Origin: Gammaproteobacteria bacterium | GTDB taxonomy: Bacteria; Pseudomonadota; Gammaproteobacteria; Ga0077536 | DNA: 45,770 nt | Reading direction: 5' to 3' | NCBI GenBank assembly: GCA_019747795.1 | Contig: JAIEQK010000115.1 | Location: forward strand, 1-45,770 | Shown here: positions 1 to 45,770 of the stretch, in pieces | Position numbering within the stretch: position 1 is the first letter of the stretch | How the letters are laid out: the number at the start of each line of letters is the position of its first letter | Position numbers and translations under genes: made by a program | The notes under the pieces: generated by a model | The model's input: the letters and a program-made list of their open reading frames with translations, nothing else | Database searches by the model: none | What the model was told of the DNA's origin: nothing

Positions 1-2
1 TC

Positions 3-65
3 CCGCCACCGCCCGCGGATCAAACGGGCAGCTTGTACCTCAAGGGTACAGCGCTCGAGGTATAA
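3..65 (+). CDS. Possible C-terminal tail of a gene cut by the left edge
   Basis: Reading frame 3 is open from the window edge and ends in a TAA at 63-65, immediately before the first REP palindrome. The last residues read LYLKGTALEV. At least one other frame is also open here, so only the position of the stop against the palindrome favours this frame; the same arrangement is seen at other REP loci in the window. No family can be assigned from about 20 residues. It could equally be noncoding. Confidence 0.25.
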   Translation, partial: PPPPADQTGSLYLKGTALEV

Positions 66-143
66 GGTCGGGCTTCAACCCGACATTCCCTTCCAGGGCG
101 CTGATCGATTGCAGCGCGAATGTCGGACTGAAGTCCGACCTAC
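64..143. repeat. REP pair (locus A)
   Basis: Two inverted palindromes are separated by about 37 bp. The left one is GTCGGGCTTCAACCCGAC at 67-84 and the right one GTCGGACTGAAGTCCGAC at 122-139. The right unit ends in CTAC (140-143), which is GTAG on the minus strand, the conserved head of REP elements linked to RAYT transposases. The left unit has a degenerate head (TAAG). On the minus strand the TAG of the GTAG is the stop codon of the dioxygenase gene at 140-991. The transcribed palindromes would form stable 3'-end hairpins. Confidence 0.85.
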
Positions 144-991
144 AGGGGGCGCAGGCGCGGGAACTCCTCGTGCCGGAACGGCACGCCGTCCGGCGCGAGC
201 GCCATCTTCTTCAGTGGATGTCGGCCGCCGTCGTCGTGCTTGAGACCATCGACGTTGGCCATGCCGTCGTGAGGGCGGCGCGCGACCCGCGCATCCTCAC
301 CGAAGAAGCGCACCGACAGCGTGCGGCGTCGCGTGCCCAGACGGGTCGGCGCGCCGCCATGCAGCATGGCGGGGTGGAACGCGACCACGTCGCCGGGCGT
401 GATGTCCCAAGACAGGATGTCGAATTGTTCGCGCGCCTGCTCGATGGCCGGCAGCGGCGGCCAGGTGGCGGGGTCGAACAGGTTGGCGGCCTCGTCGTCG
501 GGATTGAACGCGCTCGGGTTGTACAGCGGTCCGCGATGCGAGCCGCGCACGAACTCGAGCGAGTCGGCCTTGGCGACCGGGTCGAGGTTGATCCAGAACA
601 CCACGAGATCCTCGCCCTGCGCCGGCAGGTAGGGCAGATCCTGGTGCCAGGGCGTGCGTCGCGTGTCGGCGCCGTCCTTGAGCCAGATCTGCTCGTACAT
701 CAGCCACACGTCGGGGCCGCCGAACAGCGTCGCGGCGAGGTCCGCCACCACGGTCTCGCGCAGGAAGGGCGCCCAGGCGGGGAAGCTGTCTGGGTTGGCC
801 TGGTCCTGGTAGAAGGTGCCCGGCGTGCCGAGCAGCACCGGGCCGGCGCCGGGGCCCGGATGGGACAGCGCCCAGTGGAACACCCGCTCGGCCTCGGCGA
901 GCGCCGTCGCGTCCAGTGCGCCGGGCAGGAAGACAACGCCGTCCTGGCGGAAGCGCGAGCGTAGCTCGGCGGCGTCGAAGTGCGCTGACAT
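140..991 (-). CDS. Phytanoyl-CoA dioxygenase (PhyH) family protein
   Basis: A 283-residue protein of the PhyH family, non-haem Fe(II)/2-oxoglutarate oxygenases that hydroxylate small molecules or acyl-CoAs. The facial triad is visible: H116-x-D118 in the motif TPWHQDLPY and a distal histidine near 211 in AMLHGG, followed by an arginine-rich stretch that would hold 2-oxoglutarate. The start at 991 is preferred over a longer frame because GGAGGAG lies just upstream and family homology begins there. The stop TAG is formed by the GTAG head of REP locus A. The real substrate is unknown; many members of this family act on metabolites other than phytanoyl-CoA. Confidence 0.85.
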   Translation of the reverse strand: MSAHFDAAELRSRFRQDGVVFLPGALDATALAEAERVFHWALSHPGPGAGPVLLGTPGTFYQDQANPDSFPAWAPFLRETVVADLAATLFGGPDVWLMYEQIWLKDGADTRRTPWHQDLPYLPAQGEDLVVFWINLDPVAKADSLEFVRGSHRGPLYNPSAFNPDDEAANLFDPATWPPLPAIEQAREQFDILSWDITPGDVVAFHPAMLHGGAPTRLGTRRRTLSVRFFGEDARVARRPHDGMANVDGLKHDDGGRHPLKKMALAPDGVPFRHEEFPRLRPL

Positions 992-1132
992 GGCTGCTCC
1001 TCCAGGGCCTCGGTCAAGTCGGCGGGGTTTGCCGTGCCTCGCATTGGACCGTGCTCGCAACGACCTTCACAAGGTCAGCCGCAGACCCCTGGATCTGGCG
1101 TGCCGCGACGCCTCGCGCCATGCGCCCCGAGT

Positions 1133-2221
1133 TCAGCGCGGCGGCCCGCGCCGCTTCGCGGCCAGCAGGCAGAGCAGCGCGCCGCCGAGCAGCGGCAGGC
1201 CCGCCGGCAGGGGCACGGTATGCAGCGCGACGACCGCCGAGAGTGTCGCTTCAGGGGCGATGCTCATCGTGCGCGCGGTGACATCGAAGAAACCCATGCC
1301 GCCGTTGTTCAGCTTGCTGAACGTCGGGCGATCGCGGTCGCAGGGTTCCGTGCTCAGGCAGCCGCCCCAGCCGCCGACGGCGCTGACCACGGCGCTGTCC
1401 AGCACAGCAATGTCCTCGGCGACCAGACGAAAGTTGCCGCCGCTGCCACCGCCGCCCGGACCACCGGTGCCGCCGATGTTGGTGAATCCCCAGCTGCCTT
1501 TGCCGCCGTTGGCGAGCAGCGTGCCGCCGAGCACCAGGGATCCGAGGGTGCTGATCTCCAACGCGCCGCCGCCGTCACCGCCGGCGCCGCCACCAAGCTG
1601 CACGCCGAAGAACATCCAGCCGCCGCCGCCACCGCCGCCCGAGCCGCCCACGATGGGGACGGGGAGCGCGGCCAAGGCGTCAGTGGCCGGCGCGCTCGCG
1701 TTGAAGCGCGTGGGGTCGGCGGCCAAGCCGGGCGTGGCCATGCCGCCACCGCTGCCCGCGTAGCCGGGCGTGGACTTGATGCCGCCCGAGGTGGCGTTCT
1801 GACCTGCATTGCCGCCCAGGAGACCGCCGCCGGCCTGGGCCGGAACGCAGTCCGCCGCGACGCAGGCGGCATCGCCGAAGCCGCCGGCGCCGCCTTCGCC
1901 ACCACCTGGACCGGCGAGCCCGCCGCGCGCCGAGACGTCGATGGTCCCGAACACCTGCACCTCGCCCGTGGCCGCGAGCGTGACCGGCGGCGTGGGGCCG
2001 GCGGCCCGCTTGAAGACCAAGGTCGCGCCCACCGGCACGCTGATGGTGGTGAAGTTGAACACGCCGGACTCGCGCCCGGGCACGGTGAGGTCGAGCACGT
2101 TGACGCCTGGCTGCGCGATGAACGCGCCGTCCGAGCCGTCGGAGATCACACTCGCGGCCTGGGCCGTGCCTAGCGCAGCCAGCAGCACGCCGCAGGTTGT
2201 GAACCTGGTGAAGCAGAACAT
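1133..2221 (-). CDS. Glycine-rich secreted protein with VPLPA-CTERM sorting signal
   Basis: A 362-residue exported protein. It begins with a signal peptide (MFCFTRFTTCGVLLAALGTAQA) and ends with a VPLPA motif, a hydrophobic stretch and a basic tail (AAKRRGPPR). This is the layout of PEP-CTERM/VPLPA-CTERM proteins, which are processed by an exosortase at the inner membrane. The middle is dominated by glycine-rich runs such as GGSGGGGGGG and GGAGGDGGG, resembling surface or matrix proteins. The start at 2221 has GGAGG eight bases upstream. No exosortase gene lies in the window, so the sorting enzyme must be elsewhere. Its role is probably in the cell surface or extracellular matrix; this is inferred from the sorting signal only. 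Confidence 0.8.
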   Translation of the reverse strand: MFCFTRFTTCGVLLAALGTAQAASVISDGSDGAFIAQPGVNVLDLTVPGRESGVFNFTTISVPVGATLVFKRAAGPTPPVTLAATGEVQVFGTIDVSARGGLAGPGGGEGGAGGFGDAACVAADCVPAQAGGGLLGGNAGQNATSGGIKSTPGYAGSGGGMATPGLAADPTRFNASAPATDALAALPVPIVGGSGGGGGGGWMFFGVQLGGGAGGDGGGALEISTLGSLVLGGTLLANGGKGSWGFTNIGGTGGPGGGGSGGNFRLVAEDIAVLDSAVVSAVGGWGGCLSTEPCDRDRPTFSKLNNGGMGFFDVTARTMSIAPEATLSAVVALHTVPLPAGLPLLGGALLCLLAAKRRGPPR

Positions 2222-2373
2222 GGATGCCTCCGTGGAGCTTGCCGCTCTCTCGGTAGTCGTGGGTAGCGATACGTGCGCGCCGCAAGGCAACGCGAGCACG
2301 ACTGTAGGCGTGGATGTCTGGAGGGAGACTGACGCGGGTCAGATTGCCGCGGCGTGGCGGAAAGGACGCAGCT

Positions 2374-3393
2374 TCACACCAGGTGCTTGCTGCGCAGTTC
2401 GTCCTTCATGAAGGCGTAGTACACCGGCGCCGCGATCAGCCCGGCGATGCCGAAGGCCGCTTCCATGGCCAGCATGGCGAGCAGGATCTCCCAGGCGCGC
2501 GCGCGAATCTCGCTGCCGACGATGCGCGCGTTCAGGAAGTACTCGAGCTTGTGAATCGCGACCAGGTAGCCGAGCGAGGCCAGCGCGAGGTACATCGACT
2601 GGCTGAGCGAGACGATGAAGATCATCGTGTTCGACACGAGATTACCGAGTATCGGTATCAGGCCGAGCAGGAAGGTCATCAGCACCAGGGTCTTGCCAAA
2701 GGGCAGGGTGACGCCGAAGGCCGGCAGCACCACCAGCAGGTAGATGCCGGTGAACACGGTATTGATGGCCGAGATGCGCACCTGGGCGAATACCACGCGC
2801 CGGAACGCGCGGGCGAGAATGCGCGCGCGGGTCATGAGCGCGGCGGCCAGCGGTCCGCGGTCGCCGGTGCTCTTAGCGGTCTCGAGGGACACCAAGGCAC
2901 CCACCACCATGCCGATCAGGATGTGCGCCAGCGCGCGGCCGACGCCGGTGCCGGCGACCTGGAACACTTCGGCGTGGGTTCGGAGCCAGGCCACGATCTG
3001 CGCGCGCAGTTCCTCGGTGTTGGTCGGCACGTAGGGCAGCAGCCAGTCCGGCAGGCTCGCGCGTGAATGTTCGACGATCTCCGCCATGCGCTGGATCAGC
3101 GCCGGCACGTTGTCGCCGCCGTTCCGCAGGTAGGACATGAGCGAGAGGATGGCGGCCGAGATCAGCGCGATCAGCACCGAGGCGATCAGCGCCACGGCCA
3201 GCATGCGCGTGGTCTCGCGCCGCGTGTCCTGCGCGCCGGACAGGCGCACCACGGCTTCCACCAGGGTGAAGATCAGAAGCCCCGCGAGCAGCGAGGGCAG
3301 CAGGTGCACGGTCAAGAGCCACAGCAGACCGGCGCCGAACAGCACCCAGGCGGCGATCTCGTAGCGCGTCGTGGTGACGACTTTCAGCGACAC
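2374..3393 (-). CDS. AI-2E family transporter (PerM-like permease)
   Basis: A 339-residue polytopic inner-membrane protein. Hydrophobic segments cluster at residues 10-40 and 60-90, followed by a long amphipathic region, then further segments from about 200 to the end. The C-terminal half contains FGVTLPFGKTLVLMTFLLGLIPILGNL, typical of the AI-2E transporter family (formerly UPF0118/PerM). Length is normal for the family. Characterised members export autoinducer-2 or act as Na+/H+ antiporters, so the name does not prove quorum-signal transport. No luxS is present here. The gene is followed on the same strand by the VPLPA-CTERM gene after about 150 bp. Confidence 0.85.
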   Translation of the reverse strand: MSLKVVTTTRYEIAAWVLFGAGLLWLLTVHLLPSLLAGLLIFTLVEAVVRLSGAQDTRRETTRMLAVALIASVLIALISAAILSLMSYLRNGGDNVPALIQRMAEIVEHSRASLPDWLLPYVPTNTEELRAQIVAWLRTHAEVFQVAGTGVGRALAHILIGMVVGALVSLETAKSTGDRGPLAAALMTRARILARAFRRVVFAQVRISAINTVFTGIYLLVVLPAFGVTLPFGKTLVLMTFLLGLIPILGNLVSNTMIFIVSLSQSMYLALASLGYLVAIHKLEYFLNARIVGSEIRARAWEILLAMLAMEAAFGIAGLIAAPVYYAFMKDELRSKHLV

Positions 3394-3472
3394 GGCGGCC
3401 CAACGAGTCGTGCCCCGCGCGCGCCCTCAGGCGGCGCGCAGGGGACGCGAGCGAGCGTTGTTCGCTGACCCG

Positions 3473-5338
3473 TCACTTGCCCTTCGGACCGTAGGCCACG
3501 AACACGTTGCCGGGCATGCCCCACAGACCGTAGCCCGAGCCGAAGTACACCCAGCCGTCGACCACCACCACGCCGGCGCCCTTGATCGAGCCGCCCTTGG
3601 CCGCAACACCGTTGACGGTCGGATAGTCGCGCTTGGTGTCGATGTCCCAGATGACCTTGCCGGTGGCCGGGTCATAGGCGCGCATGTGGCCGTCCATCGC
3701 GCCGGAGAAGAGCGCGCCCGGGATCAGCACCGCGGCCTGCGGCTGGCCGGCATTGCAGCCTGGCGTCGCGACGCAGTCGGGCTTCTGCGCCGGGGTCTGC
3801 CACAGCGTGCTGCCGTCGGCGAAGTTGAGGGCGTAGATGCCGCCCGCGGCGCCCGGCTCGCTGCGCGTCTCCCACACGTCGGAGATTGGCACGTAGAGAT
3901 GCTTGTCGTCCGCCGCGTAGCCCCACTCGATGCCGCCCAGCACGCCGCCGGGCGAGAGCCGCTTCTGCCACAGGATGGCGCCTTCGGCGTCGGGATCGAC
4001 CGCGTGCATCACGCCCGACTTCTGTCCGGCCAGCAGCACGCGCTTGCCATTCGGCAGCGTGCGCAGGATGGCCGACGAGCCGAAGTCCACGTCCGGCCCG
4101 CAGCCTTCCTTCGATTCCGGTGCGGCGTTGTGCGCGACGCAGGCGGCGGTGAAGGCGTCGTCGGCGGTCATCTGCTTGTGCCAGCGGATCGCGCCGGTGT
4201 CGAGATCGAGGGCGACGATGGCGTCCGAGGTCGGTGCCGCCGGCTGCGAGTAGGCGTCGCCGGTGGTGACGTACAGCGCGTTCTGCTTCACGTCGACGGT
4301 CGGCTGCGACCACACCGCCGCGCCCGAGGGCCCCCACAGCTGCACGCCCTTGGCGGTCACCACGGTCTTCTTCGGCGCCTCGGGGATGATGTAGCTCTGC
4401 CACAGACGCTTGCCGGTCTCGACCTCGTAGGCCACCACGCTGCCGCGGAAGGTGCAGCACTCGTAGGTCGGCGAGCCGCCCGCCAGTTCCTCGAAGGACG
4501 CGAAGGGAATGTACATGCGCTTGCCGTGGAACGCGGCCGAGCCGGTGTTCATTGCCCACGGATGGGCTTCGGGCTTGTCCTTCCACAGCTGCTTGCCGCT
4601 GTCGGCGTCGATGCCGTAGACCGCGGCCTTGCGGTCGCCCGCGATCAGCATCAGCGTGCCGTCGTCGCGCTTGTAGGCCTGGATGGCGCCACGCACTTCA
4701 CCTTCGGTCTCGAACTTCCAGTAGGCGCAGCCGGTCTTCGCGTCCAGCGCGTAGATGCCGCCCGCCGGACCGCCGATGAAGATGCGACCGCCGAGTACCG
4801 CGGCCTGGGTCGAGACGCTCGCGCCGGTGGGAAAGCCGAGCGCCCACTTGAACTCCAGGTTGCCAAGATCGGCGGGCGCGAGGCCGGCCTGCGCAGCGGG
4901 CTGGAAATGGGTGTTGTCGGCGTCCAGTCCCCAGCCCGACCAGTGCGGCTTGTCGAGTGCCTTCTGATCGAGCGGCGCGGGGGAGGCGCACATGGTCAGC
5001 TGCTCGGCAGCCTTGGCGTCCTTGACCGAGCCCCACGGGATCTCGGACAGGTAGATGGCAACCGCGCGCTTCTCCATGTCGTTCAGCGCCGCGGCGTTCA
5101 GCACCATCTTGCCGGACAGCTGCGCCTGGTAGATGAACTCCGGCGTGAGCTTGGCCATCTGGTCGCGGGGCAGGGCGCGCGGCACCGGCGGGTCGCCGTG
5201 GCAGGCCGCGCAGGCCTTCTCGAACGCATGTTGGCCGATGGCCTTGTCGTCGCCGGCCCACGCGCCCACGGCAAGCGCCGCGCACGCGATGGCCAGCATG
5301 AGGCCCAGGATCCGTCGCCCCAGCCGCAAATTCCGCAT
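3473..5338 (-). CDS. Quinohaemoprotein dehydrogenase (N-terminal cytochrome c, PQQ propeller)
   Basis: A 621-residue periplasmic enzyme. A signal peptide (about residues 1-28) precedes a haem c domain with CAACH at residues 43-47 and a candidate axial methionine near 79. The rest is a PQQ beta-propeller with repeated blade motifs such as GGIYALDAKTG and GKVIWDID. Vicinal cysteines C295-C296 recall the disulfide that packs on PQQ in quinoprotein alcohol dehydrogenases. The haem-before-propeller order matches polyvinyl-alcohol dehydrogenases, whereas type II/III alcohol dehydrogenases carry the haem at the C-terminus. The likely role is oxidising an alcohol and passing electrons to the respiratory chain; the substrate is unknown. 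GGGGGAG precedes the start. Confidence 0.85.
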   Translation of the reverse strand: MRNLRLGRRILGLMLAIACAALAVGAWAGDDKAIGQHAFEKACAACHGDPPVPRALPRDQMAKLTPEFIYQAQLSGKMVLNAAALNDMEKRAVAIYLSEIPWGSVKDAKAAEQLTMCASPAPLDQKALDKPHWSGWGLDADNTHFQPAAQAGLAPADLGNLEFKWALGFPTGASVSTQAAVLGGRIFIGGPAGGIYALDAKTGCAYWKFETEGEVRGAIQAYKRDDGTLMLIAGDRKAAVYGIDADSGKQLWKDKPEAHPWAMNTGSAAFHGKRMYIPFASFEELAGGSPTYECCTFRGSVVAYEVETGKRLWQSYIIPEAPKKTVVTAKGVQLWGPSGAAVWSQPTVDVKQNALYVTTGDAYSQPAAPTSDAIVALDLDTGAIRWHKQMTADDAFTAACVAHNAAPESKEGCGPDVDFGSSAILRTLPNGKRVLLAGQKSGVMHAVDPDAEGAILWQKRLSPGGVLGGIEWGYAADDKHLYVPISDVWETRSEPGAAGGIYALNFADGSTLWQTPAQKPDCVATPGCNAGQPQAAVLIPGALFSGAMDGHMRAYDPATGKVIWDIDTKRDYPTVNGVAAKGGSIKGAGVVVVDGWVYFGSGYGLWGMPGNVFVAYGPKGK

Positions 5339-5373
5339 GTGAAAGTCTCCCCCAAGGAGCGCGGCCCGGTGAT

Positions 5374-5402
5374 GAAGAAAGGCGGCCGCGCGAAGCCGCC
5401 GG
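5374..5402 (-). terminator. Putative intrinsic terminator after the glutathione transferase gene
   Basis: On the minus strand a 6-bp GC stem (GGCGGC / GCCGCC, bases 5381-5400) is followed by a T-rich tail (TTTCTTC). It sits between the transferase stop at 5446 and the start of the dehydrogenase at 5338, so it may separate their transcripts. The stem is short, so efficiency is uncertain. Confidence 0.4.
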
Positions 5403-5445
5403 CATTATCGCAGAAGCGCCGCGTCGCCGGGCGAGCCCGACGGGC

Positions 5446-6072
5446 TCAGGGCGCGGTCGACGCCTCGGTCGGGCGGTCGAGCAGGCGCACGTGATTCGGC
5501 TGCGCCGCCACGCGCGCCAGCCACGCGCGCACCGACGCATAGGGCGCGAGCGTGTGTCCGCCGTCCTCGGCCACGTGGGTATAGGCATAGAGCGCGATGT
5601 CGGCGATGGAGTAGCGCCCGTCGACGAAATACGGCGCGGCGGCGAGGTGCCGCTCCATCACCTCGAGCGCCGCGCGTCCACGGGCGAGGCGCTCCGGCAG
5701 TTCGGCCTGGCGGGGATGGTCGGCCGGCAGGTGCCGCACGATGTAGCGCGGGGTCGCCACGTAAGGCTCGTGGCTGTACTGCTCGAAGAACATCCACTGC
5801 AGCACCTGCGCACGGCCGAGCGCGGTCGCCGGCATCAGCGCCGAGCCCTCGGCCAGGTACCAGAGGATGGCGTTCGATTCCGCGAGGTGCGTGCCGTCGT
5901 CGAGTTCGAGCGTCGGCACGCGACCGTTCGGGTTGCGTGCCAGGAACGCCGGCGTGCGGGTCTCGCCACGGTCGATGTCGAGTTCGGTCCAGGCGTAGCG
6001 CAGGCCGAGCTGGGCGCAGAGCAGGCGGACCTTGTAGCCATTGCCCGAGTCGAGATAGTCGAACAGTCGCAT
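5446..6072 (-). CDS. Glutathione S-transferase family protein
   Basis: A 208-residue cytosolic protein with the usual two-domain layout. The N-terminal thioredoxin-like half contains NPNGRVPTLELDDGTHLAESNAIL, with the conserved cis-proline (VPTL) and the ES pair that binds the gamma-glutamyl group. The C-terminal half is helical (YSIADIALYAYTH). It would conjugate glutathione to electrophiles or use it as cofactor for isomerisation or reduction. It is divergent from the LysR gene at 6173, which may control it; the roughly 100 bp between them is the likely shared control region. The substrate is unknown. Confidence 0.88.
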   Translation of the reverse strand: MRLFDYLDSGNGYKVRLLCAQLGLRYAWTELDIDRGETRTPAFLARNPNGRVPTLELDDGTHLAESNAILWYLAEGSALMPATALGRAQVLQWMFFEQYSHEPYVATPRYIVRHLPADHPRQAELPERLARGRAALEVMERHLAAAPYFVDGRYSIADIALYAYTHVAEDGGHTLAPYASVRAWLARVAAQPNHVRLLDRPTEASTAP

Positions 6073-6172
6073 GGGCGTAACTCCGATGTGAGGGCAGGCG
6101 CAGTCTCGCCAATCCGCGCGCGCCAGGCGAGCGAGGCGCGCTGACGCTGCTGGCTAAGATATTCTTGCCCTC

Positions 6173-7105
6173 GTGACGAAACGTCCGCTGCCGCCGCTCA
6201 ATGCCCTGCGCGCCTTCGAGGCGGCGGCGCGCCATGGCAGCTACGTGGCCGCCGCCGTCGAACTGCACGTGTCGGCGGCGGCCATCAGCCAGCAGGTGCG
6301 CAATCTCGAGGATTACCTGGGCGTGCAGCTGTTCGAACGCCTCGCCCATGGCCTGGCGCTGACCGAGGCCGGCCGCGACTGGCTGCCCGAGCTGTCCGCC
6401 GGCTTCGACCTGCTCGGCGAGTCCACCGCGCGCCTGCGCGGACGGCGCGCGGACGGCGTGCTCACGATCACCATGCTGGCGGCCTTCGCCAACGGCTGGC
6501 TGTTGCCGCGCCTGCAGCGCTTCCGCGAACGGGCGCCGCGCGTGGACGTGGTGATCCGCACCGCCAAGACCCTGGCCGACTTCCGCCGCGATGCGATCGA
6601 CCTGGCCATTCGCCTCGGTCCCGGCGTCGGACGTGGTCTCGCCGGCCACGCGCTGTGCGCCGAGGAATTGTTCCCGGTGGCGAGTCCCCAGTTGTTTCGC
6701 GGTGGCCACCTGCCGGACTCGCTTGAGGCGCTTCGCGACTACCCGCTGCTGCACGATACCGACGCCGGCGGCGAGCAGCCGTGGTTGGGCTGGCGAGCCT
6801 GGTTCGAACGCGCCGGCCTCGAACCGACACAGGCGGCGCGCGGCATCGGCTGCAGCGATTCGGTGGTGCTGATTGCCGCGGCGCTGAACGGCCTCGGCAT
6901 CGCGCTCGGCCGCGCGGCGCTGGTCGGCCCGCTGCTCGCCACCGGCCAGCTCGTTCGAGTCACCAGCGAGACCTGGCTCGCGCCGTGGCGCTATCACCTG
7001 GTCGCCCCGGCGGCACATTTTCGCCGGCCCGCGGTGCGCGCCTTCACCGACTGGGCGCTGGAGGAGGGGGGAGCGGCCACGGGCGGGTCCCATGTGCCGC
7101 GCTGA
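6173..7105 (+). CDS. LysR-type transcriptional regulator (GcvA-like)
   Basis: A 310-residue regulator starting at a GTG. It opens with PLPPLNALRAFEAAARHGS, typical of the GcvA/AmpR branch, followed by a winged helix-turn-helix (AAAVELHVSAAAISQQVRNLE, about residues 27-47). The remainder is a periplasmic-binding-protein-like effector domain containing RDAIDLAIRLGPG. It is divergently arranged with the glutathione transferase gene, the classic LysR layout, and it also lies upstream of the acyl-CoA operon at 7233. Either could be its target. The effector is unknown. Confidence 0.9.
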   Translation: MTKRPLPPLNALRAFEAAARHGSYVAAAVELHVSAAAISQQVRNLEDYLGVQLFERLAHGLALTEAGRDWLPELSAGFDLLGESTARLRGRRADGVLTITMLAAFANGWLLPRLQRFRERAPRVDVVIRTAKTLADFRRDAIDLAIRLGPGVGRGLAGHALCAEELFPVASPQLFRGGHLPDSLEALRDYPLLHDTDAGGEQPWLGWRAWFERAGLEPTQAARGIGCSDSVVLIAAALNGLGIALGRAALVGPLLATGQLVRVTSETWLAPWRYHLVAPAAHFRRPAVRAFTDWALEEGGAATGGSHVPR

Positions 7106-7232
7106 GGCGCGGGTCGCGCGTCAAAGCTTGATACCCGTCAAGAACGGCGCGCGACAATCGCGCGACGGTGGCGACGACTTCCGGGCGCCGTCGGCGTTCG
7201 GCCCGCCTGTCGCATTCACGGGGAGAACCACC

Positions 7233-8543
7233 ATGGCCGCTGTACCGCGAGACTTCACGCTCCTGGGCCGTCCGTCGACCGACGTGCGCATCGCGAAGTG
7301 GGCCGCGACGCCGCGTCCACGCCTCGGCACGCTGGGCGCCGAATGCCCGATGAGCGAGGAGGAGAGCGCCATCGTCGATACCCTGCGGCGCTTCGCCGAG
7401 AACGAGATGCGGCCGACCGGCGAGCTGCTCGATCGCCTGACCCCCGAGCAGGTGGTGGCGCCGGACTCGCCCCTGTGGCGCTTCTACGCGAAGTTCCAGG
7501 AGCTCGGCTTCACCGTCGACCTGTTGCTCGGCATGGAACCGCTGCAGCGCGCCAAGGTGATGTGCCTGTTCTACGAGATTCTCGGCTGGGGCGATTCGGG
7601 GCTCGCGATCTCGATCGGCGCCGGCACCTTGCCGCGCTATCTCGCGCGCCTGTTCGGCAACGACTACCTGGCGTCGCTGTGCGCCGACGACGTGATTGGC
7701 TGCTGGGGCATCACCGAGCCCGACCACGGCAGCGATTCGCTGGACCCCGAAGGCAATGCCGCGCATGCGAGCGGCGCCTATGGCCGACCGAACTGCGTCG
7801 CGACGCTCAAATCCGATCGCATCGTGATCAACGGTCAGAAGTCGGCCTGGGTGTCCAACGGGCCCATCGGCCAGGTGTGCATCCTGTACTGCGCGGCGGA
7901 CACCGGCGCAGGCGCCGATGCGCGCCACGGCGCCTGCGTCATCGTGCCGTGCAACGCGCGTGGCGTGAGCAAGGGCAAGCCGCTCGACAAGTTGGGGCAG
8001 CGCGCGCTGCCGCAGGGCGAAATCTTCTTCGACAACGTCGAACTCGGGCTCGAGCACCTGCTGGCCGGTCCCGAGCACTTCCAGCGCGCGGTCTACGCCA
8101 TCCACGCCGAGGCCAACGTGCTGATGGGCGCGTGCTTCACCGGCGTCGCGCAGCGCGCCTACGAACTCGCCCACGCCTATGCCCACGAGCGTCGCCAGGG
8201 TGGGCAGCCGCTGGTCCAGCACCAGAACGTCCGCTACCGGCTGTTCCACATGTTCCGGCGCGTGGAGGCCGCGCGCGCGGTGACGCGGCGCGCCTGCGAG
8301 TACAACATGGTCATGCAGCAGCCGGCGCTGCAGGCGGCGATGGTGTCCAAGGTCACCGGCACGCAGACCGCGTTCGAAGTCGCGAGCGACGCGCTGCAGA
8401 TGTTCGGCGGCAACGGCATGACCCGCGCCTACCCTATGGAGAAGCTGCTGCGCGACGCCCGCGCGAGCTTGATCGAGGACGGCTGTAACGAGATCCTGTC
8501 GATCCTCGGAGGCTCGGCGCTGGTCGACCCCGACCTGCTGTAA
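7233..8543 (+). CDS. Acyl-CoA dehydrogenase
   Basis: A 436-residue flavoprotein that introduces an alpha-beta double bond in an acyl-CoA and passes electrons to ETF. The central domain shows the substrate/flavin loop CWGITEPDHGSD and the C-terminal helical domain contains LQMFGGNGMTRAYPMEKLLRDAR. E415 in LIEDGCNEI aligns with the catalytic glutamate of medium-chain enzymes (YEGTSQI), though the surrounding motif is unusual. The start at 7233 follows GGGGAGA. It is the first gene of a three-gene operon, 22 bp before the thiolase gene. It is somewhat longer than typical (about 390) because of an N-terminal extension of about 45 residues. The substrate is unassigned. Confidence 0.88.
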   Translation: MAAVPRDFTLLGRPSTDVRIAKWAATPRPRLGTLGAECPMSEEESAIVDTLRRFAENEMRPTGELLDRLTPEQVVAPDSPLWRFYAKFQELGFTVDLLLGMEPLQRAKVMCLFYEILGWGDSGLAISIGAGTLPRYLARLFGNDYLASLCADDVIGCWGITEPDHGSDSLDPEGNAAHASGAYGRPNCVATLKSDRIVINGQKSAWVSNGPIGQVCILYCAADTGAGADARHGACVIVPCNARGVSKGKPLDKLGQRALPQGEIFFDNVELGLEHLLAGPEHFQRAVYAIHAEANVLMGACFTGVAQRAYELAHAYAHERRQGGQPLVQHQNVRYRLFHMFRRVEAARAVTRRACEYNMVMQQPALQAAMVSKVTGTQTAFEVASDALQMFGGNGMTRAYPMEKLLRDARASLIEDGCNEILSILGGSALVDPDLL

Positions 8544-8565
8544 CGCGCGCGCAAGGGGAGAGAGC

Positions 8566-9798
8566 ATGACTGCACAAGCCTACGTCGTCGGCGTCGGGAT
8601 GACGCGCTTCGCCAAGCACATGGACCGCACGCTGAAGTCGCTGACCGCCGAGGCGGTGCAGGAGGCGCTGGCCGACGCCGGACTCACGCCCCGCGACATC
8701 GAGGCGGCCTACATGGCCACCGCCGGCACCGCCATCACCGTCGGCCAGGTGATGGTGCCGGGGCAGGCAGCGCTGCGCGAGATGGGCATCGGCGGCATTC
8801 CGGTCATCAACGTCGAGAATGCCTGCGCCTCGGCTGCGACCGCCTTTCAGCAGGCGGTGCAGATGGTCACGCACGGCGTGTACGACGTGGTGCTCGCCGC
8901 CGGCTTCGAGAAGCTCTACACACCGGACAAGGCCAAGACCTTCTCGGTCTTCACCGGCGCGGTCGACTTCGAGAGCTTCGACGCCGTCACCGCGCGCATC
9001 TACGATCGCATCCGCGCCGCTGGCATCGAGGTCGACGACAGCGGCGCGGGCGCCACGCGCTCGCTGTTCATGGACGTCTACGCGGCGATGGCGGTCGAGC
9101 ACATGCGCGACTACGGCAGCACCCAGCGTGACTTCGCGGCGGTCGCGGCCAAGAACTCCTTTCACGGCAGCCTGAATCCCAAGGCCCAGTACCAGGACGA
9201 GCAGAGCATCGAGGACGTGCTGGCCTCGCGCGCCATCAGCTATCCCCTGACCCTCGGCATGTGCTCGCCCATCGGCGACGGCGCGGCCGCCTGCCTGGTG
9301 GTGAGCGAAAAGCTTGCGCAGCGCCTCGGCGGCGGGCGCGCGGTGAAGGTGCGCGCGAGCGTGCTGCATTCCGGCTGGGACTACGCCGACGGCGAACCGA
9401 ACGTGACCGAGGTGGTGGTGAAGGATGCCTACGAGCGCGCGGGCGTCGGCCCAGAGGATCTCGATGTGGTGGAACTGCACGACGCCTCGGCGCCCGCCGA
9501 GCTCATCTACTACGAGACGCTGGGTCTCTGCCCCAAGGGCGAGGGCGCGCGCTTCGTGAACGAGGGCCACAGCCGCCTCGGCGGCAGAACGCCAGTCAAT
9601 CCCTCTGGAGGGCTGCTGCGCAAGGGGCATCCGGTGGGCGCCACGGGGCTCGCGCAGGTGCACGAACTCGTGACCCAGCTGCGCGGCGAGGCGGGACCGC
9701 GCCAGGTCGAAGGCGCGCGCATCGGCATGGCGGAGAACGGTGGCGGCTACATCGGTCGCGACGCCGCGGCGATGGTCATCTCCATCCTCGAGATGTGA
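8566..9798 (+). CDS. Thiolase family protein, SCP-x / lipid-transfer type
   Basis: A 410-residue thiolase-fold enzyme of the sterol-carrier-protein-x type. The nucleophilic cysteine is C87 in NVENACASAA, and the histidines are H305 in VVELHDASAPAE and H355 in RKGHPVGATG. The HDxxA motif is diagnostic of this branch and differs from the NEAFA motif of classical thiolases. Members cleave 3-ketoacyl-CoAs, often branched or steroid side chains, or catalyse retro-aldol cleavage with a partner DUF35 protein. No DUF35 gene is adjacent here. AAGGGGAGAGAGC precedes the ATG. It lies between the acyl-CoA dehydrogenase and ligase genes, consistent with one degradative pathway. Confidence 0.9.
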   Translation: MTAQAYVVGVGMTRFAKHMDRTLKSLTAEAVQEALADAGLTPRDIEAAYMATAGTAITVGQVMVPGQAALREMGIGGIPVINVENACASAATAFQQAVQMVTHGVYDVVLAAGFEKLYTPDKAKTFSVFTGAVDFESFDAVTARIYDRIRAAGIEVDDSGAGATRSLFMDVYAAMAVEHMRDYGSTQRDFAAVAAKNSFHGSLNPKAQYQDEQSIEDVLASRAISYPLTLGMCSPIGDGAAACLVVSEKLAQRLGGGRAVKVRASVLHSGWDYADGEPNVTEVVVKDAYERAGVGPEDLDVVELHDASAPAELIYYETLGLCPKGEGARFVNEGHSRLGGRTPVNPSGGLLRKGHPVGATGLAQVHELVTQLRGEAGPRQVEGARIGMAENGGGYIGRDAAAMVISILEM

Positions 9799-9812
9799 GC
9801 GGCACCGATCTC

Positions 9813-11423
9813 ATGAACGCCCCCGATCCGCTGATCATCGCCAACCTCGTCGCCGCGCAACGCGCGGTACAGCCGGACCTCGACGTGCTGACCTTCGTCG
9901 ACATCGGGCCCGCCGGCGACTACCTGGAAGAGACCCGCACCTACGACCAGCTGTGGCGCCACGGCCAGAAGGTGGCGGCGACCCTGGACGAGGAGGGCAT
10001 GCAACTCGGCCAGGCCTTCGCCATCGTCGCGCAGAACCATCCCGAGTTCGTCGACACCATGGTCGGCTCGTCCATCGCGGGTACGGTGTTCGTGCCGGTG
10101 GATCCACGCACCAAGGGCAAGAAGCTCGCCTACATGCTGGCCTTCGCCGAATGTCGCGGCGTGGTGATCGGCGACTACGCGGCCGCCAACCTGCTGGAGA
10201 TCCTGGACGACTGCCCGCAGCTCGAATGGGTGTGGGTGATCGACTCGGGCAAGGGGCTGGCGCCCGCCGACTACGGTCGCCTGCGCGTGCGCCGCTTCAA
10301 CGAAGTGCTCGGGCGGCCTGCCGGCCCGGACCTCGCGGTGCGCGTGACCGCCGCCGACAAGCCCATGCAGATGCTCTACACCTCGGGCACGACAGGCGAT
10401 CCGAAGGCCATCCTCTCGCCCTACGCGCGCTTCGGCTACGTCGCGAGCCTGGGACCCGTGATGGGCATGCGTCCCGACGATCGTCCCTACACGGGGCTCT
10501 CGCTCACCCACGCCAACGCCCAGCTGATCACGCTCGGCGCGACCTTGCACATGGGCCTGCGAGGCGTGTTCAGCCGCAAGTTCACCAAGTCGCGGCTGTG
10601 GGACATCACGCGGCGCTACGGCTGCACCATGTTCAACCTGCTGGGCGGCATGACGACCGCCATCTACAGCGAACCGCTGAAGCCGAACGATCGCGACAAC
10701 CCGGTGCGCTACGTGCTCTCGGCCGGCATGCCGGCCAACATCTGGAACGAGTTCAAGCAGCGCTTCGACGTGGAGATCTTCGAGTTCTACGGTGCGGCCG
10801 AAGGCGGCATCACGCTCAACCCGCCCGGTGGGCCGGTCGGCTCCATCGGCAAGCCGCCGCCCGCGCTCGTGGGGCGCATCGTCGACGAGGACGAGCGCGA
10901 ATGCGCGCCGGGCGAGCCCGGCGAGATCATCTTCAAGAACGCCGATGGCAGTCCGCCCGCGGTGGCGTACTTCAAGAACGCCGACGCGACCGCGAAGAAG
11001 ACCGCCGGCGGCTGGCTGCGCATGGGCGACATCGGCTACAAGGACGCCGACGGCTGGTACTACTTCCTGTTCCGCAAGGGCGGCGGCATACGGCACAACG
11101 GCGACTTCGTGAACCCGGCCTTCGTCGAGAAGGAACTCGCCGAGCATCCGCAGGTGGACGACGTGTTCGTGTACGGCGTGCCGTCCAGTAACGGCGTGCC
11201 GGGCGAGAAGGACGTGGTCGCGGCCATCGTGCCGGTGAAGGGCGTGGCCTTCGACAGCGCGGACGTGTTCCGCTGGTGCCGGCAGCGGCTCGAATCGAGC
11301 TTCGTGCCGAGCTACCTGCAGGTGGTCGACGAGATCCCGAAGACCGCGTCGGAAAAGCCGCAGGAGCGCTTCCTGCTGGAGATGTTCAGCGAGGACGCGC
11401 CGAACGTGGTGAAGGCCGTGTAG
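9813..11423 (+). CDS. Acyl-CoA synthetase (AMP-binding, CaiC-like)
   Basis: A 536-residue ANL-superfamily ligase that activates a carboxylic acid through an acyl-adenylate to its CoA thioester. The phosphate-binding loop LYTSGTTGDPKA is at about residues 188-199. EFYGAAEGG, the GDIGYKDADGWYYF hinge region and a C-terminal lysine motif (PKTASEKPQ) are also present. The sequence resembles crotonobetaine/carnitine-CoA ligases, but substrate assignment by similarity is unsafe. The start is 14 bp after the thiolase stop with a weak ribosome-binding site. The TAG stop at 11421-11423 is the conserved GTAG head of REP locus B. It probably feeds the two upstream beta-oxidation-type enzymes. Confidence 0.88.
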   Translation: MNAPDPLIIANLVAAQRAVQPDLDVLTFVDIGPAGDYLEETRTYDQLWRHGQKVAATLDEEGMQLGQAFAIVAQNHPEFVDTMVGSSIAGTVFVPVDPRTKGKKLAYMLAFAECRGVVIGDYAAANLLEILDDCPQLEWVWVIDSGKGLAPADYGRLRVRRFNEVLGRPAGPDLAVRVTAADKPMQMLYTSGTTGDPKAILSPYARFGYVASLGPVMGMRPDDRPYTGLSLTHANAQLITLGATLHMGLRGVFSRKFTKSRLWDITRRYGCTMFNLLGGMTTAIYSEPLKPNDRDNPVRYVLSAGMPANIWNEFKQRFDVEIFEFYGAAEGGITLNPPGGPVGSIGKPPPALVGRIVDEDERECAPGEPGEIIFKNADGSPPAVAYFKNADATAKKTAGGWLRMGDIGYKDADGWYYFLFRKGGGIRHNGDFVNPAFVEKELAEHPQVDDVFVYGVPSSNGVPGEKDVVAAIVPVKGVAFDSADVFRWCRQRLESSFVPSYLQVVDEIPKTASEKPQERFLLEMFSEDAPNVVKAV

Positions 11424-11503
11424 GTCGGGCTTCAGCCCGACATTCCATTCCAGAGCTTCGAGCGAAGCCCGGAGTTCGAATGTCGGACTGAAGTCCGACC
11501 TAC
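11420..11503. repeat. REP pair (locus B)
   Basis: GTAG (11420-11423) plus palindrome GTCGGGCTTCAGCCCGAC at 11424-11441 is paired with inverted GTCGGACTGAAGTCCGAC at 11482-11499 plus CTAC at 11500-11503. The spacer keeps the family's edges (ATTCC..TCCAG and ..GAAT) around a variable centre. The GTAG supplies the stop codon of the acyl-CoA synthetase. A fragment AGTCCGAC follows at 11504-11511. It lies between convergent genes and may act as a bidirectional transcript end. Confidence 0.88.
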
Positions 11504-11537
11504 AGTCCGACCCGCAAGTGCGGCCTGACGCTTCGCG

Positions 11538-12332
11538 TCAGAACAAGCCCGGTGCCTTCAGCTTCAACGCGCGCTCGAGATACTCGAGTTCCGCTTCACG
11601 CTCCGGCAGCGGCGCCGGCCGCGTGAACATCTTGTCGCGGGTGAGTTCGGCCACCACTTCCTCGCTGCGCGGGTAGGGGTTGCCATAAGTGTTCAGGAAG
11701 AACAGCTGCTCGAAGGGCTGACGCGGACGCTGACCACCGGCTTCCCAATGTTCCATCGGGTAGCCGACGCACTGCATCAGCAGCAGGCGGCAGTGCGACG
11801 GCACGCCCAGCACCTTGAGAATCGAGTCGCCCTCCGGCGTGCCCAGGAAGCAGGTGCCCAAGCCGAGTTCGTAGGCCATGAGCGTCGCCTGCGCCATGCC
11901 GGCGCCGCAGTCGATCTCGTTCAGGCCAGGCGCCTTCAGGTAGTCCTTGATCTCCTTGAACGCCGGCAGGAATTTCTCCTCGAGCGTCTTGCGCTTCAAT
12001 TCCTCGGGGCCGAAGCCTAGCGCGCCGACGTCCATCAGCTGGCGCAGGCGATTGCCCTGTTCCTCGACCTGCTCCGGGTCGCAGTACCACACGATCACGA
12101 CCGGCGCGATGCGCAGCTGCCAGCCGACCACCACCGCCTTCAGCGCATCCAGTACCTCCTGCGGCGCGGTGTGACGATGGATCGCGACCGCGCGCAGCGA
12201 CTGCACGTTGCCCCAGTGGGTCGCGATGCGCGCCGCTTCGAACATCATCTGGATCTTTTCGTGCTCGACCGGCATGTAGGGTCGCAGAAAGCGAATCGAG
12301 CGGCGGCGGCCGATCACTTCTCTCAGTTCCAT
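11538..12332 (-). CDS. Nitroreductase family protein
   Basis: A 264-residue FMN-dependent oxidoreductase-fold protein. The N-terminus VIGRRRSIRFLRP is the family's phosphate-binding motif, and IDCGAGMAQATLMAYELGLGTCFLG matches the conserved dimer/FMN region with glycine-leucine-glycine. Such enzymes reduce nitro groups, quinones, flavins or enones with NAD(P)H. The start at 12332 has GGAGG upstream; an in-frame extension further upstream lacks one. A small hairpin (CTGACGC / GCGTCAG, 11525-11541) overlaps the stop codon. It is separated from the upstream minus-strand operon by a strong terminator, so it is probably transcribed alone. Physiological substrate not predictable. Confidence 0.85.
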   Translation of the reverse strand: MELREVIGRRRSIRFLRPYMPVEHEKIQMMFEAARIATHWGNVQSLRAVAIHRHTAPQEVLDALKAVVVGWQLRIAPVVIVWYCDPEQVEEQGNRLRQLMDVGALGFGPEELKRKTLEEKFLPAFKEIKDYLKAPGLNEIDCGAGMAQATLMAYELGLGTCFLGTPEGDSILKVLGVPSHCRLLLMQCVGYPMEHWEAGGQRPRQPFEQLFFLNTYGNPYPRSEEVVAELTRDKMFTRPAPLPEREAELEYLERALKLKAPGLF

Positions 12333-12485
12333 CGCTAGGACCTCCGTAGCGGATACAGGTAGGGTTTTGTCCGGCGAGCGCGCGCGACGCCGGTGAACGC
12401 GTGGCGACGTGATGGGCCGCACGCGAACGTCGCGCGAGCTTGCGCGTGACGGGTGGCGGCGAGTCTGACCTATCTCAAGATCGCG

Positions 12486-12521
12486 CGCAAACGCCGCCCC
12501 GCGCGTTCGCGCGCGGGGCGG
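12486..12521 (-). terminator. Intrinsic terminator of the ADC/methyltransferase/MetX-like operon
   Basis: A perfect 12-bp stem (12494-12505 with 12510-12521) closes a 4-base loop and starts 9 bp beyond the stop codon of the MetX-like gene. On the minus strand it is followed by a short T stretch (GTTTG). The stem is very GC-rich, and the strand assignment follows from the gene order. Confidence 0.65.
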
Positions 12522-12529
12522 CCGGCGCC

Positions 12530-13579
12530 TCAGTCGAGTGCCAGCAGGTCGTTCAGATTGGCGTCGAGCGCGGCCAGGAAAGCGGGCTCGAAGCCGAACA
12601 GGCCGAGATGGCCACCCAGGCTGTGCAGCGGGCGGAACTCGCTCCGCGGGATCAGCTGCTGCTCACGCGCGCAGTCCGCGACGCGGAAGAACATGTCGCT
12701 GTCTATCGGCATGACGAAGGTGCGCGCCTTGATGCGGCCGAGGGCCGCGGCGAGGTCGCCGCCCGTCATGCGCGTCACGTCGCCGTCGTGCCACTTGCGC
12801 GCCATGACCAGCAGGCTGTTGGGATCGAGCGGGGTGAAGAAGGGATCCATGAACTTCGCCTGGAACTCTTCCACGCTCTTGAAGTTGAACCCGCGCCAAG
12901 CTTCCTCGGCGAAGAACTCCGTCGACCAGCCCATCACCGACCACAGCTTGGCGTGGCGCGCGAGGCCGGCCGCGACCTCCTGGTGGGAGCGGTAGTTGCC
13001 GCCGTTGAAGCCCGGATCGGAGGTGATGGCTTCCATCAGGGTCTGAACGAAGAGCTTGTCGTGATCGGTGTTGCGCGCATAGCCGGCGAGCGGCGCGGCA
13101 CGCGCCACCATGTCCGGGTAACGCACCGCCCAGTCGTAAGTCTGCTGCGCGCCCATGGAGCCGCCGAACACAAGCGCCAGGCGCTCGATGCCGAACACCT
13201 CGGTGACGAGCTTGTGCTGCGCGCGCACGTCGTCACCGACGTTGATGCGCGGAAACTTCGCCATCGCCTGCGCGCCGGCGGTGTTGTGCGGCGAGGAGGA
13301 GATGCCGTTGCCGATCTGGTTGACGACGATGATGCACCAGCGCGCCGGGTCGAGCGCGCGGCCCGGGCCGATGAACAGCTGCTCCATCACCTTGCTGGTG
13401 CCGGAGTACCAGGTGGGCACCAGGATGGCGTTGTCGCGCGCGGCGTTCAGCGTGCCGTGCACCGCGTAGGCGAGCTTGAGGTCGTGCAGCACGCCGCCGG
13501 CCTCGAGCGCCAGGTCGCCGGCGTCGAACACCTGCCACGGGCCGTGGTTGTCCTGGGAGTAGTAGGGATTGTCGATCAT
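12530..13579 (-). CDS. Alpha/beta hydrolase, homoserine O-acetyltransferase (MetX)-like
   Basis: A 349-residue alpha/beta-hydrolase of the MetX-like branch. The nucleophile is S141 in FGGSMGAQQ, with an acid candidate in MPIDSDMFF and histidine in LGGHLGLFG. The N-terminal YAVHGTLNAARDNAILVPTW is characteristic of the family. True homoserine acetyltransferases normally carry residues for homoserine binding and sit in methionine loci. Here the neighbours are a methyltransferase and an acetoacetate-decarboxylase-like gene, so a hydrolase or acyltransferase role in degradation is more likely than methionine synthesis. It is the last gene of its operon, 55 bp after the methyltransferase, followed by a terminator. 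Confidence 0.8.
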   Translation of the reverse strand: MIDNPYYSQDNHGPWQVFDAGDLALEAGGVLHDLKLAYAVHGTLNAARDNAILVPTWYSGTSKVMEQLFIGPGRALDPARWCIIVVNQIGNGISSSPHNTAGAQAMAKFPRINVGDDVRAQHKLVTEVFGIERLALVFGGSMGAQQTYDWAVRYPDMVARAAPLAGYARNTDHDKLFVQTLMEAITSDPGFNGGNYRSHQEVAAGLARHAKLWSVMGWSTEFFAEEAWRGFNFKSVEEFQAKFMDPFFTPLDPNSLLVMARKWHDGDVTRMTGGDLAAALGRIKARTFVMPIDSDMFFRVADCAREQQLIPRSEFRPLHSLGGHLGLFGFEPAFLAALDANLNDLLALD

Positions 13580-13634
13580 GGCAGCGCGTGGGTCCTTGCC
13601 CCAGGGGTGATGGAAAGATTCGGGAGTGTCGTGC

Positions 13635-14468
13635 TCAGGCCGGCTTGCGGAACAGCGCCTTGACGGTGCGTGTGCGCCCTTCCTCGTTGTTGCTGAGCGC
13701 GTTGGCCATCTTCAGCGGCACGTCGTCCGGCACGATCACGGCGACGGTCAGCTGGCTCGCCGAGTCGGCGGCTATGGCCGCCTGGCGCTTGCGGCCGTTG
13801 GCGATCACCGCCTGCGTGGTGTCCTCCAACGCGTCGACCACCAGGCCCGCGTCGCAGGCGAGCGATTTCAGTTCGGCGCCGGTGACGAGGAAGTTGTGTT
13901 CGAGGCGCGCGGCCCAGAACACCGGCAGGTGGATCTGCCGGCCGTCGCCGGCCACGACGGTCTCGAGCGCGAGGCGCCCGCCCGGCTTCAGCACGCGCGC
14001 CACCTCGGCGAAGAAGCGTGGCTTGTCGGCGATGTTCATCAGCATGTTCTGCGACCAGGCGATATCGAACGTCGCCGCGGCGCAGGGCAGGTCGGTGGCG
14101 CTGCCCTGCTGGAAGCGGCAGTTGGCCTGCATGCCGAGCCGGGCGGTCAGCATGGTCGCGGCGCGCACGAATTCATGGGTCAGGTCGATCCCGGTGACGC
14201 GGCAGCCGAACTCGGCCGCCAGTGTGCGGGCCGGGCCGCCGATTCCGCAGCCGATGTCGAGCACCTCGAGGCCCGCGGCCAGCGCGGCGAAGCTCGCGAG
14301 ATCCCGCGTGGACGCGAGGCCGCCGCCGTGGAACTCGTCGAACGGCGAGAGATCGGCGCGCGTCAGGCGCTCGAGATCCTTGCCCGCGGCGGTCAACGCG
14401 CGCAGCACGCGCGCGCTGACGTCCTCCGCGCCGTAGTGGCGTTCGATGTCGCTCTCGAGCGCGCTCAC
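13635..14468 (-). CDS. Class I SAM-dependent methyltransferase
   Basis: A 277-residue Rossmann-fold methyltransferase. Motif I is VLDIGCGIGGPA at residues 69-80, followed by the acidic GIDLT that binds the ribose and by the post-motif region FDIAWSQNMLMNI. The sequence resembles UbiE/gamma-tocopherol-type small-molecule methyltransferases, where GCGIGG is common. The start lies 10 bp after the upstream decarboxylase-like gene, so the two are likely cotranscribed. The methyl acceptor is unknown. The context suggests a small organic acid or ketone-related compound, but this is only inference. Confidence 0.82.
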   Translation of the reverse strand: MSALESDIERHYGAEDVSARVLRALTAAGKDLERLTRADLSPFDEFHGGGLASTRDLASFAALAAGLEVLDIGCGIGGPARTLAAEFGCRVTGIDLTHEFVRAATMLTARLGMQANCRFQQGSATDLPCAAATFDIAWSQNMLMNIADKPRFFAEVARVLKPGGRLALETVVAGDGRQIHLPVFWAARLEHNFLVTGAELKSLACDAGLVVDALEDTTQAVIANGRKRQAAIAADSASQLTVAVIVPDDVPLKMANALSNNEEGRTRTVKALFRKPA

Positions 14469-14478
14469 TCGCGGCGCT

Positions 14479-15222
14479 TCACGCGAGGTAGTCGTGCACG
14501 ACTTCGCCGTCGCCGAGCGTGAAGTCCGTGCGGTAGTAGTAGCCGCCGACGATCTCCTCGACCGGGATGCGATGGAAGGGGTCGGCCGGCGACATGCCGA
14601 AGCGCAGCGTCGCGGGACCCTTGTGCACCTCGCGCACCACGACGTTCTGCAAGGTCGTCGAGGTGAGCTGCAGCACGTCGGGCGGCGCGCCGTTCTTGAC
14701 CGAGGGGATGAGCTTGCGACTGATGTATTCGTAGCTGCCGGCGAGTTCCGCCGGGTCGCCGAATTCCTTCAGCTGCACGGCGGCCTCGACCAGCTGGATG
14801 CCGCCGCGCTCGACGGTGCCGCGCATCACGCCATCGCTGGTGTCGAGTCCCACGCGGCCGAGTTTCTTGGGAAAGCCCCAGATCTCGCGCCCACCGCAGA
14901 TCGCGATGTCGTTGTCGAGCACGAGGTAGAGCATCTGGTTGACCGCGCGGCGCTGGAAGGTGGCGGTCGCGGCGATGCCCATCTCGAAGTAGTGTCCGAA
15001 GCCGCTGACGAAGAACTCGCTGATGACGCAGAACATGGTGCCCTGCGGATCGGCCACCATCGGCGCCGGCACCAGCGTGCGCAGGAACTTCGGGTCGGTA
15101 CGGAATATCACCAGCAGTTGCTTGGAGTCACGGTACTCGTAGGGCGGCTGCCCGTAGAGTTCGGACATCTCGGGCATGCTGTAGGCATGCTGCGTGCGAC
15201 CAGCGCTCTTCTTCTTCGCCAT
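14479..15222 (-). CDS. Acetoacetate decarboxylase family protein
   Basis: A 247-residue protein of the ADC family. The key segment is REIWGFPKKLGRV, with lysines K119-K120 where acetoacetate decarboxylase has its Schiff-base lysine and the neighbouring lysine that lowers its pKa. The family also includes enzymes with aldolase-dehydratase activity, so decarboxylation is likely but not certain. The start at 15222 is chosen for GGGGAG upstream and because the homologous region begins there. It is the first enzyme gene after the TetR regulator (gap 88 bp) and precedes the methyltransferase and MetX-like genes on the same strand. Confidence 0.85.
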   Translation of the reverse strand: MAKKKSAGRTQHAYSMPEMSELYGQPPYEYRDSKQLLVIFRTDPKFLRTLVPAPMVADPQGTMFCVISEFFVSGFGHYFEMGIAATATFQRRAVNQMLYLVLDNDIAICGGREIWGFPKKLGRVGLDTSDGVMRGTVERGGIQLVEAAVQLKEFGDPAELAGSYEYISRKLIPSVKNGAPPDVLQLTSTTLQNVVVREVHKGPATLRFGMSPADPFHRIPVEEIVGGYYYRTDFTLGDGEVVHDYLA

Positions 15223-15310
15223 GCTTGCTCCCCTGCTGTTGCATCGCCCGTGACGCGGGCCGTGATGAGCGGGAGTATAGCGGCGAACGGCGTGCCGCTC
15301 GCGCGGCGCT

Positions 15311-15889
15311 TCAGACCTCGTGGTGCGCGAGCAGCAGCTCGGCGTTGCGCCGCGCGAGCGCCGGCGCTTCGCAATCACCCGTCACGTGGGCGTAGGCCAG
15401 CGCGCCTTCCAGCAGCATGGCGAGGCTCTTGGCCAGTATTTCGGGCTGCCGCGCGCCGGCCTCCTCGGCGAGCCCTGACAGGTAGTCGACGAAGCGGCGC
15501 TTGTTGGCCGCCGCCACCTCGCGTACCGGGTCGGTCGGATCGCGGAACTCGCTCGCCGCGCGCACGAAGAAGCAACCGCAGAAGGTTTCGTCGGCGATCA
15601 GCTCCGACGCCAGGTCGAACACCGCCAGCAGTCGCTCGCGGGGCGTGGGGGCGCGCGCTTCGAGGCGCGCGACGATGCCTTCTCGCCAGCGTTCGTCGAC
15701 CCGTTCGACACAGGCCAGGATGAGATCTTCCTTGGAGCGGAAATGGTTGTAGAGCGTCATCTTGGCGCAACCCGAGGCGGCCAGGATGCGGTCTATGCCG
15801 GTGGCGCGAAACCCGTGTTCGCGAAACAGCGACGCGGCACAGTCCAGGAGTCGGTCGCGCTTGGTATCGGTCATGCGAGAGGGAGCCAT
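15311..15889 (-). CDS. TetR/AcrR-family transcriptional regulator
   Basis: A 192-residue repressor. The DNA-binding domain is complete: RDRLLDCAASLFREHGF, then IDRILAASGCAKMTLYNHF, the helix-turn-helix with the conserved TLYxHF. The C-terminal ligand domain resembles the TetR_C group containing CGCFFVRAASEF. Two starts are possible, ATG at 15889 or at 15874; neither has a strong ribosome-binding site. A matching operator-like palindrome lies 110 bp upstream at 15999-16020, which suggests autoregulation. The neighbouring operon (ADC, methyltransferase, hydrolase) is the likely target. The ligand is unknown. Confidence 0.88.
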   Translation of the reverse strand: MAPSRMTDTKRDRLLDCAASLFREHGFRATGIDRILAASGCAKMTLYNHFRSKEDLILACVERVDERWREGIVARLEARAPTPRERLLAVFDLASELIADETFCGCFFVRAASEFRDPTDPVREVAAANKRRFVDYLSGLAEEAGARQPEILAKSLAMLLEGALAYAHVTGDCEAPALARRNAELLLAHHEV

Positions 15890-15994
15890 CCGCTGAGCTT
15901 GAGCCCGGCAATTCTAGGGGAAAGGCCGGCGCTTGCCAGTCCGGGCACGCGGGCAAATGCCGGCTCTGGATCTCAATCCCCACGTGCGCCGGGG

Positions 15995-16023
15995 TTGAAT
16001 GGACAGACTGGTCTGTCTATCTT
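15995..16023 (+). promoter_or_regulatory. TetR-type operator inside a plus-strand promoter
   Basis: TTGAAT (15995-16000) and TATCTT (16018-16023) are separated by exactly 17 bp. The spacer is filled by the palindrome GACAGAC-TG-GTCTGTC (16002-16017). Similar palindromes are known TetR-family operators. A repressor bound here would block the promoter. The same site could also serve the TetR gene's own minus-strand promoter, for which I see only a TAGACA -35-like element. Confidence 0.6.
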
Positions 16024-16029
16024 TCATCC

Positions 16030-16163
16030 TACGGGCCGCTGTGATGTGGACTCAAGGCTCTCGGCGCGCTCGCGTGAGCCAGCCGCACCCCCCAATGCGC
16101 TGGCGACTCCCTGACTCCGCCCCGTCCGCGACGCCCCCCGTCGCGGACGGGGCGGATCTTTTT
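16030..16163 (+). ncRNA. Candidate small RNA between operator-promoter and terminator
   Basis: A plus-strand promoter at 15995-16023 would start transcription near 16030, and a strong plus-strand terminator ends at 16163. No ORF that stops before the terminator has a ribosome-binding site. The genes on both sides are on the minus strand, so this transcript has no obvious mRNA role. It may be a TetR-repressed small RNA of about 130 nt, or the remnant of a lost divergent target gene. The existence of the RNA is inferred only. Confidence 0.3.
16115..16163 (+). terminator. Strong intrinsic terminator (plus strand)
   Basis: A perfect stem of at least 16 bp (16116-16131 with 16141-16156) is followed by TCTTTTT at 16157-16163. 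The T-run lies on the plus-strand side only. The minus-strand side is followed by AGTCAGG, so it does not look like the terminator of the CbpA gene that ends at 16173. Confidence 0.75.
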
Positions 16164-16172
16164 CCGCTGCCC

Positions 16173-17066
16173 TCAGGCGTCCAGCCCGGCCCGCGGGTCG
16201 AAGGCGAGTTCACGCGCCATCTGCTGGTAGAGCGCGCGCTGCGCTTCGGTGCGCGCCTCCGGTACCACCACCGCGAGTTCGCAGTACTGGTCGCCCGCCG
16301 GCTTGCCGGGCAGGCCGCGTCCGCCCAGGCGCAGGCGCTTGCCGGTCTGCGAGCCGGGCGGAATGCTGAGCTCGACCTTGCCGCCGAGCGTCGGTACCAC
16401 CACCTTGGCGCCGAGCGCCGCCTCCCAGGGCGCGACCGGCAGGCGCAGGTGGATGTCGCGGCCCTCGGCGCGGAAGTGCGGATGGGGCTCGAACTCCACT
16501 TCCAGAAGCAGGTCGCCAGCGGGGCCGCCATTGAAGCCGCTGCCACCCTGCCCGGCGAGCCGGATGCGCTGGCCGGCGGTGACGCCCTTGGGAATCGTGA
16601 CGTTGACGGTGCGCGGCGTCGGCCGCGCGTCGCCACGGGCATTGACGTCCGGCACGCTGAGCGACAGCGCGCGCGTCGCGCCGCGATAGGAATCGGCGAG
16701 GGAGATGCGCAGCCGCGATTCGTGGTCCTGGCCGCGCATGCTGAAACCGCCGCGCGCACGGCCGCGCGCGCCGAAGATGCGGTCCATGATGTCGTCGATG
16801 CCGCCGGGGCCGAAATCCTCGAAGCCGGGTCCCGCGTCGCCGGCCTGCGCCCAGCCGCTGCCGTAGCTGTCGTAGGCCTGGCGCTTGTCGCCGTCGCTCA
16901 AGACGTCATAGGCCTCCTGCACTTCCTTGAAGCGCGCCTCGCAGTCGGGCTCCTTGCTGACGTCCGGGTGGTACTTGCGCGCCAGCTTGCGGTAGGCGCG
17001 CTTGATGTCGTCGGCCGAGGCATCCCGCGGGACGCCGAGCGTCGCGTAGTAGTCTTTGGTCTGCAT
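16173..17066 (-). CDS. cbpA: DnaJ-like co-chaperone / curved DNA-binding protein CbpA
   Basis: A 297-residue class II J-protein. The N-terminal J-domain (residues 4-70) has the HPD motif at 33-35, needed to stimulate DnaK ATPase. A Gly/Phe-rich linker ([11 protein letters not shown]) and two C-terminal beta-sandwich substrate domains follow ([28 protein letters not shown]). The zinc-finger repeats of DnaJ are absent, which together with the length points to CbpA. The start at 17066 follows GAGAGGGG. No CbpM modulator gene is adjacent. It is followed on the same strand only by noncoding DNA before the TetR gene. Confidence 0.9.
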
Positions 17067-17169
17067 GGGGCCCCTCTCGTCACAGCCGTCACGGGCGCCG
17101 CCACAAGTCGGCGCTGTTCGGCTATATGGGGCCGCCGCGGCGCGCTTCAACCGCGCCGCGGGAGAGGAC

Positions 17170-17769
17170 TCAGCGGTCGCTGGCGGCGCGACTGGCGAGG
17201 AAACGCCGGACGCTGCAGGCCTTGATCAGGAGGTCGTGGTAGTTGCCCTGGCGATCCTTGATGTGGTCGCGCAGCAGGGCCTCGGGCCGGAAGCCGAGTT
17301 CCTGGAACAGCATGCGCGCGGCCTCCTGGTCGGGCGTCATCTGCGCGAACAGCTTCTCGACGTCGAGCGCGAGCGCGATGTTGAAGGCCTCGCGGGCGAG
17401 CAGCTTGCCGAGCCCGCAGCCGCGCGCGCGGCGCGCGACGCCGACGCGCAGGTCGGCCACGTGCCGCGTCCACTCGAGTTCGCTCAGGTTGATGCTGGAG
17501 TAGCCACACACGCCTTCGGCGTCCTCGGCCAGCAGGGTGTAGATCACGCCGGCGCGGATGTCCTCGATCCAGGCGTCGATCACCTCCTGCTTGGTGATGT
17601 CACGGCGCATGTAGAGCGTGTCGTGCGAGGGCAGCGAGCGGGCATAGGCCATCAGCGCGCCGCCGTCGTCCGGCGTCATCACACGGATGCGGATCTGGCG
17701 ACCGCCCAGGTCGGCGGTCAGCGGGTATTGCGCAAGCACCTTTTCGACTGCTTCGCGACTCATGAGCAT
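17170..17769 (-). CDS. GNAT-family N-acetyltransferase
   Basis: About 199 residues. The acetyl-CoA-binding motif A is [22 protein letters not shown] (R/Q-x-x-G-x-G/A type), preceded by the beta-strand containing [10 protein letters not shown] and followed by [19 protein letters not shown], a typical GNAT end. Related proteins acetylate amines on small molecules or protein N-termini. Two ATGs (17769 and 17763) flank the best distance from AGGAG, so the first two residues are uncertain. It lies upstream of cbpA on the same strand (about 100 bp), possibly in one transcript. The substrate is unknown. Confidence 0.85.
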
Positions 17770-17976
17770 GCATCTCCTGGAACTGGCGCGCCGCGGCGCG
17801 CGACCGCCTTGAGCGGCCAGCGCGCAGTGTAAGCAAGGCGCGGGCGCGTGTGAGCGACGGCGCGGCGCGAATCGCGACACGCCGAACCGCGCTGACGAAG
17901 CGTGAACAAAGACTGCGGCGACCCCTCGCCGCGTCGCTCGTCGACACGATGGTGCGGTGCAGGAACCTTAGGTGGA

Positions 17977-18005
17977 TTGACGCTGCTATGCAAGTTGCCT
18001 ATAGA
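17977..18005 (+). promoter_or_regulatory. Sigma-70-type promoter for the lipase-like gene
   Basis: TTGACG at 17977-17982 and TATAGA at 18000-18005 are separated by 17 bp. Transcription would begin near 18012, leaving a leader of about 53 bases before the ATG at 18065. The roughly 290 bp between the divergent GNAT and hydrolase genes otherwise shows nothing clear. Confidence 0.6.
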
Positions 18006-18064
18006 GGCGCAATGACATTTCTCACCCTACCGAAGCGCGGCAAGCTCGCGCGTCCACGCGTTCC

Positions 18065-18994
18065 ATGCTGAGCATCGTCCTGGCTGCGCTGGGCGTCGCG
18101 CTCCTGGCGGCGGTCGCGAGCTACTACCTCGCGCCCGGCGCGTGGCTCCGCTTCCTGACCTGGCTCGGACGCCGCGGCGCCGGGCTGCGCTCGGCGAGCG
18201 TCATGGTGGACGGCCACCGCGTGCCCTACCTGCACGGCGGGCGGGGCGAGCCGCTGCTGCTGCTGCACGGCTTCGCCGCGAACAAGGACAACTGGACGAT
18301 GATCGCGCGGCTGCTGACGCCGCACTTCCGCGTCATCGTGCCGGACCTGCCGGGCTTCGGCGACGCCTCGCGCCTGCCCGCGGCGAGCTACGGCATCGAT
18401 GCCCAGCTCGCGCGCCTGCACGCTTTCCTGGACACGCTTGCGCTCGACAAAGTGCACCTCGGCGGCAATTCCATGGGTGGCTATCTCGCCACCCTGTTCG
18501 CCGCGCGCCACCCGGAGCGGGTCATGAGCCTGTGGCTGCTGGCGCCCGCCGGGGCCTTCGAGGGTGAGGCCTCCGAGACCTTCGAACTGGTGCAGGGCGG
18601 CGACAACCCGCTGATCGTCGAAGACGCGGCCGGGCTCGCCCGGCTGACCGCGCTGTGCTTCTGCAAGCCGCCGTGGTTTCCGGCCCAGCTGCAGCGCGCC
18701 TTCCTCGACCGCGCCCGGGCCGAGGCGCCCTTCAACCGCAAGATCTTCGACGAACTGTTCGCCGAGCCGGTACCGCTCAGCGCACAGGTCGAGCGACTGC
18801 CGGTGCGCACGCTCCTGGTGTGGGGCGATTCCGACCGCATCCTGCATCCCGGCGGCCAGGCCGAGCTGCGTCCCCTGTTCGCCGACGTGGAGTGCATACT
18901 CATGCGCGCCATGGGGCACGCCCCCATGCTCGAGCGACCGGCCGAGACCGCGCTCGACTACCTGCGTTTCCACCACCGTCTGCCCGCCGGCTGA
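18065..18994 (+). CDS. Membrane-anchored alpha/beta hydrolase (lipase/esterase-like)
   Basis: A 309-residue hydrolase. An N-terminal hydrophobic helix (residues 1-22) probably anchors it to the inner membrane or exports it. The catalytic triad candidates are S136 in GGNSMGGYLA, the aspartate in LVWGDSDRILHPGG and the histidine in RAMGHAPMLERP; the oxyanion segment is LLLLHGFAANKDNW. The overall form resembles Moraxella-type lipase 3 and related esterases. A sigma-70 promoter lies upstream. It is followed 55 bp later by an NTF2-like gene on the same strand, probably in one operon. The substrate is likely a lipid or ester. Confidence 0.87.
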   Translation: MLSIVLAALGVALLAAVASYYLAPGAWLRFLTWLGRRGAGLRSASVMVDGHRVPYLHGGRGEPLLLLHGFAANKDNWTMIARLLTPHFRVIVPDLPGFGDASRLPAASYGIDAQLARLHAFLDTLALDKVHLGGNSMGGYLATLFAARHPERVMSLWLLAPAGAFEGEASETFELVQGGDNPLIVEDAAGLARLTALCFCKPPWFPAQLQRAFLDRARAEAPFNRKIFDELFAEPVPLSAQVERLPVRTLLVWGDSDRILHPGGQAELRPLFADVECILMRAMGHAPMLERPAETALDYLRFHHRLPAG

Positions 18995-19049
18995 GCGCGG
19001 GCAGTCACCGACCGGCCGTCGCCGGCCGCCTGCGAGGGGAGTCAAGCCG

Positions 19050-19442
19050 ATGTCCGACCGCTACCGCGAACTGCATGCACTGTCCGTGGCCTTCCTCGAG
19101 GCCTTCAACCGCTATGACCTGGACGGCGTCATGGCCTATTTCACCGATGACGCGGTGTACGAAGAGCTGACCGGCCGGGTCAGCGCCGGCCGTGAGGCCA
19201 TCCGCAAGGCGCTGGCGCCGCAGTTCGAGGGGCGCTTCGGCCCGATACAGTTCATCGAGGATGACACCTTCATCGACGCCGCGGCCGGCAAGGTCATGAG
19301 CAGCTGGGGCATGACCATCGACAAGGACGGCCAGCCGCTGATCATGCAGGGCCTGGACCTGCTGCACTTCGTCGGCGACAAGGTGGTGCGCAAGCAGACC
19401 TTCGTGAAGAGCCGCTCGCCCCATTACCTGGCCCGCGGCTGA
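19050..19442 (+). CDS. NTF2-like / SnoaL-like protein
   Basis: A 130-residue protein with the cone-shaped NTF2 fold pattern. A helical N-terminus (FLEAFNRYDLDGVMAYFTDDAVYEE) is followed by a strand-rich half with GREAIRKALAPQFEGRF and LHFVGDKVVRKQTFVK. This superfamily includes ketosteroid isomerases, polyketide cyclases and simple ligand-binding proteins, so a precise reaction cannot be stated. GAGGGGA precedes the ATG. It lies 55 bp after the lipase-like gene and 115 bp before the ECF sigma gene; a GC-rich hairpin at about 19491-19508 without a T-run lies in that second gap. Confidence 0.8.
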   Translation: MSDRYRELHALSVAFLEAFNRYDLDGVMAYFTDDAVYEELTGRVSAGREAIRKALAPQFEGRFGPIQFIEDDTFIDAAAGKVMSSWGMTIDKDGQPLIMQGLDLLHFVGDKVVRKQTFVKSRSPHYLARG

Positions 19443-19557
19443 GCCGCTGCATCCACGCGGGCCGTTGCCTGCGTAGAGGGGAAACTGAACCCGCCGCGCG
19501 CGGCGGGGGACTCATCCGCAACCGGGGAGCGTCCACCGCAAGGGGGACAGGGCACAG

Positions 19558-20151
19558 ATGACGAGACTTGCCGACAGCGTCGAGGCGGAACTGGACCAGG
19601 ATCTGGCGCGCCTGCGCGCCCTGCGCGGCGACAGGGGCGCCTTCGAAGCCCTGTACCGCGATTTCTACCCCCGCCTGTTCGAATTCGTGCTGCGCATCCT
19701 CGGGCACCCGGAAGACGTCGAGGAGACCATCAACGACACCATGCTGGTGGTGTGGAAGAAGGCCCACGAGTTCCGCGGCGAGTCCAAGGTCTCGACCTGG
19801 ATCTTCGGCATCGCCTACAAGAAGGCGCTGAAGCGGCTGAAATCGAACCGTCGGCTGGCCGAGCGGGAACTCAATATCGAAGCAGAACAGGAAGACCGCC
19901 GCGACCCGGCCGAGACCGTCAGCCACCGCGCCGCCATCGAGCGCATCCGCGCGGCGGTGGCGCGCCTGCCGCTCGCCCAGCGCAGCATCGTCCACCTGGC
20001 GTTCTTCTATGGCTACACCTACCCGGAGATCGCGGCCATCGTCGGCTGCCCGGTGAATACCGTGAAGACTCGCATGTTCTATGCCCGCGAGCGCCTGCGA
20101 CCGGTGCTCGATCTCGCCACAGACTCGGAGACCGCCGATGAGCGCCGCTGA
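19558..20151 (+). CDS. ECF-type RNA polymerase sigma factor
   Basis: A 197-residue sigma factor. Region 2 is FEALYRDFYPRLFEFVLRILGHPEDVEETINDTMLVVWKK, with the usual acidic/aromatic -10 recognition helix. Region 4 is LPLAQRSIVHLAFFYGYTYPEIAAIVGCPVNTVKTRMFYARERLR, with the helix-turn-helix for the -35 element. Regions 1.1 and 3 are missing, as expected for ECF factors. The zinc anti-sigma gene overlaps its 3' end by 14 bases, so the two are translationally coupled. It probably directs transcription of its own operon, including the subtilase. The inducing signal is unknown. Confidence 0.93.
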   Translation: MTRLADSVEAELDQDLARLRALRGDRGAFEALYRDFYPRLFEFVLRILGHPEDVEETINDTMLVVWKKAHEFRGESKVSTWIFGIAYKKALKRLKSNRRLAERELNIEAEQEDRRDPAETVSHRAAIERIRAAVARLPLAQRSIVHLAFFYGYTYPEIAAIVGCPVNTVKTRMFYARERLRPVLDLATDSETADERR

Positions 20152-20824
20152 TCAGGACCACACCCACCCGGCGCACGGCGCGGCCTGGGAGCTCCTGCCC
20201 TGGTATGAGGGCGAGGGCCTGACCGCCGCGCAGCGCGCGCTGGTGCAGAGCCACCTGCGCGAATGCCTGGTGTGTCGGCGGGAAGCGCGTCGCCTGCGGC
20301 AACTGGCTGCCGCAATGGCGGCGCCGGCGCATGACCACGCCAGCGCGCAGGCCTTCCAGCGCCTGACGGCGCGCATCCAGGCGCGGGAGAGTGGCTGGCG
20401 CGCCCGCCTGCGCGAACTGCTCGCCGGCCTCGCCGCACCGGTGCCCGCGCTGGCCATGGTTGGCGTGGCGGTGGTCGCGGTGCTGGTGGCGGTGAGCCAG
20501 CGCCCCGCGCTCGAAGCGGCCGCGCCGACGCCCAATCGCTTCCAGACGCTCGGCCGCGCGGAGCGTCTCGAGTCCACCCTGCAGGCGCCGCTGCTGCGCG
20601 TGGTGCTGCGCGAGGGCGTGGTGCGTGAACTTCGCGAGGACTGGCTGGCGAGGCACCAGGCCGAGCTGGTCGAGGGCCCGAGCGCCATCGGCGTGATGAC
20701 CGTGCGCTTGGCGCTCGGCGCGCGCCACCTGGACGGCGTCATCGCCGACATGCGCGCCGAGGCGGACACGCTGTTCGTCGAACCCCTGAGCCTGGCTGGA
20801 CGGCGTCCGGAACGTCTGCGGTGA
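20138..20824 (+). CDS. Zinc-finger anti-sigma factor, membrane-bound
   Basis: A 228-residue protein. The N-terminal ZAS-type anti-sigma domain carries H39-x3-C43-x2-C46, the zinc ligands that hold a sigma factor inactive. A basic linker follows, then one transmembrane helix (about residues 100-125, VPALAMVGVAVVAVLVAV) and a periplasmic C-terminal domain of about 100 residues without a known family. Its start overlaps the sigma gene and its stop overlaps the GTG of the subtilase gene, so all three are translated in step. The standard model is that release of the sigma factor needs proteolysis or a conformational change on the periplasmic side. Confidence 0.85.
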   Translation: MSAADQDHTHPAHGAAWELLPWYEGEGLTAAQRALVQSHLRECLVCRREARRLRQLAAAMAAPAHDHASAQAFQRLTARIQARESGWRARLRELLAGLAAPVPALAMVGVAVVAVLVAVSQRPALEAAAPTPNRFQTLGRAERLESTLQAPLLRVVLREGVVRELREDWLARHQAELVEGPSAIGVMTVRLALGARHLDGVIADMRAEADTLFVEPLSLAGRRPERLR

Positions 20825-21903
20825 CGGCGCGCGCCGCACTGCTCGGCGCGTTCTTGTGGAGCCTGACCGCCCTGGCCGTGGCGGCACCGGCCGGCGCGCA
20901 GCTCATGGTGCTGCTGCCGGGCGGTGCGGCCCCGGGTGTGGCGGCCGCGCTGGCGCGTGACCACGGGCTCACGCTGCTCGCAGAACGCGCGTTGTCCTCG
21001 CTCGAACAGCGCAGCGTGCTGTTCGGACTCGCGCCAGGCATGGCGAGCGAAGCGGTGCTCGCGCGGCTCGCGGCCGATGCGCGCGTCGCCGCGGCCCAGC
21101 CGGTGCTCGAACATCGCGTGGCGGGCATGCCACCCAAGGATCCCTACTTCGACCTGCAGGTGCGCACCCGACCGGGCGGCGTCTCGACGCTGGCGACGCG
21201 CGGCACCGGCCGAAAGGTGCGGGTCGCGATCATCGACACCGGTATCGACGCCGCCCATCCCGACCTGCTCGGCCAGGTCACCGAGGCGCGCAATTTCGTC
21301 GGCGCGGACCCGCACACCATTCCGCCCGAGTTCCACGGCACCGCGGTCACCGGTCTCATCGCCGCCCACGCCGGCAACGGCGTCGGCATCCATGGCCTCG
21401 CGCCCGACGCCGAGGTCTACCTGTTGCGCGCCTGCTGGGAGCCGGTGTACGGCGATGGACTGTGCAGCAGCTTCACGCTGGCCCAGGCGCTCGATTACGC
21501 CATCGAGATCCGCGCGCGCATCATCAACCTGTCGCTGGCCGGCCCCGCCGATCCGCTGCTCACGCAGCTGGTGGAACGGGCGGCGGAACTCGGGGCCATC
21601 GTGTTCGGCGCCATCGGCGAGGAGCCCGACCAGACCTTTCCCACCTCCATCCCGGAAGTCATCGCGGTGGAGCAGGCCTACGAGGGCACGGTCAGCGTGC
21701 CGGGTGAGCGGCTCACCGTGCCGGGCCTGCAGCTGCTCACCACGGTGCCTGGCGGGCGCTTCGACTTCGTCTCCGGGCCGTCCTTCGCCACCGCGCACGC
21801 GAGCGGCGTGGCGGCGGTGATGCTGCAGCTCGAGCCCCATCTGGGTCCGCACGAACTCGCCGCCTGGGAGCGGCGGCTGCACGAGAACCCGGAGCCGCGC
21901 TGA
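20821..21903 (+). CDS. Secreted S8 (subtilisin-like) serine protease
   Basis: A 360-residue protease starting at GTG within a GTGA overlap. A signal peptide (about residues 1-26) is followed by a region resembling a fervidolysin/I9-like propeptide. The catalytic domain has D139 in IIDTGID, H172 in FHGTAVTG and S321 in GPSFATAHASG. An asparagine in IINLSLAGP supports the S8 assignment, although the exact oxyanion residue should be confirmed by alignment. The catalytic domain is short and ends soon after the serine helix. Its coupling to the sigma/anti-sigma pair suggests it is a regulated output, or a protease that processes the anti-sigma; which one cannot be decided from sequence. Confidence 0.9.
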   Translation: MTARAALLGAFLWSLTALAVAAPAGAQLMVLLPGGAAPGVAAALARDHGLTLLAERALSSLEQRSVLFGLAPGMASEAVLARLAADARVAAAQPVLEHRVAGMPPKDPYFDLQVRTRPGGVSTLATRGTGRKVRVAIIDTGIDAAHPDLLGQVTEARNFVGADPHTIPPEFHGTAVTGLIAAHAGNGVGIHGLAPDAEVYLLRACWEPVYGDGLCSSFTLAQALDYAIEIRARIINLSLAGPADPLLTQLVERAAELGAIVFGAIGEEPDQTFPTSIPEVIAVEQAYEGTVSVPGERLTVPGLQLLTTVPGGRFDFVSGPSFATAHASGVAAVMLQLEPHLGPHELAAWERRLHENPEPR

Positions 21904-21923
21904 GTGCGCCCCGCGGCAGCGGG

Positions 21924-22808
21924 TCAGATGAACGCGCCGGCCGGCCAGTATTCGAAGCGGAAGGCGTCGCCCGCGCGGCGCAGGTGGCCGGCGGAGGGCA
22001 GGGGGAAGTGCGCGGTGAGCACCTGGGTCGCGCACTCGCAGTAGCGCTCCAGGAAGCCGCGACGGGTCGCCGCGGCCTGCGCCTTGTCGAAGTCGTGGCG
22101 GAAGTTCCAATGCGGGAACTGGCACTGCACCGGGCTGTGGATCAGGTCGCCGGTGATCACCGCGTCGCCGCCGCGCCCGTCGACGCGAATCGCGCAATGG
22201 CCCCGGGTATGGCCGGGCGTCGGTTCCAGCCACACGTGATCGTCCACCTGGTGATCGTCCGCCACCAACACCGCCTGGCCCGCCTCGATGACCGGCAGCA
22301 CGTTCTCGGCATAGGTCGGGTCGCCGTACTTGGTGTGCAGGTATTCCGCGCCTTCGACTTCCTTCTTCGAGAGGATGTAGCGCGCATTGGGAAAGGTCGG
22401 ATGCCAGCGGCCGTCCTGCCAACGGGTGTTCCAGCCGCTGTGGTCGACGTGCAGGTGGCTGCACAGCACGACGTCGATGTCCTCGGGGCGCAGTCCCAGG
22501 GTGGCGAGACCGGCGAGGTAGCTGGTGCCGTTCATCTGGTCCCAGGCCGGGTACCACTTCACCGACTTGTGATTGCCGACGCAGCTGTCGACCAGTACCA
22601 CGTGGCGCGGCGTGCGCACCACGTAGCTCTGGATCGGCATGATCAGTTCATCGGTGCGCGGATCGAGCGCGCCCTGGTCGAGCCAGTGGCGATGCGGCGC
22701 GAGCAGCTCAGGTGTCGCATCCGGAAAGAAATCGTAGACGCTCATGAAGGGGCCGTTGCTCTCGATGATGCGGCCGATCTCCACCTCTCCGAGCTTCATC
22801 CAAGTCAT
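21924..22808 (-). CDS. MBL-fold metallo-hydrolase
   Basis: A 294-residue metallo-beta-lactamase-fold enzyme. The zinc motif HxHxDH appears as SHLHVDHSGWN; other ligands are the histidine in TPGHTRGH, the aspartate in VITGDLIH and a late histidine in VLTAHFPLPSAGH. The closest pattern is to the family that includes AHL lactonases, methyl-parathion hydrolases and other secreted or cytosolic esterases. No signal peptide is visible. The start at 22808 has GGGGAGG upstream. It is divergent from the LpxR gene, with about 90 bp between them. The substrate is unknown; a lactone or ester is plausible. Confidence 0.85.
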   Translation of the reverse strand: MTWMKLGEVEIGRIIESNGPFMSVYDFFPDATPELLAPHRHWLDQGALDPRTDELIMPIQSYVVRTPRHVVLVDSCVGNHKSVKWYPAWDQMNGTSYLAGLATLGLRPEDIDVVLCSHLHVDHSGWNTRWQDGRWHPTFPNARYILSKKEVEGAEYLHTKYGDPTYAENVLPVIEAGQAVLVADDHQVDDHVWLEPTPGHTRGHCAIRVDGRGGDAVITGDLIHSPVQCQFPHWNFRHDFDKAQAAATRRGFLERYCECATQVLTAHFPLPSAGHLRRAGDAFRFEYWPAGAFI

Positions 22809-22899
22809 GCGTCGTTCCTCCCCGATGAGGACCCGATGATATAGTGGCCGTCCCTGCCTACCCAAGGCGCGGCGCTCGTGCCGCGGTGCCCACCGTCCG

Positions 22900-23979
22900 A
22901 TGTCTGTGTCTCGCCTTGCCTGCCAAGCCCGTGTCCTGCTCCTGGCTCTGCTCTGCGCCGTATCCGCTTCCCGCGCGGACGAACCCGCCGCGAGCGCGCC
23001 GCTGGACGCCGGCCCGCAGACCTACTCCGTGGTATTCGAGAACGACCTGTTCGGCGACAGCGACGCGCAGTACACCAATGGCGTCAAGCTGTCCTGGATG
23101 TCGCCGAACCTGAAGGCTTTGGACGGCGCGCCCGACGTGCATCGCTGGCTGGCCCATGCCATTCACGGTCTGAACGCTTTCGAGCACGCGGTGGTCGGCG
23201 ACAGCGATCGCGCGTTCAACATCGGCTTCACCATCGGCCAGCTGATGTTCACGCCGAACGACACCCAGGCGGTGCGGCTGGTGGAGGACGATAGGCCCTA
23301 TGCCGGCTGGCTGTTCGGCGGGCTGTCACTGGTCAGCAAGAACGATCGCGTGGCCGACACCTTCGACGTGCAGTTCGGCATGGTCGGGCCAGCCTCGCTG
23401 GCCGAGGACGCGCAGGAGCTGATCCACGACCTGCGCGGCTTCGACACGCCGCGCGGCTGGCAGAACCAGCTCTCCAACGAACCCGCCTTCCTGCTCTACT
23501 ACGAACGCCGCTGGCGGCTGTTCGACGGTCGTCTGTACCGGCAGCTCGGCTACGACTTCATCGCCCACGCCGGCGTGGCCGGCGGCACGGTCGCGGTCTA
23601 CGGCGCGGGCGGCGGCGAGCTGCGCGCGGGCTGGAACCTGCCGCGCGACTTCGGCACCGCGCTCATCCGGCCCGGCGGCGATGCGAATGCGCCGGTGACG
23701 GTGAGCGGCGCGGGTGGTCACGGCCGCGGCTTCGGCGCCTACGGCTTCGCGGCCTTCGGCGGCCGCGTGGTCGGACACAACATCTTCCTCGACGGCAACA
23801 CCTTCGAAGACAGCCACAGCGTCGACAAGAAGCACGCCGTGGGGGACCTCATCGTCGGTGCGAGCATGGTGCTGGACGGCGTCAAGCTGTCCTACGCCCA
23901 GGTGTTCCGCACGCGCGAGTTCGACGGCCAGGAGCGCCAGCACAACTTCGGCTCGGTGAGCCTGTCGGTGTCGTTTTGA
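22900..23979 (+). CDS. lpxR: LpxR-family outer-membrane lipid A deacylase
   Basis: A 359-residue outer-membrane protein. A signal peptide ends at about residue 26 (ASRADE). The body contains VVFENDLFGDSDAQYTNGVKLSW, the LpxR/DUF2219 signature with the asparagine and aspartates that line the calcium-dependent active site, and later DRPYAGWLFGGLSL. The protein ends in phenylalanine (SLSVSF), the usual signal for beta-barrel assembly. LpxR removes the 3'-acyloxyacyl chain of lipid A, altering recognition by host or predator. A possible -10 (TATAGT, 22840-22845) lies upstream, without a good -35. Confidence 0.85.
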   Translation: MSVSRLACQARVLLLALLCAVSASRADEPAASAPLDAGPQTYSVVFENDLFGDSDAQYTNGVKLSWMSPNLKALDGAPDVHRWLAHAIHGLNAFEHAVVGDSDRAFNIGFTIGQLMFTPNDTQAVRLVEDDRPYAGWLFGGLSLVSKNDRVADTFDVQFGMVGPASLAEDAQELIHDLRGFDTPRGWQNQLSNEPAFLLYYERRWRLFDGRLYRQLGYDFIAHAGVAGGTVAVYGAGGGELRAGWNLPRDFGTALIRPGGDANAPVTVSGAGGHGRGFGAYGFAAFGGRVVGHNIFLDGNTFEDSHSVDKKHAVGDLIVGASMVLDGVKLSYAQVFRTREFDGQERQHNFGSVSLSVSF

Positions 23980-24004
23980 AGACGCGGCCCCGCATGGTCG
24001 ATTG

Positions 24005-24097
24005 TGAATCGGGGACAGACCACGTTTTCGCGGCGCTCGGCGGAAACGAGATCTGATTGCTCAAACAGCCGCGAAAACGTGGTCTGTCCCCGATTCA
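24005..24097. repeat. Long inverted-repeat element (REP/MITE-like)
   Basis: Two perfect 30-bp arms, 24005-24034 and 24068-24097, are separated by 33 bp. Each arm contains GGGGACAGACCACGTTTTCG or its complement. The element fills the gap between the convergent LpxR and MBL genes. It differs in sequence from the GTAG-type REP family elsewhere in the window and has no coding capacity. It could work as a bidirectional terminator, and it has the look of a mobile element that depends on a transposase encoded elsewhere. Confidence 0.85.
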
Positions 24098-24104
24098 TGT
24101 CTCC

Positions 24105-24935
24105 TTACAGCATCTGCCAGCGGCCACCCTGTTCCCGCGCCCGCCCATCGTCGCGCAGCTTCAACAGGTGCGCGGTCAAGGACAGCGCGGCCCAGCCGTG
24201 CAGTGCGGGGTCCACGTCGTCGTAGACCGGCGGAGTGAGTTCCTCGACGCTCGCCGTCCCGAGCCGTGACAGCGCGTCCGCCACCTTGGCCTCGCGCTTC
24301 AGGCGATGGGCGATGAGGTGCTCGATCTCGCCGCGCGGATTGCCAATCAGATCGCCGTGACCAGGCGCGAGCCAGGCGACGTCGTAGTTCAGCATGCGCC
24401 GCAGCGACTCGATGTAGTGCCGCATGTCGCCGGCCGGCGGCACGATCACCACGGTCGAGCCGCCCATCACGTGGTCACCGGTCATCAGCAGGCCGTCTTC
24501 CTCGACCAGGAAGCACACGTGATTGGCCACGTGCCCCGGTGTCAAGAGCGCGCGCAGGCTGAATTCCTCGGTGCGGTGGCAATCGTCCTGGGCCAGGGCG
24601 CGGGCGCCGGTGAAGCTCTCGTCCTGGTAGCCGTCGTTGGGAATGATGTTGCCCACCAGTTCGGCGCCGGTGCGCGCGGCCAGGGTCGCGGCGGCGGGTG
24701 AATGATCGCGGTGGGTGTGGGTGACGAAGATCCAGCGCAGCCGTCCGTCGCAGATGCGCTCCAGCGCGTCGACGTGGCTGGGCAGGTCCGGGCCGGGATC
24801 GACGAGCGCGATCTCGCGTTCGCCGACCAGGTAGCTGTTGGTGCCGGGGCCGGTCATGCGGCCGCTGTTCGGCGCGGTCACGCGCCGCACGCGCGGCGAG
24901 ACTTGCACGGCTTCGGCGTAACGGATCTCAGGCAT
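24105..24935 (-). CDS. MBL-fold metallo-hydrolase (LACTB2-like)
   Basis: A 276-residue metallo-beta-lactamase-fold protein with an N-terminal hydrolase domain and a C-terminal winged-helix domain (AHRLKREAKVADALSRLG..., about residues 205-260). The zinc motif is THTHRDHSPA, with further ligands in TPGHVANH, MTGDHVMGG and APGHGDLI. This combination is typical of the LACTB2/beta-lactamase-like-2 branch, some of whose members are single-strand nucleases or thioesterases. The start overlaps the end of the amidase gene by 8 bases on the same strand, with AGGAG inside the amidase coding sequence, so it is translationally coupled. Confidence 0.87.
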   Translation of the reverse strand: MPEIRYAEAVQVSPRVRRVTAPNSGRMTGPGTNSYLVGEREIALVDPGPDLPSHVDALERICDGRLRWIFVTHTHRDHSPAAATLAARTGAELVGNIIPNDGYQDESFTGARALAQDDCHRTEEFSLRALLTPGHVANHVCFLVEEDGLLMTGDHVMGGSTVVIVPPAGDMRHYIESLRRMLNYDVAWLAPGHGDLIGNPRGEIEHLIAHRLKREAKVADALSRLGTASVEELTPPVYDDVDPALHGWAALSLTAHLLKLRDDGRAREQGGRWQML

Positions 24936-26448
24936 GGGTCATCTCCTGTCGTGCGTGGTGCGGCGCGCGGCGCTGGCGCCAGGGCAGGGCATTCTCGAGC
25001 TGCGCGGCGAGACGGAACAGCGTGGCTTCCTCGTAGAGCCGCGCGGTGAACATCATGCCGATCGGCAGACCCTCACGCGAGGCGCCGAGCGGCAGGCTGA
25101 TGGACGGCTCGCCACTCATGTTGGCCAGCATGGTCGACACCACGAAGCGGAAGTTGTTCGCCACCAGCTGGCGGAGCAGCCGGTCGACCGGCGGGCGCAG
25201 GCCGCGCGGCAGGCTGGCGGTGACGCGCACCACGAGGTAGTCGAGGCCGCGCGGCTCGAAGGCGCCGAGCGGCACCGGCGGCTCCGCCAGCGTCGGCGTG
25301 AGCAGCACGTCGTAGTCCTGCATGAAGCGTCCGAGCACGCGCATCTGCGCTTCCACGTCGCGCTGCGCGCGGGTCAGCGCCACGGCGTCGAAGGCATGGC
25401 CGAGGCGCGCCATGGCGCGGGTCGTGAGCTCGAGCTCGTCGGCGCGCGGCGCGCGGCCGCGCAGCGCCGTCGCCTCGACCAGCTCGGCGCCGGTGCAGGC
25501 CATCACGCGGCGCAGGTAGGCGGTGCCGAGCGTGAGCCTGTCGAGTGGTGGCACGGCGTACTCCACCTGATGGCCGAGGCGCGCGAGGCTCGCCGCGGTG
25601 TCGTCCAGCACCGCCAGGCAGTCGGCCGAGAGCGGCGCCTCGCAGCACAGCGCCTCGCGACACACCGCGATGCGCAGACGCCCCGGGTCGCGTCCCACTT
25701 CGTCCAGGAAGGGACGCGGCGGCGGCGGCGCGGCGTACAGCGCGCCGGCATCGGCGCCGGCGGAGACATCGAGCAGCGCCGCGCTGTCACGCACCGTGCG
25801 GGTGATGACGCCGTCCTGCACTTGCCCGTACCACGGTTCACCGCGCTCGGGGCCGCTCGGGTTGCGGCCGCGCGAAGGCTTGAGACCGACCAGGCCGCAG
25901 CAGGCCGCCGGGATGCGAATCGAACCGCCGCCGTCGCTGGCCGCGGCGGCAGGCACGATGCCGGCGGCCACCGCCGCCGCCGCGCCGCCGCTCGAGCCGC
26001 CGGCGGTATGGGAGAGCCGCCAGGGATTGCGTGTCGGACCGAACAGCCGCGGTTCGGTCGAGCCGACCAGGCCGAACTCGGGGGTGTTGGTCTTGCCGAG
26101 CGTGATGAGTCCCGCGCCGTGCATGCGGCGCACGAACTCGGCGTCTTCCGCCGGCACGTGATCCACCAGGAAGCGCGAGCCGCAGCTCATCGGCACGCCG
26201 GCCCAGGCCTGGCCGAGATCCTTCAGCAGGAAGGGCACGCCGGCGAAGGGCGCGCCGCGATCGATCACGCGTGACGCGGTGCGCGCGCGCTCGTAGGTCT
26301 TGGTCACCACCGCGTTCACGGCCGGGTTGACGCGTTCACAGCGGGCAATGGCTTCCTCGACCAGCTCCGCGGCGCTGACCGCGCCGGCCTTGACCAGCGC
26401 GGCGAGGCCGAGCGCGTCGTAGGCGTCGTATTCCGCGAAGCCACTCAT
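24928..26448 (-). CDS. Amidase (amidase-signature family)
   Basis: A 506-residue amidase. The Ser-cisSer-Lys triad is recognisable: the lysine in FLLKDLGQ, the cis-serine in TAGGSSGG and the nucleophile serine in [11 protein letters not shown]. These enzymes hydrolyse amides, including aryl and peptide amides and nylon oligomers, or transfer ammonia as GatA does. No GatB/GatC genes are near, and the sequence lacks GatA context, so a catabolic or detoxifying amidase is favoured. Cytosolic; no signal peptide. The gene overlaps the downstream MBL gene, suggesting that the two act on related substrates. The ribosome-binding site is weak. Confidence 0.9.
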
Positions 26449-26529
26449 GCGTCGGCGCCGACCGCGACACGAAACCTGCATGGGCGGCGCATGGCACGAG
26501 TTCCTGCTCGATGAAGGGCGCTCAATCTC

Positions 26530-26560
26530 CCATAAAAGCGCGCCCTCGGGTAGGGCGCGC
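26530..26560 (-). terminator. Terminator-like hairpin upstream of the amidase gene
   Basis: A 9-bp stem (26538-26546 with 26552-26560) with loop CGGGT is followed on the minus strand by TTTTATG. It lies between the folD upstream region and the amidase start at 26448 and points toward the amidase. It could act as a leader attenuator or end a short minus-strand RNA. Confidence 0.5.
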
Positions 26561-26595
26561 GCGAGCGGTGCCGACCCTCGAATTTGCGGGACTCT

Positions 26596-26691
26596 GGACC
26601 CTGGCCAGAATTAGCCCGTGAACACCGAGGGTGCGCCTTGCTGCGGCGAGCCAGGCGCGGCCGAATGTAGAGATAATTCTTGCCAGGGTCC
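26596..26691. repeat. 18-bp inverted repeat, 60-bp loop
   Basis: GGACCCTGGCCAGAATTA at 26596-26613 is repeated inverted at 26674-26691 with one mismatch. No T-run follows in either direction. It may be another palindromic repeat family or a structured RNA leader; no second copy occurs in the window. Confidence 0.6.
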
Positions 26692-26756
26692 TTACATCGC
26701 TGCGCCGTGGCGGGCACTATAGCCGCGCTACATCCTGACCGCTGCTCGGAGGAGAC

Positions 26757-27602
26757 ATGTCCGCACTGGTGCTCGACGGCAAGGCGCTCGCCGCGGCCGA
26801 GGAACAGGCCCTGGCCGTCCGGGTCGCGTCGCTCGCCGCGCGCGGCGGCCGCCTGCCGATCCTGGCCACCATCCTGGTGGGCGATGACCCGGCCTCGGCG
26901 ACCTATGTGCGCATGAAGGGCAATGCCTGCCAGCGCGTCGGCATGCGCTCGCAGCGGGTCGAACTGTCGGCCGCCACCACCACCGAGGAACTGCTCGCGC
27001 GCATCGATGCGCTGAACGCCGACCCGGACGTGCACGGCATCCTGCTGCAGCACCCGGTGCCCGCGCACATCGACGAGCGCGCCTGCTTCGATCGCATCGC
27101 GCTCGCCAAGGACGTGGACGGCGTGACCACGCTCGGCTTCGGCCGCATGGCGATGGGTGAGCCGGCCTGGGGCTCGGCGACACCGGCCGGCATCATGCGC
27201 CTGCTCGCGCATTACAAGGTGGACCTGCGCGGTCGCCTGGCCGTGGTGGTGGGCCGCAGCCCGATACTCGGCAAGCCGATGGCCGCCATGCTGCTGAACG
27301 CCGACGCGACGGTCGTCATCTGTCACTCACGCACGCGCGACCTGCCGGCGCTGATCGCACAGGCAGACGTCGTGGTCGGCGCGGTCGGCAAGCCGGAATT
27401 CATTCGCGCCGAGTGGATCAAGGACGGCGCGGTGGTGGTCGACGCCGGCTATCACCCAGGCAATGTCGGCGACATCGAACTCGGCCCGCTCGTCGAGCGC
27501 GCCGCGGCCTACACTCCGGTGCCGGGCGGCGTCGGGCCCATGACCATCAATACCCTGATCGCGCAGACCGTGTCGGCTGCCGAAAGGGCGCTGGCGAACT
27601 GA
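26757..27602 (+). CDS. folD: FolD: methylenetetrahydrofolate dehydrogenase / cyclohydrolase
   Basis: A 281-residue bifunctional enzyme that converts 5,10-methylene-THF to 10-formyl-THF with NADP+. The catalytic Y50-xxx-K54 pair is in [10 protein letters not shown]; the second motif reads QHPVP rather than the usual QLPLP. The DVDG loop is [12 protein letters not shown] and the nucleotide-binding motif [13 protein letters not shown], with [12 protein letters not shown] near the end. GGAGGAG sits before the ATG. It is followed after 55 bp by CoA-transferase and acyl-CoA dehydrogenase genes. This may be chance or may link one-carbon units to the catabolic operon. The motif variant suggests it may be a second, non-housekeeping FolD. 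Confidence 0.92.
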
Positions 27603-27657
27603 GCCGCGCGGGGCCGCCCGCGACCTCGTCGCCAGGCATGAAGGGGAGCCTGCAACC

Positions 27658-28875
27658 ATGAAGACCATTCCGCACCTGTTGAACGGCATCCGTATCCTCG
27701 ACCTGTCGCGCGCGCTGGCCGGTCCGACCTGCACGCGCATGTTCGCCGAGATGGGCGCCGACGTGATCAAGGTGGAGGCCGCCCCCGACGGCGATCGCAC
27801 CCGGCTCGTGTCCCGCATGCGCAACGAGCGCGGCCTGTACTTCGTGCAGCAGAATCTCAACAAGCGCTCAGTAGCCATCGACTTCCGTCAGCCCGGCGGA
27901 CTGGATCTCGTGCGCGAGCTGGTGCCGCACTGCGACGTGGTGGTGGAGAACTACAAGCCCGGCGTGATGCAGGGCATGGGGCTCGCCTACGAGGAACTCA
28001 AGAAGCGGCGCGAGGACATCATCCTGTGCTCGATCTCGGCGCTCGGCCAGAGCGGTCCGCTGTCGACCAAGCCCGGCTACGACTACATCGCCCAGGCCTA
28101 CGCCGGCGTGACGTCCATGATCGGCGATCGCGACGAGTCGCCCTACATCCCGCTGCTCGGGCTCGGCGACGTGCTGACCGGCGTGCACGCGGCCTTCGCC
28201 ATCGCCGCCGCGCTGATTCACCGGGGGCGCACCGGGCAGGGCCAGATGCTCGACATCGCGCTGCTCGACTGCTACTACCATGCGCACGAAGTGAACGTGC
28301 ACCAGTACACGGCGAGCCTGGGCGAAATCAAGCCGACCCGCTGCGGCCGTCACCTGAGCTACCTGTGCCCCGGCGGTGTGTTCAAGGCCAAGGGTGGCGA
28401 CATCGTGATCATGGGCTTCCTGCATCACTGGCCGGACCTGTGCGCCGCCATGGGCCGCGCGGATCTCGCCACCGCGCCGGGCTGGGCGAGCGACGCCGAG
28501 CGCATGGAGCACCAGGCAGAGGTGATCGCGTTCATCGAGCGCTGGCTGCAGAGCTTCCCCGACGTGGACAGCGCGGTGGCGGCGATGGACGCCCACGACG
28601 TGCCGAACGCGCCGGTGCTCAGCATCGAGCAGACGGTCAAGCATCCGCACTTCATCGAGCGCGGCACCATCCGCACCATCAACGATCCCGTGGCGGGCGA
28701 GTTCCAGATCCCCGGTCATCCGATCAGGAGCTCGCTGTTCGCCAACAACCACGACTTCGTCGCGCCCTTGCTCGGCGAGCACAACGAGGACGTGCTGACC
28801 ACGCTGCTCGGCAAGAGCGCCGAGGACGTTCGGCGGCTGGAGGCCGCCGGCGTGCTGATCTCGAAACCCTATTGA
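27658..28875 (+). CDS. CaiB/BaiF family CoA-transferase
   Basis: A 405-residue family III CoA-transferase, which moves CoA between carboxylic acids without a covalent ping-pong glutamate. The N-terminus contains ILDLSRALAGPTCTRMFAEMGADVIKVE, a strong family signature. The catalytic aspartate is D171 in LGLGDVLTG. Family III enzymes act on carnitine, formyl, bile-acid, benzylsuccinate or itaconate CoA derivatives; the present partner acids are unknown. AGGGGAG precedes the ATG. The acyl-CoA dehydrogenase gene follows 10 bp later, so the two are almost certainly cotranscribed. Confidence 0.92.
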   Translation: MKTIPHLLNGIRILDLSRALAGPTCTRMFAEMGADVIKVEAAPDGDRTRLVSRMRNERGLYFVQQNLNKRSVAIDFRQPGGLDLVRELVPHCDVVVENYKPGVMQGMGLAYEELKKRREDIILCSISALGQSGPLSTKPGYDYIAQAYAGVTSMIGDRDESPYIPLLGLGDVLTGVHAAFAIAAALIHRGRTGQGQMLDIALLDCYYHAHEVNVHQYTASLGEIKPTRCGRHLSYLCPGGVFKAKGGDIVIMGFLHHWPDLCAAMGRADLATAPGWASDAERMEHQAEVIAFIERWLQSFPDVDSAVAAMDAHDVPNAPVLSIEQTVKHPHFIERGTIRTINDPVAGEFQIPGHPIRSSLFANNHDFVAPLLGEHNEDVLTTLLGKSAEDVRRLEAAGVLISKPY

Positions 28876-28885
28876 GCGCCGCGCC

Positions 28886-30070
28886 ATGACCGAGAACAGC
28901 GAGGGCGATCGCCTGCTGACAGAAGAGCGCCGCATGATTCGCGACACGGCGCGCGAGTTCACCCTGAACGAAGTGCTGCCGGTCGCCAACCGGTTGGACC
29001 CGGTGCAGGGCGAGATCCCGATGGAACTGCGCCAGAAGCTCGCGGACATGGGCTACTTCGGCATCCGCGTGCCGGAGGAATACGGCGGCAGCGGTCTCGG
29101 CGTGTTCGAGTACTGCCTGGTGGCCGAGCAACTCGCGCGCGGCTGGATGAGCGTGGCGAGCATCATCGCGCGCGGCAACGGCACCATGACGCTGGACCTG
29201 CTCGACCCCGAGCGCCGCGCGCGGCTCATGCCGCGGGTGGTGCGCGGCGAATACCTGGGCGCGATGAGTCTGTCTGAGCCCGACACCGGCTCTGATCTCG
29301 CGTCCATCTCGTGCCGCGCCGAGCGTGACGCCGAGGGCTGGCGCATCACGGGCAACAAGTACTGGTGCACCTTCGCCGATGGCGCCGACTACATCCTGCT
29401 CTTCGCGCGCACCGGCGCGCCGCCGGCGCCGGACAAGCGCCATCTCGGCATCAGCGCGTTCCTCATCGACAAGCCGCGCGGCGGCTTTCCGCCCGGGGTG
29501 CAGGGCGCCGAGATCCCGAAGATCGGCTACTTCGGCTGGAAGACTTTCGAGCTCGCCTTCGATGGCTGCCGTCTGCCGGCCGACGCACTGATCGGCACGG
29601 AGGGCAAGGCCTTCTACGCGCTGGCCCGCGCGCTGGACGAAGCGCGCGCGCACACCGCCGCGCGCTCCATCGGGCTCGCCCAGGGCGCGCTCGAGGACGC
29701 GCTGGCCTACGCCCAGGAGCGCCAGCAGTTCGGCCGACCCATCGCCGAGTTCCAGGACCTGCGCTTCAAGCTCGCGCGCATGGCGACCGACATCGAGGCC
29801 GCGCGCCAGCTGCTGTACTACGTGTGCGAGCGTATCGACTCCGGTGAACGCTGCGACAAGGAAGCGTCGATGGTGAAGTATTTCGCGAGCGAGATGGCCG
29901 AGCGCGTGACCAGCGACGCGCTGCAGATCCTGGGCGGCGCCGGCTACACCAAGCTGCACGCGGTGGAGCGCTACTGGCGCGACGCGCGGCTGACCAAGAT
30001 CTTCGAAGGCACGAGCGAGATCCAGCTGCGCATCATCTCCGACCACCTGCTCGGCAAGCCGGCGAGCTGA
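28886..30070 (+). CDS. Acyl-CoA dehydrogenase
   Basis: A 394-residue flavoprotein of usual length. It has the domain order N-terminal helices, central beta domain (SLSEPDTGSDLAS) and C-terminal helical bundle. E374 in IFEGTSEIQ matches the catalytic base of short- and medium-chain enzymes (YEGTSQIQ). The second conserved block is LQILGGAGYTKLHAVERYWRDARL. It lies between two CaiB/BaiF CoA-transferase genes, with 10 bp and 6 bp gaps, indicating one operon. A likely scheme is activation by CoA transfer, then alpha-beta desaturation. The electron acceptor would be ETF, which is not encoded here. Confidence 0.93.
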   Translation: MTENSEGDRLLTEERRMIRDTAREFTLNEVLPVANRLDPVQGEIPMELRQKLADMGYFGIRVPEEYGGSGLGVFEYCLVAEQLARGWMSVASIIARGNGTMTLDLLDPERRARLMPRVVRGEYLGAMSLSEPDTGSDLASISCRAERDAEGWRITGNKYWCTFADGADYILLFARTGAPPAPDKRHLGISAFLIDKPRGGFPPGVQGAEIPKIGYFGWKTFELAFDGCRLPADALIGTEGKAFYALARALDEARAHTAARSIGLAQGALEDALAYAQERQQFGRPIAEFQDLRFKLARMATDIEAARQLLYYVCERIDSGERCDKEASMVKYFASEMAERVTSDALQILGGAGYTKLHAVERYWRDARLTKIFEGTSEIQLRIISDHLLGKPAS

Positions 30071-30076
30071 CGCACC

Positions 30077-31261
30077 ATGCCGGTCCACCCGAATCTCACC
30101 GGCGTGCTCGATGGCATGGTGGTGCTGGATCTCACCCAGGTCCTGGCCGGACCATACTGCACCATGATGCTGGCCGACCACGGCGCCGACGTGATCAAGA
30201 TAGAGCCGCCCGAGGGCGACGTGTCGCGCGGCATCGGCGTCTACGACCCGCGCGATACGGCGCGCCGCCACAGCGGCTACTTCCACAGCGTGAACCGCAA
30301 CAAGCGCAGCATCGCGCTGGACCTGAAGCGGCCGGCCGACGTCGCGCTGTTCAAGCGCATGGTCGAGCAGGCCGACGTGGTGGTGGAGAACTACCGGGTC
30401 GGCGTGATGGAGCGGCTGGGGCTGTCCTACGAGACGCTGGCCGAGATCAACCCGCGCCTGGTCTATGCCGCGCTGCGCGGCTTCGGCGATCCGCGCACCG
30501 GCGCGAGCCCCTATGCCGACTGGCCGGCCTTCGACATCGTCGCGCAGGCCATGGGCGGCTTCATGAGCATCACCGGTCCGAGCGCCGACACGCCGCTCAA
30601 GTCCGGCCCCGGTATCGGCGACATCATTCCCGGCATCATGTGCGCGTTCGGCATCGTCGCCGCCGTGCGCCACGCCGAGCGCCATGGCCGCGGACAGTTC
30701 CTGGACGTGGCGATGTACGACGTGATCCTCGCCGTGTGCGAACGCCTGGTCTACCAGTACTCGGTGGGTGGCATCGTGCCGACACCCGAGGGCAACGAGC
30801 ATCCGCTGGTCAACCCGTTCTCGATCTTCCCGGTTACCGATGGCTGGGTGGCGATCGGCTGTCCCATCGAGGCGCAGTGGCAGACGCTCGCGAAACTCAT
30901 CGGGCGCGAAGACCTGCTGGCCGATCCCGGCCTGCAGAGCAACGCGGATCGCGTGAAGCAGCGCGCGCGGGTGCGCGAGGCGATCGTCGCCTGGACCGCG
31001 CCGCGTTCGAAGCGCGAGGTCGCCGAAGTACTCGGCGGGCGCGTGCCCATCGGCCCGGTCAACAACGTGGTCGACATCTTCGCCGACCCGCACGTCGCCG
31101 CGCGGGGCATGCTGGCCGAGGTGGATATCGTCGAACTCGGCCGCAGCTTCGCGCTGGCCGGCGTGCCGGTGCATTTCAGCGCCACGCCGGGCGGCGTGCA
31201 TGCCGCGGGCCCGGGGCTGGACCAGCACCGCGCCGAGATCCTCGCGCAGTTCGAGTTGTAG
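30077..31261 (+). CDS. CaiB/BaiF family CoA-transferase
   Basis: A 394-residue family III CoA-transferase, not closely matching the one at 27658 and so likely with a different specificity or as a second subunit. The signature VLDLTQVLAGPYCTMMLADHGADVIKIE is present, and the catalytic aspartate is D182 in GPGIGDIIPG. Some enzymes of this family are heterodimers of two paralogues, so the two flanking genes could form one. The start is 6 bp after the dehydrogenase stop. The TAG stop at 31259-31261 is the GTAG head of REP locus C. Confidence 0.92.
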   Translation: MPVHPNLTGVLDGMVVLDLTQVLAGPYCTMMLADHGADVIKIEPPEGDVSRGIGVYDPRDTARRHSGYFHSVNRNKRSIALDLKRPADVALFKRMVEQADVVVENYRVGVMERLGLSYETLAEINPRLVYAALRGFGDPRTGASPYADWPAFDIVAQAMGGFMSITGPSADTPLKSGPGIGDIIPGIMCAFGIVAAVRHAERHGRGQFLDVAMYDVILAVCERLVYQYSVGGIVPTPEGNEHPLVNPFSIFPVTDGWVAIGCPIEAQWQTLAKLIGREDLLADPGLQSNADRVKQRARVREAIVAWTAPRSKREVAEVLGGRVPIGPVNNVVDIFADPHVAARGMLAEVDIVELGRSFALAGVPVHFSATPGGVHAAGPGLDQHRAEILAQFEL

Positions 31262-31391
31262 GTCGGGTTTCAACCCGACATTCGATCCAAACCTTTGAAG
31301 AAGGCTCTGAATGGAATGTCGGACTGAAGTCCGACCTACAAACTCGTAGGCGAATTCGTGGGCTTGAATGTCGGACTGAAGTCCGACCTAC
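31258..31391. repeat. REP cluster (locus C, three palindromes)
   Basis: GTAG (31258-31261) plus GTCGGGTTTCAACCCGAC (31262-31279), then inverted GTCGGACTGAAGTCCGAC at 31318-31335 with CTAC 31336-31339, then a further inverted copy at 31370-31387 with CTAC 31388-31391. The third unit has a decayed left partner (GTAG at 31346). The GTAG provides the stop codon of the upstream CoA-transferase; the last CTAC is 37 bp before the next gene. Confidence 0.87.
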
Positions 31392-31427
31392 AATGCACAC
31401 CTTGCGCATCCCGGGGAGGTCCTGCAC

Positions 31428-32288
31428 ATGAAACTCGGTGTCTTCCACTTCAACACCGAATACTCCATCCGCGCCGACGAACTGGCGATCGCCGCCGAGG
31501 AGCGCGGCTTCGAGTCGCTGTGGTTCCCGGAACACACGCACATTCCGGCCAGCCGCCTGACTGAGTGGCCGGGCAAGGGGCCGCTGCCGCGCGAATACGT
31601 GCACATGTCCGATCCCTTCGTCAGCGCCGCGGCCGCCGCGGTGGTGACCAAGACCTTGAAGCTCGGCACCGGCATCTGCCTGGTGGTGGAGCACGATCCG
31701 CTCGCGCTCGCCAAGACCGTCGCGACGGTGGATCAGATCTCCAACGGCCGCTTCCTGTTCGGCGTCGGCGCCGGCTGGAACCGCGAGGAGATGGAGAACC
31801 ACGGCACGGCTTACGACAAGCGCTGGAAGGTGCTGGAGGAGCGAGTACGCGCCATGAAGGCGCTGTGGACCGAGGAAGAGGCAAGCTTCCACGGCGAGTA
31901 CGTCGACTTCGACCGCGTGTGGTCCTACCCAAAGCCCGTGCAGAAGCCGCATCCGCCGGTGATCCTCGGCACCTTCGCCTCGGCCTGGGGCCGCAAGCGC
32001 GTGGCGGAATTCGGCGACGGCTGGATACCGATAGACCGCTTCCACGGCGATCTCGCGACCGACATCGCGGATCTCCACCAGCGCCTGCGCGACAAGGGCC
32101 GTGACCCGGCCTCGGTGCCGATCTCCATGTTCGATATCTTCGAGACCAGCGAGGACGACCTCAAGCGCTTCGCCGACCTGGGCGCCATCGAGCGCGCCAT
32201 TCCGCGCTGCCCCACGGCCGACAAGGACACCGTGCTGCGCTGGCTCGACAAGTACGCCGCCATTGGGCGGCGCATCGGCGCGATGTGA
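31428..32288 (+). CDS. LLM-class flavin/F420-dependent oxidoreductase
   Basis: A 286-residue luciferase-like TIM-barrel protein. Characteristic segments are AEERGFESLWFPEHTHIP, LGTGICLVVEHDPLALAKTVATVDQISNGRFLFGVGAGWNREEMENHG and the closing RRIGAM. It fits the subfamily often labelled probable F420-dependent. F420 is uncommon in proteobacteria, so FMN or FMNH2 from a reductase is at least as likely. GGGGAGG precedes the ATG. It begins a two-gene unit with the glutathione transferase, lying between REP loci C and D. The substrate is unknown. Confidence 0.88.
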   Translation: MKLGVFHFNTEYSIRADELAIAAEERGFESLWFPEHTHIPASRLTEWPGKGPLPREYVHMSDPFVSAAAAAVVTKTLKLGTGICLVVEHDPLALAKTVATVDQISNGRFLFGVGAGWNREEMENHGTAYDKRWKVLEERVRAMKALWTEEEASFHGEYVDFDRVWSYPKPVQKPHPPVILGTFASAWGRKRVAEFGDGWIPIDRFHGDLATDIADLHQRLRDKGRDPASVPISMFDIFETSEDDLKRFADLGAIERAIPRCPTADKDTVLRWLDKYAAIGRRIGAM

Positions 32289-32352
32289 ATCGTCACGCGC
32301 GCGACATTTCCCGCAACCACGCTGTCACCACCCACCCGCAAGGAGTCCCGCG

Positions 32353-33003
32353 ATGATCAAGCTCTACGGTTTCGCCGTCAGCAACTACTACAACATGGTC
32401 AAGTTCGCTCTACTGGAAAAGGGCGTCGAGTTCGCCGAAGTCGCCGCCATGCCGAGCCAGGAAAGCGACTACAAGTCCAAGAGCCCGATGGGCAAGGTGC
32501 CCTGCATCGAGACCGACAAGGGTTTCCTGTCCGAGACCAATGTCATTCTCGACTGCCTCGAGGAGAGCGTGCCGAGCCCGGCGCTGCTGCCCAAGGATGC
32601 GTTCGCCCGCGCCAAGGTGCGCGAGGTGATGAAGGTGCTCGAGCTCTACATCGAGCTGCCGGCCCGTCGCCATTACGGCGAACTGTTCTTCGGCGGTCCG
32701 CGCAACCAGGCGGCCTTCGAGGAGGCGAAGCCGGTGCTGGAGAACGGTGTGAAGGCGCTCACCCAGCTCTGCAGCATGAAGCCCTTCCTGTGCGGCGAGT
32801 TCAGCCTGGCCGACATCGTCGCCGCGCACACCTTCATCTATGCCGCGCCGGTGTGCCAGGCGATCTACGGCTGGGACGTGATCGGCGCCATCCCGGGCAT
32901 GAAGGCCGCCATCGACGCGGCCAACGCGCGCCCGGCCGGCGCCAAGGTGCTGGCCGATCAGCAGGCCGCGCTGGCGGCCATGCAGGCGCAGAACAAGGGC
33001 TGA
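32353..33003 (+). CDS. Glutathione S-transferase family protein
   Basis: A 216-residue two-domain protein. The N-terminal thioredoxin-like part has NYYNMVKFALLEKGVEF and SPMGKVPCIETDKGFLSETNVIL, with the cis-proline (VPC) and the ET pair that binds glutathione. The C-terminal part has FLCGEFSLADIVAAHTF, the usual helical capping motif. It is unlike the transferase at 5446. AAGGAG precedes the ATG. It follows the luciferase-like gene by 64 bp, probably in one transcript. Its TGA stop is 8 bp before REP locus D, so here the palindrome does not supply the stop. Confidence 0.88.
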   Translation: MIKLYGFAVSNYYNMVKFALLEKGVEFAEVAAMPSQESDYKSKSPMGKVPCIETDKGFLSETNVILDCLEESVPSPALLPKDAFARAKVREVMKVLELYIELPARRHYGELFFGGPRNQAAFEEAKPVLENGVKALTQLCSMKPFLCGEFSLADIVAAHTFIYAAPVCQAIYGWDVIGAIPGMKAAIDAANARPAGAKVLADQQAALAAMQAQNKG

Positions 33004-33011
33004 TCGTGCCT

Positions 33012-33094
33012 GTAGGTCGGACTTCAGTCCGACATTCCTGTCCAGCGTATCAATTGAGTCTCTGGGACGAATGTCGGGCTGAAGCCCTACCTAC
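33012..33094. repeat. REP pair (locus D)
   Basis: GTAG (33012-33015) plus GTCGGACTTCAGTCCGAC at 33016-33033 is paired with inverted GTCGGGCTGAAGCCCTAC at 33073-33090 (one mismatch) and CTAC at 33091-33094. The spacer begins ATTCC and ends GAAT, as at the other loci. It separates the glutathione transferase gene from the SCP2-like gene. Confidence 0.85.
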
Positions 33095-33124
33095 ATTGGA
33101 CTTCACATTCTTCGAGGACCAACC

Positions 33125-33526
33125 ATGAGCACCTCTCTCATCCTGCCGGTGGACGCGATCCGCGAGCGTCTGAACGCCGATCCGGAGTTCAAGCTCGCCG
33201 CCCGCTTCTGGTACTGCGACCTGCGCTTCAAGGTCGGTGAGGACCTGTACTTCATGCACGTCGAGAACGGCCGCGTGCAGAGCTTCGTGCAGGGTACGCA
33301 CGGCTTCGATCCCTACACCATCAACGTCGCCGGTCCGGTGGAGGTGTGGGAGCAGATGCTGGCCGACAAGCCCAAGCCCTTCTATCACGACTGGTTCGCG
33401 GCCTCGTTCCACCATCCCTTCGAGTTCGGTGGCGACCTGGAGTCGGCCTATGCCTACTACTACGCGCTGCGTCGCATCCACGCCATCATGGGCGAGTGCT
33501 GGCGCGCTGAACGCAAAGCCGCCTGA
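33125..33526 (+). CDS. Small protein, possibly SCP2-like
   Basis: A 133-residue cytosolic protein. The central part has alternating strands (LRFKVGEDLYFMHVENGRVQSF) and then a long helix-rich end (FEFGGDLESAYAYYYALRRIHAIM). The pattern recalls the SCP2 sterol/lipid-binding fold, but I cannot confirm it from sequence alone. GAGGA lies 7 bases upstream of the ATG. It is followed by an alpha/beta hydrolase gene after 12 bp, so the two are an operon; a carrier or binding role for the hydrolase's substrate is possible. Otherwise unassigned. Confidence 0.6.
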   Translation: MSTSLILPVDAIRERLNADPEFKLAARFWYCDLRFKVGEDLYFMHVENGRVQSFVQGTHGFDPYTINVAGPVEVWEQMLADKPKPFYHDWFAASFHHPFEFGGDLESAYAYYYALRRIHAIMGECWRAERKAA

Positions 33527-33538
33527 GGAGAGAGCACC

Positions 33539-34393
33539 ATGGCACGTTTTTCGCCAATCACCGGGCGCTATGTCTATCTCGATGTCGACGGCGTCGAGTA
33601 CCGGGTCTACCTGGAAGAGGCGGGGCAGGGCATTCCGCTGGTCTGCCAGCACACCGCGGGCTCGGACGGGCGCCAGTACCGGCACCTGCTGGAAGACCCT
33701 GAGATCACTTCGCGCTTTCGCGTGATCGCGGCCGACCTGCCCTACCACGGCAAGTCTCTGCCACCCATGACGGTGCGCTACTGGGAGCAGCAGTACCGCC
33801 TGACCCAGAAGTTCTTCATCGACTACTGGGTGAAGCTCGTCACCGAGCTGGAACTCGATCGGCCGGTGTACATGGGCTGCTCCATGGGCGGTCACCTAGC
33901 GGCCGATCTCGCGCTGTACAAGCCTGAACACTTCCGCGCCTGCATCGGCCTCGAGGCCTCGATGTGGAGCGGCAACATGGACCGGCTGATCGAACAGTGG
34001 TGGCACCATCCACGACTGTCGAACGAATCGAAGCCGGCGGCCATGATGAGCCTCTGTTCGCCCCACGCGCCCGAAGCCAACGTGCGCGAGACCATCTGGG
34101 CCTACAGCCAGGGCGCGCCTGCGGTATTCGCGGGCGATCTCAACTACTACGGTATCGAGCACGACCTGCGCGAGAAGGCCGGGCAGATCGACACGAAGAA
34201 GTGCATGCTCTACGTGCTGTCCGGCGACTACGACTGGTCGGCCTATCCCGAGGCGTCCAAGGCGCTGGCCGACGCCGTCCCCGGCGCGACCTACGCGCTG
34301 ATGAAGGGCATGGGACACTTCCCGATGGCCGAGGATCCGCAGCAGTTCAAGAAGTACCTGCTGCCGGTGCTGGACGCGATCGAGAAACTGTAG
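33539..34393 (+). CDS. Alpha/beta hydrolase
   Basis: A 284-residue hydrolase. The nucleophile is S115 in MGCSMGGHLA, the acid candidate is in LSGDYDWSAYP and the histidine in GMGHFPMAED. An HTAGSDGRQYRHL segment forms the oxyanion loop. No signal peptide. AGGAGAGAG precedes the ATG. It is cotranscribed with the SCP2-like gene. Its TAG stop at 34391-34393 is part of the GTAG head of REP locus E. The substrate is unknown; C-C bond hydrolases and esterases share this pattern. Confidence 0.88.
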   Translation: MARFSPITGRYVYLDVDGVEYRVYLEEAGQGIPLVCQHTAGSDGRQYRHLLEDPEITSRFRVIAADLPYHGKSLPPMTVRYWEQQYRLTQKFFIDYWVKLVTELELDRPVYMGCSMGGHLAADLALYKPEHFRACIGLEASMWSGNMDRLIEQWWHHPRLSNESKPAAMMSLCSPHAPEANVRETIWAYSQGAPAVFAGDLNYYGIEHDLREKAGQIDTKKCMLYVLSGDYDWSAYPEASKALADAVPGATYALMKGMGHFPMAEDPQQFKKYLLPVLDAIEKL

Positions 34394-34504
34394 GTCGGAC
34401 TTCAGTCCGACATTTGAGGTGCCGATCGGGTTTCAATCCGACATCCGGTTCCGGAGCGCCGAACAAGCGCCCTGGACCAAATGTCGGGCTGAAGCCCGAC
34501 CTAC
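34390..34504. repeat. REP cluster (locus E, three palindromes)
   Basis: GTAG (34390-34393) plus GTCGGACTTCAGTCCGAC at 34394-34411, a decayed copy at 34425-34442 and an inverted GTCGGGCTGAAGCCCGAC at 34483-34500 with CTAC at 34501-34504. The left GTAG ends the plus-strand hydrolase gene and the right CTAC (GTAG on minus) ends the small minus-strand gene. Convergent genes thus both end in one REP cluster. Confidence 0.87.
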
Positions 34505-34842
34505 GGCCGCGGCACGTCCTTCACCTGCTCGGCGTACTTGGCGATCACTTCGCCGACCTTCTGCATGATCTCCGCCTGCATCTGCATCTCGAGCTTCGCG
34601 TTGCCCGGCGGCAGGCTCGGCAGGGCCACCATGCGCGGCATCATGGGGGCGCCCATGGGACCGCCCATCATGCCCTTGTGCATGCAGCGGTGATGGTTAC
34701 CGCCTTCCGGCCCGTCGGCGTGGTGGTGGTGGCCCATGCCCGGGCCGACGGCGTCCTTGGGATTGTCGGCGGCAGGGTCGGCCTGGGCGACGCCCTGGCA
34801 GAGCAGCAGGGCGGCGGCAGTGGCGAGCAAAGTGGTGCGCAT
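34501..34842 (-). CDS. Small exported His/Met-rich protein
   Basis: A 113-residue protein. A signal peptide (MRTTLLATAAALLLCQGVAQA) is followed by a histidine cluster (GMGHHHHADG), a methionine-rich stretch (MHKGMMGGPMGAPMMPRM) and an amphipathic C-terminal helix. The pattern resembles small periplasmic metal-binding proteins, including copper or nickel handlers; this is inference. The start at 34842 is chosen for the signal peptide. The stop codon is the GTAG of REP locus E on the minus strand. No metal-transport genes are adjacent. Confidence 0.7.
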   Translation of the reverse strand: MRTTLLATAAALLLCQGVAQADPAADNPKDAVGPGMGHHHHADGPEGGNHHRCMHKGMMGGPMGAPMMPRMVALPSLPPGNAKLEMQMQAEIMQKVGEVIAKYAEQVKDVPRP

Positions 34843-35029
34843 GGTGAACCTCGGGTGGCCGTGCGGCCGGATGGTCGGTCGAAGATACAACGCGAGTGAA
34901 CGACATCGCGCCGATGCCGCCCATGATCGCGATCAGGCGGCGACCTGACCAGCGGCAATCCGCCACGGCCGGACGTCCCCGGGCCGGCTACAATGCCGCG
35001 CACTCGAACCACGACGCCACGCTACACCG

Positions 35030-35860
35030 ATGAATTTCGCCAGGTTCTGGAGCAGCGTCGAAGTGCGCGTGCCGGCGCGCTTCGGCAAGCCGGCGCTGGT
35101 GCGTGTGTGGGGCGGGTCCAACGTCGACGCAGGCGAGGCGCGCGCGGCGGCGCAGGCGCGGGCGGCACGGGCGCTGGATTTCTTCGCCGGTCGCCTGGAC
35201 GACTACGCCTACGACGCCGACCTGATCCGCGAGGAGGTCGTCGAGGAGTTCGCCGACGAGGGGGGTGCCCGTCTCGCGGTCATCACCCGCAATCGCTACG
35301 GCGCGCTGGTGCTGAACACCGAGCGCGTGCTGTTCGGCGACATCGACCTGCCGAGCGAGAATCTCTTGCTGCGGGTCGCCAACCGCCTCGGCAGGCGGGC
35401 GCGGGACAAGGGCTTCTTCCTCGAACGGATGCGCGCCTTCCAGGCCGAGCACCCCGATCTCTCCTTCTGCGTCTACGAGACCCGCGCCGGCCTGCGCTTC
35501 ATCGTGACCAACCGCGAGCTGTCACCGGACGCGCCCGAGGTCGACCTCCTGTTCCAGTCGCTGAAAGTCGATCGCCTGTACACCCGCCTGTGTCGCAGCC
35601 AGCGCTGCTTTCGCGCGCGCCTCACGCCCAAGCCGTGGCGCATCGGCCTGCCGCGGCCCAAGGCCCGCTTTCCCTTTCGCTCGGAACTCGAACAGAAGAG
35701 TTTCAATTTCTGGCTCGCGCAGTACGTGGCAAAATCGCGCAACGCCTGCGCCGCGCGCCGGCTGGAGAGGATTGGGGACACGACCATGCCGGCCGCGGTA
35801 CGGCGCGTGGTCGAACTGCACGACCGCTACGCCTGCGACGACGACGCCAGCCTCGCCTGA
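35030..35860 (+). CDS. Conserved hypothetical protein
   Basis: A 276-residue cytosolic protein that I do not recognise. It has a mixed alpha/beta N-terminus (VEVRVPARFGKPALVRVWGGSN), the central NRYGALVLNTERVLFGDIDLP and a C-terminal portion with CRSQRCFRARLTPKPWRIG followed by a basic region. No signal peptide or transmembrane segment is seen. The ribosome-binding site is weak. It lies 37 bp before the acyl-CoA synthetase gene. The TPKPWR motif appears family-specific, but I can name no reaction. Confidence 0.75.
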   Translation: MNFARFWSSVEVRVPARFGKPALVRVWGGSNVDAGEARAAAQARAARALDFFAGRLDDYAYDADLIREEVVEEFADEGGARLAVITRNRYGALVLNTERVLFGDIDLPSENLLLRVANRLGRRARDKGFFLERMRAFQAEHPDLSFCVYETRAGLRFIVTNRELSPDAPEVDLLFQSLKVDRLYTRLCRSQRCFRARLTPKPWRIGLPRPKARFPFRSELEQKSFNFWLAQYVAKSRNACAARRLERIGDTTMPAAVRRVVELHDRYACDDDASLA

Positions 35861-35897
35861 CGCGCCGCGGGACCGACCATCGACAAGGGGACCGAGC

Positions 35898-37448
35898 ATG
35901 TATCCAGGCAAGTACGCCCACACCCAGCCCGACAAGCCGTGCTTCATCATGGCCGGCAGCGGCGAGGTGGTGACCTACGGTGAACTCGAGGCGCGCACCA
36001 ACCGGCTCGCGCACCTGCTGCGCCGCACGGGTCTGAAGCGCCTCGATCACTACTCGCTCTTCATGGAGAACCACGCACGCTTCGTCGAGTGCTGCGGCGC
36101 CGGCGCGCGCGCCGGGCTGTACTACACCTGCATCAACTCCTACCTCACGGCGGATGAGGTGGCGTTCATCGTCAACGACAGCCAGTCCGATGTGCTGATC
36201 ACCACCCGTGCGCGGCGCGAGGTGGCAATGGAGGCGGCGAAGCTCTGCCCGCGTCTGAAGCTCTGCCTGATCGTGGACGGCACCGGCGACGACGGCCCCT
36301 TCGTCGACTACGCGCGCGCGGTGGCCGACATGCCGGCCACGCCGATAGACGACGAGTACCTCGGTGCCGCCATGCTCTATTCCTCGGGCACCACCGGCCG
36401 GCCCAAGGGCATCCTGCGTCCGCTGCCGGAGAACCCGCCGAGCGAACCGCTGCCGCTCTACCATTTTCTCCTGAAACTCTGGCAGTACCGCGAGGGCATG
36501 ATCTATCTCTCGCCCGCGCCGATGTACCACTCGGCGCCCAACACCGCGGTCAGCCTGACGCTGCGCATGGGCGGCACCTGCATCATCATGGAGCGCTTCG
36601 ATCCGGAACAGTATCTCGCGCTGATCGAGAAGCACCGCGTCACCCACAGCCAGCTCGTGCCGACCATGTTCAGCCGCATGCTGAAGCTGCCGGACGAGGT
36701 GCGCGCGCGCTACGACCTGTCTTCGCTGGAGTTCACCGTGCACGCGGCCGCGCCCTGCCCGGTGCAGGTCAAGCAGGCCATGATCGACTGGTGGGGACCG
36801 ATCATCCACGAGTACTACGGCGCCACCGAGGGTCTCGGCTTCACCGCCTGCGACAGCGCCGAATGGCTCGCCCATCCGGGCACGGTCGGCAAGGTCATGC
36901 TCGGCGAACTGCACGTGCTTGACGACGAGATGCACGAAGTACCGACCGGCACCTCGGGTACGCTGTGGTTCAAGACCGCGACGCCCTTCGAATACTTCAA
37001 CGATCCGTCGCGCACCGCCGAAGCCCGTTCGCCGGACGGCAGCATGAGCACGGTGAACGATGTCGGCTACGTCGACGAGGACGGCTACCTCTATCTCACC
37101 GATCGCAAGACCTTCATGATCATCTCCGGCGGCGTGAACATCTACCCGCAGGAGTGCGAGAACCTGCTCATCACCCACCCCAAGGTGCTGGATGCGGCGG
37201 TGTTTGGCGTGCCGAACGAGGATCTCGGCGAGGAGGTGAAGGCGGTCATTCAGCCGGTCGCGGGCGTCGCGCCGGACGACACGCTGGCCGCGGAACTGAT
37301 CGAGTTCTGCCGCGCGCACCTCTCCCACCAGAAATGCCCGCGTTCGGTCGATTTCATCGAGGAGATGCCGCGCCTGCCGACCGGCAAGCTGTACAAGCGC
37401 CTGCTGCGCGACCGCTACTGGGGCGACAAGCAGAGCCGCATCGTGTGA
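35898..37448 (+). CDS. Acyl-CoA synthetase (AMP-binding)
   Basis: A 516-residue ANL-family ligase. The phosphate loop is LYSSGTTGRPKG, the adenine-binding segment HEYYGATEG, then NDVGYVDEDGYLYLTDRKTFMIISGGVNIYPQECE and the catalytic-lysine region LPRLPTGKLYKR. The match to fatty-acid or aryl-acid CoA ligases is good and it lacks the unusual FRKGGG segment of the ligase at 9813. The start at 35898 follows AAGGGGACCGAG. It is followed 13 bp later by a NUDIX gene, likely cotranscribed. The substrate acid is unknown. Confidence 0.92.
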   Translation: MYPGKYAHTQPDKPCFIMAGSGEVVTYGELEARTNRLAHLLRRTGLKRLDHYSLFMENHARFVECCGAGARAGLYYTCINSYLTADEVAFIVNDSQSDVLITTRARREVAMEAAKLCPRLKLCLIVDGTGDDGPFVDYARAVADMPATPIDDEYLGAAMLYSSGTTGRPKGILRPLPENPPSEPLPLYHFLLKLWQYREGMIYLSPAPMYHSAPNTAVSLTLRMGGTCIIMERFDPEQYLALIEKHRVTHSQLVPTMFSRMLKLPDEVRARYDLSSLEFTVHAAAPCPVQVKQAMIDWWGPIIHEYYGATEGLGFTACDSAEWLAHPGTVGKVMLGELHVLDDEMHEVPTGTSGTLWFKTATPFEYFNDPSRTAEARSPDGSMSTVNDVGYVDEDGYLYLTDRKTFMIISGGVNIYPQECENLLITHPKVLDAAVFGVPNEDLGEEVKAVIQPVAGVAPDDTLAAELIEFCRAHLSHQKCPRSVDFIEEMPRLPTGKLYKRLLRDRYWGDKQSRIV

Positions 37449-37461
37449 GGCCCGCGTCCGC

Positions 37462-38073
37462 ATGATCCATCTGCCCGAGATCCGCGCCGCCCTCGCGCGC
37501 CTGGAGCACGACTGGTCGGTCTACGATCCGCACCCCAGCCAGGCCGCCGTGGCGATGATCCTGCACCACGGCGAGAGCGGCGGGCTGGAGGTGTGCTTCA
37601 TTCGGCGCGCCGAGCGGGTGGGTGATCCGTGGTCGGGCCAGGTCGCGTTTCCCGGGGGGCGCGCCAGCGCATCGGATCCCGACGCCTTCGCCGTCGCCGA
37701 GCGTGAGACCTTCGAGGAGGTCGGCATCGTGCTGCGCCCCGAGCATCGCATCGGCGCGCTGCCGATGCGCGCGGTGGAGCGCAACGTGCGGCGCGGCGGG
37801 CTCACGCTGTGGCCCTTCGTCTACCACGTGGGCGCGGCCGAACGCGCGCAGGCCACGGCGCGCATCCCGGCCGAGGTGGCGAGCGTGTTCTGGGTGCCGA
37901 TAGGTCACCTGTTCGACGAGGCGGCGGTCACCGAGCTGGAATATCCGCCGGGCTCCGGCAGTCCGACCTGGCCCGGCATCCAGTTCGGCGAACACGTGAT
38001 CTGGGGACTCACTCTGCGCGTGCTGGCGAGCTTCGCCGAGGTCATGCAGCGCAGTCTTCCGGCGCTCGCCTGA
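37462..38073 (+). CDS. NUDIX hydrolase, CoA pyrophosphatase-like
   Basis: A 203-residue NUDIX protein. The Nudix helix is visible at RETFEEVGI (R81-E82 and E85-E86), preceded by FPGGRASASD, with the extended glycine-rich entry typical of the CoA-diphosphatase branch (NudL/UPF0035). An RRAERVGDPWSGQVAFPGG block precedes it, like the LLTRR...HSGQVAFPGG of those enzymes. It would split CoA or acyl-CoA to phosphopantetheine and 3',5'-ADP, trimming unwanted thioesters. Its place directly after an acyl-CoA synthetase supports that. ADP-sugar or other substrates cannot be excluded. Confidence 0.83.
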   Translation: MIHLPEIRAALARLEHDWSVYDPHPSQAAVAMILHHGESGGLEVCFIRRAERVGDPWSGQVAFPGGRASASDPDAFAVAERETFEEVGIVLRPEHRIGALPMRAVERNVRRGGLTLWPFVYHVGAAERAQATARIPAEVASVFWVPIGHLFDEAAVTELEYPPGSGSPTWPGIQFGEHVIWGLTLRVLASFAEVMQRSLPALA

Positions 38074-38115
38074 CTTCGATCAAGTCGCGTGCCCGGCCGG
38101 GTGGCGAGGGCGCAC

Positions 38116-38121
38116 TATACT
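38116..38121 (+). promoter_or_regulatory. Candidate -10 element for the universal stress gene
   Basis: TATACT matches five of six consensus bases. No convincing -35 lies 16-18 bp upstream, so an activator or alternative sigma may be used. The stress gene starts 38 bp downstream at 38160. Confidence 0.35.
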
Positions 38122-38159
38122 CAGGGCCGGCGCGGCATCAGCGCAACGAGGTAACCGTC

Positions 38160-38597
<438 letters not shown>

Positions 38598-38788
38598 CTG
38601 TGGCGGAGTGGGGGCGAGAGGCTGCCTCTGCCGCGGAAACCATAACCCGCGCGCATGGCCGCGCGGGGTGGATGTAAACGTTCAAGCTCGGGCCAGGGCT
38701 GCCGCTAAGATGGCCGAACAGGGGTCGTGCGCGGCCCACCTTCCAGAGGGAAGGCATTTATATCCATCGGCGGGCGGCGGTTCCTCTC

Positions 38789-40282
38789 TTGACAGGGTTA
38801 ATCAACGATCCGGCTTTCGCTTTCCATCGGTCGTCCCTGCGCCCAGCAGCTCAGGACGACCTCAGTTTCTCCCTGCAGCACTGCCTGCACAGCGCCCTGC
38901 TGCATCTCGCGCCGGTGGTGGTATTCAGGCCTGACGGCGAAATCGTGCTATGGGGACGTGGTGCCGAACGCACCACCGGCTACAAGTCAGAGCAGGCCTT
39001 GCACGCCACGTTCGCCCACCTCGTTAAGCCCCACTTTCGCTGCCGCTGGGCGGAGGTGGAGGAGGAGATCGCACGCTCCGGAGAATGGTGTGGCGAGGTC
39101 ACAATCTGTCATGCGGACGGCCGCTATGTGGACGTCGTCGTCCACCTCGTGCGGTTCGTCGACCCGGACTCGGGCGAAGCACTGATGCTCGAGTCGCACG
39201 TCGATATCAGCGCGCAGAAGTTAGCCGAGGCCTCGAGCTATGCCGCCGAACAGACGCTCGTCCAGGCCCTGCGTCACGGTGGCGCCGGAACCTGGACTTT
39301 CGATTCTGAGCGCGACGAGGTGCGCTGGGATCTCACCACGCAACGACTGCTCGAGCGGGGGGATTTCCCGGTTTCCCACGGTCGCATTCCTCTGCGATTG
39401 GCACTGACCGCGTTGCACGAGTCGTGTCGGGAGGCAATGGACACGGGGGTCGCGGACACGCTTCGCGACGGCCGCGACAGGCAGATGGATTTACGCCTCG
39501 CTGGCGCGGGCGAGGAGCGCTGGATATCGGTGACTCTGCGCCGGCCGCTGCACGCGCGAGGCTCTGCCGCACTGGTCACAGGTACCGTCACGGATATCAC
39601 CGACCGGGTACGTATCGTTCGGCAGCTGGCCGCATCCCGGGAGGATGTTCGGCGCTATGTCCACGGACTCGATGCTGCCATCGAGGACCAGCGCCGGCAC
39701 ATCGCGCGCGAACTGCACGACGAACTCGGACAGCGCCTCACGGCCCTGAAGATCGATCTACATTGGTTGACGCGGACGCTCGAGGGCGGCGTGGGTATGA
39801 ATGAAGCCACCCGCGCACGCTTGCGCGACATGGACAGCATCATCGCGGATACCATCACCGAAGTGCGCTCGCTGAGCGCCATGCTGCGCCCGCTGGAACT
39901 CGATCACCTGGGCTTGGTGGCGGCGCTGGACGCATTTCTCGACAAGTTCCAAGCCCGGACCTCGCTCGAGGTCCGACGCAACCTCGACAAGGCCGACCAG
40001 GTGGGCGCGGAGCATCGAATGGCGGTGTTCCGCATCGTCCAGGAGGCGTTGACCAACGTGGCGCGCCACAGCGAGGCCAGCGCTGTGGAAGTACGGGCGA
40101 GCGAGGTCGCTGGCATGCTGCGAATCGAAGTGCGGGACAATGGCAAGGGTATGCCGGCGACAGCGCCTCCCGGGCACTTCGGCGTGACGGGCATGCGCGA
40201 GCGCGCCGAAGCGATTGGCGGCACTCTGGACATCCACAGTGAAGGCGGAACCCACGTGGTGCTCGACCTGCCCGGTGCCTGA
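38789..40282 (+). CDS. PAS-domain sensor histidine kinase (NarL-partner type)
   Basis: A 497-residue kinase without transmembrane segments. A first PAS domain (about 42-150, PVVVFRPDGEIVLWGRGAERTTGYK) is followed by a second PAS-like region (about 160-280). The HisKA_3 dimerisation domain has the phospho-acceptor H310 in ARELHDELGQRL, and the HATPase has NVARHSEASA, EVRDNGKGMP and GHFGVTGMRERAEAIGG. The start is TTG at 38789 with only a weak ribosome-binding site, so the first residues are uncertain. The cognate response regulator starts 2 bp after its stop. Being cytosolic, it likely senses an internal cue, perhaps redox or a metabolite. Confidence 0.9.
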   Translation: MTGLINDPAFAFHRSSLRPAAQDDLSFSLQHCLHSALLHLAPVVVFRPDGEIVLWGRGAERTTGYKSEQALHATFAHLVKPHFRCRWAEVEEEIARSGEWCGEVTICHADGRYVDVVVHLVRFVDPDSGEALMLESHVDISAQKLAEASSYAAEQTLVQALRHGGAGTWTFDSERDEVRWDLTTQRLLERGDFPVSHGRIPLRLALTALHESCREAMDTGVADTLRDGRDRQMDLRLAGAGEERWISVTLRRPLHARGSAALVTGTVTDITDRVRIVRQLAASREDVRRYVHGLDAAIEDQRRHIARELHDELGQRLTALKIDLHWLTRTLEGGVGMNEATRARLRDMDSIIADTITEVRSLSAMLRPLELDHLGLVAALDAFLDKFQARTSLEVRRNLDKADQVGAEHRMAVFRIVQEALTNVARHSEASAVEVRASEVAGMLRIEVRDNGKGMPATAPPGHFGVTGMRERAEAIGGTLDIHSEGGTHVVLDLPGA

Positions 40283-40284
40283 TC

Positions 40285-40914
40285 GTGCACCACGTGGTGA
40301 TCGCCGACGACCATCCTCTGCTGCGGCGTGGCATCGTCGAGGTGCTGCGCGGACGGTGGCCGCAGGCGCGCTACCACGAGGCCGACGATGCGGCAGGACT
40401 GTTCCATGCACTCGAGATCGGAACGCCTGACCTGGTGATCCTCGACCTGTCGCTGCCGGATCGACACGGTCTGGACTGCCTGGCGGCCTTACGACGGCTT
40501 CATCCGCAACTTCCCGTGCTGGTCCTCAGCATGCACGACGAGCAGTCGTGGGGTATGCGGGTTCTGGACAGCGGGGCCATGGGCTACCTGACCAAGGAGC
40601 GGGCGCCGACGGAACTGGTCAGCGCAGTGGACCGGATCCTGCGTGGTCGCAGGTACGTAGGGCCGGAGCTCGGCGAGATCCTCGTGTCACGTCGGACGGC
40701 AGGTGAGTCGCTCGCTCACGAGCAGCTGTCCGAGCGGGAATTTCGCGTGCTGCAATTGCTTGCCAGGGGGGAGAGTCTGACGGCCATCGCTGCGCAGTTG
40801 TTCCTGAGCCCTAAGACCATCACGACCTATCGCGCCAGGCTACTGACCAAGCTTGGACTGCGCAACAACGCCGAGCTGGTGCGCTACTGCGTTGACCAAG
40901 GGCTGGTGGGCTGA
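40285..40914 (+). CDS. NarL/FixJ-type response regulator
   Basis: A 209-residue regulator with a GTG start. The receiver domain shows acidic residues DDH near residues 8-10, the phospho-acceptor D54 in LVILDLSLPD and the lysine in YLTKERAP. The LuxR-type helix-turn-helix is LSEREFRVLQLLARGESLTAIAAQLFLSPKTITTYRARLLTKLGL. It follows the histidine kinase directly and should be its partner. A 14-bp palindrome lies 26 bp after its stop and may be a binding site for it. Confidence 0.93.
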   Translation: MHHVVIADDHPLLRRGIVEVLRGRWPQARYHEADDAAGLFHALEIGTPDLVILDLSLPDRHGLDCLAALRRLHPQLPVLVLSMHDEQSWGMRVLDSGAMGYLTKERAPTELVSAVDRILRGRRYVGPELGEILVSRRTAGESLAHEQLSEREFRVLQLLARGESLTAIAAQLFLSPKTITTYRARLLTKLGLRNNAELVRYCVDQGLVG

Positions 40915-40939
40915 GCGCGCGATTCGCAGGCCGGACGGC

Positions 40940-40953
40940 TAGGGGAAACCCTA
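40940..40953. promoter_or_regulatory. Palindrome TAGGG-N4-CCCTA, candidate response-regulator site
   Basis: An inverted repeat TAGGGGAAACCCTA lies in the 152-bp gap between the NarL-type regulator and the GGDEF/EAL gene at 41067. NarL/LuxR-family regulators bind such short inverted repeats. Its place suggests control of the downstream cyclic-di-GMP gene. No second copy was noticed in the window. Confidence 0.45.
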
Positions 40954-41066
40954 CACGCCGCACCTACCCTGCCTGACATTCTCTCGCGGGCAGCACCCAT
41001 CGGTGCGCCGACCGTCGAGGACTACTCTGAGTCGCATCAAGTCCGCCACAAAGGAAGCCGCGCGCA

Positions 41067-43319
41067 ATGCCTCTTCAAATGGCCCTGAACTCGGTTCTAC
41101 TGGTCGACGATTCGACCGCTGTCCGCTCTCGACTCGCGGGGATCCTCGCGGAGCTCGACGGTGTAGGTGAGATCAGGGAGGCCTCCAATCTGAGCGAAGC
41201 CCGCCTTCAGCTTCAGGACTTCTGCCCCGACACGGTAGTGCTGGATATCGAGATGCCCGGTGGGAGCGGACTGGAGATGCTCGATGAGCTGCGCGCCGGT
41301 CAGCCGGGCGGGCAAGTCATCGTCCTGACCAACTACCCGACGCCCGAATACCGCAACCGCTGCCTGACCATGGGCGCGACCTACTTTCTGGACAAGACGC
41401 TGGAGTTCCACCGCGTTGCGGAAATCATCACGGGTGCGGTGACAGAGTTCGCGGACTCGCCCGCCGAGGTCCGCGAAGAGGTGGAACGGCTGCTCGACCT
41501 GTTTGACTATCGCATCATCGGCACGCCGGCGGAGCAATGTTATGACGATCTGACCGCGATGGCCGCCCGTCTGTGTGCCGCGCCGGTTGCCTTGCTGACC
41601 TTGCATGATGCCGACAGGCAATGGGTGAAAAGCTGCAACGGTATCGCCCTGGCGGACATCCCAGACATCCGCAGGCATTGCGAGCGGACCGCGCTGGGTA
41701 TCGCTCCTTATGTGGTCGAGGCGTTCGATGAGCCGGCGAACGAGGGCGCGGGCACGAGCCGCGACGGCCATCTGTGCTTTTTCGCCGGAGCGCCGCTCAT
41801 CGCTGAGAATGGCTTCAGCCTGGGCACTTTGTCGGTCATGGACTATTGTCCTCGACGACTCGACGACGAGCAGTTGGGCTTCCTGCAGGCCTTGGCGCGG
41901 CAGGTGGTGTCTCTGCTCGAAATGCGCCGCACCGCGCTCGAGTTTCGTAACGTCCATGTCCGTCGCTCGATGACCGAGAAAGCTCTTGAGGCGCGCTCGG
42001 CCACCGACCCCCTCACGGGTCTTTCAAACCGTGTCGCCTTTCGGCAGGCGCTGGGCCACGCCCTGGTGCGGGCACAAGAGCAGCGGACCCGCGTCGCATG
42101 CTTGTACATAGATCTGGATGACTTCAAGAAGGTCAACGATGACCTCGGTCACGCCGCTGGAGACGCCCTGCTGCGCATGGTCGCCGAGCGGCTGCGAGAC
42201 ACCTTGCGCGATTCCGACGTCGTCGCGCGGCTCGGCGGAGACGAGTTCGCAGTGGCCTTGGTCGGGGTAGGGGAGGTGGACCATGTAGCACTGCTGGCCA
42301 GACGGCTGCTCGACCGCCTCGGTTCGCCCTACCAGCTCGGCAGCAACGTCGTGTGGGTGCGCGCCAGCATAGGGATCAGCGTGTCGCCCGAGGACGGCAA
42401 CGAGGTCGATGAACTCCTGCAGCGGGCCGATCTCGCGCTGGCCTATGTGAAGGAGCGGGGGAAATCCGAGTTCCACTTCTTCGCCGAGGACCTGCGGGAG
42501 CGTCGGAACGCGCGTCTAGAATTGGAAAGCCGGCTCCGCCGGGCCGTGGAGCACGGCGAGTTCACCTTGGTCTATCAGCCACGTATCGCCTGTGATAATG
42601 GCGCGCTGGTGGGCTGTGAAGCCCTGTTGCGATGGCCGGGAGCGGATGGCTTTGCCGGCAACGTGCGCACCCTTGTTGAGGAGGCGGAGAAGTTGGGTCT
42701 CGGCGAGGCGCTCGGTGATTGGGTCGTGGAGCACGCCTGCGCGCAGTTGTCCCGCTGGCGCCAGCAAGGACTCGCCATGCCAACTCTGGCGATCAACGTC
42801 ACGTCCAGTCAGATGCGGCCCGAGTTCGCCGCGCGCCTGCGCGACATCGCGGCCGCCCACGACGTGCCGCTTTCCTGCCTGGAGATCGAGATCAGCGAGG
42901 ACTATGTCCTGCGCGACCTGGTGCGGGCGCGGGAGGCCATCGACGCCATTCGTGGCCTGGGCGCGCGCGTGGCGCTGGACGATTTCGGCACGGGATACGC
43001 GGCCCTGTCCGTGCTGCGGTCCGTACGCTTCGACGCAGTCAAGATCGATCCGATCATCGTGCGCAGCGTGGGAGGCGGGGACCTGGACGGGGCGATGGCC
43101 TCGGGGCTCATCGCGCTCGCGCGCACCCTCGGGCTGCGCATCACTGCGGAAGGCGTGGAGACGGGCGCGCAGTTGATGGCCTTGCGGGCCGACGACTGTG
43201 ACGACTTCCAGGGCTACCTGATAAGTCCACCCTTGCCCCCGGACTCGCTCGCGGAGGTGGCGCAGGCGCGCCGTGCCAACGTGCCAACGGCTCTATTACG
43301 CGGGAGGGACTGGCGGTGA
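41067..43319 (+). CDS. REC-GAF-GGDEF-EAL cyclic-di-GMP protein
   Basis: A 750-residue cytosolic protein. A receiver domain (about 8-125: LLVDDSTAVR, the phospho-aspartate in VVLDIEMPGG, and LDKT with the conserved lysine) is followed by a GAF domain (about 150-290), a diguanylate cyclase domain with RLGGDEFAV (near 389-395) and a phosphodiesterase domain. EAL-domain residues are kept: GCEALLRW (E about 517), EISEDYVL, ALDDFGTGYAALSVL, VKIDP, AEGVET (near 694). Both catalytic domains look active on paper. AAAGGAAG lies upstream. Its receiver likely takes phosphate from a kinase nearby. The last codons overlap the next gene by 4 bases. Confidence 0.93.
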   Translation: MPLQMALNSVLLVDDSTAVRSRLAGILAELDGVGEIREASNLSEARLQLQDFCPDTVVLDIEMPGGSGLEMLDELRAGQPGGQVIVLTNYPTPEYRNRCLTMGATYFLDKTLEFHRVAEIITGAVTEFADSPAEVREEVERLLDLFDYRIIGTPAEQCYDDLTAMAARLCAAPVALLTLHDADRQWVKSCNGIALADIPDIRRHCERTALGIAPYVVEAFDEPANEGAGTSRDGHLCFFAGAPLIAENGFSLGTLSVMDYCPRRLDDEQLGFLQALARQVVSLLEMRRTALEFRNVHVRRSMTEKALEARSATDPLTGLSNRVAFRQALGHALVRAQEQRTRVACLYIDLDDFKKVNDDLGHAAGDALLRMVAERLRDTLRDSDVVARLGGDEFAVALVGVGEVDHVALLARRLLDRLGSPYQLGSNVVWVRASIGISVSPEDGNEVDELLQRADLALAYVKERGKSEFHFFAEDLRERRNARLELESRLRRAVEHGEFTLVYQPRIACDNGALVGCEALLRWPGADGFAGNVRTLVEEAEKLGLGEALGDWVVEHACAQLSRWRQQGLAMPTLAINVTSSQMRPEFAARLRDIAAAHDVPLSCLEIEISEDYVLRDLVRAREAIDAIRGLGARVALDDFGTGYAALSVLRSVRFDAVKIDPIIVRSVGGGDLDGAMASGLIALARTLGLRITAEGVETGAQLMALRADDCDDFQGYLISPPLPPDSLAEVAQARRANVPTALLRGRDWR

Positions 43320-44185
43320 TCGGGGCAGGAACGATGTCACCGACGAGTCCGGCAACGACGTTTCGCGGGCCCATGATGGTCGTAGTATGGAGTGACCGCG
43401 AGGGAATCCTGGGCGTGAACGACGGTTTCTGCGCCCTGACTCGTACGCCGGCGTCGGAATTGGTGGGACGGCCCGTCGCGCAATTGAGCACAGTGCTGGG
43501 CGACGAGTTTGGCGAACTCGCGGCCCGTGCGCGAGCCTCGGGGCGCGAGGTGACCGGGATACTCGACCTCCAAGGCGAGGCCGATGTGCGCCTGCGAGTC
43601 GCGGTCACAGTGAGCGGCCTCAACCTCGACCTTCCCCCCCTCGCGAGGCACGTCGCGGTGGCTCACGTCGCCGCGAGGATTCATGGTGCCTCGGCCAGAG
43701 ATCGGCAGCTGGGTGATGTGTCTGACACAGCCAGGTCCGGGGCCGAAGGGTTTGCCGTGAAGCCATTCCTCGAGGTGGTCGCCCGCGCCTATCGGGCAGG
43801 GAGCCCGGATTCGAGCTCCCTGACGGTGGACTGTGACGCCCAGGTGCGTGTGCGGGCGGTTGCCCGACAATCGTTCCGGCGTTGTGTGTGGGAACTGGTG
43901 AACCAGGGGTGGGAGGGAGCCGCCACGATGTCGGTCAGACGACTGCGCGCGGGCGGACCACAGTTCTACACCGGCCAATGCGCCCACTGCGGCGTGACGT
44001 TCTCGGATAAGTGGATCGCGGTCGAGGTGGCGTGTCTGCCACCCGCGCGGCCCCTACAGGGCGCCGCGCGCGCGCACGCGATCACCAATCTGGGCCCGCT
44101 GGTCCATGTGGGTGGCGGCCACCTCATGGTCGCGACGGGGGACGGCGGTGAGGCCTGCACCCGGCTGCTGTTCGTGCCGGGCTGA
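43316..44185 (+). CDS. PAS protein with degenerate histidine-kinase ATPase domain
   Basis: A 289-residue protein starting at GTG within a GTGA overlap with the cyclic-di-GMP gene. The N-terminus (about 15-120) fits a PAS domain (SDREGILGVNDGFCALTRTPASELVG). The C-terminus looks like a HATPase fold: WELVNQGWEGA in the N-box place, a CAHC zinc-knuckle-like motif, and ITNLGPLVHVGGGHLMVATGDGGEACTRLLFVPG in the G-box place. No phospho-acceptor histidine or clear G1 aspartate is seen, so kinase activity is unlikely. It is probably a signal-binding partner of the upstream enzyme. A decayed hybrid kinase is the alternative. Confidence 0.65.
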   Translation: MIGAGTMSPTSPATTFRGPMMVVVWSDREGILGVNDGFCALTRTPASELVGRPVAQLSTVLGDEFGELAARARASGREVTGILDLQGEADVRLRVAVTVSGLNLDLPPLARHVAVAHVAARIHGASARDRQLGDVSDTARSGAEGFAVKPFLEVVARAYRAGSPDSSSLTVDCDAQVRVRAVARQSFRRCVWELVNQGWEGAATMSVRRLRAGGPQFYTGQCAHCGVTFSDKWIAVEVACLPPARPLQGAARAHAITNLGPLVHVGGGHLMVATGDGGEACTRLLFVPG

Positions 44186-44234
44186 GCGCCGCGCCGGGCG
44201 GCCTTCAGCGCCCGGCGTGATCGTCCAGTCGGCC

Positions 44235-44918
44235 TCAGGCCGGCTTCTTCATCCCAAGGCGCTCGTAGTACTTGAGCGGCACCTGCGCCGGGTCCTTGTA
44301 GATGACCATGCGGCAGTAGTCGCGACCGAGCTTCTCCGCCGGCTCGACCACGCAGAACGGCGCGCCGTTCTGCTCGATGTCGATCTTCTCCATCGAATAC
44401 TCGTGCGCGCAGTACACCGGGTAGTCGGCGCGGCCGTAGGTCAGCGGCTGGGGCTTGGCTATCTTGTGGAAGGCGTTGTCGCCCTCGTACTTGCCCTCGG
44501 AGATCAGGCGCCCGCCGCTGCCGCAGGGCTTCATCTTGATTTCGACCTTCTCGTCGTCCTCGCTGATCTCGAGCGGCTGCAGATGCCCCTGCAGGCCGGC
44601 CGCGAACATCTTGATGCGTGCCTTCATGGTGTCCGGGCCCTTGGGCTGGGCGGCGACCAGCGGCGCCCACCAGGCGCGCACGCCCTCGTTCATGATCTCT
44701 TCGAGTTCCTCGTCGCCGTGGCGGCGCGCGATCTCCGAGAGCGTGGCGGTGACCCAGTTGCGATACAGGTCGTGCATGGACAGGAATTCGTTGTACATGC
44801 GTCGTGCGATCTTCTTGGCCTTCTCGCCGTCGCCGGCGTCGATGGCTTCGACCAGGCGATCGACCGTGCGCTTCTCCATCTCGCGCAGTTCGTCTTCGCT
44901 GAAGAATTTCTCCGCCAT
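44235..44918 (-). CDS. Uncharacterised Cys-containing protein
   Basis: A 227-residue cytosolic protein with no signal peptide. A helical N-terminal half (ELREMEKRTVDRLVEAIDAGDGEKAKKIARRMYNEF) is followed by a region with KPCGSGGRL, YPVYCAHEYSME, APFCVVEPAEKLGRDYC. The cysteine and histidine spacing hints at metal binding, but I cannot assign a family. GGGGAGTACCGAC precedes the ATG at 44918. It lies on the same strand as the TauD-type gene, which starts further right; 42 bp separate the two, so they are probably cotranscribed and may act in one pathway. Confidence 0.7.
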   Translation of the reverse strand: MAEKFFSEDELREMEKRTVDRLVEAIDAGDGEKAKKIARRMYNEFLSMHDLYRNWVTATLSEIARRHGDEELEEIMNEGVRAWWAPLVAAQPKGPDTMKARIKMFAAGLQGHLQPLEISEDDEKVEIKMKPCGSGGRLISEGKYEGDNAFHKIAKPQPLTYGRADYPVYCAHEYSMEKIDIEQNGAPFCVVEPAEKLGRDYCRMVIYKDPAQVPLKYYERLGMKKPA

Positions 44919-44960
44919 GTCGGTACTCCCCTTCGGTGGTGATGTTGCGGGTGCGCGGCT

Positions 44961-45770
44961 TTAGCCCGGCACTTCGCCTTCCAGGGTCACGCGGTGCATC
45001 AGGCGCCGGTGGCCGTGATAGTCGTTCAACGCATTGTGCTGGGCGGCGCGGTTGTCCCAGAAGGCCACGTCGCCCGCCTGCCAGTGCCAGCGGCAGCCGA
45101 ACTCCTCGCGCTGCTGCACGCGGTAGAGGTAGTCGAGCAGCGCGCGGCTCTCCTCGACCGTCATGCCGTCGATGCGCATGGTATGCGCGGCGGCGCAGTA
45201 GAGCGCGCGGCGACCGGTCTCCGGATGGGTGCGCACGATGGGATGCGCCGCGGTGGTGACGATCGTCTCCGCGTCCTTCGGGCTCTCGGCCATGCGGTGC
45301 GTGCGGGTCACGGCGGCGTCGGGCTTCTCCGCGCTGTTCACGCCCCGCAGCGGCGCCAGCACCTGCTGCAGCGTCGGCGACAGGGCGTCGTAGGCGAGGT
45401 ACATGTTGTTCCACAGCGTGTCGCCGCCGTAGGGCGGCACCTGCACGGCATACAGCACCGAGCCCATCGGCGGGCGCTCGAGGTAGCTGGTGTCGGTATG
45501 CCACAGGCCGCCGAAATTGATGCGCTCGTCCTCCTTCTTCAGCACCTCCACCACTTCGGGATGCTCGGCCATGCCGGCCACGAAGGGGTAGTAGCCGATC
45601 TCGCCGAAGCGCCTGGAGAACGCCACCAGGCGATCCGGCGTCAGCAGCTGGCCGCGGAAGAACACCACCAGGTGCTCGAGCCAAGCCGCGCGAATCTCGG
45701 CGATGACGGCGGCGGGCAGTTCCTGCGCGATGTCGACGCCGCTGATGACGGCGCCGATGGCGGGGGTGAG
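44961..45770 (-). CDS. TauD/TfdA-family dioxygenase (5' end outside window)
   Basis: At least 270 codons are visible; the frame is open to the right edge, so the start lies beyond it. The N-terminal part has GAVISGVDIAQELP and VVFFRGQLLTPDRL, typical of the family. The iron ligands are H-T-D in LWHTDTSYLE and a distal histidine in LMHRVTLEG, next to the arginine for 2-oxoglutarate (RRLMHR). The enzyme would hydroxylate its substrate at a non-activated carbon, as in taurine or 2,4-D cleavage. Its substrate is unknown. An internal GTG would give a shorter product but would cut off the conserved N-terminus. Confidence 0.9.
   Translation of the reverse strand, partial: LTPAIGAVISGVDIAQELPAAVIAEIRAAWLEHLVVFFRGQLLTPDRLVAFSRRFGEIGYYPFVAGMAEHPEVVEVLKKEDERINFGGLWHTDTSYLERPPMGSVLYAVQVPPYGGDTLWNNMYLAYDALSPTLQQVLAPLRGVNSAEKPDAAVTRTHRMAESPKDAETIVTTAAHPIVRTHPETGRRALYCAAAHTMRIDGMTVEESRALLDYLYRVQQREEFGCRWHWQAGDVAFWDNRAAQHNALNDYHGHRRLMHRVTLEGEVPG

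Follow-up and report, generated by a model that had tools for sequence, protein, structure and literature searches.

To our knowledge, histidine-kinase pseudokinases are few, and the best studied of them, DivL, keeps its DHp domain, which is the surface by which kinases usually dock their receivers. DivL of Caulobacter provides the precedent of a kinase relative that regulates a pathway without phosphotransfer; the protein retains the DHp and, except for a Tyr substitution, the H, N, G1, F and G2 motifs, and binds DivK through its DHp-CA part (PMC4211667). A kinase CA domain has also been related to c-di-GMP signalling in the RavS-RavR pair of Xanthomonas, where c-di-GMP, by binding to the CA domain of RavS, governs phosphotransfer to RavR, a regulator of the GGDEF-EAL type (PMC6707612). 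Here we describe a protein comparable in part with both, encoded in a stretch of 45,770 nucleotides from a gammaproteobacterial genome (contig JAIEQK010000115.1, assembly GCA_019747795.1), to be called the window. The gene (43316-44185, forward strand, as are the other three signalling genes and all the domains located below) was taken from the open reading frame list, starts with GTG and codes for 289 amino acids comprising a PAS domain and a degenerate CA (HATPase) domain, hence the name PAS-CA used here. Our preferred reading, to which we assign a probability of roughly 0.45, is that PAS-CA serves as an accessory, non-catalytic PAS/metal-site subunit of a c-di-GMP module, the metal, the partner and the direction of control being presumed.

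The PAS domain (residues 20-102, 43373-43621) is suggested by a match to the Pfam PAS_9 model with an E-value of 1.9e-4 and 22.1 bits, under the gathering score of 27, and no clear closest relative of this half was found among the paralogous kinases. Pfam gave neither a HATPase_c nor a HisKA match up to E 1, and NCBIfam gave no match to the protein. Between the end of the PAS domain and the ATPase-like part there are only about 30-40 residues. The segment VAHVAARIHG was considered as a degenerate H-box and rejected, as it is more readily taken for the final strand of the PAS domain and is devoid of the acidic residue and the NN that follow the histidine in CxxC kinases. The degenerate CA domain covers residues 140-289 (43733-44182), as judged from the profile, ungapped alignment and alignment-guided model presented below. 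In the alignment, the segment WELVNQGW is superimposed on the N-box NLxINARD, with Glu193 and Gln197 replacing both asparagines (residues 189-201, 43880-43918). At the G1-box position (residues 238-244, 44027-44047) the aspartate is replaced by Cys240 and the glycines by Pro242 and Ala244, and the F-box/lid/G2 region (44048-44101) is about 15 residues shorter than in the intact relatives and has no glycine motif. Hence, all the features of an active histidine kinase, namely the DHp, the N-box asparagines, the G1 DxGxG and the F-box/lid/G2 glycines, are lost and, because of these losses, PAS-CA should be neither a kinase nor an ordinary ATP binder, as far as can be judged from the sequence. The preliminary description of this DNA had proposed a protein without phospho-acceptor histidine or G1 aspartate, with an N-box-like WELVNQGW and unable to act as a conventional kinase; the short linker and the lack of a HisKA match bear out the first point, the alignment the second and third, and the loss of DHp and ATP-binding motifs the last one.

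The origin of the C-terminal half was approached by searching related genomes, in which two kinases (L005 and L004) were found with marginal per-genome E-values of 2e-4 and 5e-4, both carrying a CxxC just ahead of the G1 strand. Residues 140-244 of PAS-CA align with them over 105 residues without a gap, and two alignment modes agree. The source genome holds about ten intact kinases of this class, which are hybrid kinases with the CxxC in the ATPase domain. A family profile built from 11 CxxC CA domains gave PAS-CA 13.5 bits (E 2e-6, as a single sequence), against 8.2 bits for the best of 4000 shuffled versions of the protein. Structure prediction from the single sequence yielded a pLDDT of 37, and the fold search with this model gave no significant match. 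When four kinase CA domains were supplied in the alignment the pLDDT was 63 and the pTM 0.60, and the best matches of the resulting model were all kinase CA domains (PhoQ, NtrB and RetS, Foldseek E about 1e-4, the best 9e-5); comparison with VanS gave a VIA Z of 12.1 and an rmsd of 3.2 Å over 120 aligned residues. Since the model leans on the kinase CA domains fed to the predictor, it constitutes supporting and not independent evidence. The profile score above all the shuffles and the ungapped alignment, with this fold match as an aid, substantiate the HATPase-like outline perceived earlier, and the view that residues 140-289 are a degenerate HATPase descending from CxxC hybrid histidine kinases is supported. 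The objection raised in the preliminary description to its own proposal, that most relatives could be intact and this one simply damaged, applies in part, at the family level, where the paralogs are intact; no intact orthologous gene was found.

The CxxC had been regarded as an addition to PAS-CA. It is instead an inherited feature, the hallmark of the parent kinase family. A residue comparison of 122 kinase CA domains, 33 with and 89 without CxxC, gave as the best group-separating positions Cys225 (fractions of 1.00 in the CxxC group and 0.01 in the others), Cys222 (1.00 and 0.06), His264 (0.94 and 0.00) and His269 (0.97 and 0.15); the cysteines separate the groups by construction, because the CxxC defined them, the histidines do not, and shared ancestry within the CxxC group could inflate the Cys/His association. 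All four are retained in PAS-CA, the cysteines at 43979-43990 and the histidines at 44105-44107 and 44120-44122, so that the protein shows the pattern of the CxxC CA subfamily, in which C-x-x-C precedes the G1 strand and is accompanied by a His of the G2 helix and by GGH. The co-occurrence of this residue set in CxxC kinases suggests a putative metal site, probably for zinc, of which the four residues would be the ligands. PAS-CA keeps 4 of the 4 family-specific Cys/His and 8 of the 38 other positions conserved in the 11-member family (12 of 42 in total), an argument framed after the CxxC had been seen. The CA domains of the CxxC hybrid kinases collected in loci L068-L077 and L038-L067 have the co-occurring Cys-Cys-His-His, as a predicted metal site. 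In the literature searched, no relevant account was found of a CxxC or zinc site in the CA domains of kinases, nor of DHp-less pseudokinases, which does not prove that none has been reported. Among the structural matches listed for CxxC kinases, the alignments with solved structures contained no CxxC, the nearest chain being CckA, which is without it.

The genomic setting places PAS-CA last in a 5.65-kb segment (38581-44233) that holds only four signalling genes. The first codes for an intact PAS-PAS-HisKA_3-HATPase kinase (38789-40282), identified by Pfam and with H, N and G1 boxes present, which is likely the cognate kinase of the module. It is followed by a LuxR-type response regulator (40285-40914, Pfam Response_reg and GerE) and by a protein of 750 amino acids (41067-43319) whose strong Pfam matches, intact catalytic motifs and I-site RxxD agree with its earlier assignment as REC-GAF-GGDEF-EAL. 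The GTG start of PAS-CA overlaps the TGA of this last gene as GTGA (43316-43319), which upholds the translational coupling of both genes put forward before. Directly 3' of the PAS-CA stop codon there is a strong G+C-rich hairpin without a T run (44190-44219; -28.3 kcal/mol for the fold of 44183-44232). The module showed no sigma-70-like promoter, and direct repeats were not found at either end of the insertion. The segment is flanked by a universal stress protein gene ending at 38597 and by a gene at 44235-44918. In two congeners (loci L190 and L191) the corresponding site has none of the four genes and the flank genes are near neighbours, their matching parts being separated by about 230 and 430 bp of other sequence; therefore the segment has either been inserted here or been lost from both congeners. 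In L191, an open reading frame between the flank genes (about 1450-1823) has a start that by eye resembles a TauE/SafE-type membrane protein. The GC3 of the four module genes is 0.77-0.80, and that of nearly all the other genes of the window 0.82-0.94. These values fit joint acquisition of the four genes by horizontal transfer and, therefore, the PAS-CA gene is to be counted with the module and not with the surrounding chromosome.

The PAS-CA reading frame is real and not an accident of high G+C, because it contains no stops, whereas the two remaining forward frames have 12 and 6 of them, and only 0.44% of first-order Markov random sequences with the same dinucleotide content were open over its length. 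Codon choice is better in this frame than in either of the others. The GC3-GC2 contrast, 0.22, is the lowest among the 43 gene calls of the window, with a raised GC2, as expected under relaxed constraint; it amounts to 0.31-0.35 in the other module genes and to 0.37-0.48 in the CA domains of the intact paralogs. No ortholog was found in 58 relatives, 36 genomes of the family or order, 369 of the class and 398 of the phylum, in the plasmids and viral contigs searched, or by a peptide-pattern scan of 84,980 genomes, which is weak beyond close relatives; therefore, no conservation backs a function. A genome-wide scan with the REC-GAF alignment detected only two modules and one distant REC. The modules belong to the gammaproteobacterial MAGs Bin_9R and Bin_33 (L154, covering locus L033 of G374, and L155; about positions 1600-7500 in both), and have the same order of HisKA_3 kinase, LuxR regulator and a related REC-GAF-GGDEF protein, with 32-36% identity. 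They are devoid of the PAS-CA gene and also of the EAL domain that the window version has.

Several of these observations would be accounted for if PAS-CA were a functionless relic, a CxxC kinase without DHp and lid that is drifting and remains in frame by chance or recency. We hold this to be a serious possibility, if well short of an even chance. The orphan state of the gene, the low codon-position contrast, the few conserved family positions remaining and the existence of related modules without it all agree with decay; a frame that is open where chance gives 0.4%, its codon choice, losses that are all in frame, the intact start/stop overlap and a complete C2H2 set, when only about a fifth of the other conserved positions persist, speak against it. 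The proposal of a subunit draws on the open frame, in-frame losses, GTGA overlap and C2H2 retention, together with module membership and the shared GC3; the lack of an ortholog, the lowest GC3-GC2 contrast, the absent DHp and the two MAG modules without the gene count against it. A second alternative, by analogy with RavS-RavR, is that the CA-like domain would bind c-di-GMP and feed back on the enzyme. It can be entertained because c-di-GMP binds to the CA domains of RavS (PMC6707612) and CckA (PDB 5idm), the partner of RavS is a response regulator with GGDEF and EAL domains, and the PAS-CA gene overlaps that of such an enzyme. However, PAS-CA is eroded in the CA region where RavS has its reported contact, Arg656, and no c-di-GMP motif was seen in it, and we deem this alternative improbable. 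More improbable still is that the C-terminal half is no HATPase at all, as the missing Pfam match and the low-confidence single-sequence model would have it, given a profile score above every shuffle, the collinear alignment, the retained family-specific residues and the alignment-guided fold match. Finally, the idea of a divergent domain that still binds nucleotide, with Glu193 at the glutamate position of HisKA_3 kinases and GHL ATPases (ELVNQ versus EALTN in the upstream kinase), is scarcely credible with Gln197 at the Mg-binding asparagine, CLPPA as G1 and no lid/G2 glycines.

As an accessory subunit, PAS-CA would represent a branch of the CxxC hybrid-kinase family that has given up catalysis, combining a PAS sensor with a CA domain that has no phosphotransfer, and would be translated from the same message as the REC-GAF-GGDEF-EAL enzyme and right after it. 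The CA-like domain may be metal-stabilised or sense metal or redox state. Together with the PAS domain, it would presumably bind either the c-di-GMP enzyme or the PAS-PAS kinase by which this enzyme is probably phosphorylated, and the binding would bias the activity of the partner. As regards the partner, synteny indicates that the receiver of the enzyme is most likely phosphorylated by the upstream HisKA_3 kinase. This kinase is a likelier one for the receiver than PAS-CA, since it is intact and lies with the LuxR regulator directly upstream, and since the same pair accompanies the REC-GAF-GGDEF relatives in the two MAGs without the PAS-CA gene. Moreover, the missing DHp weakens the case for docking of PAS-CA to the receiver, which the preliminary description had suggested together with a possible control of the enzyme; it is as likely that the PAS or the CA-like domain binds the kinase or the GAF/GGDEF part of the enzyme. 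A more specific version, which we find unlikely, is that a CA domain stripped of ATP binding and phosphotransfer has been reused as a regulatory subunit of the bifunctional c-di-GMP enzyme that responds to metal or redox state by way of the predicted CxxC/His/His site; this site would then be an undescribed regulatory or structural feature of the large family of CxxC hybrid kinases. A DHp-less PAS-CA protein that has a predicted metal site and no ATP binding would set the scaffold or metal role of the CA domain apart from catalysis, and because CxxC occurs with two His across the family, metal binding can be tested directly in many hybrid kinases. If PAS-CA is a relic, the locus would illustrate ordinary gene decay within a horizontally moved module.

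Compared with the described systems, PAS-CA is closest to the CxxC hybrid kinases (PAS-HisKA-HATPase, often with REC, and with an HDFNN-type H-box), with which it shares the collinearity of the CA domain over 105 residues, the CxxC and two His, and an upstream PAS. It differs from them in having no DHp, N-box asparagines, G1, F, lid, G2 or receiver domain. It resembles DivL in joining a PAS sensing part to a kinase-derived module without phosphotransfer, as a candidate regulator of another signalling protein, whereas the absence of the DHp and the erosion of the CA domain set it apart from a protein that binds a response regulator on the basis of its DHp. With RavS-RavR (PMC6707612) it has in common the pairing of a CA domain of kinase type with a response regulator that contains GGDEF and EAL domains, RavS being, in contrast to PAS-CA, an active kinase.
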